NCBI RefSeq assembly: GCF_023718305.1
Contig: NZ_QEYO01000001.1
Location: 434,001 to 498,000, forward strand
Direction of reading: 5' to 3'
DNA length: 64,000 nucleotides
Origin: Gramella sp. AN32
GTDB taxonomy: Bacteria; Bacteroidota; Bacteroidia; Flavobacteriales; Flavobacteriaceae
Part shown: one piece after another, positions 1-64,000 of the stretch
How the letters are laid out: every line of letters begins with the position of its first letter
Numbering within the stretch: the first letter of the stretch is position 1
The notes under the pieces: generated by a model
Database searches by the model: none
What the model was told of the DNA's origin: nothing
Seen by the model: only the letters and a program-made list of their open reading frames with translations
Position numbers and translations under genes: made by a program

Positions 1-1
1 A

Positions 2-97
2 GTTGTAAAGGATAAAAACTTACAATTTGTAGATGATGTTTACGATCAGGATGAAAAAATTTGGAAACTATTGCAACCTACGAATTTAAAAAAGTAG
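2..97 (+). CDS. C-terminal end of a protein, probably an L,D-transpeptidase (partial)
   Basis: An open frame enters from the left edge and ends at a TAG at 95-97, giving the last 31 residues of a protein. The tail reads NLQFVDDVYDQDEKIWKLL, which resembles the extreme C-terminus of YcbB/LdtD-type murein L,D-transpeptidases (a 'LQFRDDIY..D' pattern recalled from the family). It ends 20 bases inside the end of the convergent L,D-transpeptidase-like gene, which fits a cell-wall gene pair. With so little sequence the family call is an inference; that the frame codes is supported by normal composition and the clean stop. Confidence 0.45.
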   Translation, partial: VVKDKNLQFVDDVYDQDEKIWKLLQPTNLKK

Positions 98-809
98 ATT
101 TTTTTTGATAATTAGAATCACTTTTGTGGATATAGACCACAGATTTTCCTTTGATCGTGTTGATTAAATTTTTCGCAATAGAATTTGGAATTGCAGGACA
201 ACCATAACTTCTGCCTAATCTTCCCACTCTTTTTACAAAGGATGGCTCGGCATAATCTGCCCCATGAATAACTACATATCTTTTGCGGGCATTAGAATTA
301 AAGCCTTTTTCAAGCCCATCAATAAACAAGGACAATCCATTTTTCCCGTAATAAGTTTCTCCCGTAAGATAAAACCCAAGAGAACTTTGATGTGAATTAA
401 CCTGGTTGGAAAATTTTTCTGCGAATTTCACCCCGGTATTTTTACCGTGGCTTACTAAATCATTAAAGACAACTTTTTGCGTATCCATATTAAGGATCCA
501 CAATCTTTTTTCTACTGAAGAAAGGTCAAAATCGATGATAGTCAAAAGTGGGTTAGAAATCTTTCCCTCAGCATCAAGCTTCTGATAGCCCTGAATAGCC
601 TTCTCAAAAACAGAAAGCGCAGGCATGGAGCTGTTAATTTCAGTAAAACTGCTGTATAATTCTATAACGGTGATCTCCGCGTTTGTAATATCGGCAGGAA
701 TGTTCTCAGTTAATTTGACAGGTTCTGTAATGGAATTAAGCTCTCGGGCACTGGTAAAAGCAAAGGAAAAAGTAAGTGCAAAAACAACGGTAAGAATTCG
801 GTACTTCAT
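78..809 (-). CDS. Murein L,D-transpeptidase catalytic domain protein (YkuD_2 type)
   Basis: Probable periplasmic enzyme of the L,D-transpeptidase superfamily, which cross-links or modifies peptidoglycan through a cysteine nucleophile. The 243-residue product starts with a signal peptide (about residues 1-20, hydrophobic, ending near TSA). Its C-terminal half has the family hallmarks: His182 in VVIHGADYAE and Cys204 in SYGCPAIP, with arginines between them. The ATG at 809 is preferred over an in-frame TTG two codons upstream because it begins the standard basic-hydrophobic signal sequence. It converges on and overlaps the end of another probable wall enzyme. The exact reaction cannot be read from sequence; the family assignment is firm. 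Confidence 0.85.
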   Translation of the reverse strand: MKYRILTVVFALTFSFAFTSARELNSITEPVKLTENIPADITNAEITVIELYSSFTEINSSMPALSVFEKAIQGYQKLDAEGKISNPLLTIIDFDLSSVEKRLWILNMDTQKVVFNDLVSHGKNTGVKFAEKFSNQVNSHQSSLGFYLTGETYYGKNGLSLFIDGLEKGFNSNARKRYVVIHGADYAEPSFVKRVGRLGRSYGCPAIPNSIAKNLINTIKGKSVVYIHKSDSNYQKKSTFLNS

Positions 810-824
810 ATTCAATCTTCTATA

Positions 825-840
825 TTTTTGTTAACAAAAA
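825..840. promoter_or_regulatory. 16-bp perfect palindrome upstream of the L,D-transpeptidase gene
   Basis: TTTTTGTTAACAAAAA reads the same on both strands and lies 16-31 bases upstream of the ATG of the minus-strand L,D-transpeptidase gene. Its position would suit an operator or part of a promoter, but AT-rich palindromes also arise by chance here. Confidence 0.3.
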
Positions 841-967
841 CCAAAATTTATGCCAACATACAATTTTTATATCTTTTGAAACAAAAATCTCTGTTTTTAA
901 CATTTAAGACATTTATAACGGCTTCCATTAATTATGTTTATTAAAAAATGCTAACTTCACAACGCAA

Positions 968-975
968 TACGTTTG
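968..975 (+). promoter_or_regulatory. Putative -7 promoter element (TACGTTTG) for the M48 protease
   Basis: TACGTTTG matches the Bacteroidota -7 consensus TAnnTTTG. It lies 56 bases before the ATG of the M48 protease gene in an otherwise empty intergenic region. No convincing -33 box was seen. Confidence 0.4.
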
Positions 976-1030
976 TTAATATTTTAAATGCAGCCAATTC
1001 TTATATGTTAAATTTTTAAGTTTTGAATAA

Positions 1031-1801
1031 ATGAGATTCGGAAAAAACATCCTCAGGTTAGTCATAGGGGCAGGAATCATTCTTTTTGGCGTGATAAAAT
1101 TTTGTTCTTCTTCTGAAGACAATCCATATACAGGTGAAAAACAATATGTAGATTTAACACCTGAAGAAGAAATCGCCTTAGGTCAACAAAGTCTATCAGC
1201 GATGGTCGAACAGTATGGCGGATTACATCAAAATCAGCAGGAACAAAATGCAGTGAGAAGTCTAGGTGAAAAATTAGTCAATAACAGCATAGCTTCCTCC
1301 TCTCCTTACGAATTTCAATTTTATCTCTTAGCAGATCCAAAAACAGTCAATGCATTTGCCTTGCCCGGTGGACCAGTCTTTATAACTTATGCACTCTATT
1401 CCCGGTTGGAGAACGAAGACCAGCTGGCTGGTGTACTTGGCCATGAAATTGGTCATGTAATTGGAAGACATTCTGCAGAACGAATGGCGAAGCAGGGTTT
1501 ATCCAATTCTGTTTTAACGGGAGTAGCGGTTGGATCTGAAAGTCAGGGAGCAACCCAGGCCGCAGCGGTTATTGGCAATCTTGTAAATATGAAGTATGGT
1601 AGAGGGGATGAGCTTCAAAGCGATAATCTGGGTGTTAAAATAATGCTCGATGCCGGTTATGATCCGGAAGCCCTGATAAATGTGATGGAAATTTTGAAAA
1701 GAGCAAGTGGCGGCCAGCAGGTTCCGGAATTCCAAAGCACTCATCCAGACCCGGAGAATCGCAAGGAAAAGATTAGGGAAGCCATTGAAGAATATCAGTA
1801 G
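1031..1801 (+). CDS. M48 family metalloprotease, membrane-anchored or exported
   Basis: Zinc-dependent peptidase of family M48, of the bacterial periplasmic type related to YfgC/LoiP. The 256 residues begin with a hydrophobic segment (about 8-25) that is either a signal anchor or a lipoprotein signal: Cys25 follows it, but the preceding residues are not a classic lipobox. The zinc motif HEIGH is at 138-142 and the likely third ligand is Glu194 in GRGDELQSD. Family members act in envelope protein quality control; the substrate here is unknown. It is a single-gene unit with its own candidate promoter, followed by gpmI after 76 bases. Confidence 0.88.
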   Translation: MRFGKNILRLVIGAGIILFGVIKFCSSSEDNPYTGEKQYVDLTPEEEIALGQQSLSAMVEQYGGLHQNQQEQNAVRSLGEKLVNNSIASSSPYEFQFYLLADPKTVNAFALPGGPVFITYALYSRLENEDQLAGVLGHEIGHVIGRHSAERMAKQGLSNSVLTGVAVGSESQGATQAAAVIGNLVNMKYGRGDELQSDNLGVKIMLDAGYDPEALINVMEILKRASGGQQVPEFQSTHPDPENRKEKIREAIEEYQ

Positions 1802-1850
1802 ATTTAATAAAACATTAGTACCAAAATTTTATGATATACCCCAATGTTGT

Positions 1851-1858
1851 TAACTTTG
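1851..1858 (+). promoter_or_regulatory. Putative -7 promoter element (TAACTTTG) for gpmI
   Basis: TAACTTTG fits TAnnTTTG and sits 19 bases before the gpmI ATG; a T-rich stretch at 1827-1830 is about 20 bases upstream. The element lies inside an inverted repeat, CCCCAA (1839-1844) against TTGGGG (1856-1861), which could be a regulator site or a short hairpin. Confidence 0.45.
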
Positions 1859-1877
1859 GGGGTTAAATTTTTTCCCT

Positions 1878-3395
1878 ATGAATAATAAGGTTCTTTTAAT
1901 GATATTGGATGGCTGGGGTATAACCGAGGATCCGGAAGTCTCTGCAATCGCAAAGGCAAAAACACCATTTATGGACTCTTTACCCGATAAATTTCCACAC
2001 GCTAGCCTTCGAACCGATGGTATGAACGTAGGACTACCTGAAGGGCAAATGGGAAACAGTGAAGTGGGCCATATGAACCTTGGCGCCGGAAGGATCGTTT
2101 ATCAGGATTTAGTGAAAATAAATATGGCGGTTGAAAAAAACACCTTAATTCAGGAACCTGTTCTGGAAGAAGCCTTTAACTACGCTAAAATAAATAATAA
2201 GCCTGTTCATTTTATAGGATTGGTAAGTGACGGGGGAGTTCATTCCCACATCAACCATCTCAAAGGTTTGCTTTCTGCTGCCGATCAATTAGGCGTAAAA
2301 GAAAAATATGTCCATGCCTTTACTGATGGTAGAGATGTAGATCCTCATTCAGGAAAAGATTTTATTGCAGATTTACTTCCCTTTTTAGAGGAAACTAATT
2401 CCAAACTTGCTTCAATAATTGGAAGATATTATGCCATGGACCGTGACAAGCGATGGGAACGTGTAAAAATGGCCTATGATCTTATTGTAAAGGGAAAAGG
2501 TGAAAAAACGCAGGATGCGATTGGTAAAATCCAGGAGAGTTATAATGAAGATGTTTCTGATGAATTTATTAAGCCCATTGTTTTAACTGGTAGCAATAAT
2601 GAACCGGTTGCTTTACTACAGGAAAAGGATGTAGTGATCTTTTTCAATTTTAGGACAGATAGGGGAAGGCAACTAACGCAGGCTCTTACTCAGAATGATT
2701 TCCCAGAATATGATATGAAAAAAATGACATTGTATTACGTAACCATGACGAAATATGATGACAGTTTTTCTAATATCAATGTAATTTTCAGGAAAGATAA
2801 TATCCGGGCTACCTTAGGTGAAGTTTTAGAATATCAGGGTAAAAAACAAATCAGGATCGCAGAAACTGAAAAATACCCACATGTTACATTTTTCTTTTCC
2901 GGAGGAAGGGAAGAACCTTTTAAAGGGGAAAGCAGGATTATGTGCAATTCTCCAAAGGTGGCTACTTATGACCTTCAACCAGAAATGAGTGCCTATGAAA
3001 TTAGGGATAAAATTATTCCGGAATTAAATGCTGAATCTGCAGATTTCATCTGTCTGAATTTTGCAAATGCAGATATGGTTGGCCATACTGGTGATTTTCA
3101 AGCAGCGGTTAAGGCATGTGAAACCGTTGATGCATGTGCCAAAGAAGTAGCTGAAGCAGCCTATGAAAATGGATATTCCGTAATTATTATTGCTGATCAT
3201 GGAAATTCCGAGGTAATGAAAAACCCCGATGGAAGCCCTAATACTGCGCATACTACCAATCCGGTTCCATTAATTTTAATGAATAGGGATATAAAATCTA
3301 TCAAAAACGGTAAGTTAGGGAATATTGCTCCGACTATCCTAAAGCTTATGGGAATTACGAAGCCGGATTTGATGACAGAAGAACCTTTAATTTAA
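1878..3395 (+). CDS. gpmI: 2,3-bisphosphoglycerate-independent phosphoglycerate mutase
   Basis: Cytosolic glycolytic and gluconeogenic enzyme that interconverts 3- and 2-phosphoglycerate with Mn2+ and a phosphoserine intermediate. The 505 residues match the family length (about 510). The N-terminus MNNKVLLMILDGWG carries metal ligand Asp11, and the catalytic serine is Ser61 in EGQMGNSEVGHMNLGAG. The C-terminal metal site is seen in NFANADMVGHTG and IIIADHGNSE. It is followed after 5 bases by the thioredoxin-like lipoprotein gene, so the two are probably cotranscribed. Identification is secure. Confidence 0.97.
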   Translation: MNNKVLLMILDGWGITEDPEVSAIAKAKTPFMDSLPDKFPHASLRTDGMNVGLPEGQMGNSEVGHMNLGAGRIVYQDLVKINMAVEKNTLIQEPVLEEAFNYAKINNKPVHFIGLVSDGGVHSHINHLKGLLSAADQLGVKEKYVHAFTDGRDVDPHSGKDFIADLLPFLEETNSKLASIIGRYYAMDRDKRWERVKMAYDLIVKGKGEKTQDAIGKIQESYNEDVSDEFIKPIVLTGSNNEPVALLQEKDVVIFFNFRTDRGRQLTQALTQNDFPEYDMKKMTLYYVTMTKYDDSFSNINVIFRKDNIRATLGEVLEYQGKKQIRIAETEKYPHVTFFFSGGREEPFKGESRIMCNSPKVATYDLQPEMSAYEIRDKIIPELNAESADFICLNFANADMVGHTGDFQAAVKACETVDACAKEVAEAAYENGYSVIIIADHGNSEVMKNPDGSPNTAHTTNPVPLILMNRDIKSIKNGKLGNIAPTILKLMGITKPDLMTEEPLI

Positions 3396-3400
3396 CTTAA

Positions 3401-4021
3401 ATGAAAAGACTTTTTATTCTAATTGCAGCTGTAGGCATAAGTTGTAATTCAACTAAAACCACCACTTCAGAGCCAGCATCTTCTTCAACAGAGGCTGTAA
3501 GTACTAAAGTAAATATGGATACTAAAACCAAAATTGAAACTGAAGTAGTAAAAACTTCAGAAAATCATAAAATTCCCAAAGACATGCTCCTTGGAAAATT
3601 TCATAAGGAAGAGCTAAAACAGGCACCATTTAAATCCTGGTTCACTCCCGGATATGAGGATTACACTCCCAGTAAAGAAGCGATGGAAGTGATTAAAGAA
3701 AACATCAATGACTATGATATTACTTTATTAATGGGGACGTGGTGCGGTGATAGTAAAAGAGAAACTCCAAAATTTCTTAAAATTCTTGATAATGCGGGTT
3801 ATGATTATGAAAAATTACAGCTCATAGCGGTAGATCGGGGTAAAAAAACACCCTTGGATATTGAAGAAGAGTTAGAAATTATCCGGGTACCTACCATTGT
3901 ATTTTTCAAAAACGGTAAAGAAGTAAACCGATTTGTAGAATATCCACAGGGAAATAGTATCGAAGATGACATTGCCAATATTGTAAGCGGGGAAAATTAT
4001 AAAAACTCTTACGCAGATTAA
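3401..4021 (+). CDS. Thioredoxin-fold lipoprotein with a single active-site cysteine
   Basis: The 206-residue product begins MKRLFILIAAVGISCNS, a lipoprotein signal with the acceptor cysteine at 15, then a Ser/Thr-rich linker. The thioredoxin fold occupies about residues 100-200: strand TLLMGTWCGDS, later VPTIVFFKNGKEV with the cis-proline. The redox motif is Cys-Gly-Asp-Ser rather than Cys-x-x-Cys, so the second thiol is missing and a classic dithiol exchange is not possible. Related flavobacterial proteins are annotated as 'thioredoxin family protein'. It probably faces the periplasm on a membrane; its role is unknown. It lies 5 bases after gpmI and 14 before the next gene. Confidence 0.8.
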   Translation: MKRLFILIAAVGISCNSTKTTTSEPASSSTEAVSTKVNMDTKTKIETEVVKTSENHKIPKDMLLGKFHKEELKQAPFKSWFTPGYEDYTPSKEAMEVIKENINDYDITLLMGTWCGDSKRETPKFLKILDNAGYDYEKLQLIAVDRGKKTPLDIEEELEIIRVPTIVFFKNGKEVNRFVEYPQGNSIEDDIANIVSGENYKNSYAD

Positions 4022-4035
4022 TTAAAAAACAAACT

Positions 4036-4440
4036 ATGCCGAAATCTCTCACAATTGCTGTGGATTTTGACGGAACAATTGTAGAAAATAAATTTCCTGA
4101 AATAGGTAAACCAATGCTTTTCGCATTTGAATCATTGCGAAAACTTCAGGAAGAAGGTCATCGATTAATTTTATGGACCTACAGGCATGGAGTTAAATTA
4201 GATGATGCCGTAGAATTTTGCGGGAAGAATGGCTTAAAATTTCATGCAATCAATAAAAGTTATCCTGAAGAGGAATTTGATGACACTATAAGTCGAAAAA
4301 TCCTTGCCGATATTTTTATTGATGATAGAAATCTTGGGGGCATGAAAGGTTGGGGTGAAATTTATCATTCCCTCTCTTTACAGAAACCTGATCAAAAATT
4401 AAAAAAGAAAAAAAAATCCGGACTTTTCGGAAGATTTTAG
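4036..4440 (+). CDS. Small HAD-like phosphatase (BT0820-type hydrolase)
   Basis: A 134-residue cytosolic protein of the haloacid dehalogenase superfamily. Motif I is DFDGT with the nucleophile and acid at Asp10 and Asp12, and the late acidic motif is IFIDDRNLGG. The segment LILWTYRHG supplies the motif II region. Small stand-alone domains of this kind are common in Bacteroidota; the substrate is unknown. The C-terminus is a lysine-rich tail (KLKKKKKSG) that may bind nucleic acid or membrane. It sits between the thioredoxin-like gene and map with short gaps, suggesting one operon. Confidence 0.8.
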   Translation: MPKSLTIAVDFDGTIVENKFPEIGKPMLFAFESLRKLQEEGHRLILWTYRHGVKLDDAVEFCGKNGLKFHAINKSYPEEEFDDTISRKILADIFIDDRNLGGMKGWGEIYHSLSLQKPDQKLKKKKKSGLFGRF

Positions 4441-4446
4441 ACTAAA

Positions 4447-5262
4447 ATGATAATACCAAAATCCAGCGAAGAAATAGAATTAATGCGTGAAAGCGCTCTT
4501 ATTGTTTCCAAAACTTTGGGAATTCTTGCCCCGGAAATTAAGCCTGGTGTTACCACCTTATATCTGGATAAACTTGCTGAAGAGTTTATTCGCGATCACG
4601 GCGCCGAGCCAGGATTTTTAGGCCTCTATGATTTCCCTAATACCTTATGCATGAGCCCTAACGCCCAGGTTGTACATGGAATCCCCAATGAAACTCCTTT
4701 ACAGGATGGGGATATTATCTCGATAGACTGTGGCGCAGTTAAAAATGGTTTTTACGGCGATCATGCCTATACTTTTGAGGTAGGCGAAGTTCTTCCGGAA
4801 ACCAAAAAATTACTTGAGGTCACCAAAGAATCACTCTATGTGGGTATTGCTGAATTTAAATCTGGAAACCGTACAGGTGATGTAGGATACGCTATTCAGA
4901 AATATACAGAAGATCACGGTTATGGCGTGGTAAGGGAATTAGTTGGTCATGGCCTTGGGAAAACAATGCATGAAGATCCTGAAATGCCGAATTATGGCAA
5001 ACGTGGCCGCGGAAAAAAATTCGTAGAAGGAATGGTTGTAGCTATTGAACCTATGATCAATTTAGGAACCAAAAGAATAAAGCAATTGCCCGATGGATGG
5101 ACTATCTTAACGGCCGATAACAAACCAAGTGCACATTTCGAACATAATGTTGCCCTTGTAGATGGTAAGCCAGAGCTGCTATCGACCTTTCAATATATTT
5201 ATGAATCTTTAAACCTTAAAACCAACGAAGAAAATCAATTTAGAGTAAAAATTTATGATTAA
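4447..5262 (+). CDS. map: Type I methionine aminopeptidase
   Basis: Removes the N-terminal methionine from nascent proteins in the cytosol using a dinuclear metal centre. The 271 residues show the pita-bread signature: the two Asp ligands in SIDCGAVKNGFYGDHAYTF, His in ELVGHGLGKTMHEDP, and Glu ligands in VVAIEPM and AHFEHNVAL. It lacks the N-terminal extension of type II enzymes. The last 8 bases overlap the start of the next gene, which indicates translational coupling with an HNH-type protein. Identification is secure. Confidence 0.96.
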   Translation: MIIPKSSEEIELMRESALIVSKTLGILAPEIKPGVTTLYLDKLAEEFIRDHGAEPGFLGLYDFPNTLCMSPNAQVVHGIPNETPLQDGDIISIDCGAVKNGFYGDHAYTFEVGEVLPETKKLLEVTKESLYVGIAEFKSGNRTGDVGYAIQKYTEDHGYGVVRELVGHGLGKTMHEDPEMPNYGKRGRGKKFVEGMVVAIEPMINLGTKRIKQLPDGWTILTADNKPSAHFEHNVALVDGKPELLSTFQYIYESLNLKTNEENQFRVKIYD

Positions 5263-5818
5263 AAGTTACAGACAGGAAATCTGGAAAACCCTACATAAAG
5301 ATTCCTGGGAAGACCGCTTCATTTATAAAGTGTCTAATTTTGGAAGAATGATAAGTTATATCAAAGATCCTAAAGGCACTTTAATGACAGGCGGTAAAGT
5401 AGGTGGATATGTAAATTTTGCGGTAAGATTAAAGAATGGAAAACACAAAACGTATTACATTCATAGAATTGTCGCTGAGTTATTTTTAGACAAGAAAGAA
5501 GATGACAAATACGTAATTCACAAGAATTTTGTGAAAAATGACAATCGTGTTGTTAATCTTGATTGGGCAACCAAAGATGAATGGGTAAAACACCAGTACA
5601 ATAGCCCAAAGGTTAAGGAAAACAAGGAAAAACGAAGGCTTAGAAAGGTTGTTTCCTATTCTAAACTTACCTATTCCCAGGCCGTGATCCTGAAGAAAAA
5701 ATTGCTGGATCCAAACAGGAAAACCCGCATCAGGATATTGGCCAAACAATTTGGTGTTTCAGAAATGCAACTGTACCGCATAAAATCTGGAGAAAACTGG
5801 GGAGATATAGAAGTATAA
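5255..5818 (+). CDS. NUMOD4 / HNH-type endonuclease-like protein
   Basis: The 187 residues have the order seen in free-standing homing-type HNH nucleases. A NUMOD4 DNA-binding motif comes near the start (IYKVSNFGRMISY). An HNH_3-like segment follows (YYIHRIVAELFLDKK ... VVNLDWATKDEWVKHQ). A C-terminal helix-turn-helix ends the protein (ILAKQFGVSEMQLYRIKSG). The usual Asp-His of the nuclease core reads VIHKNFVKNDN, so catalysis may be altered or lost. It overlaps map by 8 bases and its stop abuts the methyltransferase ATG (TAAATG), so it is embedded in a housekeeping operon. This may be a domesticated nuclease used for DNA binding; the function is unknown. Confidence 0.75.
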   Translation: MIKSYRQEIWKTLHKDSWEDRFIYKVSNFGRMISYIKDPKGTLMTGGKVGGYVNFAVRLKNGKHKTYYIHRIVAELFLDKKEDDKYVIHKNFVKNDNRVVNLDWATKDEWVKHQYNSPKVKENKEKRRLRKVVSYSKLTYSQAVILKKKLLDPNRKTRIRILAKQFGVSEMQLYRIKSGENWGDIEV

Positions 5819-6580
5819 ATGAAGTTTTTCAAACTGGCCTTAAATTCGATTCCTAGGCCGTTACTTATTAGAGTCAGCTATCTTCTAAGGCCATTTTTGA
5901 AATTTTATTACAATGGTACTCGCTATGAAGATCCCATAGATGGTGAAACCTTTAGGAGATTTTTACCTTATGGTTACGAAAACCAACGGGATAATGTGCT
6001 CTCTCCTTCCACCCTTTCTCTTGAAAGGCATAGGCTCCTATGGCTTTTTTTAAAAAATGAAACTGAATTCTTTACCCGCCAATTAAAGGTTTTACATTTT
6101 GCCCCGGAACAGGCTTTCTATAAAAGGTTTAGGAAATTAAAGAATCTCGATTATATCACCACCGACCTTAATTCTCCCCTGGCCGATGTAAAAGCCGATA
6201 TTTGTGATTTACCTTTTGAAGATCATAGTTTTGATTTTATTCTATGCAATCACGTACTTGAGCATATTCCAGATGACACCAAAGCAATGCAGGAAATTTA
6301 CCGGATTTTAAAAAAAGATGGGACTGCAATTCTACAAATCCCTCAGGACCTTACCCGGCAGGAAACTTTTCAGGATGATTCTATTATAGATCCTAAAGAT
6401 CGCGCGAGAATTTTTGGGCAGTATGACCATGTTAGGGTCTACGGAAGGGATTATTTTGATAAGCTGAGATCTATAGGCTTTAAAGTGGAAGAAGTTGATT
6501 ACACTTCAAAATTTAGTGATACCGAAATAGATAAATTTCGGCTTGCAAAAGGTGAGATCATTCCTGTTTGCTACAAGTAA
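5819..6580 (+). CDS. Class I SAM-dependent methyltransferase
   Basis: A 253-residue protein with a methyltransferase core at about residues 90-200. Its strand order is recognisable in VLHFAPEQAF, DYITTDLNSPLADVKADICD, DFILCNHVLEHIPDDTKAM and EIYRILKKDGTAILQIP. The last three match the Methyltransf_11 family well, but motif I lacks the usual GxGxG loop and reads HFAPE. The N-terminal 90 residues (RPLLIRVSYLLRPFLKFYY, basic and hydrophobic) may contact membrane. The substrate is unknown. It starts directly at the stop of the HNH-type gene and meets apbE end to end with no spacer. Confidence 0.85.
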   Translation: MKFFKLALNSIPRPLLIRVSYLLRPFLKFYYNGTRYEDPIDGETFRRFLPYGYENQRDNVLSPSTLSLERHRLLWLFLKNETEFFTRQLKVLHFAPEQAFYKRFRKLKNLDYITTDLNSPLADVKADICDLPFEDHSFDFILCNHVLEHIPDDTKAMQEIYRILKKDGTAILQIPQDLTRQETFQDDSIIDPKDRARIFGQYDHVRVYGRDYFDKLRSIGFKVEEVDYTSKFSDTEIDKFRLAKGEIIPVCYK

Positions 6581-7579
6581 CTATTGATATTTAAACCCTG
6601 GCGAGTTATAAATTTTTACCTGCCCGTTTTCAGAAGAATAGACTAAGTAAACCTGTATGTCTAATTTTTCTGCCAAATCGCGGGAGCTTTCAAATCCCAT
6701 CGCCATAAAAGCTGTGGCATACCCATCGGCCATCATACAGGTTTCAGCCAGGACTGAAGCACTAAGTAAATTACTTTTTTCAGCTTTACCGGTTAAAGGA
6801 TTTATGGTATGAACAAATTTTTGGCCAGTGAGGCTATCTTCTCTAAATTTTCTATAATTCCCAGATGTCGCCATCGCCGAATTGTTCAATTCTAAAGTAG
6901 CTTTCAAGACCCTATCCCCTTCTTGCTGCATAGGATCATCTATCCCTACAACCCAGTTGGCATCCTTATCCAAATTTTTTCCCTTCGCCCTTAATTCCCC
7001 CCCTAATTCAACCAGGTAATTATCAACATCATTAGATTCTAAAAAATCGGCGATCACATCAATGGTATATCCTTTTGCAATCGCGTTGAAATCAAGATAA
7101 ATCATGGCATCCTTTTTCTGAATGGTATTATCTGTACTAAGTTCAATATTATTAAAACCAACAAGTTGTTGCAAAGAATCTAAAACAGGTCTGTCAAGTT
7201 GTTTGATAGGTTTCCCCGGACCAAAACCATAAGCATTTACTAATATTCCCACGGTTGGATCAAAATAGCCCTGAGACTTATTGTAGACATCTTTAGAGGC
7301 TTCAAAAACTTTTCTGAAGTGATCATCAACAACAACCAGTGTATCGCCACGATTGATCTTTGAAATGTCAGATTTTGTAGTATAAGTGCTTAAAGAATGA
7401 TTGATTACGCTAAAAATACTATCGAGAGACGACTCAAAATTTTCCAGAGGTCCTTCAGAAAAAAATTGAATATTATACGTTGTTCCTAACGCTTCTCCTG
7501 TATATACTTGTCCTAAACCATTCTTAGGATTACAGGAAAAAAGAAATAAAGCAGAGAAAAAGAAAATGTAATATTTCAT
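6581..7579 (-). CDS. apbE: FAD:protein FMN transferase
   Basis: Attaches FMN covalently to a threonine of partner proteins in the periplasm, here most likely NqrB and NqrC. The 332 residues begin with a lipoprotein signal (LFLFSCNPK, Cys16). Family motifs include ALGTTYNIQFF near the start, FDPTVGILVNAYGFG, VELGGELRAKG and KFVHTINPLTGKAEKSN. It is the last gene of the nqr cluster, 3 bases after the small NQR-associated gene, an arrangement that ties flavinylation to the complex. Identification is secure. Confidence 0.95.
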   Translation of the reverse strand: MKYYIFFFSALFLFSCNPKNGLGQVYTGEALGTTYNIQFFSEGPLENFESSLDSIFSVINHSLSTYTTKSDISKINRGDTLVVVDDHFRKVFEASKDVYNKSQGYFDPTVGILVNAYGFGPGKPIKQLDRPVLDSLQQLVGFNNIELSTDNTIQKKDAMIYLDFNAIAKGYTIDVIADFLESNDVDNYLVELGGELRAKGKNLDKDANWVVGIDDPMQQEGDRVLKATLELNNSAMATSGNYRKFREDSLTGQKFVHTINPLTGKAEKSNLLSASVLAETCMMADGYATAFMAMGFESSRDLAEKLDIQVYLVYSSENGQVKIYNSPGFKYQ

Positions 7580-7582
7580 ATC

Positions 7583-7939
7583 CTAAAATTCTATCCAACC
7601 GGCATAATTTACTACATAATCTTCATCGCTGGTAATGGGATTTTCATAATTTTTTGAATTTGCCAGTCCAACACCGGCGTAGAAAGTCTTCGCATTAAAC
7701 TTTTGCGCATGATCCTTTATATCTTTCATAAAAACAGGATCAAAAGCTTTAGGGTCATCTGGATATTCTATCGCCCTTACGATTATAAAATGAAGTCCTT
7801 TGTCTTTTAGGGCAACAAACTGCGGGTTTCTTTTCAGCTTACTGTTTACCCCTAAAAATTCATAACCATGATCTTCGAGGTCTTTCCCCACAATATTCAT
7901 GGCGAGATTATGCAATTCCTGAGGTGTAAGTTTCGGCAT
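7583..7939 (-). CDS. Small NQR-associated conserved protein (118 residues)
   Basis: A soluble 118-residue protein without a signal peptide or membrane segment, starting MPKLTPQELHNLAMNIVG. It lies between nqrF and apbE. From memory, homologs in flavobacteria are often labelled 'NQR subunit F' although this protein has none of the NqrF cofactor sites: no 2Fe-2S cysteines and no FAD or NADH motifs. It has no cysteine at all. Its position between a subunit gene and the maturation gene suggests a role in assembly or regulation of the complex, which is inference. A hairpin terminator lies between it and nqrF. Confidence 0.7.
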   Translation of the reverse strand: MPKLTPQELHNLAMNIVGKDLEDHGYEFLGVNSKLKRNPQFVALKDKGLHFIIVRAIEYPDDPKAFDPVFMKDIKDHAQKFNAKTFYAGVGLANSKNYENPITSDEDYVVNYAGWIEF

Positions 7940-7950
7940 AATTAAATATA

Positions 7951-7972
7951 AAAAATCCCGCCGAAGCGGGAT
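7951..7972 (-). terminator. Intrinsic terminator after nqrF
   Basis: On the minus strand ATCCCGC-TTCG-GCGGGAT is followed by a run of T. This is a perfect 7-bp stem with a stable UUCG tetraloop, 7 bases after the nqrF stop and 11 before the ATG of the small NQR-associated gene. It should reduce transcription of that gene and apbE relative to the nqr subunits. Confidence 0.8.
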
Positions 7973-7978
7973 CGTATT

Positions 7979-9265
7979 TTATCCTCCAAAATCATCGAAT
8001 CTGATATTTTCCGGTGGGATCCCATAATCTTCTCCCATTTTCTGAACGGCTTTGTTCATTAATGGAGGTCCACAAAAATATAATTCAATCTCTTCAGGTT
8101 CTTCGTGAAGTGAAAGATAATTATCGATCACTACCTGGTGAATAAATCCTACGAAACCATCACCTTCATCGTCGATATTACTTTTCACCTGCCAGTTATC
8201 TTCTTCTGCAGGTTCAGATAAAGCTAAATAGAATTTGAAATTTGGAAAATCCCGTTCTAATGCCCTAAAGTGTTCTGTATAGAAAAGTTCCCTTTTAGAA
8301 CGACCACCATACCAGTAGGTCACTTTTCTACCTGTTTTTAAGGTTCTGAATAAGTGGTATAAGTGGGAACGCATTGGTGCCATTCCGGCTCCACCCCCCA
8401 CATAAAGCATTTCTGAATCGCTCTCATTGATATAAAATTCACCATAAGGTCCTGAAATTACTACTTTGTCACCTTTCTTTAAACTAAAAATATAAGAAGA
8501 AGCAACACCGGGATTAACATCCATCCAGCCATTTTTAGCACGGTCGAAGGGTGGCGTGGCAATACGAACATTTAGCATGATCTCCCGTCCTTCAGCAGGG
8601 TAAGAAGCCATGGAATAGGCTCTCTCCACTGTCTCCGGGTTCTTCATGGTTAACGGCCAAAGATCGAATTTATCCCATTCCGCTTTAAATTTGTCCGGCG
8701 TTTCATGTTCTTCAGGATGCGCGGTAATATCCATATCTTTAAAGTTCACTTCAATCTTGGGAACTTCAATCTGAATATATCCTCCAGCTTTATAATCCAT
8801 TTCTTCGGGAATTTCTACTACAAATTCCTTAATAAAAGAGGCTACATTATAATTTCTCACTACCGTAGCATCCCATTTTTTAATTCCGAAGACTTCTTCA
8901 GGAATAGTGATTTTCATATCCTGCTTCACCTTTACCTGGCAACCTAGCCTCCAGCCATTGGCAATTTCTTTCCTGGTAAAATGTGGTTCTTCAGTTGGAA
9001 GAATCGCCCCTCCCCCTTCTTTTACGATACATTTACACTGGATACAGGTTCCACCGCCACCACAGGCAGAAGGAAGGAATAATTTATTATCACCTAAAGT
9101 AGAAAGCAACGTTCCGCCGGATCCTACTTCGATATCTTTTTCGTTATTCACATTGATCGTCACTGGTCCTGAAGGGACCAATTTAGCTTTTGCCCCCAGC
9201 AATATAGAAACCAATAATAAGATCAAAATTAAGAATACTACTACACTCGCTATTATAACTGTCAT
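7979..9265 (-). CDS. nqrF: Na+-translocating NADH:quinone reductase subunit F
   Basis: Entry subunit of the sodium pump: oxidises NADH at FAD and passes electrons to a 2Fe-2S centre. The 428 residues have one N-terminal membrane helix (about 4-23) and a ferredoxin-like domain with cysteines at 68, 74, 77 and 109. The FAD site RAYS is at 215-218 and the NADH-binding loop GGGAGMAP at 290-297. It ends with FDDFGG, typical for the family. It is the last subunit gene of nqrABCDEF, 15 bases after nqrE, and is followed by a strong terminator. Confidence 0.97.
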
Positions 9266-9280
9266 AACCCTTCTTTTCGA

Positions 9281-9895
9281 TTATAATTTAATTCCCATAA
9301 AACTCATGAATCCCAATGCCATTAACCCGGTAATAATAAAGGTTATCCCAAGGCCTTTTAATGGAGCAGGAACATTTGAATAAGCTATTTTTTCTCTAAT
9401 CGCTGCAATAGCAAGAATGGCCAGAAACCATCCTATCCCACTTCCTAATCCGTAGGTGACGGCTTCAGAAATTCCCAGGAAATTCTTTTGTTGCATGAAC
9501 AGGGATCCACCAAGAATTGCGCAGTTTACCGCAATCAATGGCAAGAAAATCCCCAAAGCACCATATAAAGCCGGGGCGAATTTCTCTACAACCATCTCAA
9601 CCAGCTGTACCATGGAGGCAATTACCGCGATAAACATGATAAAACTCAGGAAGCTAAGGTCCACGTCCTTAAATTCGGCTCCCAACCAGCTTAGGGCTCC
9701 AGGCCGCAGCAAATAAGTGTCCAGTAAAAAGTTTATGGGAACTGTCACAACTAATACAAAGATCACCGCAGCTCCTAAACCAACAGCAGTTTTTACCGTT
9801 TTTGATACCGCCAGATAAGAACACATACCCAGAAAGTAGGCGAAAATCATATTTTCTATGAAAATACTTCTAACAAATAGGTTAACTAATTCCAT
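9281..9895 (-). CDS. nqrE: Na+-translocating NADH:quinone reductase subunit E
   Basis: Integral membrane subunit of about six helices that with NqrD forms an inverted pair holding an iron or iron-sulfur centre. The 204 residues match family size. The N-terminal [19 protein letters not shown] and the mid-protein [16 protein letters not shown] carry the two conserved cysteines (Cys25 and the one in VNCAI) that ligand the metal. It lies between nqrD and nqrF with short gaps in the same operon. Confidence 0.97.
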
Positions 9896-9915
9896 TTTAT
9901 AATTTCTTTAAACTA

Positions 9916-10662
9916 TTAGTTTTCTTCAATTAAGGTTCTGTTTCTTGCTCTCTGAGCCCAGATTAAAAGACCTACTACGATAAGTGCCATGGGCGATAAT
10001 AACATAAGACCGTTATTTTCATATCCAAAAGCGTAGAGTCCGGTAGATTCTGCCGCTGTTGAACCCTGATGGCCAAGAACTTCAAAACCAAATAATTTTC
10101 CTGAACCTAAAAGCTCTCTAAAAAATGCAACAATTACCAGGATTAACCCATAACCAGCCGCGTTTCCAATCCCATCAAGGAAGGATTTATAAACCCCATT
10201 ACCAAGTGCAAATGCCTCTAATCGTCCCATCACGATACAATTGGTAATAATAAGACCCACAAAAACTGAAAGTTGTTTGCTTACATCGTAAGCATAAGCT
10301 CTAAGTATCTGGTCGACCAAAATTACCAGGGATGCGACAATTACAAGTTGTACGATAATTCTAATACGACTTGGAATTAAATTCCGAAGCATAGAGATGA
10401 TCATATTACTAAAGGCCATAACTCCCATTACGGCGATAGCCATAACCAGTGCCGGTTCTAACTGTACTGTAATCGCCAGGGCAGAACAAATCCCTAAAAC
10501 CTGTACGGTAATAGGGTTATTATCATCTAAAGGATCAGTTAATAATTTCCTGTTTCCTTTAGAAAGAAAATGTTCTTTCTCTTCTGAATCTGAAAGGAAG
10601 AGGATCATTTCCTGTTTTTTCTCTTCAGCTTTAGAAGCCTCATGTATTTTTTCTTTAGCCAT
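9916..10662 (-). CDS. nqrD: Na+-translocating NADH:quinone reductase subunit D
   Basis: Integral membrane subunit homologous to NqrE and RnfE. The 248 residues include a cytosolic N-terminal extension (about 1-40, rich in Lys and Glu) longer than in Vibrio (about 210 residues). The membrane core follows, with conserved cysteines in VLGICSALA and [15 protein letters not shown]. The extended N-terminus is the only unusual point. It is 2 bases from nqrC and 20 from nqrE, so all are cotranscribed. Confidence 0.96.
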
Positions 10663-10664
10663 AA

Positions 10665-11405
10665 TTATTTTATTGCTACTTTAATATCTCCTTGTTTTTT
10701 GAAATATGGGATATATCGTTTCAAACGTTCTGAAATCATATCTGAAACCCCATCACCGGTGATTGTTGCTCCGGAAATCGCATCGACTTTGTTATCATCT
10801 TTGCTGGGTCCATTATTGCCTTTCACCACAGAAACACCTACCATATTACCATTCTCATCCAAAACTTTCTCATCTGCAAAGGCTTCCCTAAACCATTCTT
10901 TAGTGATCTCAGCCCCGAGGCCCGGAGTTTCACCCACGTGATCGAAAGTTGCCCCTTTTACGGTATTAATATCATCCTTTAATGAAATATATCCAAAGAT
11001 CGCATTCCACAATCCGTTACCTCTTAAAGGTAAAATATAGTATTTTTCTCCTTCCACTTCAGCAATATAGAGAGGGAAAATCTGCTTATCATCATCTTTC
11101 TTTAACTCCTTAGACAAATCTACTTCAAATGCATCTACAGATTCATCTACATCTCCTTCAGAATTCAATGCTAACTGTTCTATAATATACTTATCATACA
11201 ACACTTTTGCTCCGGGCCGGTCTGTTTCAATTCCAACGGTAGCCAGGATATTCTGCATTTTTTCCTGTCTAACATTTTCACGCTGGGTAGGCTGCAGGCT
11301 TGTCGCTGTAAACGCCAGTACAGACGCAACAACCACTACCAGAATAATGGCAAACATAAATGTATAGCCATTACTGTTTGTTTTTTGTACTCCTTTTTCT
11401 TCCAT
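10665..11405 (-). CDS. nqrC: Na+-translocating NADH:quinone reductase subunit C
   Basis: Subunit with one membrane helix (about residues 14-34) and an FMN-binding domain. The ApbE target motif is DAISGATIT; the Thr of SGAT at 211-214 is where FMN is expected to be attached. The 246 residues match the family. The conserved [12 protein letters not shown] segment lies at about 156-167. It sits 2 bases after nqrB and 2 before nqrD in the operon. Its flavinylation by the linked ApbE is expected from the family. Confidence 0.97.
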
Positions 11406-11407
11406 AA

Positions 11408-12589
11408 CTAAATTGCGGTTTCCACTTGTGGGTTAGCACTATTAAGCCTTTTCTTTCTTCTATTAATATTCGCCTGGATCACATAATGATCTATGGTTGG
11501 GGCGAATACGTTCATCAATAAAATCCCCAGCATGACTCCCTCAGGATAGGCTGGGTTAAATACCCGAATCATTACTGAAAGGAATCCCACTAAAAATCCG
11601 TAGATCCATTTTCCTTTTAGGGTTTGTGCAGCAGAAACAGGATCGGTTGCCATAAAGACAATTCCGAAGGCCAATCCTCCAACAATTAAATGTAAATACC
11701 AGGGGAAGTTTGTAAGATCATTTCCTTCGAGTCCCATAGCAGGAAGGGAATTGAAGATGAAGCCCATTAGGGCAGCGCCAATAAATGCGCTTAAAATAAT
11801 TCTCCAGCTTCCAACTTTCGTTAATATTAAAATAAGGGCTCCTACCAGAATACAGATCGTCGAAGTCTCTGCAATAGATCCCGGAATAATACCAGTAAAC
11901 ATATCCATTGCCGAATAAGGAACTTCAGATTCCGAAGCAAGTTTTCCTAAAATAGTTTCTCCGGTCACAGCATCAACTTCATACGCATTGCTTACCCAAA
12001 CCGTATTTCCAGACATATAGGTTGGATAGGCAAAAAATGCAAAAGCACGGGCGGTAAGTGCAGGATTAAGGATATTCATCCCCGTACCTCCAAAAGCTTC
12101 TTTTCCAACCAGCACGGCAAAAACTACAGATAATGCCACCATCCAAAGCGGAATGTCAATCGGCATGATCATAGGAATAAGCAATCCTGTTACCAGATAT
12201 CCTTCATTTACTTCATGGCCCCTGAAAATCGCAAAAGCAAATTCAATCCCAAGGCCTACCCCGTAAGAAACGGCTATCATTGGTAAGATTTTTCCCGCTC
12301 CATGTAAAAAGGCATCCCAAAATGTGAACGCTTCGCCCAATTGACTTAAATATTGGTAACCACCATTCCACATCCCGAAGATAAGGGCAGGAATTAGTGC
12401 GATTACCACCGTGATCATTGTTCGCTTCAAATCTACCGCGTCCCGAATGTGCGATCCCGTCTTTGTAGTGTGATTTGGAGTAAATAGGAAAGTATCCAAG
12501 GCGTTGATCGCCGGTGCGTACTTTTCCAATTTATTACCTTTATTAAAAGGTTCTCTAATTTTATCTAATCTTTGTCTAATCCAATCCAT
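11408..12589 (-). CDS. nqrB: Na+-translocating NADH:quinone reductase subunit B
   Basis: Main membrane subunit of the pump, with about ten helices, a covalent FMN and riboflavin, and the sodium path. The 393 residues carry the flavin attachment region GSIAETSTICILVGALILI, where the Thr of the ETST segment is the likely FMN site. A further conserved motif is VFMATDPVSAAQT. The N-terminus is soluble (about 1-60) as in relatives. It is 13 bases after nqrA. Confidence 0.97.
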   Translation of the reverse strand: MDWIRQRLDKIREPFNKGNKLEKYAPAINALDTFLFTPNHTTKTGSHIRDAVDLKRTMITVVIALIPALIFGMWNGGYQYLSQLGEAFTFWDAFLHGAGKILPMIAVSYGVGLGIEFAFAIFRGHEVNEGYLVTGLLIPMIMPIDIPLWMVALSVVFAVLVGKEAFGGTGMNILNPALTARAFAFFAYPTYMSGNTVWVSNAYEVDAVTGETILGKLASESEVPYSAMDMFTGIIPGSIAETSTICILVGALILILTKVGSWRIILSAFIGAALMGFIFNSLPAMGLEGNDLTNFPWYLHLIVGGLAFGIVFMATDPVSAAQTLKGKWIYGFLVGFLSVMIRVFNPAYPEGVMLGILLMNVFAPTIDHYVIQANINRRKKRLNSANPQVETAI

Positions 12590-12602
12590 TATTCTTCAGG
12601 TT

Positions 12603-13946
12603 TTAACCTACTTCGGTAATCATTAAATCTAAACCTAGCCTTATAATTCCCTGTGCTTCCAGTTTAGAAGTATTCACATATTCCACAGTTGCAAAGTCTT
12701 CAGGAGCTACTTCATAAATCCCAAGATTTTCCATTTTTTCGATATCCCCTGCCATGCATGATTTCAAAAGCTGCATGGGGTAGATATCCATGGGCAAAAC
12801 TTCTTCCATCTCACCGGTAACGACCAAAGCACGCTCTTCCCCATTTAAATTGGTGGTAGGAGTGTATTTTCTCTTCGGAAACAACCACGATAAGGATGTA
12901 TGTGAATTCGAATGTATATTATTATAGGTAAACGGCAGCCAGCCTAATACCCTGTAATTATTCCCTTCCGGAATTAAAGTGATCTCATTTTCCAAAAACC
13001 CAAGATATTGATTGTTTGACAGCTGTGTCCCGGTTAAAACATCCCCGGAAATAATCCTGATCTCTTCAGAAACCTCGCCAATAAAATCTGAAACATTCGC
13101 TCCGATTACTGAAGAATAGTATTTTCTATTTTTGGCCTCACTTCCTGTTAATGCAATAGTACGCTGGGCTATATAATTTCCGGTGAGGAAGACATTTCCA
13201 ATTGTAGCAACGTCTTCTACTCCAACTGTCCAAACTCTTTCCCCTCTATTGATAGGATCGATTTTGTGAATTTGAACCCCTACATTTCCTGCGGGGTGCG
13301 GCCCTTTCACATGATGCAATTCAACCCCTTTAATATCTTTTAAATATTGAGCCGAACTCTCATCTACACTTACATGAACTTTTCCTGGAGTTAATTTAAC
13401 CAAAGCATTTACTCCTTCCTGGAAGGCGGCGATTTTATCTTTAATGATAAAACCTTTATCTCCTGCAAGTGGCGCTGTAGTAACGGCGGAAATAAAAATT
13501 GCCTTTGGGGTATCCTGCGGATCTGCCACGATAGAATAAGGTCGCTGATAGATAAAAGCACCACAACCACTTTCTAAAATTTTCCCCAAAACATCTTTAC
13601 GGTCTGCGGTTGAAGCATCCATTTTTCCGAAATCGCGATAAGTATCCTTGGCATCGGCCTCAATGATCACTTCGAGGATTTTTCTTTTGTCCCCTCGTTT
13701 AATTTCCTTCAGCACACCACTTACCGGTGATGTAAAACGAATAGCTTCGGTATATTTTGAATAAAAGAGTTCATCACCTGCGAGAAGTTTAGCCCCTTCT
13801 TTTACAACCATTTTTGGTACTACAGCGTGAAAATCTGGCGGTTTGATTGCGTAAGTTTTGGATCTGGGAGCTTTTACAAGCTCTTTTTCCGCCTCTCCTT
13901 CTAATCTAAGAGTTAAGCCTCTTTTAATTCGAATGTCTTTTGACAT
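12603..13946 (-). CDS. nqrA: Na+-translocating NADH:quinone reductase subunit A
   Basis: First gene of the nqr operon; a peripheral cytosolic subunit without cofactor that takes part in quinone-site organisation. The 447 residues match the family, starting MSKDIRIKRGLTLRLEGEAE. Recognisable blocks are FHAVVPKMVVKEGAKLLAGD, KGPHPAGNVGVQIHKIDP and DVLTGTQLSNNQYLGF. A TAAATTTG -7 element lies 40 bases upstream on the minus strand, in the region shared with the divergent T9SS plug gene. Confidence 0.97.
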   Translation of the reverse strand: MSKDIRIKRGLTLRLEGEAEKELVKAPRSKTYAIKPPDFHAVVPKMVVKEGAKLLAGDELFYSKYTEAIRFTSPVSGVLKEIKRGDKRKILEVIIEADAKDTYRDFGKMDASTADRKDVLGKILESGCGAFIYQRPYSIVADPQDTPKAIFISAVTTAPLAGDKGFIIKDKIAAFQEGVNALVKLTPGKVHVSVDESSAQYLKDIKGVELHHVKGPHPAGNVGVQIHKIDPINRGERVWTVGVEDVATIGNVFLTGNYIAQRTIALTGSEAKNRKYYSSVIGANVSDFIGEVSEEIRIISGDVLTGTQLSNNQYLGFLENEITLIPEGNNYRVLGWLPFTYNNIHSNSHTSLSWLFPKRKYTPTTNLNGEERALVVTGEMEEVLPMDIYPMQLLKSCMAGDIEKMENLGIYEVAPEDFATVEYVNTSKLEAQGIIRLGLDLMITEVG

Positions 13947-13985
13947 AGGATGGAGTGTATGTTAAATTTTAAGTTTAAAGTCGTG

Positions 13986-13993
13986 CAAATTTA
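13986..13993 (-). promoter_or_regulatory. Putative -7 element (TAAATTTG) of the nqr operon
   Basis: On the minus strand TAAATTTG matches TAnnTTTG exactly and is followed by GC, as is frequent in this phylum. A TTG triplet lies about 22 bases upstream. The ATG of nqrA is 40 bases downstream, leaving a short leader. Confidence 0.5.
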
Positions 13994-14106
13994 TGAATTT
14001 TCAGTCCAACTATCCCAAGAATTGAAAGAATTTTACTTCCTTTTGGTGTTAAAATAATATGGCTGAAAATCACTAATTTCGGCCTGGTTTATGTATTATC
14101 GCATAT

Positions 14107-15357
14107 ATGAGAAGATTTTTATTATTTCTTGGTCTTTTTATGGGTTTACAGTCTTGTTTTTCTCAGATCATGGAAGAGGTACCCCCCCCTAATTATATTA
14201 GAACTGTTCAGTTTACCGGTGATTCAAGGGGGAATCAGGGAAATCCGGCAGTTCAGTTAGGTGCAGGCTTAAAGTTAAGCTTTGATGATATAATTGGCGA
14301 CGAAGCCGATTATTACTATACTATTGATCATTATAATTTCGACTGGACTCCTACTTCCCTTTCCAAGAATGAATATATGAATGGTTTTGACAACGTTCGT
14401 ATTCTCGATTACGAAAATGCCGTGAATACCCTTCAACCCTATACCCATTACACTTTAACTATTCCGAATAAGAATACCAAAGGTTTAAAAGTTTCAGGAA
14501 ATTATATCCTGAACATTTTTAACGCCAATAAGGAACTGGTTTTTTCCAGGAAATTTATGATCTATGAGGCGATTGCCCAAATTGGTGCTGAAGTGAAACG
14601 CGCCCGGGACCTTAATTTTATCAATGAAAAGCAAACGGTAAATTTCAGCATAAACAGTCCGGATCTTCTTCTGAAGAATCCTGAACAAAATGTAAAAGTT
14701 GTAATCCTTCAGAACCATAATTTAAAAACGGCGATCACCAACCTGAAACCCCAGTACACCATCGCCAATGAATTGCTCTATAGGTATGACCAGGAATCTG
14801 CTTTTTGGGGTGGCAACGAATACCTTCAGTTTGACAATAAAGAATTGAGGGTCACCAATGCCAATATTGCCAAAGTGGAACTGGAAGAATTGTACCATCA
14901 TTTTTTATACACAAATGTTACCAGAAATGGCGAGCCTTATACTTATAATCCAGATATTAATGGTGCTTTTGTAGTGAGAAATTACCTGGCACAAAATTCA
15001 GATACAGAAGCTGAATATGTTTGGATGCATTTCCGTCTAAAGAATTATGCTATTTCCCCCAATGCTGAAATTCATCTTTATGGCGGTTTCAATAATTTTA
15101 TATTAGACGACAGCACTCTTTTAAAGTATAATCCGGAAACCGGCTATTTCGAAAATGCCAGATTATTCAAGCAGGGTTACTACAATTATAAGTATGTATT
15201 GTTAGAGAACGGGATGTTGGATGACGGAATAATTAGTGGTAATTTTGATGAAACCGAAAACCTGTATACCATTTACGCTTATTATCGTTCACCGGGAGCG
15301 AGATATGACAGGTTGATAGGAGTTGGGAATACAAATTCAAGAAATATAACTAACTAA
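14107..15357 (+). CDS. Type IX secretion system plug protein (DUF5103)
   Basis: Member of the DUF5103 family. In Flavobacterium johnsoniae the Plug protein closes the periplasmic side of the SprA translocon when PorV and cargo are absent. The 416 residues begin with a signal sequence (MRRFLLFLGLFMGLQSCFSQ). An N-terminal sandwich domain (VPPPNYIRTVQFTG, YYYTIDHYNFDWTP) follows, then a C-terminal domain with AEIHLYGGFNNF and FKQGYYNYKYVL, all typical of the family. It lies divergent from nqrA and 12 bases before a DUF3667 gene. Together with porT further right it shows that the organism uses T9SS. Confidence 0.87.
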   Translation: MRRFLLFLGLFMGLQSCFSQIMEEVPPPNYIRTVQFTGDSRGNQGNPAVQLGAGLKLSFDDIIGDEADYYYTIDHYNFDWTPTSLSKNEYMNGFDNVRILDYENAVNTLQPYTHYTLTIPNKNTKGLKVSGNYILNIFNANKELVFSRKFMIYEAIAQIGAEVKRARDLNFINEKQTVNFSINSPDLLLKNPEQNVKVVILQNHNLKTAITNLKPQYTIANELLYRYDQESAFWGGNEYLQFDNKELRVTNANIAKVELEELYHHFLYTNVTRNGEPYTYNPDINGAFVVRNYLAQNSDTEAEYVWMHFRLKNYAISPNAEIHLYGGFNNFILDDSTLLKYNPETGYFENARLFKQGYYNYKYVLLENGMLDDGIISGNFDETENLYTIYAYYRSPGARYDRLIGVGNTNSRNITN

Positions 15358-15369
15358 GCCTTCTTCCTT

Positions 15370-16455
15370 ATGGAGAAAGAAAGGTCGCTCGCAAAATACC
15401 GGGGCGAAAAATGCCTTAATTGCGGTCATCCCCTGGATAAAAGTGACCGGTTCTGCCCGAATTGCTCGCAGCTTAACTCCTATAAAAAACTCAGTTTTAA
15501 GGACTTTTTCAACGAATTCTTTTCGGGGCTTTTCGCTTACGATTCCAGGTTAAACAATACGCTTTTTACGATTCTATTCAAACCAGGGAAAATTGCCAAG
15601 GAATATATAGAAGGAAAACGGGTCAAATATGTAAATCCGTTTCGGTTTCTACTAAGCATTGCCATCATATTTTTCCTGATTTTTGGAACTTTTAATGAAT
15701 GGAATTTTTCAGATTCTGTATCTCCCCGGGAATCAATGAAAAATCTCACCCCTGAAGAAAAAGCTGAAATTGAGCAGGAATTAAAGCAGGTAAAAGTGCC
15801 TTTTTCTTTCAATATGGACAGCAGTGGTGATGAAGCTATAAAAACTGATAAAAAAACCTATTTGGATGATTATGAAACTGATGAGAAATTAAATTCTTAT
15901 GGGTTTTTTGAGGAGATAGGAAAACGCACCAATCTGTATACTGAATTTAATAGCGACACAGATATTGTATTACCTAAAATTGCCCTGGATAGTTTACATC
16001 ATCCACAAACCGCTTATAATAATTATCTCTATGAAAAATCTGTTAATTTTAATGAAATAAAAAAGAATCCAAGATCTTTTGTGAATTATATGCTCCAAAA
16101 GATGCCCTTGTTCATTTTCTTTTTTCTCCCGGTGCTAGCCTTGTTTTTTTGGCTTTTATATATGAGGAAGCCATATACTTATATGGAACATCTGGTCTTT
16201 ACATTTTATACCCAAAGTGTTTATTTAATCTTAACCGGAGTCGCAGTTTTATTAGGGGCTATTTTCGAAAACTTCAGTTTTATAGGCCTCTTTAACTTGG
16301 TATTCTTGTTCTATTTATACAAATCATTGCGTAGGTTTTATGGGCAGGGACGTGTTAAAACCATTTTAAAGTTCCTATGCCTAAACGTAATTTTCTTTAC
16401 ATTAGCTTTTATAGGATTTATAATTTCCTTATTTTTTACCGTAGCTCTTTATTAA
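15370..16455 (+). CDS. DUF3667 membrane protein with zinc ribbon
   Basis: A 361-residue inner-membrane protein. The N-terminus has a Cys4 zinc ribbon (CLNCGHPLDKSDRFCPNC), then the DUF3667 block SFKDFFNEFFSGLFAYDSR and the first membrane segment (about residues 92-108). A long polar loop of about 130 residues is followed by four more hydrophobic segments starting at about residue 243. The family occurs widely in Bacteroidota and has no established function. It starts 12 bases after the plug gene and ends 2 bases before apaG. Confidence 0.85.
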   Translation: MEKERSLAKYRGEKCLNCGHPLDKSDRFCPNCSQLNSYKKLSFKDFFNEFFSGLFAYDSRLNNTLFTILFKPGKIAKEYIEGKRVKYVNPFRFLLSIAIIFFLIFGTFNEWNFSDSVSPRESMKNLTPEEKAEIEQELKQVKVPFSFNMDSSGDEAIKTDKKTYLDDYETDEKLNSYGFFEEIGKRTNLYTEFNSDTDIVLPKIALDSLHHPQTAYNNYLYEKSVNFNEIKKNPRSFVNYMLQKMPLFIFFFLPVLALFFWLLYMRKPYTYMEHLVFTFYTQSVYLILTGVAVLLGAIFENFSFIGLFNLVFLFYLYKSLRRFYGQGRVKTILKFLCLNVIFFTLAFIGFIISLFFTVALY

Positions 16456-16457
16456 TT

Positions 16458-16844
16458 ATGATCCAACAGGTAACCAAAGGCATCAAGATTTCTGTAACAA
16501 CTCATTTTCAGGGTTTGTTTTATAAAAACTTCAAAGTACATTATGCTTTTGGATATCAAATCACCATTGAAAACAGGAGCACAGAAGCAGTTCAGCTAAA
16601 ATCAAGATTTTGGAGTATCAAGGATGCGCTTAATGAAACTGAAATCGTTATTGGTGATGGGGTTATTGGAAAACAACCTGTTTTACAACCCGGGGAAAGT
16701 CACTCCTACGAAAGTGGATGCTTAATTGTGGGCTCTTTTGGCGCCATGAAAGGTTTTTATAAAATGATAGATCTCAACAGCGGTGAAAAATTTCAGGTAA
16801 GGATTCCTAATTTCAAATTTGCCGTACCCTATGCTTTAAACTGA
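16458..16844 (+). CDS. apaG: ApaG family protein
   Basis: A 128-residue protein with the fibronectin-like ApaG fold. Family patterns are VTTHFQGLFYKNFKVHYAFG, YQITIENRS, FWSIKDALNETEIV and the glycine-rich GDGVIGKQPVLQPGESHSYESG. ApaG is linked genetically to Co2+/Mg2+ efflux in enterobacteria, but its biochemical role is unsettled. The ATG at 16458 is chosen because it starts MIQQVTKGIKISV, the family N-terminus. Longer in-frame starts would lie inside the DUF3667 gene. The 3' end overlaps the convergent NRDE gene by 16 bases. Confidence 0.93.
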   Translation: MIQQVTKGIKISVTTHFQGLFYKNFKVHYAFGYQITIENRSTEAVQLKSRFWSIKDALNETEIVIGDGVIGKQPVLQPGESHSYESGCLIVGSFGAMKGFYKMIDLNSGEKFQVRIPNFKFAVPYALN

Positions 16845-17548
16845 AGCATTTCCAAAGTCACTTCTTTTTTCAAAAGATCTTTGTACCAAAATTTTATTCC
16901 TTCCGCAGAATTTTTTATCTGAGTAATGCTTTGTGTTTTTAAGAATCCACGATCTGTAATCAAATTGGTTAATTTGTCGCCCTCTCCTGCAGTCTCGTGA
17001 AATGTCCTTAAACTTGAACAGGTATAACCATCTTCCTTTTTAAGGGCTTCAAACCATTTTTTTCGCTTAGCATGCATTTCAGAAGAATATAGAGGTGAGC
17101 TTGACCAGATATGTTCTCTCAGTTTAAGGTTTTTAACCTTAAGTTTAACTTCATTCCAGATGAGTTCGTAAAACGCAAGGCCATTATTCCATTCTACCAC
17201 AATCATTGTAAAAGGCTCAATGCCTTCAAATTTATAACTTTCAGCATATCTCTTTATCCTATCTGCAGCGAGAAAATCTTTTACCACAATGCCACGACTT
17301 TTGCGATATTCCGCTTTTCTTTCATGTGGCTTTTCAGCTCCATTCATTAAACAAATACATCTCTTTGCGTCGCTAACACCCACCCATGTTCCTCCGGACT
17401 GAATATCCATTGGGAAAAATAACTTTTTGTCTTTATGATATTCTGTTCTCGGTGGAACCGCATTCCTGCTTAAAGATTCATCACGATTGGAAGTTAAAAT
17501 AAATCCATCGGCATGATCAGGATGAGGGACAAGACTGATTGTACACAT
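16829..17548 (-). CDS. NRDE family protein (TANGO2-like)
   Basis: A 239-residue protein with the N-terminus MCTISLVP and the name-giving motif SNRDESLSR at about residue 19. The Cys2 position recalls N-terminal nucleophile hydrolases, to which the fold is thought to be related. Conserved blocks include GGTWVGVSDAKRCICLMNG and WSSSPLYS. Eukaryotic TANGO2 belongs to this family; the bacterial function is unknown. It is a single gene converging on apaG, with 137 bases to divergent pruA. Confidence 0.88.
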   Translation of the reverse strand: MCTISLVPHPDHADGFILTSNRDESLSRNAVPPRTEYHKDKKLFFPMDIQSGGTWVGVSDAKRCICLMNGAEKPHERKAEYRKSRGIVVKDFLAADRIKRYAESYKFEGIEPFTMIVVEWNNGLAFYELIWNEVKLKVKNLKLREHIWSSSPLYSSEMHAKRKKWFEALKKEDGYTCSSLRTFHETAGEGDKLTNLITDRGFLKTQSITQIKNSAEGIKFWYKDLLKKEVTLEMLQFKA

Positions 17549-17685
17549 AAATTGGTTGATAATTCAGGGGAAAATACAAAAAATGTTCTTGCTTGCAGAA
17601 CAGTCGACTATCCTTCTTCTAAACACTTAATTTTTTTTACCTTTAGCCGAATTAAAAATGAACAGAAAAAAAGCAAAATTTAATT

Positions 17686-19314
17686 ATGGGAAAAGGATTT
17701 TTTCATGTCCCTGTAGCTGTTAACGAACCAGTTAAAAGTTATGCTCCAGGGTCTCCAGAAAGAGAGGAAGTACTACTTACTTACAAAGATTTATATAATA
17801 AAAAAGTTGAAGTGCCACTTTATATTGGCCCAGACGAAGTGAAAACGGGAGACACTCAAAGTATGCATCCTCCCCATGATCACAAACATAATCTTGGCGT
17901 ATTTCATAAAGCAAAAAAGAAACATATTGAACAGGCAATTGCCACTGCTTTGGAAGCCAGGGAAAAATGGGCTAATTTGGATTGGGAACAGCGCGCTGCT
18001 GTTTTCCTAAAAGCTGCAGATTTGATTGGCGGAAAATATCGCGCAAAGATCAATGCGGCCACCATGATTGGTCAGTCGAAAAATATTTATCAGGCTGAAA
18101 TTGATGCTGCCTGTGAACTTTGTGATTTCTTAAGGTTCAATGTTGAATACATGTCCCAAATATATGACGAGCAACCAGAATCCTCTGATGGTGTTTGGAA
18201 CCGTATTGAATATAGACCTTTAGAAGGTTTTGTATATGCTATCACTCCATTTAACTTTACTGCAATTGCAGGAAATTTACCAGCAAGTGCAGCCTTAATG
18301 GGTAATGTTGCTATATGGAAACCAAGTGACAGCCAGATATTTTCAGCTCAGGTAATTATGGAAATTTTCAAGGAAGCAGGAGTTCCTGATGGTGTTATTA
18401 ATATGGTCATGGGTGATCCAGTCATGATCACGGATACGATTCTTGCAAGCCCAGATTTCGCCGGAATCCATTTTACGGGAAGCACTACGGTATTTAAAGG
18501 TATCTGGCAAAAAATTGGAAACAATATTCAGAAATATAAAACCTACCCGCGAATAGTTGGAGAAACCGGTGGAAAAGATTTTATCATCGCACACCCAACT
18601 TCAAATGCAAAACAGGTGGCTACCGCCATCGCCCGGGGAGCTTTCGAATTCCAAGGGCAAAAATGTAGTGCAGCTTCAAGGGTCTATTTACCGGAAAGTC
18701 TCTGGCCTGAAATTAAGGAACACTTAACTGAGGACCTCAACTCCTTTAAAATGGGTTCTCCTGAAGACATGACTAATTTTATTACCGCGGTGATCCATGA
18801 AGGCTCTTTCGATAAACTTGCAAAATTTATCGACCAGGCTAAAAAAGATAAAAATGCTGAAGTGGTTATTGGTGGAAACTATGACAAATCTGAAGGTTAT
18901 TTTATTGAGCCAACGGTAATTTTAACTTCAGACCCTCATTACACTACCATGGAAACTGAATTGTTCGGTCCTGTGGTTACCATTTATCTTTACAAAGATG
19001 CAGCCTGGGAAGACACCCTTAAACTGGTTGATGAGACTAGTATTTACGGGCTTACAGGAGCAGTTTTCTCTGGAGATAGATATGAGTTAAATAAAGCCAC
19101 GAAAATGCTACAAAATGCTGCAGGAAATTTCTACCTGAACGATAAACCTACAGGTGCTGTTGTAGGACAACAACCTTTTGGTGGGGCGAGAGCAAGCGGA
19201 ACCAATGATAAAGCTGGTTCAAAATTGAATTTGTTAAGATGGGTTTCTCCGCGTCTAATCAAAGAAACATACGACGCTCCAAAAGATTACAGGTATCCAT
19301 TTCTTGGAGAATAA
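17686..19314 (+). CDS. pruA: L-glutamate gamma-semialdehyde dehydrogenase
   Basis: Second step of proline breakdown: oxidises glutamate semialdehyde (pyrroline-5-carboxylate) to glutamate with NAD+. The 542 residues match the stand-alone P5C dehydrogenase type common in Bacteroidota and animals. The catalytic cysteine is Cys327 in FQGQKCSAASR and the general base Glu293 in VGETGGKDF. Other markers are TPFNFTAIAGNLPASAALMG and GQQPFGGARASGTNDKAG. No proline dehydrogenase gene is adjacent. A strong terminator follows, so it forms a single-gene unit. Confidence 0.96.
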   Translation: MGKGFFHVPVAVNEPVKSYAPGSPEREEVLLTYKDLYNKKVEVPLYIGPDEVKTGDTQSMHPPHDHKHNLGVFHKAKKKHIEQAIATALEAREKWANLDWEQRAAVFLKAADLIGGKYRAKINAATMIGQSKNIYQAEIDAACELCDFLRFNVEYMSQIYDEQPESSDGVWNRIEYRPLEGFVYAITPFNFTAIAGNLPASAALMGNVAIWKPSDSQIFSAQVIMEIFKEAGVPDGVINMVMGDPVMITDTILASPDFAGIHFTGSTTVFKGIWQKIGNNIQKYKTYPRIVGETGGKDFIIAHPTSNAKQVATAIARGAFEFQGQKCSAASRVYLPESLWPEIKEHLTEDLNSFKMGSPEDMTNFITAVIHEGSFDKLAKFIDQAKKDKNAEVVIGGNYDKSEGYFIEPTVILTSDPHYTTMETELFGPVVTIYLYKDAAWEDTLKLVDETSIYGLTGAVFSGDRYELNKATKMLQNAAGNFYLNDKPTGAVVGQQPFGGARASGTNDKAGSKLNLLRWVSPRLIKETYDAPKDYRYPFLGE

Positions 19315-19336
19315 TACATATTATATATCCATACCT

Positions 19337-19367
19337 AAAACCGTCAGTTCGCTCTGACGGTTTTTTT
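19337..19367 (+). terminator. Intrinsic terminator after pruA
   Basis: AAAACCGTCAG, a short loop, then CTGACGGTTTTTTT: an 11-base stem including A-T pairs followed by a T run, 23 bases after the pruA stop. Confidence 0.9.
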
Positions 19368-19516
19368 ATTTTGTTGGCTTAAAATTCAGTCAATTACTTC
19401 CGTTGATCCAAAAAATTATCACTCTTACCGAGTATTAACGCATTTAGGCGAAAATATATCTCAAATACTATTTTTTGCCATAAATTTATCAACTAAATCG
19501 CTTTCTCCCAACTATT

Positions 19517-19567
19517 TAAGCGCTTAGTTATTTACAGTAGTCCCCACTACTGAACCGAGCCCCACTA
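19517..19567 (+). promoter_or_regulatory. Cluster of palindromes upstream of the first giant adhesin gene
   Basis: The 305-base gap between pruA and the giant gene holds the pruA terminator and this cluster. It contains a perfect 10-bp palindrome TAAGCGCTTA (19517-19526). Next comes the hairpin CAGTAGT-CCCC-ACTACTG (19535-19552). A direct repeat CCCCACTA occurs at 19542 and 19560. No strong TAnnTTTG element was seen; TATATTGTG near 19584 is a weak candidate. The arrangement suggests binding sites for a regulator or a structured leader, but no known regulator motif was recognised. Confidence 0.4.
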
Positions 19568-19619
19568 TTTACGACCCTACATTATATTGTGTTTTGTGAA
19601 AATTTAAACCTGGGTTACT

Positions 19620-22600
19620 ATGGGGAAAAAATTACTTTCTTTATTAGTTTATATATTTATCTCTTTCCTTAGTCTTAATTCTTCTAAGGTTAATGCTCAA
19701 TGCACAGATAATCCAAGCAGTATTACTATCAGCGCAAGCATTCAGGATTCCTCTACTGTTTGTTCAGATGCATCTATTACTGTAAATTCTACTATTACAG
19801 CAACAGGAGGAGCTAATCCTAGCTACCAATGGCAGGAAAAGATAGGTTCGGGCGGATGGACAGATATCACTAATGCCAATTCAAAAGATCTTATTAATTA
19901 CACTGCGATTCAAAATAATTCCAAGTTTAGATTGAATATAACTTATTGTCAGGGTCAGAATGAGGAACAAACTTATAATGGATCTTCTTCAGCTACCCTT
20001 ACCGTAAACCAGGTGAAAACAGGTTCAGTAACTATAAGTACTGCTAATACGAATATATGCCCTGGCACCACGGTGAATTTTACTGCTTCTCCTAGCAACC
20101 AGGGAACGAGCCCAACTTATAGCTGGAGGGTAAATGGAACCCAACAGGGAACTGCTGCATCATTCTCTTATAATAATTTCAGCAATAACGACCAGGTACA
20201 ATTATTCATGACTTCATCTACTCCCTGTGTGGATGATTTTGAAAGCAATATTCTTCCCATAACCCTAAAATCAGCTATTCCGGATACTCCTGCAGCGATT
20301 AGCGGAGATATAGTTTTATGTCCCAATACAAACAATCATACCTATGCGATCGCGGCTGTAGATAGGGCCACATCCTATCAATGGACACTCCCTTCAGGAT
20401 GGACGGGAAGCTCCACTTCAAATTCCATATCAATTTCTGTTGGTGCTGTTGGAAACGGGAAAATTTTAAAAGTAAAGGCGATCAATGACTGTGGCGCAAG
20501 TAGTGACCAAACTTTAAGTATCAACGTAGGGCCTGGAAAGCCTGCTACCCCTTCAGCCATATCCAACCCCGGTTTAATTTGTCCGGGAGAGGCATTAAGT
20601 TTTAGTGTTACGAATGATCCTTCAGTCACCTATACATGGAACGTCCCAGCCGGTTGGAACATAATTTCTGGCCAGGATACGAATACAGTTAATGTTACAG
20701 CGGGCAATTATAATCAGAATGGCAATATTACGGTAATTGCAAGTAATGATTGTTTAGATAGTGATGTAAGGTCTCTTGCTGTTACTGTTAATGAACCGGC
20801 ACCCAATGATCCGGGTCCAATCTCAGGTGAAATTATTGCGTGTCCCAATACCACAGTTTCCTATACGGTTGACGCTGTACAATATGCAGATAGTTATGTT
20901 TGGTATGTGGATAATATAGTACAGAATGGTCAAAACGGGGCCACTCTAAGTTTTAATTCCGGGGCAACTGGCACCAGAAATCTTAAGGTTATTGCCGTAA
21001 ATGAATGCATAGATCCCGCTAGCTATACTTCAATTAGCGGAAGTACAAGATCCATAAGCATTGATGATGGAAAACCTGATGTAATTACTATTACCAGTAA
21101 CGGAGGGAATGAATTTTGTCCCGGTGATCCTGCAGTTTTTTCAATTCCTACCGATGCCAAAGCTGATTCTTATAACTGGACCGTCCCTACGGGATGGACC
21201 ATCACCTCAGGTCAGGCTTCTAACACTCTTAATGTTAAGGCGGGAAATTATAATCAAAATGGAAATATTACTGCAACGGCCAAAAGTGATCTTTGTGGTG
21301 AGGTGAATGCAACATTTGCGGTTTCTGTTAAAAAACCAGCGCCTGTAATTAATTCAGAAACGATCTCGGGAGAAATAGATGTTTGTGCAAGTTCAGGCGG
21401 GCTTACCTATTCAATTCCTATGATTAATAATGCTTCAAATTATGTATGGTCAGTACCCACAGGATGGAATATTACGGCAGGAAATGGAACTACCTCTATT
21501 AAAGTTAGTGCAGGAACTACAGATGGGAATATATCAGTTTATGCCGAAAATAGTTGTGGACCAAGTAGCGCTATTAGTTTAAGTGTTACTACTGAAGATG
21601 CACCTCCTGTTACTTTAGGTGCCATCTCGTCTACAAAATTGGACACCAATAAGAATGTATGTCCACCAGTAACAAATATACCTTTTACAGTTGCCCCCAT
21701 TTCCAATGCAGATTCTTATAACTGGATTTTACCCGATGCTGGATGGTCCATAGCTTCCGGTCAGGGGACAAATTCCATCATGGTAAGTATTTCTTCTGCG
21801 GCGGTTTCCGGTACGAAAACTGTGTATGTTGAAGCCGTTAATAATTGTGGAACCAGCAACAGGGTAGCTTATGGGAATATTGAAATTCAAAATCATATTG
21901 TCACTTCAGCCGGTGAAGATATTACTGTTTGTAAGCTTCAGTCATTCCCGAATATAACATTAACAGGTTCTGCGGAATTTGGAAGTTCGAAATTTGATCC
22001 AACATTTACCACTAGCGGATCGGGTACGTTTCCTAACCAGCCGACTGGCGTACGTGGAAATTTTAATTACACTTACAAACCTTCGCAGGCAGACTATAAT
22101 TTAGGACAAGTAACCATTACTGTGAAGGTGCCTAAACCTACCACAGGGAACACCAGTGGAATTTGTGGAACTGGTACAGGTGAAGATTCTATGATCCTTA
22201 CCTTTAAACCAGATCCAACAATCACCATTACTGCACCTGCTGAAATTTGTGCCGGACAAACTGCTAATGTTGTTTTTACAGGTACACCCAATACAACGGT
22301 AACTTATAAAATAGGGACGGGAAGCAATCAAACCATTCAAATTGGAGATTCTGGTTCTGCCACCTATACCACCGCGGCATTAAACACAAATACTACCTAT
22401 AATCTTGTAAGTTCTCAATATACTGCAGGAACAGGGTGTTCTAAAACTTTTACAGGATCAGCTACTATTAAGGTAAATGCCGTACCAAATGTAAGCATGT
22501 CTTATGGAAATGTTTGTACCTCTGCTACCACCCTGGCTCCAACATTTACTGCGGGAAGCGGGGCATGGCAAAATGGAACTTATACAGCAACAGGAGCATT

Positions 22601-25600
22601 ATCTACAATTATTAATGCTTCTACAGGTGTTTTCAATCCTTCAACTGTAACTCCCGGGACTTATAAAGTGACTTATTCTACCCCCGTAGCAGGTGGATGT
22701 GAGAAAGTAGAAATTACGGCTGATGTATCTATTTATGAAAAAATAGTCGTGACCAGTGAACCGGTTGCTGTTCAAAATTGCGAGGGCAGCGATGTACAGT
22801 TTCAGGTTGGTGCGACTGGCGACGGATTAACCTATCAATGGTATAAAAATTCTGTTGCAGCTGGAAATGAAATTTCCGGGGGCACTAATGCCGTTTTAAA
22901 CTTATCTGGTATTACTTCGGCCAATGCGGGCAATTATTTGGTTGAAATCAAAGGTATTTTACCATGTACTTCGGTAGTGTCCAATTCAGCAGCATTGATT
23001 GTAGATGAAAATGTCATTATTTCAGAACAACCACAAGATCTTAGTGTGTGTGAAAACGGAACGGCCCAAATCACTTTTACCGCAACTTCAGGTGGGACGG
23101 CTTTAAATTCCGGTTATACCTATCAATGGTTTAAAGGCATTCCTGGTGCAGGAAATGCGGTTTCCGGGGCGATCTCCTCAACACTTACTTTTAACAATGC
23201 GAGTATTGAAGATTCCGGTGATTATTATGTGGAGATAAGCGGTGGCAGCGGAAATCTTTGTTCCGTAAAAACATCAGATGCAGCTACACTAAATGTAAGG
23301 GAAACGCCCAGCGTGGAAGTAACCGGAACTTCTTCAATTTGCGATAAAGAAGAGGCGGAATTAACCTTTACAGGTACTCCCAATACTGTAGTTACTTATA
23401 TACTTAATGGAAATAACACCAATCCTTTAACGGTTGCTATAGATGCATCGGGAAGTGTCGTTTTAAATACCGGCAAGCTGGCAGCTACTTCCAATGCCAA
23501 CACCAATTATGTTTATTCGGTCCAATCTATTGCCTATAGCGATGATCCTAATTGTAGCAATACTATTTCTTCGGAAGCAACTATTAGCGTTTCTCCAGAT
23601 CCTGAAGCAATTATAGCATTTACCGATAATCAGGTTGAATTTTGTACCGCAGATACCAATACGCATACTCCCGGCCTGAGTGGAATTGGAGCGTATGAGA
23701 ATGGGATTTTTAGTGCTACGGGTTTAGATATCAATCCGCAAACTGGAGCATTTGTTCCCGCTAATAATGCTCCAAATGATTATATAATTAAATATGAGAT
23801 TCCTGCCAGCGGGGGCTGCGAAGCTAAAGAGGTCACTTTAGATATTGTAGTTTACGAAAAAGTTTCAATCACCAGCCAGCCTGCCAATATAGGAATTTGT
23901 TCTACTGAAAATGCTGAATTTTCGATTACTGCGACCGGAGATGATTTAGCTTACCAATGGTTTAAAGATGGAGTCCTAATACCTGGAGCAAAAGCTGCCA
24001 CCCTTTTATTGAATGTGGCTACTTCAAAAGATGCCGGCGAATATTATGTACAGGTTACCGGGACAAATGCCTGTACTCCAGATGGGGAGTCTGTTGTAAC
24101 TTCAGATCCTGCCACCCTAAACGTTGATGAAGATATTATAATTATTGAACCTGCAACAGATGTAAAGGTGTGTGCAGATGGAAGTACCGATGTCACTTTT
24201 AAATTTGTTGCCCATGCCAATGGTGCACCACTTAACTTCACCTGGGTATATGCTAATGGAACTCCCGTTACAATTTCCGGCGATTACAGCACCGAACTAA
24301 TCGAGAGAAATGATTATGAAGGCCTGAATTTCACTGTATATGAAGGTACATTAACTATTACAACTGTTGAAGAAGCCGATGAAGCCGAATATGCGGTACT
24401 TATTGACGGTTCCGATAATGGATTTACCTGTCCCATCGCAACATCAAATTCGTTTAAACTTGACGTTGATCCTGTACCAACCCCGCCAATTGTTGCCGAT
24501 GTAATGTATTGTATTGGCGAAAATGTTGTTGCCCTTACTGCTGAAGGCACCAATCTTCTTTGGTATGACAGCCTAGATGATGAAACCCCGTCCCAAACCG
24601 CTCCAACACCAACCTCAGATGTTGTGGGTACCACTACCTATTATGTTTCTCAAACTCCGGTTTATTGTGAGAGTGAACTGGCTGAAATAAAAGTTATTAT
24701 TAACGCCCTTCCCGTTGCACCAACGATCACTAATGCTGAAATAATTTATTGTTTGGGCGCAACTGCGGAACAACTTTCCGTTACTCCGGATACCGACCAT
24801 ACCTTAAACTGGTACACTTCTGAAACTTCAATTGAAAAACTGGAAACCGCTCCTACCCCACCTACAGCTGCTTCCGGAGATCTGGATTACTGGGTTAGCC
24901 AAACGAATTTAAGCGAATGTGAAGGACCAAGATCCAGCATTACTGTAAAAATTAAAGAATTACCCGTGATCAGCATTTCTGATGATGCTACTATTTGCGA
25001 AGGCAGTAGCATTGATCTCACTGCATCTGATTCTAATACCGGAAATACGACTACTTTTTCATGGAACTGGGAGGGAAACACTGGAAATCCTTTATCTGGC
25101 AGCAGCGTTACAGTGAGTCCAACTACAACTACTACCTATAATTTAACTGCAACCAATGAATTTGGATGTATTAACATAGATTCCGTAACCATCACCGTAG
25201 ATCCACCTACAATTGCAGGAACAATCACTGCACCCACCAGCGTTTGTATTAGCAATGCATCAGGACAATTAATCCTATCAGGCTATACCGGTGAAATTAT
25301 CAGCTGGGAAAGTGCTCCGGGAGTGATTGCTGAAGGGGAGACGGCAACCTGGACAACGTTATCTGGTACCATTAATACCCAGGCTTTTTCAGGATTAACT
25401 CAAACCACCACCTTTAGAACGCAAGTACAAAGTGGAGTTTGCGAAGCAAAATATACCTACGCGAGTATCACTATCGATCCTCTTCCGGTAGGCGGAGAAT
25501 TAAATTTTGTTGATGGTGGGACCAATATTGGAAGACTATTCATGATTTGTGAATCTGCAATTTCAGGCTATGCAGTTCCCCTTGAATTAAGCGGAGAGGC

Positions 25601-28600
25601 TGGTACCGTTGTGGCATGGAGATATCGCGGGGATTCCGATCCTACCTGGTCTATAGTTAAAAATTCCGATGGTTCAAATTTTATTGGCACCTCTTTAATT
25701 GCATCCCAGATTGAAAGTGTGGTGAATAATGAAACTACAGTTTTCAGGGTTGAAATGACCAGTGGAGCCTGTTCACCAAATAAATTTTCCCAAACCGCAA
25801 TTATAAGTGTAATCCCTTCTGATATTCAACCCGCCCCTGTTTCAGTTGATCCACGTACCTTATGTCTTGGGGATACCATAACATTAAACTCCAGTACAGG
25901 ATATGGCGCAGAATACGGGAAATTCGAAGGCGGGGCTTTCGATAATTCTTCAATCACCAATAAAGGCTGGAGAATAACCGATAAAAATGGTAATTCAAAT
26001 TATAACTTCAGTTCTGATGCAGATAATATTCGTCCAGATAAATGGTTGAGAACTAATCCGCACAACTTCATCACCGCAAATATCAACACAAATGCAACCT
26101 CGCTTCAAAGATGGGATACTTCTTTAGAGTCGGAGGGGAATAAAGGATTTGCTATTGTATCAGGAAACAATACTTCCACCTTGGAAACAGCGGTTTTTTC
26201 TTTAACGGGAATAGATGAGGCGATCTTAACCTTTGATCAGGCGTTCAACTTAACCGCAGGTGCTAAAATACAGGTTGAAATATCCACGAATGGGGGTTCA
26301 TCTTATTCCACCGAGCCCATTTTATATTCCATAACCGGACCTGCAAGTAGTGGAAATTATGACCATTTTGGAGATGGTACACCTGGAGTTAACCAAATGA
26401 CGATTGACTTAGGTAATTATATGGGTAGAAGTAACCTGAGAATCAGGTTTAATTATACCGGGGCGCGTGATGGTGATGTGTGGACCCTGGATAATATTAA
26501 AGTCCCGGAAGGACCTCAGGATGTTCAACTTATCTGGTATTATGATGAAAGTCTTGAGAATCCCGATAATGAATTATTGCAGATTGGAGAAGTAAATCAG
26601 GAGACGGTACAGTTTATTCCTGAAAAAATTGGATGGAATCATTTTGAAGTAAGGACTGCCTTAGTTTTCGATACGAATGGCGATCCATGTGAAACTGCGG
26701 AGAATTCAGAAACGGTTAAGGTATATGTTTATGATACCTACGAATCTACTGCTACTGCAGAAGTTGGTGAATGTGGCAATTTAAATGTCAATTTATCTGC
26801 CTCCATAACTGCAGGAACACAGGAAGGTGAAATTACCGAATTTCCCGAAGGCGATGGTTCTACTGTGGCCTGGGAGGTTATAAGCGCACCGGCCGGTTAT
26901 ACTTTTTCTCAAAATCATTTTCTTAATAATGATCCAGAACTATCGGGAATTAATGATCCAAACGCCATTTTTCAACCTACAATGGGTGGATCTTATACTC
27001 TACGCTGGAAAATTACTCCTAAGATCACCCCTGTAGAAGGTGAAATGGACCTACCAGCGAACCCATGTATTCTTAATCATATAGATGCAATATTTGAAGT
27101 TATTGATTGTACAACTTTAGATTTTGATGGTATAGATGATTATGTGGATCTCGGAAATAACTTTACCGGTAATTATTTTATAGAAACCTGGATTAGACCG
27201 GAAGCTTCAACCGGAAGTATTATATCAGGGCCCGGATTTGATATTCAAATGGAGAACCTTCCCGGAATTACCACAAATGGCAGATGGTACCATATTGCTG
27301 TTAATAATAGCGGAAAATTGTACGTAGATGGAAACAGCGCAGGCTCTATAACAATTAATGGAAACGGAACAAATAAAACAATAATTGGCGCCAGGTGGAA
27401 TTCTACCAGTAAGACTACCGAGCATCATTTCTCCGGTTGGATCGATGAAATGAGGATCTGGAACAAAGAATTGACTGAAAAGCAAATTCGGTTTATGATG
27501 AATCAGCGTCTCCAACTATCCTCCAAAGGAGCAGGAAATACCGTTGAAGGAGAGGTTGTCCCTAACCTTTCTGTTGCAGGTAGTTATTATACCGAGGGGA
27601 ATTTTAATCTTGACCAGGATGGAGTTCGGTTCTATGACCTTACCTGGAACGACCTCGCAGGGTATTACAGGCTTATTTCGAATAATCCGGATCCTGCTGG
27701 TTTAATTAGCTTCCCTGCTGAGCAGGAACCTCAGGCCGGCTATACTCCAGATTTATCTTTAAATGGAATTAATGGTAGGTTATATAATATTACCACAGAT
27801 CAGGAAAACACATCACCCACCCCTTATTTATCAGGACAGGATGGTGCGTGGGCTACCGATGGCACCTGGGCCCGACCAACAGTTTGGGATCCCCCAAATA
27901 GCGATGGTATCAAATGGAATATTGCCAGGATAAACCATAATATCACCTCTGAAGGGAAGGACATAACCATGCTAGGTATACTTTCTGAAACGATTGATAA
28001 AGTTCTAACCATCAATGCCGATCATCCAATCAGAATTTCACACTATCTGCTCTTAGATGGTAATATGGATCTTGAAGGTGAATCTCAATTATTACAGGAT
28101 CATGGTAGTATTTTAGCCAATAGCAGTAAGGGTTGGTTGGAAAGGGAACAACAGGGAAGACAAAGCAGTTATAATTATAATTATTGGAGTAGTCCTGTAA
28201 GTGACCAGGGAACTGATAACAACTCAGGTTATACTTTAGAGAATGTAATGTGGGATCCTGCAGCTGGCGCTAAGGTAAATTTTGTTGATGGCTACTATTC
28301 CGCAGATGGTGGATTAACTTCACCCATCACTATTAGTAGAGAATGGATTTGGGATTTCAGGGCAGGCAAGGCTGATCTTTATGCTGACTGGAACTTCTTA
28401 GGCTCCCAAACTAAAGAAATTGTTGCAGCAGGATATTCTATGAAAGGTACTACCGGATTGGTAGGATTAAGTCAACTACAAAATTATGCTTTCCGCGGCA
28501 AACCTAATAATGGTGATATTCCTACGACCTCGTTAAGCATTGCCCCAGATCAAAATTATTTGGTGGGCAACCCATTCCCTTCAGCAATGGATGCAAATGA

Positions 28601-29744
28601 ATTTATTCGGGATAATTTATTAAACGTCGCCGGGGGTAGAAACACCAAAAATGTGTTTAATGGAGTGATTTATTTCTGGGATCATTATGCCAATCAAACC
28701 CATATCCTTGAAGAATATATAGGCGGTTATGCAGCTTATACCCTGGCTGGAGGGGTTGAAGCCATAAGTAATGATGAAAGAATTACCGCTGAAAGTGGTG
28801 GTGGTGGCAAAGAACCCATGCAATATATACCCGTTGCACAGGGATTCTTTTTAAACAGCGTTACAGATCCGGCAGCAGCAACAGCTGGTATAAATATACA
28901 GGGAGGTAATATAGTATTTAACAATACCCAACGAATTTATGCAACAGAATCAAACGATCCTTCAATTTTCCTTTCCCATGAAACACCTTCAAAAGGAAAA
29001 GCTCAGGCTACCGCTCAAAAAGACGAAAGGGCAAAAATTAGAATTAATTTCTATTCTCCTTCGGGATATAACAGGCAGTTACTGGTAACAAGAGATGAGA
29101 GTACAACTAATGGATTTGATCTTGGATATGACGCGCCATTAATTGAGGATAACATGGAAGATATGTACTGGCTGGTCAACGATCAACCTTATGTAATCCA
29201 GGCTGTACCAGATTTTGAAGACGAACGGGTTCTTCCATTAGCTATAAAAACTAAAGAAGGTGGTGAATTCAAAATAGAAATTGAAAAATTAGAGAACTGG
29301 CCTGAAGGTAAACCTGTTTATTTAAGGGACAAACTCAAGGATTCCATTCATGCTATTTTCACAGAAAAATATACTGCCCAAACAGATGCTGGGGAAATCA
29401 AAAATAGATTTGAAATTGTTTTCTTTAAAGAAGCAGTCGTAGATGAAGAACCCCCAATTGTGGAAGAACCTGTTGAGGAACCCATTGGTGAGCTTCCTAT
29501 TATTGAAGGCATTGGAGTATCGTACAGTGTTTTTGACAAAAAAGTTAAAATATCTAATTACAATAAGCTTGATGTTGAAAAGGTGATGATCTTCGATATG
29601 GGAGGAAAACTGATTCAGGAATATAATAATCTAAGAAGCGATAGTGAAATTTACTTAAGTATAAGGCCCGTTAGATCTGGAATTTATATTGTTCATACTC
29701 TTTGTGAAGAGGGGATAAATATTAAAAAGATAGTCATTAAATAA
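19620..29744 (+). CDS. Giant T9SS-secreted adhesin-like protein with PKD/Ig-like and LamG domains
   Basis: Predicted surface protein of 3374 residues. Signal peptide about 1-27 (ending KVNAQ). About 220-755: six PKD-like repeats of about 85 residues with the pattern Y.W..P.GW ... G....V...N.CG. About 1040-1505: immunoglobulin-like domains (YQWYKN, YQWFKG, YQWFKDG). About 1620-1780: two Ig_7-type repeats with LLWYDS and LNWYTS. About 2093-2297: a jelly-roll or MAM-like domain (TFDQAFNLTAGAKIQVEIS, VWTLDNIKVPEG). About 2497-2627: LamG (LDFDGIDDYVDLGNNF). Then comes a module shared with the two downstream genes, a Glu/Pro spacer and a T9SS type A sorting domain (about 3298-3374, ending INIKKIVIK). 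The role in adhesion or motility is inferred from architecture. Confidence 0.88.
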   Translation: MGKKLLSLLVYIFISFLSLNSSKVNAQCTDNPSSITISASIQDSSTVCSDASITVNSTITATGGANPSYQWQEKIGSGGWTDITNANSKDLINYTAIQNNSKFRLNITYCQGQNEEQTYNGSSSATLTVNQVKTGSVTISTANTNICPGTTVNFTASPSNQGTSPTYSWRVNGTQQGTAASFSYNNFSNNDQVQLFMTSSTPCVDDFESNILPITLKSAIPDTPAAISGDIVLCPNTNNHTYAIAAVDRATSYQWTLPSGWTGSSTSNSISISVGAVGNGKILKVKAINDCGASSDQTLSINVGPGKPATPSAISNPGLICPGEALSFSVTNDPSVTYTWNVPAGWNIISGQDTNTVNVTAGNYNQNGNITVIASNDCLDSDVRSLAVTVNEPAPNDPGPISGEIIACPNTTVSYTVDAVQYADSYVWYVDNIVQNGQNGATLSFNSGATGTRNLKVIAVNECIDPASYTSISGSTRSISIDDGKPDVITITSNGGNEFCPGDPAVFSIPTDAKADSYNWTVPTGWTITSGQASNTLNVKAGNYNQNGNITATAKSDLCGEVNATFAVSVKKPAPVINSETISGEIDVCASSGGLTYSIPMINNASNYVWSVPTGWNITAGNGTTSIKVSAGTTDGNISVYAENSCGPSSAISLSVTTEDAPPVTLGAISSTKLDTNKNVCPPVTNIPFTVAPISNADSYNWILPDAGWSIASGQGTNSIMVSISSAAVSGTKTVYVEAVNNCGTSNRVAYGNIEIQNHIVTSAGEDITVCKLQSFPNITLTGSAEFGSSKFDPTFTTSGSGTFPNQPTGVRGNFNYTYKPSQADYNLGQVTITVKVPKPTTGNTSGICGTGTGEDSMILTFKPDPTITITAPAEICAGQTANVVFTGTPNTTVTYKIGTGSNQTIQIGDSGSATYTTAALNTNTTYNLVSSQYTAGTGCSKTFTGSATIKVNAVPNVSMSYGNVCTSATTLAPTFTAGSGAWQNGTYTATGALSTIINASTGVFNPSTVTPGTYKVTYSTPVAGGCEKVEITADVSIYEKIVVTSEPVAVQNCEGSDVQFQVGATGDGLTYQWYKNSVAAGNEISGGTNAVLNLSGITSANAGNYLVEIKGILPCTSVVSNSAALIVDENVIISEQPQDLSVCENGTAQITFTATSGGTALNSGYTYQWFKGIPGAGNAVSGAISSTLTFNNASIEDSGDYYVEISGGSGNLCSVKTSDAATLNVRETPSVEVTGTSSICDKEEAELTFTGTPNTVVTYILNGNNTNPLTVAIDASGSVVLNTGKLAATSNANTNYVYSVQSIAYSDDPNCSNTISSEATISVSPDPEAIIAFTDNQVEFCTADTNTHTPGLSGIGAYENGIFSATGLDINPQTGAFVPANNAPNDYIIKYEIPASGGCEAKEVTLDIVVYEKVSITSQPANIGICSTENAEFSITATGDDLAYQWFKDGVLIPGAKAATLLLNVATSKDAGEYYVQVTGTNACTPDGESVVTSDPATLNVDEDIIIIEPATDVKVCADGSTDVTFKFVAHANGAPLNFTWVYANGTPVTISGDYSTELIERNDYEGLNFTVYEGTLTITTVEEADEAEYAVLIDGSDNGFTCPIATSNSFKLDVDPVPTPPIVADVMYCIGENVVALTAEGTNLLWYDSLDDETPSQTAPTPTSDVVGTTTYYVSQTPVYCESELAEIKVIINALPVAPTITNAEIIYCLGATAEQLSVTPDTDHTLNWYTSETSIEKLETAPTPPTAASGDLDYWVSQTNLSECEGPRSSITVKIKELPVISISDDATICEGSSIDLTASDSNTGNTTTFSWNWEGNTGNPLSGSSVTVSPTTTTTYNLTATNEFGCINIDSVTITVDPPTIAGTITAPTSVCISNASGQLILSGYTGEIISWESAPGVIAEGETATWTTLSGTINTQAFSGLTQTTTFRTQVQSGVCEAKYTYASITIDPLPVGGELNFVDGGTNIGRLFMICESAISGYAVPLELSGEAGTVVAWRYRGDSDPTWSIVKNSDGSNFIGTSLIASQIESVVNNETTVFRVEMTSGACSPNKFSQTAIISVIPSDIQPAPVSVDPRTLCLGDTITLNSSTGYGAEYGKFEGGAFDNSSITNKGWRITDKNGNSNYNFSSDADNIRPDKWLRTNPHNFITANINTNATSLQRWDTSLESEGNKGFAIVSGNNTSTLETAVFSLTGIDEAILTFDQAFNLTAGAKIQVEISTNGGSSYSTEPILYSITGPASSGNYDHFGDGTPGVNQMTIDLGNYMGRSNLRIRFNYTGARDGDVWTLDNIKVPEGPQDVQLIWYYDESLENPDNELLQIGEVNQETVQFIPEKIGWNHFEVRTALVFDTNGDPCETAENSETVKVYVYDTYESTATAEVGECGNLNVNLSASITAGTQEGEITEFPEGDGSTVAWEVISAPAGYTFSQNHFLNNDPELSGINDPNAIFQPTMGGSYTLRWKITPKITPVEGEMDLPANPCILNHIDAIFEVIDCTTLDFDGIDDYVDLGNNFTGNYFIETWIRPEASTGSIISGPGFDIQMENLPGITTNGRWYHIAVNNSGKLYVDGNSAGSITINGNGTNKTIIGARWNSTSKTTEHHFSGWIDEMRIWNKELTEKQIRFMMNQRLQLSSKGAGNTVEGEVVPNLSVAGSYYTEGNFNLDQDGVRFYDLTWNDLAGYYRLISNNPDPAGLISFPAEQEPQAGYTPDLSLNGINGRLYNITTDQENTSPTPYLSGQDGAWATDGTWARPTVWDPPNSDGIKWNIARINHNITSEGKDITMLGILSETIDKVLTINADHPIRISHYLLLDGNMDLEGESQLLQDHGSILANSSKGWLEREQQGRQSSYNYNYWSSPVSDQGTDNNSGYTLENVMWDPAAGAKVNFVDGYYSADGGLTSPITISREWIWDFRAGKADLYADWNFLGSQTKEIVAAGYSMKGTTGLVGLSQLQNYAFRGKPNNGDIPTTSLSIAPDQNYLVGNPFPSAMDANEFIRDNLLNVAGGRNTKNVFNGVIYFWDHYANQTHILEEYIGGYAAYTLAGGVEAISNDERITAESGGGGKEPMQYIPVAQGFFLNSVTDPAAATAGINIQGGNIVFNNTQRIYATESNDPSIFLSHETPSKGKAQATAQKDERAKIRINFYSPSGYNRQLLVTRDESTTNGFDLGYDAPLIEDNMEDMYWLVNDQPYVIQAVPDFEDERVLPLAIKTKEGGEFKIEIEKLENWPEGKPVYLRDKLKDSIHAIFTEKYTAQTDAGEIKNRFEIVFFKEAVVDEEPPIVEEPVEEPIGELPIIEGIGVSYSVFDKKVKISNYNKLDVEKVMIFDMGGKLIQEYNNLRSDSEIYLSIRPVRSGIYIVHTLCEEGINIKKIVIK

Positions 29745-29898
29745 AAGTACTATATTTCTTACATTTATATAAATTAAAATCATTTCATAATATCATATAT
29801 CGTTGCTTTCTAGCGATTTATTATAAAATAAAAATTACTTTTTTACATTTTATCGATTTTATGCTTACTTTTAACGATAGGAAATTTATTGTTAGCCT

Positions 29899-32800
29899 AT
29901 GCATAAAATTACTCCCTCGGCGAAAATCAGAGGTGTCTTGCTAAGCCTCCTTTTTACGCTAAGCTTTCTAGTTGCTTCCAATAAAGAAGTAGCAGGTATC
30001 CAGATTACTCTGGAAAGCTCAACCAATATTGCATGTTTTGGCACCTCAACCGGGATAATAAATGTTTCCGTTAGTGGTGGAAATGCATCAACTTATACAT
30101 TCAGCTGGACGAGCCCAGATGGATATAGCTCCAATCTTGAAGATATTTCAAATTTATTCGCCGGGACATATACCCTGGATGTTACCGACGGAAGTTCAAA
30201 TTCTGGCTCAATTACCGTCACCCTTACTGAAAATCCTGAACTGCAGATCTTAAATGAAGATTTAGCAAAACCCACTTGTAAAGGGAATAAAGACGGGCAG
30301 GTAGTAAATATGGATATCACAGGTGGCAGTGGCTCGTATACCTACAATATTAGTGGTGGTGTTTGGCAAAACAAAAAGAATTTTAGCAATCTAGAGGCAG
30401 GTGATTATATATTAGGAGTAAAAGATTCTGAAGGATGTACAGCTTACAAAACAATTTCGCTTACCGAACCAGATCCGGTAACGATTACAGGATCTACCTC
30501 TACCCCGCCAACATGTTTTGGGCAGAATACGGGAACAATTACTGCCGGGAGTGCTACGGGCGGAACTTCGACGACTACGCTGCCTTACCAGTATAAAATC
30601 AATGGTAGATCCTATCAAACTTCAAAAATCTTTGAAAATCTAAGTCCAGGCTCCTATACCCTTACCGTAAAAGATAGTAATGGATGTACCGCTACTGAAA
30701 ATATAAGCATAGCAAATCAGTCTGAATTAATATTTTCCGGCTCAACCGCTACACCGGTCTCTTGCTTTGGATCTTCTACCGGTATCATTACTGCGGCAAA
30801 CCCAAACGGTGGTAATCCCCCTTATCAATTTAAAATTGCATCTGGTTCCTATCAGGATTCTTTAGAATTTACGGGATTACCGGCAGGAGATTATACAGTT
30901 TATGCCAAAGACGCAAACTCTTGTGAAAAGAGCGAAACAATTACCATAACCCAACCTGAACAATTAGTTATATCAGGATCAACCTTTGCTCCTGTTTCCT
31001 GTAATGGAGGAAGTGATGCTAGCATAACCGTAGGAAATGTATTGGGAGGAACTGCACCCTATGAATACAGTATCGACGGCACCAGCTGGCAAACCACCTT
31101 GGACTTCTTGAATATTTCTGCCGGAAACTACACTGTATATGTAAAGGACGCCAATATTTGTACCGCTACAGAGGATATTATCGTGAATGAACCAGCCCCA
31201 CTTATTTCAACAGAACCTACTTTGGTACATCTTACCTGTTTTGGAAGTAACGAGGGTAGTATTACCGCAGGAACTCCTTCGGGAGGAAATGGCGACTACT
31301 CCTATGCCTTGGAAAATGGCAGTTTTAGCTCATCAAAAATGTTCAGCGATCTGGCAGCCGGAACCTATAATCTAAAAATAAGGGATTCTAAAAATTGTGA
31401 AATAGTTCAAACAGTTGTCATCACTGAACCCGATCTTTTAGTGATGACCGCTCCTAGCAGTATACCAACATCCTGTTATGATGGAGCCGACGGAACAATT
31501 AGCGTAGGTAGTATGACTGGCGGAAGTGGAAATTTTCAATATTCGATTGATAATGTAGATTTCACCACTTCCCCTACCTTCTTGAACGTTCCAGCCGGCA
31601 ACCATACCATTTTTGTAAAAGATGCTAACGGATGTGCACTACAGCAAACTGTCACAGTTTCTGGACCTGAACTATTAAATGCCAGTATTTCTCCAAAGAA
31701 TATTAGCTGTTTCGATGGCGCTGATGGCACTATCACTCTTAGTTCATTTTCAGGGGGTCACGGTAATTATGAAATTAGTCTGGATAATTTAAACTGGCAA
31801 CCTTCAGCAGTTTTTGAAAATTTAAAAAGTGGTTCCCATGATGTTTTTATAAGAGATGCCAATTATCCTGATTGTTCAATACTCCTTAATACTGTTGTCT
31901 TAACCCAACCATCTTCTGCAGTAACCGCCAATGTCACTACCACCAGAACTACATCGTATGGTTCTTCCACCGGAACAGCTACAGCAAATGCCAGTGGCGG
32001 AACGCCCGGCTATACGTACGAATGGAGAATTGCAGGAAGTCCTACCGTTATACAGGTGACGAAAACCGCTACTAATTTACCTGCAGGTGATTATGAAGTC
32101 ACTGTAAAGGACAGTAAAGGATGTTCCTTCCAAACAACTATTACGATAATTGACAAACTTTTTGCTGAAATTCTGCCCACATCTATTTGTGAAAGTGAGG
32201 AAGAAGATGCCATACGCACATCCTATTTTGAAGTTCTAAATACAACAGCAATTGGAGGTGTTGGACCCTATCAATATTCCTGGGATTTTGGAGATAACGC
32301 CGTTCCTCAAAATGCTACTGGAACCGGGTCTCACAAAATTAATTACACGGCTGTTGGCAATAAAGTTATTAGCCTTACAGTAACCGATGTTGAAAATGTA
32401 AGTGAAACCTTTACATTGGAGCATTTTGTAGGCCAATGCTACCGTCCCAATTGTGTATCGAATGATTTTATAGGTGAAAATTATTTTATTGGAGATGAAA
32501 ATGGGAATAAAATCACCTCCTTCAATTGCAATTCCGCAGATCAAAAATATATTTATATTAATCTCGGTAGTCAATCTACCCGCTATTCCCTATATGCAGA
32601 ATTAACGTATACGGTAAAAAATCTTTCCACGGGAGCTATTTCAACCTTTATTGAAAATGGATGTTTTTATGAACGACAGGACATCCCGGTTATTGCCAGG
32701 ACAATTCCAATTGATATTGCCTGTGGCGATATTGTAACGCTCCAAAATATTTATTTAACTTTTAGCAATAACGCCCAGCATTTTAATTGCGGTCAGGGCC

Positions 32801-35800
32801 AACCACGTCCAAAATGTTATTCCTCCAGCAATCAGGAAGTTGTAGAAACCCCACTATATGCTGAAGCAATCCCAAATGAAATATTATGCCATGGGGATAA
32901 CTTCGGAACTATCGATGTAAAAGCATCAGGAGGGATGAGCCCTTATACCTACAGCATTACCAGTGCAACTTCCGGGTATCAAACCGAAGATTCTTTTAGC
33001 GGATTAAGTGCCGGCCAATATAATGTTCATGTAAAAGACTATAATGGAGAAGTGATCACAATTCCAGATGTCACCATATTGCAACCTACCAATCCTCTTA
33101 CTTTACAAATTTCTGCAACAAATCCTCTTTGTTATGGTGAATTTGGGGAAGCTACTGTAGTCGCGGCGGGCGGAACTCCATTCGAAACAGGTGAAGCTTA
33201 CCAGTATTTGTGGAATGACGCTACTGAACAGACTACAGCTACAGCCGGTAATTTAATTGCCGGAGAATATACAGTTACGGTCATTGATGCAAACGGATGC
33301 CAGACTTTAGGAACTATAAGCCTCACTGAACCCGAACAACTAAGCATTCCTGAAGTAGGCGAACCTCAAACTTTTCAATGCGGAACCAACAGCACCACGC
33401 TAGTAGCAAATACCCCACTAACAGGAATAGGAAAATGGACCTTAGATACTCTTAATTCAGATGCCGGGGGAATGATTGAAAATAACTTAGATCCCAATTC
33501 CTCATTCTCGGCACCTCCGGGAACTTACACTCTCATTTGGACAATTGCTCACGAAGACGGTAGCTGCTCCCAAAGTAAAAGCACTTCAGTCACCTTTACT
33601 GGAGGGTGCAGCAAACTGGATTTTGATGGGGTCGATGATCATGTGATCATGGGTGACACATATGATTTGAGTTCAGGGGAATTTACTATAGAAATATGGG
33701 TAAAACCTAAATCTGTTTCAGGAATAAAAACGATCTTGAGCAAACGTGATTTTTCTAATATTACTTCAGGTGGTTACGATCTTGTCATTAATAATAGTGC
33801 GCCCACATTCAGATATAACGGATCCTCAGTTTCCACCTCGAGTAAAATTGGCACGAACCGCTGGTACCATTTAGCTGTAATTTCAAACAGTTCGGGAATT
33901 TATCTCTACGTAGATGGAATTAAAGTTGGCAGCAATACTGCCGCAAATATTGCCCCCACCTCTGCTTCATTTTTACTGGGGGGTATCTATGATACTGCAA
34001 ATCCAGATGTTCCCCGTAATTATTACCACGGCTGGATGGAAGAATTAAGGATATGGAATAAAGCAGTTTCTGAAGAGCAATTACGATTTTTGATGAATCA
34101 GCGGGTGGAGCCTACAGGTTCAGGAATTGAAGGTTCTGTCCTCACCAATAAATACACCGTTCCAGGCTCTTCAAATTGGAACAATCTGCTGGGCTATTAT
34201 CGCTTGTTCCCTTCAGAAATAGTGAATAGCGAAACCATAGATATTTCTTCAAATCCTGTAAACGGAATGCTAAGAAATATTGAAACCGATCAATATAACT
34301 CTGCGCCCCTGCCCTATATTTCTGAAGCAGGAGGGGATTGGACTAACAGGAGTACCTGGGATCAAAATATTGGGACTGCCACTGAAAACTGGTGGACTTA
34401 CCCCAATGACAAAGGAATAAACGGAAATCCCATAAATTGGAATATTGCAAAGATTTCCCATAAGATCGACTCTAAAACGAACAATATTGACCTGCTTGCT
34501 CTTTTCTCTGAAGCAGAAGAATTAACCATGACCGGGTCTAATTCCGTAAAAACAGGACAATCACTAACTATCTCTCATTATCTTGCCCTTGATGGGATTA
34601 TAGATCTTGATGGTGAATCGCAATTGGTACAGACTGAAGGAAGTATTTTGGAAGAAGCAAGTTCTGGATACTTAGAACGTGATCAACAGGGTACTGAAAA
34701 TAGTTTTAATTACAATTACTGGACCTCTCCCGTGAGTGTGCAGGGTGCGGCAAATAACAGCGGATATAAAATTGCGGAAGTTTTACGTGACGGAACAAAT
34801 CCAGATAACCCCCGGAATATTCTATTTGATTTTTGGTATGAGTGGGCAGATTATTCGTATTCCGGGGCAATTCATATAAGCAGTTACTGGCTTTATACCT
34901 TTAATAATGGCTCTGCTGATAATTACAGTGAATGGTATGGAATTACTGAAAATGATATTATGCCGGTGGGTTTAGGTTATAGCATGAAGGGAAGTAAAGG
35001 CTGGAAATCTATTTCAGATACACAAAATTATACCTTCCGCGGAAAACCTAACAATGGGGACATCACTTTAAATATTAATACCGGAAGTAATTTACTTGTT
35101 GGAAATCCCTATCCTTCGGCCATTAGTGTCACCAAATTTATAGATAAAAACCTCAACTCATTTAATGGAAGCATTTATTTGTGGGATCATTTTGGGGAAG
35201 AAGACACACATTATCTATCCGATTATATAGGAGGTTATGCGATCACGAATAAATCTGGAGCTGTACGTGCAATTTCGATAGATGAAAGAATCAATAATGA
35301 TAATTCCAATTCTTATAAATATCCCACAGATTACATTCCTGTAGGCCAGGCTTTTTTCATAAGTACCGTAGAGGATATGTCTGCCGGAAATATGGGCGCA
35401 GGCGGAAGCATTACATTTAAAAATGACCAAAGAGCTTTTGTAACTGAAACCGATCCTACAGATAGCCAGTTTTTAAGTCATCAAACGCCGAGAAAAGGAT
35501 TTAAATCTACATATACCAAAGATGATAGGCTTAAAATAAGACTGCTTTATAAAGGCCCACAGGGCTATAATCGGGAATTATTACTAACCGCAGATAAATT
35601 ATCTACCAATAATTTTGATCTGGGATACGATGCCCCTTTAATTGAAGACAATATAGAAGACATGTACTGGCTTATTAATGATTATGAATATATAATCCAG
35701 GCGGTTCCTAACTTTAATAGTGACCAGGTCTTACCTATAGGGGTTAAACTGGGTGAAGCGGGAGAGTTTTCTATTGAAGTTGAAAATATGGAAAACCTGG

Positions 35801-36222
35801 ATAATAACTTTAGTATTTTTATTCACAATAAAAAGAATCATACCTATCACAATTTAGCCAAGGCAAGCTTTATTTTTGATGCAGAAGCCGGGGCAATCAA
35901 TGATCAGTTTGAAATTGTTTTTGCGGAACCCCAGGATGAAATCATTGGAGAGCCTCAAGAAGGAATTTCCCCCACTTATGGGTTTAATGTGGATTATTTG
36001 AAAGAATCTAAACTTCTGGTGCTGGAGAATCCGAATCTCTTAAAAATTAATCGTGTTGAACTTTTCAGCATTAGCGGCCAGTCTATAGGAATTTTTGAAA
36101 ATACGCCACCAAAGAAAGTCATTAATTTAATTATCGAAAAAACCTTAAGTTCAGCGGTTTACATTGTAAAAGTGCAAACAGAAAAAGGATACTATTCAAA
36201 AAAGATCATTATCGACGAATAA
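29899..36222 (+). CDS. Giant T9SS-secreted protein with SprB repeats and LamG domain
   Basis: A 2107-residue surface protein. N-terminal signal about 1-33 (MHKITPSAKIRGVLLSLLF...VAG). Roughly nine SprB-type repeats of about 75-80 residues cover about 35-760, with the pattern SC.G..DG.I......GG...Y.YS ... F..L.AG.Y...VKD...C. A PKD-like domain (about 770-845) is followed by an unrecognised cysteine-rich module (about 847-993) and two more SprB-like repeats. LamG is at about 1239-1397, then the shared post-LamG module and a T9SS sorting tail ending YYSKKIIIDE. SprB is the gliding-motility adhesin of Flavobacterium; this protein shares only its repeat type. It is a tandem paralog of the next gene. 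Confidence 0.88.
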   Translation: MHKITPSAKIRGVLLSLLFTLSFLVASNKEVAGIQITLESSTNIACFGTSTGIINVSVSGGNASTYTFSWTSPDGYSSNLEDISNLFAGTYTLDVTDGSSNSGSITVTLTENPELQILNEDLAKPTCKGNKDGQVVNMDITGGSGSYTYNISGGVWQNKKNFSNLEAGDYILGVKDSEGCTAYKTISLTEPDPVTITGSTSTPPTCFGQNTGTITAGSATGGTSTTTLPYQYKINGRSYQTSKIFENLSPGSYTLTVKDSNGCTATENISIANQSELIFSGSTATPVSCFGSSTGIITAANPNGGNPPYQFKIASGSYQDSLEFTGLPAGDYTVYAKDANSCEKSETITITQPEQLVISGSTFAPVSCNGGSDASITVGNVLGGTAPYEYSIDGTSWQTTLDFLNISAGNYTVYVKDANICTATEDIIVNEPAPLISTEPTLVHLTCFGSNEGSITAGTPSGGNGDYSYALENGSFSSSKMFSDLAAGTYNLKIRDSKNCEIVQTVVITEPDLLVMTAPSSIPTSCYDGADGTISVGSMTGGSGNFQYSIDNVDFTTSPTFLNVPAGNHTIFVKDANGCALQQTVTVSGPELLNASISPKNISCFDGADGTITLSSFSGGHGNYEISLDNLNWQPSAVFENLKSGSHDVFIRDANYPDCSILLNTVVLTQPSSAVTANVTTTRTTSYGSSTGTATANASGGTPGYTYEWRIAGSPTVIQVTKTATNLPAGDYEVTVKDSKGCSFQTTITIIDKLFAEILPTSICESEEEDAIRTSYFEVLNTTAIGGVGPYQYSWDFGDNAVPQNATGTGSHKINYTAVGNKVISLTVTDVENVSETFTLEHFVGQCYRPNCVSNDFIGENYFIGDENGNKITSFNCNSADQKYIYINLGSQSTRYSLYAELTYTVKNLSTGAISTFIENGCFYERQDIPVIARTIPIDIACGDIVTLQNIYLTFSNNAQHFNCGQGQPRPKCYSSSNQEVVETPLYAEAIPNEILCHGDNFGTIDVKASGGMSPYTYSITSATSGYQTEDSFSGLSAGQYNVHVKDYNGEVITIPDVTILQPTNPLTLQISATNPLCYGEFGEATVVAAGGTPFETGEAYQYLWNDATEQTTATAGNLIAGEYTVTVIDANGCQTLGTISLTEPEQLSIPEVGEPQTFQCGTNSTTLVANTPLTGIGKWTLDTLNSDAGGMIENNLDPNSSFSAPPGTYTLIWTIAHEDGSCSQSKSTSVTFTGGCSKLDFDGVDDHVIMGDTYDLSSGEFTIEIWVKPKSVSGIKTILSKRDFSNITSGGYDLVINNSAPTFRYNGSSVSTSSKIGTNRWYHLAVISNSSGIYLYVDGIKVGSNTAANIAPTSASFLLGGIYDTANPDVPRNYYHGWMEELRIWNKAVSEEQLRFLMNQRVEPTGSGIEGSVLTNKYTVPGSSNWNNLLGYYRLFPSEIVNSETIDISSNPVNGMLRNIETDQYNSAPLPYISEAGGDWTNRSTWDQNIGTATENWWTYPNDKGINGNPINWNIAKISHKIDSKTNNIDLLALFSEAEELTMTGSNSVKTGQSLTISHYLALDGIIDLDGESQLVQTEGSILEEASSGYLERDQQGTENSFNYNYWTSPVSVQGAANNSGYKIAEVLRDGTNPDNPRNILFDFWYEWADYSYSGAIHISSYWLYTFNNGSADNYSEWYGITENDIMPVGLGYSMKGSKGWKSISDTQNYTFRGKPNNGDITLNINTGSNLLVGNPYPSAISVTKFIDKNLNSFNGSIYLWDHFGEEDTHYLSDYIGGYAITNKSGAVRAISIDERINNDNSNSYKYPTDYIPVGQAFFISTVEDMSAGNMGAGGSITFKNDQRAFVTETDPTDSQFLSHQTPRKGFKSTYTKDDRLKIRLLYKGPQGYNRELLLTADKLSTNNFDLGYDAPLIEDNIEDMYWLINDYEYIIQAVPNFNSDQVLPIGVKLGEAGEFSIEVENMENLDNNFSIFIHNKKNHTYHNLAKASFIFDAEAGAINDQFEIVFAEPQDEIIGEPQEGISPTYGFNVDYLKESKLLVLENPNLLKINRVELFSISGQSIGIFENTPPKKVINLIIEKTLSSAVYIVKVQTEKGYYSKKIIIDE

Positions 36223-36408
36223 ATTGCCGGTTTCATACAATAATAAATATTTAATAGAAAGTATTTTCTTACTATATATTTTCAAAAATCGATAAAATGA
36301 GCTAAATTCCTGTTAAATAGCGCCTTATTCACATCTTTTTCAAATTACAGACCTACTATAATCGGTTTTTTATGTATTTTCACCGAACGAAAATCTATTT
36401 AACCGCCT

Positions 36409-39400
36409 ATGTATAAAATTACCCCCTCGGCGAAATCCGGAGGAATTTTAATCATTTTTCTGGTTTTCTCTTTAAGCATTGTAGCATCTACAAAAAGTTT
36501 AGCCGGTCTTACTATTACAGTAGACCTGGTTACAGCTGTTTCATGCAATAATGGAAACGATGGGGCCATCAATGTTTCTGTAACAGGTGGTGATCCAGGC
36601 ACTTATAGCTACTCATGGTCTGGCCCAAGTTATAGTTCCCCCAGCGAGGATATATCTGGTCTTTCTTCTGGCTCTTATACTTTAAATGTTACTGATGGAC
36701 TTGGTAATTCAGGCTCCAAAATTATAGAAATTAATCAGCCTCCAGCATTAACCGCAACGGCAGCATCAAGTACACCGGTCAGCTGTAACGGGGGAACCGA
36801 TGGGAGCATTACGGCAGGAACCCCTTCCGGTGGAAATGGAAGCTATACCTATAGCATGGATGGAATAAGTTTTCAAGCCACTGCAACTTTTAGCAACATC
36901 TCCGCGGGCAATTATATCCTAACTATTAAAGATGCTAAAGCCTGCGAAGTCACTCAAAATATAACTGTAAGTGAACCTCAAGTATTAACCGCGACGGCGG
37001 CTTCAAGCACACCGGTCAGCTGTAACGGGGGAACCGATGGGAGCATTACGGCAGGAACCCCTTCCGGCGGGAATGGAAGCTATACTTATAGTATGGATGG
37101 AATAAGTTTTCAAGCCACTGCAACTTTTAGCAACATCTCCGCTGGCAATTATATCCTGACTATTAAAGATTCCAAAGCTTGCGAGGTCACTCAAAATATA
37201 ACTGTAAGTGAACCCCCGGTATTAACCGCAACCGCAGCATCAAGTACACCGGTCAGCTGTAACGGGGGAAACGATGGGAGCATTACGGCAGGAACCCCTT
37301 CCGGTGGGAATGGAAGCTATACCTATAGTATGGATGGAATAAGTTTTCAAGCCACGGCAACTTTTAGCAACATCTCCGCTGGCAATTATATCCTGACTAT
37401 TAAAGATTCCAAAGCTTGCGAGATCACCCAAAATATAACTGTAAGTGAACCTCCGGCATTAACCGCAACGGCGGCATCAAGCACACCGGTCAGCTGTAAC
37501 GGGGGAACCGATGGGAGCATTACGGCAGGAACCCCTTCCGGTGGAAATGGTAATTATCGTTATGCAATCAATGGCGGGACATTTGGCACTTCTCAAAAAT
37601 TTGAAGATTTAACTGCTGGAACCTATGTTATTACTTTAAAAGATGACAAAGCTTGCTCCCTGACCCAAACTGTAATCGTGGGGGAACCGGAAGTATTGGA
37701 AATGACCACGCCTTCCAGCACGGCTGTGACTTGTTTTAATGGAAATGATGGGACAATTACGGTAGGGACTGCTACAGGGGGAAATGGGAGTTATTTATAT
37801 TCCATTGACAACACTAATTTTACCACAGAAACTACTTTTACCGGGCTTTCCGCCGGAAACCACACCATTTTCATAAAAGATGCAAAAGAATGTGCTTTAC
37901 AGAAAACGGTAACAATCTCACAACCAGACATACTTGCCGCAACCTTGAGCAAAACTGATGTTAGTTGTTTTGCGGGAACTGATGGGTCCATTACACTATC
38001 TGCTCCCATTGGGGGACATGGTACCTATGAATACAGCATCAACGGAACCATCTGGCAGACTAATTCATCCTTCCAAAATCTTTCCATTGGAAGTTATGCA
38101 GTTTATATTCGCGATGCGGCATTTCCGGGTTGCGAAGTGGTTTTAAATAGCGAATTGCAGATTAACAAACCTTCCGCAGCTTTAAGCGCCAGCATTTCTA
38201 CGACCAGGACAACGGTTTATTTATCGGCAACCGGGTCGGCAACTGCAAATGCATCGGGCGGGACACCAGGATATACTTATGAATGGAGAAAGGAAGGGGA
38301 GACAGCAGTCTTGCAAACTACCAAAACAGCTACAGATTTAGCTGCCGGTAATTACCAAGTTACCGTAATAGATCAAAATGCTTGTAAGTTTGACTCTACT
38401 TTTACAATTAACGAAATCCTTGAAGCGAAGATTATCCCCACTTCAATTTGTGGGGGAGAGGAAGATTTAATCAGGACCTCTTACTTTGAAATAGAAGACC
38501 TTACTGCTTTAGGAGGAGTCGCACCTTATACCTATACATGGAATTTTGGAACTGACGCTACACCTGTAACCACTACCGGACCTGGATCTATTGAAGTAAA
38601 ATATAGCACGACAGGCAATAAAGCGATAACACTTACAGTGACGGATGCTGAGAACATAAGTAAGACTTTTAATTATACACAGTTTGTTGGAGAATGTTAC
38701 CGGGATAATTGTGGCTCCAATGATTTTGAAATTAATAACTATTATGTAGGGGATGCCAATGGAAATCGAACTTCCTCCACTAATTGCAATGATGGGCAGC
38801 AACGATATATTTATATTAACTTAAGCAGTAATTCCACCAGATATTCACTTTATGCTGAAATGACCTATACCATTACCAACATTGATACAGGGGAAAGCAT
38901 TACAAGAAAAGAAAACGGTTGTTTTTATTCTAAAGAGGAAGTCCCAAATCCAACCCGTACAATTCCTATCCAATGGAATTGCGGGGATGATATTATATTG
39001 GACAATATTTACCTTACATTTTCAAATAATAAAAAATGGACGTGTGGACAGGGACCAAACCCCAAATGTTATTCCAGCAACAATCAGGAAATTATAAGCT
39101 CACCTCTGTTTGCCAAAGCAATCCCTAATGAATTGCTTTGCTTTGATTCTGAATTGGGCACCATTGAAGTAAGGGCCTCTGGAGGACGTGCTCCTTACCA
39201 GTACAGCATTCAGAACGCCGTAAATGGCTATCAAACAGATAATGTTTTCAGAATATTAAAAGCGGGAGATTATGATGTGTGGGTAAAAGATGCAGAAGGG
39301 ACAATATTTCAAATTCCCCCCGTCACAATTACTCAGCCGGACACCCCCGTTACTATTATCACGAGCATAGAAAATATAGAATGTTTTGGAGGTACTGGTG

Positions 39401-42400
39401 AAGTAACAGCTACAGGTAGCGGGGGAACACCATACCAAACCGGAGAACCTTACACTTACCTATGGAACGATCTTTCAGAACAAACCACACAAACGGCAAC
39501 CGGTTTAAGCGCTGGGGAATATACTATTACGGTTATTGATGCCAATGGTTGCCAGGCTATTAAAACGGTTACTATTACCCAACCCGAGCAACTTACAATT
39601 TCGGAAACTGGGCCGGACCAAAATTTTGGGTGTGGCTTTAATACTACTACACTTGATGCAAATACTCCTGTAACAGGCACCGGGAAATGGACTTTAGTTT
39701 CGGGAACAGGAGGAACTATAACCGATCCTTCCAACCCTAATTCAGAATTTACAGGAATTAATGGTGTTTATACATTTCGATGGACTATTGCCCACCCTGA
39801 TGGAACTTGCGCAACCAGTAGTGATATGAATGTTACATTCTCAGGTAATTGTAGCCAATTGGATTTTGACGGGATTGATGACCATATAATAATGGGAGAT
39901 ACTTACTCTTTAAATTTAGGGGCATTTACCATAGAAACCTGGATTAGGCCTAAATCGGTTTCCGGAGTTAGCACTATCCTTTCAAAAAGGGATTATTCAA
40001 ACCCCAATGCAGGGGGTTACGATTTGATTATCAATAATGGCGCTCCTACTTTTAGATGGAATGCGAACTCTGTTTCTACTTCCAGTAAAGTGGGAACAAA
40101 TAGATGGTACCATATCGCAGTTATTTTCAACGGTTCAAGTGTTGAACTTTATGTGGATGGTATTAAAGTTGGAAATAGTTCAGCTATGAACCCTGGCGCT
40201 AGTTCAGCTCCATTTATGCTTGGAGCAGTTTATGACAGCACCTCTGCAGCCATTCCCAAAGATTACTATACTGGATGGATGGAAGAACTTAGGATTTGGA
40301 ACAAAGCAATTTCTGTTGAACAATTAAGGTTCTTAATGAACCAAAGGGTAGAAGCAATAGGTGCGGGAATCCAGGGATCTGTGCTTACCAATAAATATAT
40401 AGTTCCCGGCAGCTCAAGCTGGAATAATTTGATTGGCTATTATAAGCTTTTTCCTAATGAAATAGTGAGTAATGAAACAATCGATATTTCAGCTACGCCA
40501 GTTAACGGAGTCTTGAAGAACATAGAAACCAATCAGTATAATTCTGCACCGCTTCCATATATATCAGAAGGAAATGGTGACTGGACTAGTAGGTCCACGT
40601 GGGATCAAAATATTGGCAACGCCCAGGAAAACTGGTGGTCCTATCCAAATGATAAAGGTATTAATGGGACTGATATTCAATGGAATATTGCCAAAATATC
40701 CCACACTATAGACTCAAAAGCTAATGATATTTATCTGCTTGGCTTATTATCTGAATCCAACACCCTAACTATGACCGGCGATAATAATACGGCAACTGGT
40801 CAAGCTCTCACTATTTCACATTATCTTAATTTAAATGGTATTATTGATCTTGACGGCGAATCACAATTGGTTCAAACCACCGGAAGTATTCTGGAGGAGA
40901 CCAGCTTGGGATACCTGGAACGTGATCAACAGGGAACTGCGAACAGTTTCAACTACAATTACTGGACTTCCCCTGTAAGTATACAAGGTACCGGAAATAA
41001 TTCCGGATATAAAATTGGAGAAGTTTTAAATGACGGAACTGATCCTCAGATTCCCGGTCCAATTTCATTCGATTACTGGTATGAATATGCAGATTATACG
41101 TATTCGGGACCTAAGCATATTAGCAGTTACTGGTTCTATACCTTTAATGGCGATGCCGATACTTATGTGCAATGGTCGCAGGTTAGTGAACTTGATTTAT
41201 TGCCCGCCGGTATTGGTTATACTATGAAAGGAACTATGGGCTGGGCAAATGTTCAGGACTATCAAAACTATACCTTCCGGGGAAAACCTAACAACGGCGA
41301 TATCACACTACAAATTAGTTCTGGCAGCAATTTGCTCATAGGAAATCCATATCCTTCAGCAATTGATGGAACTAAATTTATCGATGATAATTTGGGTGCA
41401 TTTAATGGAAGTATTTATTTATGGGATCATTTTGGCCCTGAAAACTCCCATTATCTTGCCGACTATGTTGGTGGTTACGCCATCACAAATAAAGCCGGTG
41501 AAGTACGGGCCATTTCCACAGATGAAAGGATTAACAGCAATGATGAAATTTCGAATAAATATCCCGGAAGGTATATCCCGGTGGGACAGGCATTTTTTAT
41601 CAGTACAGTTCAGGATGTAAATGGAAGTGGCACTAGTTCCGGTGGAACTGTAAAGTTCACTAACGGGCAAAGAGTTTTTGTTACTGAAGCGAATAAAGCC
41701 GATAGCCAGTTCTTAAGTCATGAAAATCCTAGAAAAGCTTTTAAATCTACTTATTCAAAAGACAACAGATTTAAAATACGCTTGCATTATCGTGGCCCTA
41801 AAGGCTATCACCGTGAGATCCTGGTCACAGCCGATGAATTGACTACAAATAATTTTGATCTTGGTTATGACGCGCCTTTAATCGAAGATAATCTAGAAGA
41901 TATGTACTGGCTTATTAACGAATCTGAATTTGTGATCCAGGCAGTTCCAAATTTTGATAAAGAGCAGGTTTTACCTCTTGGGATTCGCGTTGGCGAAGCA
42001 GGGGAATTTTCCATAGAAATTGAGAATCTTGAAAATTTGGATAAAAGTTTCAATATTTATGTACACGATAAGGAAAATGGCACCTATCACAATCTCTCTA
42101 AAAATGAATTTAAAGCCGAAGCTGAAGAGGGGGAATTCAATGATTTGTTTGAAATAGTTTTTGCTAAACCCGGAGAAGTAGCCGTAGATGAGACTGACGA
42201 GGAAGTAATCGAAGTTCCGGTAGAGGAAATTTTGATTGGGACCCAATTCAATATCGATTACCTAAGAGAATCGAAAGTTCTTATCCTCGAAAATCCTGAT
42301 CTTTTAAAAATTGAAAGAGTAGAACTTTATAGCCTTAACGGGCAATCTCTTGGTGTATTTGAAAATACTCCGGTGCAGGAAGTGATCAACTTAACTATAG

Positions 42401-42486
42401 AAAAAACCTTGAGTTCTGCGGTTTATATAGTCAAGGTATTTTCAGAAAAAGGACAGTATTCCAAAAAGATCATTATCAACCGCTAG
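36409..42486 (+). CDS. Giant T9SS-secreted protein with near-identical SprB repeats and LamG domain
   Basis: A 2025-residue paralog of the preceding gene. The first 27 bases of both genes are almost identical, encoding M(H/Y)KITPSAK. Signal about 1-33. SprB repeats run to about residue 665 and include four consecutive 79-residue units that are nearly identical at DNA level. A PKD-like domain (about 680-760), the cysteine-rich module (about 761-910) and two SprB-like repeats follow. LamG is at about 1151-1310, then the shared module and a T9SS sorting tail ending QYSKKIIINR. Each SprB unit has two cysteines (SCNGG and KACEV) that could form a disulfide. The stop overlaps the end of convergent rsmG by 4 bases. 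Confidence 0.88.
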   Translation: MYKITPSAKSGGILIIFLVFSLSIVASTKSLAGLTITVDLVTAVSCNNGNDGAINVSVTGGDPGTYSYSWSGPSYSSPSEDISGLSSGSYTLNVTDGLGNSGSKIIEINQPPALTATAASSTPVSCNGGTDGSITAGTPSGGNGSYTYSMDGISFQATATFSNISAGNYILTIKDAKACEVTQNITVSEPQVLTATAASSTPVSCNGGTDGSITAGTPSGGNGSYTYSMDGISFQATATFSNISAGNYILTIKDSKACEVTQNITVSEPPVLTATAASSTPVSCNGGNDGSITAGTPSGGNGSYTYSMDGISFQATATFSNISAGNYILTIKDSKACEITQNITVSEPPALTATAASSTPVSCNGGTDGSITAGTPSGGNGNYRYAINGGTFGTSQKFEDLTAGTYVITLKDDKACSLTQTVIVGEPEVLEMTTPSSTAVTCFNGNDGTITVGTATGGNGSYLYSIDNTNFTTETTFTGLSAGNHTIFIKDAKECALQKTVTISQPDILAATLSKTDVSCFAGTDGSITLSAPIGGHGTYEYSINGTIWQTNSSFQNLSIGSYAVYIRDAAFPGCEVVLNSELQINKPSAALSASISTTRTTVYLSATGSATANASGGTPGYTYEWRKEGETAVLQTTKTATDLAAGNYQVTVIDQNACKFDSTFTINEILEAKIIPTSICGGEEDLIRTSYFEIEDLTALGGVAPYTYTWNFGTDATPVTTTGPGSIEVKYSTTGNKAITLTVTDAENISKTFNYTQFVGECYRDNCGSNDFEINNYYVGDANGNRTSSTNCNDGQQRYIYINLSSNSTRYSLYAEMTYTITNIDTGESITRKENGCFYSKEEVPNPTRTIPIQWNCGDDIILDNIYLTFSNNKKWTCGQGPNPKCYSSNNQEIISSPLFAKAIPNELLCFDSELGTIEVRASGGRAPYQYSIQNAVNGYQTDNVFRILKAGDYDVWVKDAEGTIFQIPPVTITQPDTPVTIITSIENIECFGGTGEVTATGSGGTPYQTGEPYTYLWNDLSEQTTQTATGLSAGEYTITVIDANGCQAIKTVTITQPEQLTISETGPDQNFGCGFNTTTLDANTPVTGTGKWTLVSGTGGTITDPSNPNSEFTGINGVYTFRWTIAHPDGTCATSSDMNVTFSGNCSQLDFDGIDDHIIMGDTYSLNLGAFTIETWIRPKSVSGVSTILSKRDYSNPNAGGYDLIINNGAPTFRWNANSVSTSSKVGTNRWYHIAVIFNGSSVELYVDGIKVGNSSAMNPGASSAPFMLGAVYDSTSAAIPKDYYTGWMEELRIWNKAISVEQLRFLMNQRVEAIGAGIQGSVLTNKYIVPGSSSWNNLIGYYKLFPNEIVSNETIDISATPVNGVLKNIETNQYNSAPLPYISEGNGDWTSRSTWDQNIGNAQENWWSYPNDKGINGTDIQWNIAKISHTIDSKANDIYLLGLLSESNTLTMTGDNNTATGQALTISHYLNLNGIIDLDGESQLVQTTGSILEETSLGYLERDQQGTANSFNYNYWTSPVSIQGTGNNSGYKIGEVLNDGTDPQIPGPISFDYWYEYADYTYSGPKHISSYWFYTFNGDADTYVQWSQVSELDLLPAGIGYTMKGTMGWANVQDYQNYTFRGKPNNGDITLQISSGSNLLIGNPYPSAIDGTKFIDDNLGAFNGSIYLWDHFGPENSHYLADYVGGYAITNKAGEVRAISTDERINSNDEISNKYPGRYIPVGQAFFISTVQDVNGSGTSSGGTVKFTNGQRVFVTEANKADSQFLSHENPRKAFKSTYSKDNRFKIRLHYRGPKGYHREILVTADELTTNNFDLGYDAPLIEDNLEDMYWLINESEFVIQAVPNFDKEQVLPLGIRVGEAGEFSIEIENLENLDKSFNIYVHDKENGTYHNLSKNEFKAEAEEGEFNDLFEIVFAKPGEVAVDETDEEVIEVPVEEILIGTQFNIDYLRESKVLILENPDLLKIERVELYSLNGQSLGVFENTPVQEVINLTIEKTLSSAVYIVKVFSEKGQYSKKIIINR
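36748..37695 (+). repeat. Four tandem 237-bp repeats inside the third giant gene
   Basis: Units start at 36748, 36985, 37222 and 37459, always at TTAACCGC, and each encodes 79 residues beginning LTATAASSTPVSCNGG. Units 1 to 3 are nearly identical throughout; unit 4 matches only over its first 100 bases or so, then diverges. High DNA identity points to recent duplication or gene conversion. Confidence 0.95.
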
Positions 42487-43127
42487 GATTTATATTTTAA
42501 AGGAAGGTATACCAGTTTTTTTGTCTCGAAAAAATCTTCTTCAAAATATGCTGAGAGCTCCTGGATTTCCGATTTTGGATAATCTTTGAGCTCTTCGCTT
42601 AAATCCCCACCTTTTAAATAAAGAATTCCATTCTTGATTGCGTGCTTATTTTTCTTCGCTATTTTATTTTTTGTCCAATGCACAAAAGTTGGCATCGCAG
42701 CAACCGCCCGACTAACAATAAAATCATATTGTCCTTTAACTTCCTCTACCCTGCTATTATAGGACTTTACGTTTTCCAATTGAAGGCCTTCAGCCACCTC
42801 ATCCACTACTTTTATTTTTTTTCCAATAGAATCAACCAGGTGAAATTTCACCTCCGGAAAAAGTATGGCTAAGGGGATACCGGGAAAACCTCCACCGGTA
42901 CCCACATCTATAATTTTGGATCCCGCTTTAAATTCCTGAAATTTCGCGATCCCCAGCGAGTGAAGCACATGTCTTATGTATAACTCATCGATATCCTTTC
43001 TGGAAACCACATTGATCTTCAAATTCCAGTCTTTATAAAGCTCCTCTAGTTTCTCAAATTTGGATAGTTGATCTTCAGTGAGATCAGGAAAGTATTTTGT
43101 AATTAATTCCACTTCAAAAATTTTCAC
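42483..43127 (-). CDS. rsmG: 16S rRNA (guanine-527-N7)-methyltransferase
   Basis: Methylates G527 of 16S rRNA with SAM in the cytosol. The protein has the family pattern: an N-terminal helical part (FPDLTEDQLSKFEKLEELYKDWNLKINVVSRKD split over about residues 14-46), IRHVLHSLGIAKF, motif I IIDVGTGGGFPGIPLAI and the late FIVSRAVAAMPTFVHW. A GTG at 43127 giving MKIFEVELITKYF is preferred; an upstream TTG at 43139 adds four residues and cannot be excluded. It converges on the giant T9SS gene with overlapping stops and has no terminator of its own in the gap. Confidence 0.94.
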   Translation of the reverse strand: MKIFEVELITKYFPDLTEDQLSKFEKLEELYKDWNLKINVVSRKDIDELYIRHVLHSLGIAKFQEFKAGSKIIDVGTGGGFPGIPLAILFPEVKFHLVDSIGKKIKVVDEVAEGLQLENVKSYNSRVEEVKGQYDFIVSRAVAAMPTFVHWTKNKIAKKNKHAIKNGILYLKGGDLSEELKDYPKSEIQELSAYFEEDFFETKKLVYLPLKYKS

Positions 43128-43190
43128 AAAGGTATTCAATTTTAGTGCGAATTTTTTTCAGAAATAAACAGCGCAGAGTTTTTAAAATTT

Positions 43191-43198
43191 TAACTTTG
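43191..43198 (+). promoter_or_regulatory. Putative -7 element (TAACTTTG) of the aminotransferase gene
   Basis: TAACTTTG fits TAnnTTTG and lies 29 bases before the ATG at 43228. The expected transcription start would be about 43204, which leaves no useful leader for the alternative TTG start at 43210. Confidence 0.45.
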
Positions 43199-43227
43199 AA
43201 TTTTAAAAATTGAAAAGAAAACATTCC

Positions 43228-44415
43228 ATGCAGCAACAATTATCAGACAGAATTAACAGTATGGCCACCTCGCAAACTTTAGCAATGGCCGCTAAAGCGA
43301 GGGAACTAAAAGCAGAAGGCAAAGATATTATCGGATTAAGTTTGGGAGAGCCAGACTTTAATACTCCAGATTTTATAAAAGATGCTGCGATACAGGCAAT
43401 CAACGATAATTACAATTCCTATACCCCGGTAGATGGTTATGTAGAATTAAAAGATGCTATCATTACAAAGTTTAAACGCGATAATAACTTAACCTATGAT
43501 CGTTCACAAATTGTAGTATCCACAGGTGCGAAACAATCTTTAGCCAATGTTGCCATGGTTGTTTTAAATCCCGGAGACGAAGTACTCCTGCCCTGCCCTT
43601 ATTGGGTGAGCTATTCTGAAATTGTGAAACTTGCCGAAGGTGTTCCCGTAGAAATGCCAACCTCAGTAAAATCTAATTTTAAAATTACTCCGGAAGAACT
43701 TGAAGCTGCGATCACCCCAAAAACAAAGATGATCTGGTATAGCTCTCCCTGTAATCCCAGCGGGATGGTTTATAGTAGGGAAGAGTTAAAAGCTCTAGCT
43801 GAAGTTTTGAGAAAATATCCAGATATCATCGTGGTAAGCGATGAGATCTATGAACACATTAATTTTGTGGGCGATCATGCTTCCATAGCCGAATTTGAGC
43901 ATATGTATGATCGTACAGTTACCGTAAATGGTGTTTCCAAAGCATTTGCTATGACCGGTTGGCGTATTGGCTATATTGGAGCACCCACTTATATCGCCAG
44001 AGCTTGTAATAAAATGCAAGGGCAGATTACAAGTGGTGCGAATTGTATTGCTCAAAGAGCGGTAATTACAGCTTTAGAGGCTCCGGTTTCGAAAATTAGC
44101 CATATGATCGAAACCTTCAAAAAACGAAGGGAACTGATCATTGATTTATTGAATAATATTGATGGTTTTATAACCCCGGAACCTGAAGGAGCGTTCTATG
44201 TCTTCCCAAATGTATCTTCGTTCTTCGGGAAAACATTTAAAGGGCATACCATTAAAGATGCTGATGATTTTAGTATGTTTTTACTGGAAGAGGCCAATGT
44301 CGCGACGGTCACCGGAGCAGCTTTTGGTAATCCAGATTGCATAAGAATTTCCTATGCCGCAAGCGAGGATCAAATCACGGAAGCACTAAAAAGAATTAAA
44401 GATATTCTGAAATAA
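43228..44415 (+). CDS. Class I pyridoxal-phosphate aminotransferase, aspartate aminotransferase type
   Basis: A 395-residue cytosolic fold-type I aminotransferase, closest in pattern to the subgroup Ib aspartate aminotransferases. Markers are GLSLGEPDFNTPDFI, YTPVDGYVELKDAI, WYSSPCNPSGMVYS, VVSDEIYEHINF, the PLP lysine in NGVSKAFAMTGWRIGY, and the C-terminal carboxylate-binding Arg in DCIRISYAAS. The amino donor is not proven by sequence. The ATG at 43228 is chosen over a TTG six codons upstream because of the promoter position. It is followed by a terminator. Confidence 0.92.
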   Translation: MQQQLSDRINSMATSQTLAMAAKARELKAEGKDIIGLSLGEPDFNTPDFIKDAAIQAINDNYNSYTPVDGYVELKDAIITKFKRDNNLTYDRSQIVVSTGAKQSLANVAMVVLNPGDEVLLPCPYWVSYSEIVKLAEGVPVEMPTSVKSNFKITPEELEAAITPKTKMIWYSSPCNPSGMVYSREELKALAEVLRKYPDIIVVSDEIYEHINFVGDHASIAEFEHMYDRTVTVNGVSKAFAMTGWRIGYIGAPTYIARACNKMQGQITSGANCIAQRAVITALEAPVSKISHMIETFKKRRELIIDLLNNIDGFITPEPEGAFYVFPNVSSFFGKTFKGHTIKDADDFSMFLLEEANVATVTGAAFGNPDCIRISYAASEDQITEALKRIKDILK

Positions 44416-44436
44416 AATTTTCCCTGTTTCTGAAAT

Positions 44437-44463
44437 AAAAAACCGGCTTAGTGCCGGTTTTGT
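44437..44463 (+). terminator. Intrinsic terminator after the aminotransferase gene
   Basis: AAAACCGGC-TTAGT-GCCGGTTTT forms a 9-bp stem with a 5-base loop and a short T run, 21 bases after the stop. Confidence 0.85.
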
Positions 44464-44559
44464 TATTAAGTTTTTTTAAAAAGAAATTGAGAAACTTCAG
44501 AAGCTGAATTAAAAATTTAGTGAAACCGACTATCTCCGAGGGTGAGCCGTCGAGGAATT

Positions 44560-46056
44560 TTATCGATTTCTCCAAAAGAATGGAGTAAGGATTATTAAAA
44601 CGGTAAAAAGTTCAAGTCTTCCAATAAGCATTAAAAAGGCACACCACCATTTACCAAGATCTGGCAACATATCGAAGTTATTCACCGGACTCAAACCACC
44701 AAACGCCGGACCCACATTTCCTAAAGTTGAGGCTGCACCACCAATTGCGGTTTCAAAATCCAGCCCAAAGGATGCCAGAACAACTGCGCCAATGATGAAG
44801 GAAAGCATATATAAAATAAAAAATCCAAGGATATTAAAAACGATCTCTTTGCTGATAGATTTCCCATTAAATCTAGTTGGTAAGATCGCATTTGGGTGCA
44901 GGGTCCGTTTAAATTCAATAATTCCATTTCTAATCATGATAATATGCCTCATCACTTTTACGCCCCCTGCAGTAGATCCTGCAGATCCACCCAGAAAAAA
45001 CATTCCGAAGAAAAAAATGGTTAGGAAAGGTGTCCACATGGTATAATCTGCAGAGACAAAACCTGTTGTGGTAATTACCGCCAGTACTTGAAACAATGAA
45101 TGTCTAAAAGCACTTTCAGCTTCACCCCAAACCATAGGATGGTCTATGGAAGATATACTTACATCTGCCTGAAAATAGATCACCAATGCACTAATCACGG
45201 TAAAACCTCCTATGAAGTAAAAATACCAGTTGAACTCATCGTCGTGCAAAATTTTACTAAACCGCCCCTTAAAGGCAAAATAACTTAGAACGAAGTTGCT
45301 TCCTGCCAGAAACATAAAGATGATAACAATATACTGAATGATTGGATTATTATTCCAATAGGCCATGCTGGCATTTTTTGTAGAAAATCCTCCTGTAGAG
45401 AGCGTGCTAAAGGCATGGTTAATAGCATCAAAGAAACTCATACCTGCCACCCAAAGTAAAATAGTTTCTGCTACCGTATAGGAAACATAAATGAGCCAAA
45501 GCCTTTTCGCGGTATCTGTAATGCGAGGTTTAAGTTTATCTGCGCTGGGGCCGGGAGATTCCGCAGAAAATAACTGCATCCCTCCAATTCCCAATAATGG
45601 CAAAATAGCAATGGCAAGTACAATGATTCCCATCCCGCCTATCCAGTGAGTTAAACTCCTCCAGAATAATATTCCTTTTGGGATTGCCTCAATATCATTT
45701 AAGATGGAGGCTCCGGTCGTGGTATAACCAGACATTGTTTCAAAAAAAGCGTTGGTAAATCGTGGAATAGTTTCACTGATTACATAAGGAAGCGCTCCAC
45801 TTAAGGCCATGAAGATCCAACCAAAAGTCACGATAATATAACCTTCACGAACCTTGACCTCTTTACTGTGCCCACGTGTAGTGAACATTAAAAGAGTTCC
45901 AAGAAATAATGTAATTAAAGCAGCTGTAGAAATTTCGAGAGTAACTCCATCATTATAAATCCAGCTAACAATGGTGGCAAGCAACATGAAGCCCCCATTG
46001 CACAGCAGCAACAAACCCATTACGTGTAGAATTATCTTATAATTCAGTCGGGGCAT
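44560..46056 (-). CDS. trkH: TrkH family potassium uptake protein
   Basis: Ion-conducting membrane subunit of a Trk/Ktr-type K+ uptake system. The 498 residues contain the four pore-loop repeats of the family: ETMSGYTTTGASIL, FSTLSTGGFSTKN, VITTTGFVSADYT and ASTLGNVGPAFGGL. Other markers are SLTHWIGGMGIIVLAIAILP and FFLGGSAGSTAGGVKVMR. Its start overlaps the trkA stop by one base (TAATG), so the two subunits are translated from one message. Confidence 0.95.
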   Translation of the reverse strand: MPRLNYKIILHVMGLLLLCNGGFMLLATIVSWIYNDGVTLEISTAALITLFLGTLLMFTTRGHSKEVKVREGYIIVTFGWIFMALSGALPYVISETIPRFTNAFFETMSGYTTTGASILNDIEAIPKGILFWRSLTHWIGGMGIIVLAIAILPLLGIGGMQLFSAESPGPSADKLKPRITDTAKRLWLIYVSYTVAETILLWVAGMSFFDAINHAFSTLSTGGFSTKNASMAYWNNNPIIQYIVIIFMFLAGSNFVLSYFAFKGRFSKILHDDEFNWYFYFIGGFTVISALVIYFQADVSISSIDHPMVWGEAESAFRHSLFQVLAVITTTGFVSADYTMWTPFLTIFFFGMFFLGGSAGSTAGGVKVMRHIIMIRNGIIEFKRTLHPNAILPTRFNGKSISKEIVFNILGFFILYMLSFIIGAVVLASFGLDFETAIGGAASTLGNVGPAFGGLSPVNNFDMLPDLGKWWCAFLMLIGRLELFTVLIILTPFFWRNR

Positions 46057-47405
46057 TAGAGAAACAATTTTTCTACTTTATTAATAGATCTGGGAAGACA
46101 ACAAACAACAATCCTGTCCTTTGGTCTTATTAAAAAATCACCAAGAGCAATTAGACCTTCACCATTTCTTATAATTCCTCCTATAATTGCAGATCTAGGA
46201 AACTCGAGATCTTTAATTTTTTGATTACTTACCCGCGAATCTGGTTTTACAATGAATTCCAGTAATTCCGCATTCATATTGTTAAGTTTGGTCATGGCCA
46301 CTACCTCCCCTTTCCTTACATATCGGAAAATATTATTTGCGGCAAGTAATTTTTTGTTGATAAGCGTATCGATCCCAATAGAATGGCTTAGCTGAAAATA
46401 ATCCATATTTTCAACCAGGGCGATGGTTTTCTTTACACTCTTTGATTTTGCAACCAGGCAAGACATAATGTTTGTTTCAGAATTACCCGTTACAGCGATA
46501 AAAGCATCCATATCATGAATATTTTCCTCCTCTAAAAGTTCAACATTCCTACCATCTCCATTGATGATTAAAGTATCTGGAAGTTCATCTGCCAGATCGT
46601 ATGCTTTATCCTTATCCTTTTCAACTAATTTTACATTGAAATTATTTCTACAGAGATCACGGGCAGTTTTTCTACCAATCTTACTTCCGCCCAAAACCAT
46701 GATATTTTTGATATCCTGGCGAACTTTCCCTGTGAGTTTATATAGCTCTTCAACACCACTCTTAAGGGTTATAAAATACACCTGGTCCCCATCTTTAAAT
46801 TGGGTATCCCCTCTGGGGATTAAGGTATATTGGGTTCCAAAGCGTTGAATAGCAATAGGAACAAAATTTAGTTCAGGAAAAATTTTAGCTGCTTCTTTCA
46901 CCGTTTTTCCAACAAAAGTTGCCGTTCTGGAAAGGCTTACACCCATCATGGTCAAAGCTCCTTCCTCAAATTCATAGCTGTCGTTGAAAGCAGACTGGTT
47001 CAATAACAATTCAATTTCACGAGCAGCCAGAGCTTCCGGGGAAATCAGTTCATCTATCCCAAATCTTACAAATCCCAGTTCTTCCTGATTTTCAAGAAAT
47101 TCAGTATTAGAAATTCTGGCTATGGTTCGTTTAGCGCCCAATTGCTTTGCTAGAACGCAAACCGTGATATTGGTGGCTTCACTCGCAGTCACACTAATTA
47201 ACATGTCTGCATACTTAACCTGGGCCTCTTTTAATATTTTAATGGAAGATGCATCACCTTTTAGAGTTTTTATATCTAAGTGAGTATCAGCATAAACGAG
47301 GTTATCACGATTGGGGTCTATAAGTGTAATATCTTGCGACTCAAAAGAAAGTAATTTAGCTAAATGGAAGCCAACCTCACCTGCGCCGGCAATAATTATC
47401 TTCAT
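46056..47405 (-). CDS. trkA: Trk system potassium transporter regulatory subunit TrkA
   Basis: Cytosolic NAD(H)-binding gating subunit. The 449 residues form two tandem RCK units: Rossmann motifs GAGEVG near the start (MKIIIAGAGEVGFHLAK) and GGSKIG near residue 232, each followed by an RCK_C domain (TLIPRGDTQFKDGDQVYFIT and IALGDFLIRPKDRIVVCC). The ATG at 47405 is chosen because it starts the first Rossmann strand and lies downstream of the TAACTTTG promoter element; a longer frame from 47447 would begin upstream of it. It is the first gene of the trkA-trkH operon. Confidence 0.95.
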   Translation of the reverse strand: MKIIIAGAGEVGFHLAKLLSFESQDITLIDPNRDNLVYADTHLDIKTLKGDASSIKILKEAQVKYADMLISVTASEATNITVCVLAKQLGAKRTIARISNTEFLENQEELGFVRFGIDELISPEALAAREIELLLNQSAFNDSYEFEEGALTMMGVSLSRTATFVGKTVKEAAKIFPELNFVPIAIQRFGTQYTLIPRGDTQFKDGDQVYFITLKSGVEELYKLTGKVRQDIKNIMVLGGSKIGRKTARDLCRNNFNVKLVEKDKDKAYDLADELPDTLIINGDGRNVELLEEENIHDMDAFIAVTGNSETNIMSCLVAKSKSVKKTIALVENMDYFQLSHSIGIDTLINKKLLAANNIFRYVRKGEVVAMTKLNNMNAELLEFIVKPDSRVSNQKIKDLEFPRSAIIGGIIRNGEGLIALGDFLIRPKDRIVVCCLPRSINKVEKLFL

Positions 47406-47426
47406 ATAAAATATCAGATTATAGAA

Positions 47427-47434
47427 CAAAGTTA
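47427..47434 (-). promoter_or_regulatory. Putative -7 element (TAACTTTG) of trkA-trkH
   Basis: On the minus strand TAACTTTG lies 22 bases before the trkA ATG at 47405, in the gap shared with divergent menG/ubiE. Confidence 0.5.
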
Positions 47435-47513
47435 ACGTATTTATCATAATTGAAAAATGATAAGGGCATTATAAATTTTGAATGATAGTCCTTTAATTCT
47501 CCGAGTTATCAAT

Positions 47514-47521
47514 TATATTTG
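47514..47521 (+). promoter_or_regulatory. Putative -7 element (TATATTTG) of menG/ubiE
   Basis: TATATTTG matches TAnnTTTG; TTTA at 47492-47495 is 18 bases upstream as a weak -33. The alternative TTG start codon at 47519 falls inside this element, which argues for the ATG at 47537 as the true start. Confidence 0.5.
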
Positions 47522-47536
47522 GCGCAAAGATTTTCT

Positions 47537-48265
47537 ATGGGTAAAAACGTGACTCCTTATAAGGATTCCAAACTTTCCAAAAAAGAGCAGGTGGAGCAGA
47601 TGTTCGATAGTATTTCGGACAATTATGATGGATTGAACCGGGTAATTTCTTTAGGAACCGATGTGAAATGGAGAAAAAAGGTAGTTGCAAAAGTTACTGA
47701 GACTAATCCAGAAAAAATTCTTGATATTGCAACCGGCACAGGTGACCTTGCCATTCAAATGGCAAATTCAGGAGCAAAAAAAATTATAGGCCTGGATATT
47801 TCTGAAGGTATGCTGAAGGTAGGCCGAAAGAAAATTTCTAATAAAAATTTAGATTCTAAAATTGAAATGATTCAGGGTGATTCTGAAGATTTACCTTTTC
47901 AAAATGATGAATTTGATGCCATCACTGTAGCTTTTGGTGTGCGAAATTTTCAAAATTTAGAAAAGGGTTTAAAGGAAATCTATAGAGTTTTAAAACCAAA
48001 CGGAATTTTTGTAGTCCTGGAAACTTCAGTCCCCAGAAAATTCCCCTTTAAACAAGGTTACCATGTATACTCAGGTGTAATTCTTCCCATGATTGGAAAA
48101 CTTTTCAGCAAAGACAAAAATGCTTATTCCTATTTGAGTGAAAGTGCAGCAAATTTTCCATATGGAGAAAAGTTCAACAATATTTTAAAGAAAATAGGGT
48201 TTATAAACATAGAAGATTTACCGCAAACATTTGGAGTCTCAACTATTTACACTGCCTCAAAGTAA
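47537..48265 (+). CDS. menG: Demethylmenaquinone methyltransferase
   Basis: Last step of menaquinone synthesis: C-methylation of demethylmenaquinone with SAM (UbiE/MenG family; Bacteroidota use menaquinone). The 242 residues show [21 protein letters not shown] near the start, motif [42 protein letters not shown] and the C-terminal [15 protein letters not shown], all diagnostic. The adjacent porT gene begins 4 bases after the stop, a pairing I recall from other flavobacteria. Confidence 0.95.
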
Positions 48266-48269
48266 TAGG

Positions 48270-48971
48270 ATGAAAAAATCTACTTTTGTGATACTTGCTT
48301 TATTAAGCATTCAGTTTTCCAATGCCCAGATTTTTGGTGGGGAATCCATTACAAATCAGGAAAATATCGATAACCAGAAATGGTCCTGGGGATATTATCT
48401 GGGATTTAATACCTATGATTTCGATTTTGATTATATCGATTATGAGCCCGATACCAAGCCCGATATTCGTGTGGAAACCCGAGTAGGTTTCAATGTTGGT
48501 CTGGTGGGAAATTTAAAATTAGATAACAATTTAGACCTTAGGTTTGAACCAGGTGTTAATTTTAGCACGCGTGGTTTTCAGTCTTTAAAATCTGACATCA
48601 ACACGTACAGGGAAATAAATTCAACCTATGTTCACCTTCCACTTCTAATAAAATTCAGCGCTAATCGTTTAAATAATTTCAAACCCTTTGTGGTAGGTGG
48701 TGTATCTACTTCCATCAACCTGTCCAGCAATCAAAATAATCCTGATGACAATAGCGCAGGTCAATTTCGGATGAAAGCTAATACTTATAATTATGAAGTT
48801 GGATTTGGTATCGACCTTTACCTGTATTACTTTAAGTTTACCCCTACCCTTCGCGGAGTTTTCACAATTAACGATGAACTGGTTCGAGATGCCGATCCCA
48901 ATAGCATCTATACCGGAAATATAGATAAAATGTCGTCCCGAGGGGTATTTCTAAACTTCACCTTTCAGTAG
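48270..48971 (+). CDS. porT: PorT family outer-membrane protein, probable T9SS component
   Basis: A 233-residue beta-barrel protein needed for T9SS function in Porphyromonas (PorT) and Flavobacterium (SprT). The product has a signal peptide (MKKSTFVILALLSIQFSNAQ), an aromatic-rich N-terminal stretch (WSWGYYLGFNTYDFDFDY), alternating strands (NLDLRFEPGVNFSTRGF, STYVHLPLLIKFSA) and a C-terminal aromatic strand (RGVFLNFTFQ). Position directly after menG/ubiE supports porT rather than a generic porin. The ATG at 48270 begins the signal peptide; an upstream in-frame ATG lies inside menG. The 3' end overlaps the convergent SpoU gene by 14 bases. Confidence 0.85.
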   Translation: MKKSTFVILALLSIQFSNAQIFGGESITNQENIDNQKWSWGYYLGFNTYDFDFDYIDYEPDTKPDIRVETRVGFNVGLVGNLKLDNNLDLRFEPGVNFSTRGFQSLKSDINTYREINSTYVHLPLLIKFSANRLNNFKPFVVGGVSTSINLSSNQNNPDDNSAGQFRMKANTYNYEVGFGIDLYLYYFKFTPTLRGVFTINDELVRDADPNSIYTGNIDKMSSRGVFLNFTFQ

Positions 48972-49689
48972 TCCTTCGCTTAAATTCACTTAGCAATATT
49001 GAAGTTGCCGTTGCCACGTTTAAACTTTCAGTATTTTGATTTTTTCCAAATTGTGGAATATTGATTTTCTCAGAGACCAGTTCTTCTATTTTTTCAGAAA
49101 TTCCGTTAGCTTCATTACCCATTATTAAAATAGCATTATCCATTAGATCTTTTCTATACACATTATCGCCTTCCAGAAATGCTCCATACTTTAGCATTTT
49201 AGACTGCTGTAAAAACTCGGCCAAATCAAGGTAAGACACCTTTATTCTGGCTAGAGAACCCATGCTCGCCTGAACAACTTTGGGATTATAACAATCTACT
49301 GTATCTTCACTACAAACTAAAGTTTCAATCCCGAACCAATCACATAATCTAATGATCGTTCCTAAATTTCCCGGATCCCTAATTCCATCCAGTGCTAAAA
49401 TTAGACCGCTTGATTTATCAAAATTTGATTCTTTAGGAATTTTAAAAATAGCTAATGCTTCATTAGGTGACACTAAATTTGATATTTTTCCTAAATCATT
49501 TTCAGAAATTATGGTGGCCATATTATCAGAAAAAATATTTGCTTTCGCAAAGAGGTTCTCCAATTCAAACCCGGAATTTAAAAATTCCATGATTCCCTTC
49601 TTACCTTCCACTACAAACAATCCATGTTTCTTTCGATACTTTTTCTGAGAAAGACTTTTTATTAACTTAATCTGGTTTTTGCTAAGCAT
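48958..49689 (-). CDS. TrmH/SpoU family RNA 2'-O-methyltransferase
   Basis: A 243-residue SPOUT-class enzyme that methylates ribose 2'-OH in rRNA or tRNA. An N-terminal substrate-binding domain (SQKKYRKKHGLFVVEGKKGI) precedes the knotted catalytic domain: DGIRDPGNLGTIIRLCDWFG (motif 1), LIMGNEANGISEKI (motif 2) and SLNVATATSILLSEF (motif 3). The target nucleotide cannot be read from sequence. It is divergent from tamL, with only 36 bases between the start codons. Confidence 0.92.
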   Translation of the reverse strand: MLSKNQIKLIKSLSQKKYRKKHGLFVVEGKKGIMEFLNSGFELENLFAKANIFSDNMATIISENDLGKISNLVSPNEALAIFKIPKESNFDKSSGLILALDGIRDPGNLGTIIRLCDWFGIETLVCSEDTVDCYNPKVVQASMGSLARIKVSYLDLAEFLQQSKMLKYGAFLEGDNVYRKDLMDNAILIMGNEANGISEKIEELVSEKINIPQFGKNQNTESLNVATATSILLSEFKRRTTER

Positions 49690-49706
49690 TAAAAAATGTA
49701 TTTTTG
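49678..49706 (+). promoter_or_regulatory. Putative promoter of tamL (TTTG, 17 bases, TATTTTTG)
   Basis: A -33-like TTTG at 49678-49681 and a -7-like TATTTTTG at 49699-49706 precede the TTG start of tamL by 19 bases. The -33 box overlaps the start codon region of the divergent methyltransferase gene. Confidence 0.5.
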
Positions 49707-49725
49707 AGCGAATAATTGCTCTTGA

Positions 49726-52287
49726 TTGAAAAGGCTTCTCGCAAAAATATTACTATTTTTCATATTCACTTCAGTAATTCTAAGCTGTAGTGCGGTAAAA
49801 AGACTCGAAGAAGACCAAAAATTATTGATGAAAAATGAAATTTTCAGCAATGGTGAAGTAGTCAAAAATTCCAAAATATACAGCCAGCTTTATCAGGAGC
49901 CAAATGTCCGGTTTCTCGGCATACCTTTTCAGCTTCATTATTACAATCTTGCACGACCAGATATAGACAGTATTCTAACGGTAAAATACCTGGAAAATGA
50001 GCAAAAAAGGAAATTTCTCACCAGTCTACTTTCTAAAAAACAGTTTGAACGCTTTGTTCATTCCAGGAAAGAATTCAATACTTGGTTAAAAAGAACCGGG
50101 GAAGCTCCTGTTATAGTTAGTCAGGAAGAAACAAAAAAATCTTTAAACAGGCTTAAATCCTGGTATTGGAATAATGGCTGGTTTAATATTGAAGCAGATT
50201 ATGAGATCATTCCTTTAGAAAAAGAAAAGCGGGCAAGGGTGGAATATTATGTTACTCCGCACAAACCTTACTTCGTCGATTCTATCAAAACCGATATTTC
50301 GGCAGTAGCACTGGATTCAATTTATAAAGTTCACGAATCTGAAAGCAAAATCATTTCCGGAACCAAATACAATACGCTGGATTTTAATGCGGAAAGGGAC
50401 CGCCTATCTGATCTTTTCAGAAATAATGGCGTATATAATTTTGATCAGGAATACATTAGTTTTGATGCAGATACGGTTGAAACCAATCACTCTCTTAATA
50501 CAACCCTAATTATTCAAAATCGCCGAAATAATGTGGGTGATAGTGTATCCAGACTTCCATTTAAAGTTCATAAAATAAGTAAGGTTAATATTATAACCGA
50601 TTATACTTACGAGAACCGAAATAAACCTATTCAGGATAGCGCCACTTTTGAAGGTTATAATCTCTATTCCTTCAACGAAAAAATGGATTTCAAACCGGAA
50701 GCAGTTAGCGATGCAATCTTTATAAAGCCCGGAAATATCTATCGGGACCTCGACAGGACCAGAACGTATAACCGCATTAGCTCGTTACGTGTTTTTAAAT
50801 ATCCAAATATCCAATACACTCTGGATCCTGAAGATAGCACGGAAACAGATTTGATTTCCAATATATTTCTGAGTCCGTTACCTAAATATTCTCTGGGATT
50901 CGATTTTGATGTTTCCCAAAGTAATATTCAGGATTTTGGAATTGGTTTTGGAGGTTCCTTATTGATTAGAAACGTTTTTGGAGGGGCTGAAAATTTTGAA
51001 ATTAACGCCAGGGGAAGTATTGGCTCTTCAAAAGATGCAGCTAAAAGCGGTGCTGAAGATCGCTTTTTTGATATTTCTGAAATTGGTGCAGATGTAAAAC
51101 TTTCATTTCCCAGAATTTCCTTTCCTATAAATACTGAAAAAATTATTCCGAAATATACTTCCCCATTTACCGAAATGAGTTTGGGAATAAGTACCCAACG
51201 AAATATTGGGTTGGATAAACAAACTTTTTCAGGAATCCTTAATTATAACTGGAAACCTTCAAAACTGCTTTTCAACAGCGTAGATTTATTGAATATACAA
51301 TACGTTCGCAATTTAAATATTGATAATTACTTCAATGTATACCGAAATTCTTATGAAGAATTGACTCAAATTGCCCGTAGAACATCTTTTGTATTCAACG
51401 ATCCTTCATCAGAACCACGTCTGGAAATTCCAGATGAAACTGACGAATTTATCAATTCTATTCAGGATTCTGAAGTTACCGATATTGGGCAGGATGATTT
51501 TTTAAATTTTGTAGATATTGTTGAACGAAAAGATAGGCTGACTGAAAATAACCTGATTTTTGCCTCTAACTATACCTATCTCTGGAACACCAAGGAAAAT
51601 CTATACGATTCAGAATTTACCCGTTTTAGGTTTAAAATAGAAACAGCGGGAAATATCCTGGCTGCTCTTTCTAAAATTGGGAATTTCGAGAAAAATGAAA
51701 ATGGCAATTATAAGATCTTCGGCGTTCCATTCTCCCAATATGTAAAAACTGAAATTGACTTTATTAAACATTGGGACCTGGGTGGAGATAATGTATTTGC
51801 AACCCGGGCATTTGGAGGGATTGCCATTCCATACGGCAATGCCAACTCCATTCCTATCACCAAGACATTTTTTGCCGGTGGGCCAAATGACAACCGTGCC
51901 TGGCAGGCCTATGATCTGGGTCCCGGAAGTAGTGGTAGCCTATTCGAATTTAACGAGGCCAATATGAAACTTGCTTTTAATGGGGAATATCGCTTCGGAC
52001 TTTTAAATAATATCAAAGGAGCACTCTTCGTAGATGTTGGGAATATCTGGAATGTCCTGGATCGTTTTGACAATGTGGAATCTTATTCTTTCAGCGGATT
52101 TTCAGATTTAAAAGAGCTTGCCGTTGGTTCAGGATTTGGTATTCGATACGATTTTAATTTTTTCGTACTCCGGTTTGATGTAGGATTTAAAACCTATGAC
52201 CCTGCGAGACCTGAAGGAAGTCGCTGGTTTAAAGATTACAACTTCAACAATGCGGTTTACAATGTTGGAATTAATTATCCTTTCTAA
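49726..52287 (+). CDS. tamL: BamA/TamA family outer-membrane lipoprotein (TamL)
   Basis: An 853-residue Omp85-superfamily protein. The start is a TTG at 49726 directly after an in-frame stop; it is the only start that keeps the lipoprotein signal MKRLLAKILLFFIFTSVILSC (given in two parts: MKRLLAKILLFF and IFTSVILSC, acceptor Cys21). POTRA-like domains fill about residues 40-390 and a C-terminal 16-strand-type barrel about 400-853, with FAGGPNDNRAWQAYDLGPGS as the family hallmark and a terminal Phe (NVGINYPF). Bacteroidota TamL proteins are thought to work with TamB in envelope biogenesis. A TATTTTTG promoter element lies 20 bases upstream. Confidence 0.88.
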   Translation: MKRLLAKILLFFIFTSVILSCSAVKRLEEDQKLLMKNEIFSNGEVVKNSKIYSQLYQEPNVRFLGIPFQLHYYNLARPDIDSILTVKYLENEQKRKFLTSLLSKKQFERFVHSRKEFNTWLKRTGEAPVIVSQEETKKSLNRLKSWYWNNGWFNIEADYEIIPLEKEKRARVEYYVTPHKPYFVDSIKTDISAVALDSIYKVHESESKIISGTKYNTLDFNAERDRLSDLFRNNGVYNFDQEYISFDADTVETNHSLNTTLIIQNRRNNVGDSVSRLPFKVHKISKVNIITDYTYENRNKPIQDSATFEGYNLYSFNEKMDFKPEAVSDAIFIKPGNIYRDLDRTRTYNRISSLRVFKYPNIQYTLDPEDSTETDLISNIFLSPLPKYSLGFDFDVSQSNIQDFGIGFGGSLLIRNVFGGAENFEINARGSIGSSKDAAKSGAEDRFFDISEIGADVKLSFPRISFPINTEKIIPKYTSPFTEMSLGISTQRNIGLDKQTFSGILNYNWKPSKLLFNSVDLLNIQYVRNLNIDNYFNVYRNSYEELTQIARRTSFVFNDPSSEPRLEIPDETDEFINSIQDSEVTDIGQDDFLNFVDIVERKDRLTENNLIFASNYTYLWNTKENLYDSEFTRFRFKIETAGNILAALSKIGNFEKNENGNYKIFGVPFSQYVKTEIDFIKHWDLGGDNVFATRAFGGIAIPYGNANSIPITKTFFAGGPNDNRAWQAYDLGPGSSGSLFEFNEANMKLAFNGEYRFGLLNNIKGALFVDVGNIWNVLDRFDNVESYSFSGFSDLKELAVGSGFGIRYDFNFFVLRFDVGFKTYDPARPEGSRWFKDYNFNNAVYNVGINYPF

Positions 52288-52302
52288 GACAGTTAATTTT
52301 CC

Positions 52303-52310
52303 TATTTTTG
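52303..52310 (+). promoter_or_regulatory. Putative -7 element (TATTTTTG) of fbaA
   Basis: TATTTTTG lies 22 bases before the fbaA ATG in the 44-base gap after tamL, so fbaA probably has its own promoter. Confidence 0.45.
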
Positions 52311-52331
52311 TATTCCTAATTAAAAAATATT

Positions 52332-53399
52332 ATGAGTCACAACATTAAACCTGGAGTAGCAACTGGAAAAGAGGTTCAGGAAATATTTCAATATGCCAAA
52401 GATAAAGGCTTTGCATTACCTGCTGTAAACGTAATTGGTTCTAACACGATCAATGCGGTTTTAGAAACAGCAGCTGAGTTAAATGCACCCGTAATCATTC
52501 AATTTTCAAATGGGGGAGCCCAGTTTAATGCTGGAAAAGGCTTGAGCAATGAAGGGGAAAAAGCTGCAATTGCAGGCGGAATTGCGGGAGCAAAACACGT
52601 TCATGAATTAGCCAAAGCTTACGGTGCAACTGTAATCATGCATACAGATCATTGCGCAAAAAAATTACTTCCATGGATCGATGGGTTATTAGATGCAAGT
52701 GAAGAATACTACAAGCAGCATGGGAAACCATTATATAGCTCACACATGCTGGATCTTTCCGAAGAATCTATCGAGGAAAATATTGAAATTTGTAAAAAAT
52801 ATCTTGCCAGAATGGCAAAAATGGGAATGACCCTTGAAATCGAACTGGGTATCACTGGAGGCGAAGAAGATGGTGTGGATAATTCAGATGTGGATGCCTC
52901 TAAATTATATACTCAACCGGAAGAAGTCGCTTATGCCTATGAAGAACTGAGCAAGGTTAGCGATCAATTTACCATCGCCGCTGCCTTTGGAAACGTTCAC
53001 GGGGTGTATAAACCTGGAAACGTAAAATTAACTCCGAAAATCCTTCAGAATTCTCAGGAATATATTACCAAAAAATATAATGTTGAAAAAAATCATATTG
53101 ATTTTGTTTTCCACGGTGGAAGTGGTTCTACGGTTGAAGAAATTAAAGAAGCAATTGGTTACGGTGTTATAAAAATGAATATTGATACAGATTTACAATA
53201 TGCATTTTTAACCGGTATTCGTGATTATATAGGGGAGAAAAAAGAGTATTTGGCTGCCCAAATAGGAAGTCCAGATGGTGAAGACTCTCCAAATAAGAAA
53301 TATTACGATCCCAGAAAATGGTTACGGGAAGGTGAAATTACTTTTAAAGACCGTCTGAAAAAAGCCTTTGAAGACCTTAATAACGTAAACACTTTATAA
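52332..53399 (+). CDS. fbaA: Class II fructose-bisphosphate aldolase
   Basis: Zinc-dependent cleavage and formation of fructose-1,6-bisphosphate in glycolysis and gluconeogenesis. The 355 residues match the long class IIA type. Metal and substrate motifs are VIMHTDHCAKKLLPWIDG, LEIELGITGGEEDGVDN, AAFGNVHGVYKPGNV and FHGGSGSTVEEIKEAI, ending MNIDTDLQYAF. It is followed by a strong terminator that separates it from accD. Confidence 0.97.
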   Translation: MSHNIKPGVATGKEVQEIFQYAKDKGFALPAVNVIGSNTINAVLETAAELNAPVIIQFSNGGAQFNAGKGLSNEGEKAAIAGGIAGAKHVHELAKAYGATVIMHTDHCAKKLLPWIDGLLDASEEYYKQHGKPLYSSHMLDLSEESIEENIEICKKYLARMAKMGMTLEIELGITGGEEDGVDNSDVDASKLYTQPEEVAYAYEELSKVSDQFTIAAAFGNVHGVYKPGNVKLTPKILQNSQEYITKKYNVEKNHIDFVFHGGSGSTVEEIKEAIGYGVIKMNIDTDLQYAFLTGIRDYIGEKKEYLAAQIGSPDGEDSPNKKYYDPRKWLREGEITFKDRLKKAFEDLNNVNTL

Positions 53400-53407
53400 A
53401 TTAATTG

Positions 53408-53446
53408 AAACAGTCTTTTCATCATTTGGAAAGACTGTTTTTTATT
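53408..53446 (+). terminator. Intrinsic terminator after fbaA
   Basis: AAACAGTCTTT and AAAGACTGTTT form an 11-bp stem around an 11-base loop, followed by TTTAT, 8 bases after the fbaA stop. Confidence 0.9.
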
Positions 53447-53481
53447 TACAATAATGCCATACGGCGGAAAAATTGCAGAAA

Positions 53482-54339
53482 ATGGCTTGGTTTAAAAGAA
53501 CACAAAAAGGGATTCAAACTCCTACTGAAGATAAAAAAGATGTCCCTAAAGGTCTTTGGTATAAATCACCTACCGGAAAAATTGTTGATGCGGAACAGCT
53601 TGAAAGCAATTTTTATGTAAGCCCCGAGGATGGTTACCATGTTAGAATTGGAAGTGCAGAATATTTTAAAATCCTTTTTGATGATAATGAATTCAAAGAA
53701 CTGGATAAAAATATGACTTCTAAGGATCCTTTGAATTTTGAAGACACAAAAAAATATACAGATCGTATAAAGGCGGCACAGGAAAAAACCGGGCTTATTG
53801 ATGCCATACGCACAGCCGTAGGAAAGTCCAAAGGTAAGGACCTGGTGATTGCCTGTATGGATTTTAAATTTATTGGCGGAAGTATGGGTGCGGTCGTGGG
53901 TGAAAAAATTGCTAGGGCAGCCGAATACTCTATAAAGCACAACATCCCTCTAATGATAATTTCAAAGTCTGGCGGGGCAAGAATGCAGGAAGCAGCATTA
54001 TCCTTGATGCAATTAGCAAAGACTTCTGTAAAACTGGCGCAGCTAGCTGAAACAAAACTACCTTATATCTCACTTTGTACCGATCCTACCACGGGTGGGA
54101 CTACCGCTTCATTTGCGATGTTGGGAGATATTAATATTTCTGAACCAGGTGCTTTAATTGGTTTTGCCGGCCCTCGGGTAGTAAAAGAAACCATTGGAAA
54201 AGACCTACCCAAAGATTTTCAAACTGCTGAATTCTTAAAAGAGAAAGGATTTTTGGATTTTATCGTACAGCGATCTGAATTAAAGAATAAAGTAAACCTT
54301 TATATAGACCTTATTCAGAATCAAAAAGTTAGGGCCTAA
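53482..54339 (+). CDS. accD: Acetyl-CoA carboxylase carboxyltransferase subunit beta
   Basis: Transfers the carboxyl group from biotin to acetyl-CoA, making malonyl-CoA for fatty acid synthesis. The 285 residues start [16 protein letters not shown]; the ATG at 53482 is the family start, and a TTG three codons upstream is not needed. The core shows [50 protein letters not shown] and GFAGPRVV. The N-terminal zinc ribbon of E. coli AccD is degenerate: the CxxC positions read KSPTG and VSPED, with no cysteine, which I recall as usual for flavobacteria. accA is not adjacent. Confidence 0.95.
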
Positions 54340-54391
54340 AAAGTCACCAAATAAATTTTTAATTTAGGCTAGGTACTTTTCAAATTCTGAG

Positions 54392-54399
54392 TATCTTTG
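54392..54399 (+). promoter_or_regulatory. Putative -7 element (TATCTTTG) of rpsO
   Basis: TATCTTTG followed by C is a textbook Bacteroidota -7 element. It lies 60 bases before the rpsO ATG, leaving a leader of about 50 bases. No clear -33 box. Confidence 0.6.
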
Positions 54400-54451
54400 C
54401 CGCCGGACAGAAAAACTGTCGATACAAGAAAATCATTTAAATAATATTGGA

Positions 54452-54721
54452 ATGTATTTAACAACAGAAAAAAAACAAGAGATCTTCGAAAAACACGGTA
54501 AAGGAAAAAACGATACCGGTTCCGCTGAAGGTCAAATTGCGTTATTCACGCACAGAATCGCTCACCTTTCTGAGCATTTAAAAAGCAATCGTAAAGATTA
54601 CAATTCTGAACGCTCACTGGTGATGCTGGTAGGTAAAAGGAGAAGCCTGCTTGATTATTTAATGAAAAAGGATATTTTAAGATATCGTGCCATCATTAAA
54701 GAATTAGGATTAAGAAAATAA
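54452..54721 (+). CDS. rpsO: 30S ribosomal protein S15
   Basis: An 89-residue ribosomal protein that binds 16S rRNA early in assembly. The sequence KHGKGKNDTGSAEGQIALFT, IAHLSEHLKSNRKDYNSERS and LVGKRRSLLDYL is diagnostic, and the length is standard. It is followed by a terminator and then by pnp, the same rpsO-pnp order as in many bacteria. Confidence 0.98.
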   Translation: MYLTTEKKQEIFEKHGKGKNDTGSAEGQIALFTHRIAHLSEHLKSNRKDYNSERSLVMLVGKRRSLLDYLMKKDILRYRAIIKELGLRK

Positions 54722-54727
54722 ATTTAA

Positions 54728-54750
54728 GGGGGCTTTATGCCCCTTTTTTT
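54728..54750 (+). terminator. Intrinsic terminator after rpsO
   Basis: GGGGGC-TTTAT-GCCCC followed by seven T, 6 bases after the rpsO stop. It should partly uncouple rpsO from pnp. Confidence 0.88.
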
Positions 54751-54811
54751 ATACTTTAGATTGAACCTGCAAAGGTTTTCAAAAATTGTCGCCCAAAGGG
54801 TAGTTTTTCAT

Positions 54812-54906
54812 TGGTCCACCCACAACTGCACACAACACACAACCCGGCCGCCCGGAATGGCGGAGACCATTGTTTAACTAAAAGATCTGGTGATGTTATT
54901 CAGATC
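54812..54906 (+). promoter_or_regulatory. Possible structured leader of pnp
   Basis: Several complementary pairs lie upstream of pnp: TGGTC (54812-54816) with GACCA (54865-54869), CCGCC with GGCGG around 54848-54863, and GATCTG (54884-54889) with CAGATC (54901-54906), which ends 14 bases before the ATG. In E. coli the pnp leader hairpin mediates autoregulation by RNase III and PNPase; a similar role here is inference. Confidence 0.35.
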
Positions 54907-54920
54907 AAACATTCAAAATT

Positions 54921-57203
54921 ATGATTCCAAAAACATTTAAAGAGGTTATCGATCTTGGAGATGGTAGAACCATTTCCCTCGAAACCGGAAAATTGGCAAA
55001 ACAGGCCCACGGGTCGGTTGTTGTTCAAATGGGTAACGCCATGTTACTTTGTACGGTAGTGTCTTCATACAAACCTACCACCATGGATTTCTTTCCATTA
55101 ACATTAGATTATCGTGAAAAATTTGCTGCTGCAGGTTTATTTCCCGGAGGTTATTTCAAAAGAGAAGCAAGGCCGAGTAACGAAGAAATTTTAGTAATGA
55201 GATTAGTAGACCGTGTATTGCGTCCACTTTTCCCTAAAGATTACAAATTTGAGACTCAGGTGATGATCCAGTTGATGTCCCATGATGATGAAGTGATGCC
55301 AGATGCACTTGCCGGATTGGCCGCATCAGCAGCAATTCAACTTTCAGATATTCCTTTTGAAACGCCAATTTCTGAAGCACGTGTTGCCAGAATAGGTGGT
55401 GAATTCGTTTTAAACCCAAGCCGTGAAGCTTTGAAAGAGGCCGATATGGATATTATGGTTGGAGCTTCGGCAGATTCTGTAATGATGGTAGAAGGGCAGT
55501 TTGACGAATGTTCAGAAGAAGAGATGGCTGAAGCTATCAAATTCGCTCATGAAGCTATTAAAAAACAATGCGAGGCTCAGGTGAAACTTGCTGAAGCATT
55601 TGGCAAGAAAGAAACCAGGGAATATGAAGTTGAAAGGACTGATGAAGCTATAGAGAAAAAAGTGCACGAAGCAACGTATCAAAAAGTATACGATATTGCT
55701 AAAGATGCATCTGCTAAAAAAGATCGTTCCCAATCATTTGCTGATTTAAAAGAAGAAGTTAAAGCTTTATTTTCTGAAGAAGAATTGGAAGAAAACGGAA
55801 GTCTTGTATCCCGGTATTTTTCAGCTGCACACAAAAAAGCGGTTAGGGATCTTACCTTAAAAGAAGGTGTTCGTCTTGACGGTAGAAAAACTGATGAAAT
55901 CAGGCCCATCTGGTGTGAAGTAGATTATCTACCCAGCACGCATGGATCGGCATTATTTACCAGAGGGGAAACCCAGGCACTTGCCACGGTAACTCTTGGT
56001 ACTTCCCGAGAAGCAAATCAGGTGGATCTTCCCACGCAACAGGGAGAAGAAACTTTTTATTTACATTATAACTTCCCTCCTTTTTCTACCGGAGAAGCCT
56101 ACCCAATTAGAGGAACTTCACGAAGAGAGATTGGTCACGGGAACCTTGCCCAAAGAGCGCTCAAAGGGATGATCCCCGATAATTGCCCGTATACGGTTAG
56201 AGTAGTTTCTGAAGTACTGGAATCTAACGGTTCTTCTTCTATGGCTACTGTTTGTGCCGGTACCATGGCATTAATGGATGCCGGGGTACAATTGAAAAAG
56301 CCGGTTTCAGGGATTGCAATGGGATTGATTTCTGATGGTGAAAACTACGCGGTACTTTCTGATATTCTTGGAGATGAAGATCATCTTGGGGATATGGACT
56401 TTAAAGTAACCGGAACGGCCGATGGGATTACAGCCTGCCAGATGGATATCAAGATCAAGGGGCTTTCTTATGAGATTCTTGTAAATGCTTTAAAACAGGC
56501 AAGGGCAGGAAGACTTCATATTCTTGATAAACTGAATGAAACTATATCTTCAGCTAACCAGAATGTAAAAGCTCATTCTCCAAAGATCATCACCAGAAGA
56601 ATTCCGAATGAATTTATTGGAGCTCTTATTGGACCTGGAGGAAAAGTGATCCAGGAACTACAAAAAACTACTAAAACCGAGATCGTGATCAACGAAGATC
56701 CGGTTACAGAAGAAGGAATTGTAGAGATTCTGGGTACTGAGCAGGAAGGAATTGATAAGGTGCTGGCCAAAATTGAATCTATTACATTCAAACCTGAAAA
56801 GGGTAGCGTATACGAGGTAAAAGTGATCAAACTTTTAGATTTTGGTGCAGTGGTAGAATATTTAGATGCTCCGGGTAACGAGGTTTTACTTCATATTTCT
56901 GAATTGGCATGGGAACGTACCAATGATGTAAATGATGTCCTTAAAATGGGAGATACCCTGGATGTGAAATACTTTGGCCTTGATCCTAAGACGAGAAAAG
57001 ACAAGGTTTCCAGAAAAGCTTTATTGGAAAAACCGGAAGGTTATAAAGAAAGGGCTCCAAGAGACGACAAACGTAGCGGTTCCAGAGATAGTCGCGGGCG
57101 TGATGATCGTAGAGGAAGGGACGATCGAGGACGCGATAATCGCCGGGACGATAGAAAACCCAGAGAAGACAGAGAAGACAAACCCAGAGAAGACAGGGAT
57201 TAG
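54921..57203 (+). CDS. pnp: Polyribonucleotide nucleotidyltransferase (PNPase)
   Basis: Phosphorolytic 3'-5' exoribonuclease of RNA turnover. The 760 residues contain two RNase PH domains (first about 10-145, second about 320-545, with [18 protein letters not shown]), a KH domain ([20 protein letters not shown]) and an S1 domain ([30 protein letters not shown]). After the S1 domain a tail of about 50 residues consists mostly of Arg, Asp, Gly and Lys ([17 protein letters not shown]), longer and more charged than the E. coli tail. It starts 199 bases after rpsO and ends before a strong terminator. Confidence 0.97.
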
Positions 57204-57223
57204 TTTTCTGATATTATAGCAGA

Positions 57224-57250
57224 AGCCCGGCAACTTGCCGGGCTTTTTTT
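57224..57250 (+). terminator. Intrinsic terminator after pnp
   Basis: AGCCCGGCA-ACT-TGCCGGGCT, a perfect 9-bp stem, followed by seven T, 20 bases after the pnp stop. Confidence 0.92.
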
Positions 57251-57336
57251 ATTCTTAAATTTTAAAATCTTACTGAAATTTGCACTTAATTATTGCGACT
57301 ATCCTGAAAATTCTAAAAAAATGGAAAAAATATTTC

Positions 57337-57442
57337 GCGTTAGGGACCTGCCTTGTCGGCAGGCAGGTTGCAACGGAAAGCCCGCAGCTGCTATCGGCAG
57401 CGAGGACTTATAGCGAAAAGCCCGGCACGAAGTGCAACGCCC
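57337..57442 (+). ncRNA. Structured element between pnp and rpoD (candidate Flavo-1-like RNA or REP-type repeat)
   Basis: This GC-rich block stands out in the 336-base AT-rich gap. An outer stem GCGTT (57337-57341) / AACGC (57436-57440) encloses three hairpins: ACCTGCC/GGCAGGT (57346-57352/57362-57368), GCTGC/GCAGC (57387-57391/57397-57401) and GCAC/GTGC (57425-57428/57432-57435). The hairpins are separated by similar linkers, AACGGAAAGCCCG and AGCGAAAAGCCCG. From memory, blocks beginning 'GCGTTAGGGA' with 'AGCGAAAAGCCCG' and ending 'AACGCCC' recur in flavobacterial genomes and may correspond to the Flavo-1 RNA motif; that identity is not verified. The rest of the gap shows only the pnp terminator and AT-rich sequence before rpoD. 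Confidence 0.55.
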
Positions 57443-57539
57443 AAATAAATTTAATTGTAATTTTTGTAACATTCTGCGACATTTTTACGTATAAATATGT
57501 ACAAGAGCTATTCATAATAAAAAATCCCACGAAAGATAG

Positions 57540-58403
57540 ATGAGACAACTTAAAATTACGAAGCAGGTAACCAATAGAGAAACCGCTTCGCTGGATAAGT
57601 ATTTGCAAGAAATTGGAAAGGTTGACCTGATTACCGCTGATGAAGAGGTAGAATTGGCTCAAAGGATTAAAGCAGGTGATGACCGTGCTCTGGAAAAATT
57701 AACCAAAGCTAACTTACGTTTCGTCGTTTCTGTAGCAAAACAATATCAAAATCAAGGCCTTACGCTTCCCGATCTTATTAACGAAGGAAATTTAGGCTTA
57801 ATTAAAGCTGCGAAACGTTTTGATGAAACTCGTGGTTTTAAATTTATCTCCTATGCTGTTTGGTGGATTAGACAATCCATCCTGCAAGCATTAGCAGAGC
57901 AATCTCGTATTGTTCGTTTGCCTTTGAACAAGATTGGTTCTATTAATAAAATCAATAAGACTTTTGCTTTTCTTGAGCAATCCCATGAGCGCCCACCAAG
58001 CGCGGAAGAGATCGCCAAGGAATTGGATATGACCATTAACGACGTTAAGGAATCTATGAAGAACTCCGGGCGTCACGTATCGATGGATGCCCCTCTTGTA
58101 GAAGGTGAAGATTCTAACCTTTACGACGTTTTACGTTCTGGTGAGTCTCCAAATCCAGATAAGGAATTATTACATGAATCACTTCGAACTGAAATCGAGA
58201 GAGCTCTGGAAACACTAACTCCGCGTGAAGCTGATGTTATCCGGCTTTATTTTGGTTTAGGGGATCAACATCCAATGACCTTGGAAGAGATTGGCGAGAC
58301 TTTTGATTTAACCAGAGAAAGAGTTAGACAAATTAAAGAAAAAGCAATACGTAGGTTAAAACATACTTCCAGAAGTAAAATTTTAAAAACGTATCTTGGA
58401 TAA
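57540..58403 (+). CDS. rpoD: Primary RNA polymerase sigma factor (short Bacteroidota RpoD)
   Basis: Housekeeping sigma-70 that directs RNA polymerase to TAnnTTTG promoters. The 287 residues are typical for the phylum; region 1.1 is missing. Seen are region 1.2 ([20 protein letters not shown]), region 2 ([38 protein letters not shown]), region 3 ([14 protein letters not shown]) and region 4 ([17 protein letters not shown] and the helix-turn-helix [20 protein letters not shown]). It follows the structured element and is followed by two related hairpins, the second a terminator. Confidence 0.95.
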
Positions 58404-58430
58404 GATATTTAAAGCAACAACAGTTTAGTG

Positions 58431-58446
58431 CCGGAGTGATGACCGG
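58431..58446 (+). repeat. First copy of a 16-bp hairpin repeat after rpoD
   Basis: CCGGAGTGATGACCGG lies 28 bases after the rpoD stop and is repeated exactly at 58486-58501. It can fold as CCGG/CCGG around an 8-base loop but has no immediate T run; a TTTTTT follows 19 bases later. Confidence 0.7.
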
Positions 58447-58483
58447 TATGAAAATAACTGTTCGTTTTTTGATTGATGAATGA

Positions 58484-58510
58484 CCCCGGAGTGATGACCG
58501 GGGTTTTTTC
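58484..58510 (+). terminator. Intrinsic terminator after rpoD (second copy of the hairpin repeat)
   Basis: CCCCGG-AGTGATGA-CCGGGG followed by TTTTTT. The core 16 bases equal the copy 55 bases upstream, extended here by two G-C pairs. It ends the rpoD transcript. Confidence 0.82.
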
Positions 58511-58599
58511 TTTTAACATTTGTTTCATTAAGTATAAAATTTCTTTATTTTAACGAATTGGATTTTTAATTTTATCTATCAGATTTATAAAACCCATTT

Positions 58600-59016
58600 A
58601 TGCGTTATGCCGTTAGTTATGTAAGCAGTGTAAATCCCGAGCTTACAGAAAAGGAAATTTTAGAAATTTTAAATTTTAGCAGGAGATGTAATATAGATCA
58701 CGATATTACAGGTATATTATTGTTCTCTGAAGGAAATTTTTTCCAGGTGATTGAAGGAGAAAAAGAAATAATAAAAAGCTTATTTTCCCGGATAGCTATT
58801 GATAAAAGACATCACAATGTCATGGTGATCTTCGAGAAATCAGTTTCTGAGAATCAGTTTGATACCTATATATCTGATTTTATTTCTTTAAATTCTCGCT
58901 TTAATTCCGAAAATATAAATCTCTATCTCTCTCAGATCGAGAAATTAAATCCTAAAATTCAAAGTTCTGTACGTTATATCCTAAATAAATTTACAGAAGG
59001 CATCAAATCGGTTTAA
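58600..59016 (+). CDS. BLUF-domain blue-light photoreceptor protein
   Basis: A 138-residue single-domain BLUF protein that should bind FAD and sense blue light. The flavin triad is present with canonical spacing: Tyr7 (AVSYVSS), Asn31 (RRCNIDHDITGILLF) and Gln49 (NFFQVIEGE), matching Tyr21, Asn45 and Gln63 of AppA. The Trp/Met pair expected on the last strand is replaced: the corresponding segment FDTYISDF has Tyr90 and Ser92. About 40 C-terminal residues form likely helices. No effector domain is attached and the neighbours (rpoD, rpe) give no obvious partner. It has its own 5' region of about 90 bases. Confidence 0.88.
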   Translation: MRYAVSYVSSVNPELTEKEILEILNFSRRCNIDHDITGILLFSEGNFFQVIEGEKEIIKSLFSRIAIDKRHHNVMVIFEKSVSENQFDTYISDFISLNSRFNSENINLYLSQIEKLNPKIQSSVRYILNKFTEGIKSV

Positions 59017-59022
59017 TCTTTT

Positions 59023-59030
59023 TATTTTTG
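59023..59030 (+). promoter_or_regulatory. Putative -7 element (TATTTTTG) of rpe
   Basis: TATTTTTG lies 23 bases before the rpe ATG in the 37-base gap after the BLUF gene, suggesting separate transcription of rpe and the downstream reductase. Confidence 0.45.
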
Positions 59031-59053
59031 TTTGCCATAGAAAGTAAATAAAA

Positions 59054-59722
59054 ATGACCGAAACATTGATTGCCCCTTCCCTACTTGCTGCAGATTTTGG
59101 AAATCTCCAACGGGATATTGAAATGGTTAACGAAAGTAAAGCAGACTGGTTCCATATCGATATTATGGACGGCGTATTTGTCCCGAATATTTCTTACGGA
59201 ATGCCGGTTCTGAAAGCAATTTCAAAACATGCCAAGAAAACAATTGATGTTCATTTGATGATCGTGGATCCTGACCGATATATTCAGGAATTCGCAGATC
59301 TTGGGGCTGATATTCTTACGGTACATTATGAAGCGTGCACACATTTGCATAGGAGCCTTCAGGCTATAAAAGCTGCCGGAATGAAAGCCGGAGTTGCACT
59401 TAATCCACATACTTCTGTAGATCTTTTACAAGATGTTCTTCAGGATATTGACCTGGTCCTTATCATGAGTGTGAATCCCGGTTTTGGCGGACAAAGTTTT
59501 ATTGAAAATACTTACCATAAAATTCATAGGCTCAAGCAATTAATCGCTCAAAAAAATGCTAACACCATAATTGAAATTGACGGTGGTGTGACTGATGAGA
59601 ATGCCATGGCATTGGCAAAAGCCGGTGCAGATGTTCTTGTTGCAGGTAGTTTTGTTTTTAAATCTGATAATCAGCCGGAAACCATCAAAAACTTGAGAAA
59701 AATTGCAAATTCTGGAAAATAA
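59054..59722 (+). CDS. rpe: Ribulose-phosphate 3-epimerase
   Basis: Interconverts ribulose-5-phosphate and xylulose-5-phosphate in the pentose phosphate pathway. The 222 residues fold as a TIM barrel with family motifs APSLLAADFGNL, FHIDIMDGVFVPNISYG, IDVHLMIVDPDRYI, LIMSVNPGFGGQSFIENT, IEIDGGVTDENA and ADVLVAGSFVFK. Its end overlaps the presumed TTG start of the following reductase by 20 bases, which points to coupling. Confidence 0.97.
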   Translation: MTETLIAPSLLAADFGNLQRDIEMVNESKADWFHIDIMDGVFVPNISYGMPVLKAISKHAKKTIDVHLMIVDPDRYIQEFADLGADILTVHYEACTHLHRSLQAIKAAGMKAGVALNPHTSVDLLQDVLQDIDLVLIMSVNPGFGGQSFIENTYHKIHRLKQLIAQKNANTIIEIDGGVTDENAMALAKAGADVLVAGSFVFKSDNQPETIKNLRKIANSGK

Positions 59723-60692
59723 GTTCGACGTTGTAATTATTGGAGGGGGGCCTATAGGAATAGCCTGCGCTTTAGAAGCTCAAAAGAAAAAATTATCCTA
59801 TATCGTTCTGGAAAAGGGTTGCCTGGTAAATTCACTGTACCACTACCCTACTAACATGACTTTTTTCTCCACTTCTGAAAAGCTTGAACTGGATAGCATA
59901 CCTTTTATTAGTAGTAATCCCAAACCTGTAAAAAGGGAAGCATTAGAATATTACCGAAGGATCGCTACGACAAATGAAATTAATATTAAACTTTTTGAAA
60001 AGGTAAATTCCGTAGAAACGATTGAGGATAATTGGCATAAAGTGTTCACTACAAAGGCGGAATATCTCGCGAAAAATATCATTATCGCTACTGGATTTTA
60101 TGACATCCCCAATTTTCTGAATATCCCGGGAGAAGATCTGCCGAAAGTTTCACATTATTATAATGACCCACATTATTACGCCACCCAAAAGACTGTGGTA
60201 GTAGGCGCAAGTAATTCTGCTGTAGATGCTGCCCTGGAAATTTATCGTAAAGGCGGAGAGGTAAGCATGGTTGTTCGTCAGGCGGAAATTGGTTCACGGG
60301 TAAAATATTGGGTAAGACCGGATATTGTAAACCGAATAGAGGAAGGAAGCATAAAAGCTTATTTTCATTCAGATATTAAGGAAATAAGAGAGACTGAAGT
60401 TGTTTTAAATACTCCGGAAGGAGAAAAAATACTCGAGAATGACTTTGTTTTATTGCTCACTGGTTATCGCCCCAATTTTAAGTTCTTACAAGATCTGGGA
60501 ATTAAATTATCTAACGATGGCAAAAAGATCCCTCAATACGATGATGAAACAATGGAAACTAATGTACCGGGCATGTATCTGGCCGGTGTTATTTGCGGTG
60601 GAACTGAAACCCATAAATGGTTTATAGAAAATTCTAGAATTCATGCCAAAATGATCATGAACAATATTTCTAAAAATAAAAAACCTCACTAA
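59703..60692 (+). CDS. ypdA: YpdA-like FAD/NAD(P)-binding oxidoreductase (putative bacillithiol-disulfide reductase)
   Basis: A 329-residue flavoprotein resembling Staphylococcus aureus YpdA, which reduces bacillithiol disulfide. Motifs are the N-terminal FAD fold VVIIGGGPIGIACALEAQ, then SLYHYPTNMTFFSTSEKLEL, LPKVSHYYNDPHYYATQKTV, the NAD(P) fold VVVGASNSAVDAALEIYRKG, and the C-terminal GVICGGTETHKWFIEN. The cysteine of the Staphylococcus GGGPCG loop is isoleucine here (GGGPIG). The start is a TTG at 59703 inside the end of rpe; no ATG precedes the FAD motif. No bacillithiol synthesis gene lies in the window, so the substrate is inferred. Confidence 0.85.
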   Translation: MQILENKFDVVIIGGGPIGIACALEAQKKKLSYIVLEKGCLVNSLYHYPTNMTFFSTSEKLELDSIPFISSNPKPVKREALEYYRRIATTNEINIKLFEKVNSVETIEDNWHKVFTTKAEYLAKNIIIATGFYDIPNFLNIPGEDLPKVSHYYNDPHYYATQKTVVVGASNSAVDAALEIYRKGGEVSMVVRQAEIGSRVKYWVRPDIVNRIEEGSIKAYFHSDIKEIRETEVVLNTPEGEKILENDFVLLLTGYRPNFKFLQDLGIKLSNDGKKIPQYDDETMETNVPGMYLAGVICGGTETHKWFIENSRIHAKMIMNNISKNKKPH

Positions 60693-60706
60693 TAAGCGAG
60701 GTTTTC
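60680..60706. terminator. Bidirectional terminator between ypdA and the small convergent gene
   Basis: AAAACCTC and GAGGTTTT form an 8-bp stem with a 10-base loop; it overlaps the ypdA stop. A runs on the left make it work for the minus-strand gene as well. Confidence 0.78.
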
Positions 60707-60726
60707 AGATTATATATGGAATAATA

Positions 60727-61089
60727 TTAGTTTAAAACAACTACAGAATTAGATCCAAGTCCTTTTCTTCTCCCAATCAATCTACCGTAAAATTCAAGGT
60801 CTTCATTATTATTACGAAATGAATGATCTATTTTTTTCAATGCATGTTCAATTGGAAATGTATAAATTTCAATTTCAGGATAGCCGTCAAAAAGTTCATT
60901 CTTATTAATTCCCACTTCTATCGACCTTGTTTCTTTATTATAGACTACAAAATCTGCCAGATAGTTATGTCTTAATAAATCTATACAATCCTGATTTAAT
61001 TCCCCACAATTTTTACATTCTGTAATATAATCTGCAACAACTTCTTTAAGGGATAATCTAAGTTGAGTACTATTGAAATAAGCGGCCAT
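60727..61089 (-). CDS. Small protein of unknown function (120 residues)
   Basis: Not recognised. A 120-residue soluble protein, start MAAYFNSTQLRLSLKEVV, without signal peptide or membrane segment. It contains a Cys-x-x-Cys pair (ECKNCGELNQDC, three cysteines in all), an acidic middle and a basic stretch near the end (GRLIGRRKGLGSNS). Possible start of a metal site, but two to three cysteines are too few for a zinc ribbon. It stands alone between two terminators: one shared with ypdA, and one after the large T9SS protein gene upstream. Confidence 0.7.
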   Translation of the reverse strand: MAAYFNSTQLRLSLKEVVADYITECKNCGELNQDCIDLLRHNYLADFVVYNKETRSIEVGINKNELFDGYPEIEIYTFPIEHALKKIDHSFRNNNEDLEFYGRLIGRRKGLGSNSVVVLN

Positions 61090-61190
61090 AACTTTTATAT
61101 TTTATGTGGGGTAAATTTAGAGGCTTATTGCTTTTATAAAAATATTTTGTAAAACATTTAACGCTCACGCTTAAAAAAAAGTAAAAATAA

Positions 61191-61220
61191 AAAAGCCTCC
61201 CTGTTAAAAGTGAGGCTTTT
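61191..61220 (-). terminator. Intrinsic terminator of the right-edge T9SS protein gene
   Basis: On the minus strand AAAAGCCTC and GAGGCTTTT form a 9-bp stem around a 12-base loop and are followed by T-rich sequence, 20 bases after the stop of the large gene. Confidence 0.85.
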
Positions 61221-61239
61221 AAAGATTTCATATTCGGCT

Positions 61240-64000
61240 TTATTTAACAGCGATCTGTTTTTCATAAGTTTGACCATCCCCTGTCGTCAACTTACAAATA
61301 TAGATGCCAGCCATTAAATTGTCTTTACTAAATTCTATTTGAACTACTTCATATGCAGCAACATTTCCTGAAAATAAGGTTTTAACCAACCTTCCATTAT
61401 AATCATAAACCTGAAGGTTTGCACTTGAATTCACTTTTAAACTAAATCTAACTTCAGAAATACTTAATACAGGGTTTGGCGCAATTTCTAAAGAATTTAC
61501 GATTATTATGGGTTCAGCTGAAGCTGCAGAAACTACTTTGAGGTCAATTTCTGCAGATTTTCCACTTCCTTTAGGTTTATGAATTACGATGGAGCCCCCT
61601 AAAATTGTTGTTGCAAGATCAGACTCTTCTCCAGCATCTCTCTGGTTGTCATATAATACATCTGAGGTTGAACCATTTGCAAAGATCTTAATTCTGAACT
61701 GATCGGGGCTTAAAGGAGTGTCAGAATCACCATCAATGGCGATCACACGAAATCTGTGATTTCCTATACCATTTACAGTTCCTGTACCGGTATAAGTTGC
61801 CTTTTTTCCGGAAATCACCAAAGACATATTATCGTGTCCTTCACTTGAAAAATTCAGGTTACCAGTTTTAAATTGAAAATTGGTATTGCCATCTACCTCA
61901 GCAATATTATTTTTACCTGTTTTGTACTTGGCATTAAAACCAAAATTAGCTTTTCCAGTTACACCTGAGGACATTGCGATAGCAGGGGATTCAATCCATC
62001 CGCCGCCGGTTACAAAGCCACCGTTGGGATCATATACCGGTAAATATGCTTCTGAGCGATCACAACCACCCCCTGCAATTGCGGATACTACATATACTCC
62101 TGTTTCCAAACCTGAGATGTTCAATGTTGCAACCCCTTCATCATTAGTGAGGGCATTACCTTTCAGTATTCCATCCAGACTAAAATTAACCAAAACACCT
62201 TCAACAGCTGGATTAACTTTTGCAATCAATTTTGCTTCAGTATTCACCTTAACAGGACTACTACTGGCACTGGCATCTATGGTTATACTATTAATTGTTA
62301 ATAATCCACTTACATAGGTGAATTGATAATTATTATCAAATCCACCGGAAACTGTAATTGGATAAGAAGCACCTGTGCTGGTAGCATTCGCAACTGAATT
62401 TGCTATAGGCTGTACATCAATAACAGTTATGGTCTCACCATTCACAAAACCTGAATAAGATACAGTGAATAAAGGATTAAGCCGACCACAATATTTGGAA
62501 AAATTTTGTGCCGTTGCGATTATAGTCGCTTTCGTAATTTCAACAACTACAGAACCTGACTTGTTGTTATAGTTTCCGGTAGCATCCGTAAAACTCCAGT
62601 GGGCAGTGCCACCGGGTACATTGGTAAAACTGGCTCCAAGGTCTAATCCTGATAAAACTTCATCCTGAATTCCTTTGGCAGTGCCGCTAGCTCCATGAGA
62701 TAATCCATCGTAAACACCACTATATCCGTCAACAGAAACTATCGCATCGGCTTTCGTAATTTCAATAACTACTGAACCGGACTGATCTTTATAGTTTCCG
62801 GTGGCATCTGTATAACTCCAATTGGCATTTCCTCCGGGGACATTGGTAAAACTGGCCCCAAGATTTAAACCTGTTAAAGCTTCATTCTGAACGCCTTTAG
62901 CTGAGCTGGTTGCGCCATGAGATAATCCATCGTAAATTCCGCTATATCCTGTCACGGAAACAATTGCATCGGCTTTGGTAATAGCAATAGCTACAGAACC
63001 TGACTGATCTTTATAATTCCCGGTAACATCGGTAAAAGTCCAATTGGCAGTGCCGCCGGGTACATTGGCAAAACTGGCTCCAAGGTCTAATCCTGATAAA
63101 ACTTCATTTTGAACACCTTTGGCAGTGCCACTTGCTCCATGGGATAATCCATCGTATACAACGTTATATCCAGTTACTGAAACGACAGCATCTGCTTTAG
63201 TAATATCAATAGCTACAGAACCTGACTGATCTTTATAGTTTCCGCTAGCATCGGTAAATGTCCAGCTGGCTGTTCCGCCAGGAACATTGGTAAAACTGGC
63301 TCCAAGGTTTAATCCGTTTAAAGCTTCATCCTGAACCCCTTTGGCAGTGCCACTTGCTCCATGAGCTATTCCATCGTACACTCCGCTATATCCAGTTACT
63401 GAAACGACAGCATCAGCTTTGGTAATATTTGCAGTTGTTGTAGAAACCGAAACCAAATTATAATTTCCTGCAGAAGCTCCGCTTAAATAAGAATCATTTA
63501 AAGTGACTATTTTATTTGTTCCTGAGTTTGAATTATCGAAAGTAGCATTGCCTCCACTTAAATCTACGGCATCATTTGATACAATTCCTGAAAGGGAACT
63601 GCTTAGAACAACGGCAGTATTATTTCCATCATAAACCTTACTTTCAGCAGTGAAGTTTCCAAATATTGATTTTTTATTTATAGTTAACACAGCGTCATTA
63701 CTGGTTACTGATGTATTACATCCTGAAATTACAGTTCGATATTGGTATCCACTCATAGCTACAGTTGGATTCGTAACAGTATATGTTGAAGATGTAGCAC
63801 CAGAAATGGCTATCCAGGTAGTTGAACTATTAATTCTATATTGCCATTGATAAGAAGGGGATGTCCCAGAAGCTATTACAGAGAAAACAGGGTTAGCATT
63901 TCCATAGGTGATTGTTTGGCTTGTAGGTTGTGAAGTAATTATTGGAGAATTGCAGGTGGTATAGTTCGCTGTATAAGTTACTGAACCATTACTCACATTA
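61240..64000 (-). CDS. T9SS-secreted repeat protein with YDG, MBG-type and sorting domains (N-terminus outside window)
   Basis: The frame is open to the right edge, so the start lies outside; about 919 C-terminal residues are visible. In order: an Ig-like domain (SYQWQYRINSSTTW), a YDG domain (AESKVYDGNNTAVVLS, SAGNYNLV), four tandem 74-residue repeats beginning ADAVVSVTGYSGVYDG, and an MBG-type domain (GFVNGETITV, NNYQFTYVSGLLTIN). Next are a bacterial Ig-like segment (AKLIAKVNPAVEGVLVNFSL), a post-repeat domain with FVTGGGWIESP, and a T9SS type A sorting domain (LEIAPNPVLSISEVRFSL ... YEKQIAVK). Probably a secreted or cell-surface protein; the function is unknown. Confidence 0.85.
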   Translation of the reverse strand, partial: NVSNGSVTYTANYTTCNSPIITSQPTSQTITYGNANPVFSVIASGTSPSYQWQYRINSSTTWIAISGATSSTYTVTNPTVAMSGYQYRTVISGCNTSVTSNDAVLTINKKSIFGNFTAESKVYDGNNTAVVLSSSLSGIVSNDAVDLSGGNATFDNSNSGTNKIVTLNDSYLSGASAGNYNLVSVSTTTANITKADAVVSVTGYSGVYDGIAHGASGTAKGVQDEALNGLNLGASFTNVPGGTASWTFTDASGNYKDQSGSVAIDITKADAVVSVTGYNVVYDGLSHGASGTAKGVQNEVLSGLDLGASFANVPGGTANWTFTDVTGNYKDQSGSVAIAITKADAIVSVTGYSGIYDGLSHGATSSAKGVQNEALTGLNLGASFTNVPGGNANWSYTDATGNYKDQSGSVVIEITKADAIVSVDGYSGVYDGLSHGASGTAKGIQDEVLSGLDLGASFTNVPGGTAHWSFTDATGNYNNKSGSVVVEITKATIIATAQNFSKYCGRLNPLFTVSYSGFVNGETITVIDVQPIANSVANATSTGASYPITVSGGFDNNYQFTYVSGLLTINSITIDASASSSPVKVNTEAKLIAKVNPAVEGVLVNFSLDGILKGNALTNDEGVATLNISGLETGVYVVSAIAGGGCDRSEAYLPVYDPNGGFVTGGGWIESPAIAMSSGVTGKANFGFNAKYKTGKNNIAEVDGNTNFQFKTGNLNFSSEGHDNMSLVISGKKATYTGTGTVNGIGNHRFRVIAIDGDSDTPLSPDQFRIKIFANGSTSDVLYDNQRDAGEESDLATTILGGSIVIHKPKGSGKSAEIDLKVVSAASAEPIIIVNSLEIAPNPVLSISEVRFSLKVNSSANLQVYDYNGRLVKTLFSGNVAAYEVVQIEFSKDNLMAGIYICKLTTGDGQTYEKQIAVK
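62524..63411 (-). repeat. Four tandem 222-bp repeats in the right-edge T9SS protein
   Basis: Equivalent points recur at 63411, 63189, 62967 and 62745, exactly 222 bases apart. Each unit encodes 74 residues with VTGYSGVYDG, HGASGTAKGVQ, LGASFTNVPGG and GNYKDQSGSV. The units are highly similar at DNA and protein level. Similar repeats are known in secreted proteins of several phyla. Confidence 0.93.

Follow-up and report, generated by a model that had tools for sequence, protein, structure and literature searches.

A divergent Flavo-1-like element is retained between pnp and a probable main promoter of the primary sigma factor gene rpoD in Gramella

Results

A conserved structured element between pnp and rpoD

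The stretch of DNA analysed here, called the window (64,000 nucleotides of Gramella sp. AN32, contig NZ_QEYO01000001.1), carries an old, locus-specific and divergent copy of Flavo-1, fixed in sense orientation between the terminator of pnp and the probable main promoter of rpoD. Comparison with related genomes gives good support to this description and to two further conclusions: purifying selection has preserved the element as a folded single strand across a group of species, and in the species of the window a small dispersed palindrome has been inserted into it. Because the element is retained nearly unchanged at the same place in related species, it is suggested to do something for rpoD. 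The reading that we favour, with about half of our belief, is that of a retained cis element of rpoD acting via RNA.

A first-pass annotation had pointed to a block of 106 bases (57337-57442, forward strand). Its sequence and coordinates were found as given, and its place between the pnp terminator and rpoD was borne out, both genes being confirmed by Pfam. The parts of the region are collected in Table 1. By eye, a terminator-like stem at the end of pnp is common to most of the aligned genomes of the genus.

Table 1. Features between pnp and rpoD, numbered by window position.
Feature	Positions	Strand	Basis or remark
Intrinsic terminator of pnp	57224..57250	+	AGCCCGGCAACTTGCCGGGCT followed by a T run; read from sequence
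Putative promoter P1, ECF-like, TGAAAT...CGACTA, starts 22 nt apart	57274..57301	+	Boxes in 11 of 16 carriers
Divergent Flavo-1-like structured element of the rpoD-locus type, three-way junction with inserted hairpin 1	57337..57442	+
Outer stem, 5' strand GCGTT	57337..57341	+	Pairs with AACGC at 57436-57440
Hairpin 1, inserted palindrome CCTGCCTTGTCGGCAGGCAGG after GGGA	57347..57367	+	Absent from 15 of 15 other orthologs
Main arm, TTGCAACGGAAAGCCC ... GGACTTATAGCGAAAAGCCC paired, G.A-rich internal loops	57368..57423	+	Rfam Flavo-1 pairs and ortholog consensus
Apical hairpin 2, GCTGC-TATCG-GCAGC	57387..57401	+	Compared with the ortholog alignment
Hairpin 3, GCAC-GAA-GTGC	57425..57435	+	100% of cells paired in orthologs
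Putative promoter P2 of rpoD, ECF-like, TGTAAC-N17-CGTATAA	57465..57494	+	23 of 23 genomes of the genus
rpoD, primary sigma factor, 287 aa	57540..58403	+	Pfam; proteins 99-100% identical in 23 genomes of the genus

Folded alone, the block is ordinary. The minimum free energy of its strand was -41.1 kcal/mol (z = -1.27), 22 of 200 shuffled sequences were equally stable, and the opposite strand behaved similarly (z = -1.25). Therefore, the outer stem with three internal hairpins that had been drawn on paper can indeed be drawn, and is a fair drawing, but is no evidence of structure; moreover, its first hairpin is an insertion. The palindrome ACCTGCC...GGCAGGT and the two similar GAAA(A)GCCCG stretches are present in the block. 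The latter had been taken for linkers, which they are not: both in the orthologs and in Flavo-1, the two stretches are paired together as the main arm.

The evidence for structure comes from related genomes. Regions upstream of rpoD were taken from 23 genomes of the genus, a 24th genome having been searched without an rpoD match. Using R1, a model built from the 15 orthologs other than the window copy, the element was found between pnp and rpoD in 16 of the 23 genomes, while nothing was obtained upstream of rpoD at E <= 1 in the remaining seven. Among the 15 orthologs, mean pairwise column identity was 0.87 in the element and 0.89 in P2, as compared to 0.37 in the flank from the terminator to the element and 0.57 in the spacer from the element to P2; a gap facing a letter was counted as a difference, which lowers the flank identity since lengths there are variable. 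Over the 16 carriers, the mean difference was 0.125 at element sites against 0.37 at four-fold degenerate sites of rpoD, with the window's insert left out and multiple changes uncorrected. As judged from these comparisons, the rpoD-locus element is under purifying selection.

The ortholog consensus is a three-way junction in which the outer stem is joined by a long arm, containing internal loops rich in G.A, and by a short hairpin at the end. Covariation in related genomes, which the first-pass annotation had proposed to look for, was present, and the fold went beyond chance in the 15 orthologs: standard pairs filled 97.6% of 375 pair cells, seven cells showed double changes and the covariation score was 0.120 as compared to 0.076 in shuffled alignments, each value being reached by none of 500 shuffles. 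Weaker measures were the number of pairs showing any double change, reached by 6 of 500 shuffles, and the number of further pair types, reached by 102 of 500. In the outer stem, 97.3% of the cells were paired and one G-C to C-G double change was seen; hairpin 3 showed one A-U to G-C double change. Mapped on the rpoD tree, which is weakly supported, the presence of the element requires four changes, and may reflect either a single gain with losses or several gains.

The window copy departs from this consensus in several respects. In the middle 2-bp step one of the pairs is disrupted (CAACGG), and the 5' side of the arm is split by hairpin 1, so that this copy may be less constrained than its orthologs. 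In hairpin 2, T-A and G-C pairs stand where the orthologs have tandem G.A pairs, the alignment reading GC[GA]C-TGNAA-G[GA]GC in the other orthologs.

Hairpin 1 is a nested palindrome

The two alternative pairings proposed for the first hairpin (ACCTGCC with GGCAGGT, or CTGCC with GGCAG) are both possible on the sequence. However, where the window reads GGGA, 21 nt and TTG, the 15 other orthologs read GGGATTG (GGAATTG in G009), and at the rpoD locus hairpin 1 was found only in the window genome. Its palindrome occurs at nine places in this genome and in 4 of the 23 other genomes of the genus; a reversed control gave zero matches. Three of the nine places lie inside Flavo-1 copies, at the same GGGA point, and copies at other loci in G002 and G015 (L081, L083) carry the palindrome at that point as well. 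From this distribution, hairpin 1 is judged to be a small nested repeat outside the ancestral fold at rpoD. The dispersed palindrome follows the pattern CCTGCCT-N-GGCAGGCAGG (57347-57367; L011, L013, L015, L016), some insertions standing after GGGA on one strand and some inside other intergenic repeats.

Relation to Flavo-1

The suggestion of a Flavo-1-type RNA named the right relative, the link being made through the orthologs and not through the window copy, which falls below the Rfam cut-off. Against Flavo-1 (RF01705), the window copy scored 15.4 bits (E = 0.78, alignment 57350-57431), which is not significant by itself and lies under the gathering cut-off of 42 bits; rpoD-type relatives, where listed, scored 27.8-34.4 bits, also under 42. 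The rpoD copies of G022, G005 and G003 matched Flavo-1 at E values of 9e-5, 2.1e-4 and 3.2e-4 per genome, in a search in which 91 candidates were scored per genome, while the other 13 of the 16 carriers had no listed Flavo-1 match at rpoD at E <= 0.001. Because of these three E values, the rpoD locus is taken as homologous to Flavo-1 in spite of its sub-cut-off scores. In addition, the Flavo-1 arm, namely 3 bp, 1x1, 2 bp, 3x3, 2 bp and 3x3 with strand-specific conserved loops, was found in the element.

The rpoD copy is of a distinct type. R1 gave it as the best match in each of the 15 genomes used to build the model (89.1-113.4 bits, partly by construction), with 67.5 bits for the best copy elsewhere in the genus and 56.9 bits for the window copy (57363-57441). 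Upstream of rpoD outside the genus, R1 scored 97.6 bits in G134, 86.8 in G066, 65.6 in G079 and 31.4 in G123, where the copy is degenerate. High scores in two genera outside the model, G134 and G066, as compared to 67.5 bits elsewhere in the genus, argue for a distinct type, which would most simply have been inherited vertically.

The wider Flavo-1 family

Other copies of the family exist, as the first-pass annotation had asked. Flavo-1 is dispersed, 36 complete genomes together yielding at least 277 matches. When named genomes were scanned with a pattern, at least 118 stretches with at least 119 matches were obtained; most of the 80 stretches listed belong to Flavobacteriaceae and relatives of Chryseobacterium, some to Pedobacter and Sphingobacterium, and a few to Bacteroidales. 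Among the 119 matches listed, 115 lie outside ORFs of at least 90 aa (simple ORF caller). In tandem gene contexts, 29 are sense and 32 antisense; divergent regions account for 23 and convergent ones for 14, and for 17 one of the two neighbours was lacking. Copies in antisense are no less intact than those in sense, core pairs being Watson-Crick in 114 of 116 and 103 of 104 cases, respectively, among the matches listed. Therefore, since orientation is random and antisense copies are equally intact, read-through from neighbours is not the general basis of the family.

The fold is conserved in the family too. In an alignment of 38 copies of similar length, chosen from 107 among the matches listed, 96.2% of 798 cells were paired and 169 cells showed double changes as compared to 62.6 in shuffles, a value reached by none of 500; when pairs showing any double change were simply counted, no difference from shuffles was seen (10 and 9.7). 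Helix mismatches in the rpoD orthologs were G.T in 12 cases against A.C in 4. For the 107 copies among the matches listed (12 being unparsable), the apical helices contained 941 Watson-Crick pairs, 16 G.T, 1 A.C and 3 others; the three basal pairs contained 309 Watson-Crick, 4 G.T, 3 A.C and 5 others. The excess of G.T over A.C suggests selection on one folded strand. However, DNA too accommodates G.T better than A.C, so that the excess by itself is not diagnostic of RNA. With respect to replication, 67 copies were co-directional and 52 anti-directional (p = 0.20), a count that covers 119 of the 150 copies listed, of 277, 31 near the origin or terminus being left out, with dnaA taken as origin and genome sizes partly rounded.

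Several other copies also keep their place. In the window genome, a copy (L388, C5:13849-13969) lies between genes identified by Pfam as methionine synthase and methylenetetrahydrofolate reductase. An orthologous sense copy occupies the metH-metF spacer of many genomes of the genus (L349-L364, L366, L367), the apical hairpin being swapped for other palindromes in some species. Before metF, by eye, the copy is in sense right before the start in 18 of 20 loci, G018 and G009 representing other sites. Another fixed copy is antisense to a 6-pyruvoyl-tetrahydropterin-synthase gene with its 3' end abutting the stop (L369, L373, L377, L378, L383, L385, L387), and the S-adenosylmethionine synthetase gene is preceded, at 240-265 nt, by a diverged relative in sense (L372, L381). 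The rpoD copy is therefore one among several retained copies in the genus. In G035, an A run and differing hairpins come after most of the copies (L099-L105), which look as though they stood just beyond the terminators of facing genes; a short membrane-peptide ORF running through them was rejected, its frame not being kept in L101.

Copies and promoters upstream of rpoD

Outside the genus, 89 other genera were examined with one genome each, and eight of them have a Flavo-1-like copy upstream of rpoD: G066, G134, G079, G123, G099, G124, G130 and G074. No single model found all eight, R1 having found G066, G134, G079, G123, G124 and G074, and R3 having found G130, G099, G124, G134, G066 and G079. 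By eye, degenerate remains were also seen in G180 and G182. All copies found upstream of rpoD in the genus and in the eight other genera are in sense. These eight genera represent at most four or five independent lineages, as compared to a rough expectation of 0.5 built on assumed inputs (2.2 copies per Mb, 10% intergenic DNA, 250 bp per region); the Poisson probability of at least four lineages, 0.0016, rests on the same assumptions.

The motif of P2, TGTAAC-N14-20-CGTATAA with at most two substitutions, was found in 89 of 89 other genera as well as in the genus, and started 55-88 nt before the ATG in 88 of the 89; 62 of 1780 shuffled regions matched. Its CGT box fits the sigma-ECF motif SM6 reported for F. 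psychrophilum. P2 is probably the main promoter of rpoD, and lies downstream of the element. For the putative promoter P1, TGAAAT stands 22 nt before CGACTA in the carriers counted in Table 1, TGTAKGG stands 21 nt before CGACTA in 6 of the 7 genomes without the element, and CGACTA itself was seen in 17 of the 23 genomes. The P1 boxes were not seen in 5 of the 16 carriers, nor by eye in G066 and G134. Where the boxes are upstream, in 11 carriers, transcripts from P1 would contain the element in their leader.

The distance from the end of the element to the TGTAAC box of P2 is nearly constant, 20-24 nt in 21 of 24 copies. The 18 copies from the genus, G066 and G134 all fall within 21-24 nt, and the distance is 20, 22 and 22 nt in G099, G130 and G074, respectively, the hairpins of these three being unrelated. 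The outliers are G124 (48 nt), G079 (about 89 nt) and G123 (about 40-53 nt, its end being unclear).

Under the cis-acting RNA reading, transcripts starting at P1, or running on from pnp, would include the element in its folded form, whose three-way junction and G.A-rich arm would set the amount of RNA reaching rpoD or the stability of that RNA. This RNA route would complement P2. Counting against it, 7 of the 23 genomes of the genus do without the element, P1 is not universal and P2 lies downstream. The near-constant distance to P2 fits a role at the DNA level at least as well as a role of the RNA. A folded strand or a bound protein at the upstream edge of the A+T-rich region of P2 might tune this promoter, or might insulate it from pnp, no transcript being needed for either. 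Taking both forms together, we regard such a role as possible but doubtful. It would account for the spacing, kept even by the three copies with unrelated hairpins, and agrees with the presence of P2 in 89 of 89 genera, the dispensability of P1 and the independence of family orientation from genes. In contrast, both the G.T excess and the G.A loops, which are strand-specific, suggest that a single strand is folded, a state seldom available in duplex DNA, and the replication-strand bias among the copies listed is not significant.

An independent small RNA, with the element as its own transcription unit and its position at rpoD incidental, appears distinctly unlikely to us. A strand-specific fold conserved whatever the direction of the neighbours would suit it, as would the grading of Flavo-1 in a passage of Weinberg et al. 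2010 as probably RNA and probably not cis-regulatory (PMC2864571); the Rfam entry is typed 'Gene; sRNA'. In passages of the F. psychrophilum transcriptome study (PMC9723704), several 5' transcribed regions coincide with Flavo-1 matches. Against a small RNA, the matches are there sense or antisense alike and many lie outside transcribed regions (PMC9723704), and the 20-24 nt spacing to P2 would be a coincidence.

Mobility

The block had alternatively been proposed to be a REP-like mobile repeat. The nested palindrome of hairpin 1, present at nine places, and the dispersal of Flavo-1 go in this direction, whereas no Flavo-1 copy turned up near 20 RAYT-type genes and the copy at rpoD is a fixed feature of 16 species. 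RAYT-mobilised REP sequences have a GTAG/GTGG guide tetranucleotide 5' of the hairpin, and IS200/IS605-type single-stranded DNA elements show a lagging-strand bias. No Flavo-1 copy was found within about 1.5 kb of Y1_Tnp genes at 20 loci using RF01705 at E <= 1 and R3, searches that are blind to copies as divergent as that of the window, which R3 missed too. Y1_Tnp itself gave no match in 28 of 39 genomes searched, including G024 and G006, which have 14 and 9 Flavo-1 matches. RAYT mobilisation of Flavo-1 was rejected on the lack of adjacency at the 20 loci, from which divergent copies would escape.

Three further candidates were discarded. The spacing of inverted Flavo-1 copies hinted at a 3-kb transposon with these copies at its ends, but the interval holds housekeeping genes. 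The GCGTTAGG ends brought integron attC sites to consideration, an identity that was rejected as the ends face the wrong way. As for a common neighbour gene acting as mobiliser, clustering of 395 neighbour proteins gave no cluster above three loci and, by eye, no transposase- or reverse transcriptase-like cluster. A passive relic of a mobile repeat without a role at rpoD is disfavoured and very improbable: the dispersal of the family (at least 277 matches in 36 complete genomes), the nested palindromes and the absence from 7 of 23 genomes of the genus would suit it, but the element diverges about a third as much as four-fold sites, shows compensatory changes, shares a locus-specific sequence with genera outside the model and has counterparts upstream of rpoD in 8 of 89 genera.

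Discussion

The interest that the first-pass annotation attached to sigma factor expression is supported by the constraint on the element, its sense orientation and its near-constant distance to P2, which together suggest an action in cis on rpoD. In the open-access literature searched, we found no function for Flavo-1, described in 2010, and no paper linking it with rpoD. A fixed and constrained copy at a near-constant distance from P2 offers one defined locus for testing Flavo-1 function. Besides, rpoD of Flavobacteriaceae is suggested to be driven by ECF-like promoters, which would change the view of sigma factor supply in Bacteroidetes. A bolder proposal, which we consider rather unlikely, is that Flavo-1 differs from ordinary small RNAs: it would be an orientation-independent folded-strand element, brought more than once by Flavobacteriaceae to the side of the ECF-type rpoD promoter, in a single orientation and at a single distance, and would there couple the supply of primary sigma factor to an ECF sigma factor circuit.

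Comparison with known systems places the element as follows. A subclass of Bacteroidetes TnpA_REP/RAYT proteins, 2.6, is described in a passage of PMC6006769 as flanked by 'atypical secondary structures'. Like the REP sequences of this subclass, Flavo-1 is intergenic, palindromic and repeated in Bacteroidetes; unlike them, it has no detectable Y1_Tnp neighbour at the 20 loci. With Flavo-1 proper, the window element shares the order of helices, the internal loops of the main arm, the GCGRAWAGC strands, the multi-copy character and the occurrence in Bacteroidetes. It differs by its sub-cut-off score (15.4 as compared to 42 bits), its fixed position upstream of rpoD and the addition of the outer stem and hairpin 3, forming the three-way junction, of a locus-specific hairpin 2 and of hairpin 1. 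The window also contains an S15-Flavobacteria ribosomal leader (RF03161, 66 bits) at 54392-54454, upstream of the S15 gene at 54452. Like such structured mRNA leaders, the rpoD-locus element precedes a housekeeping gene and has a conserved fold that is strand-specific. Unlike these leaders, it has the probable main promoter of its gene downstream of the fold, and it belongs to a family whose members also lie antisense to genes.
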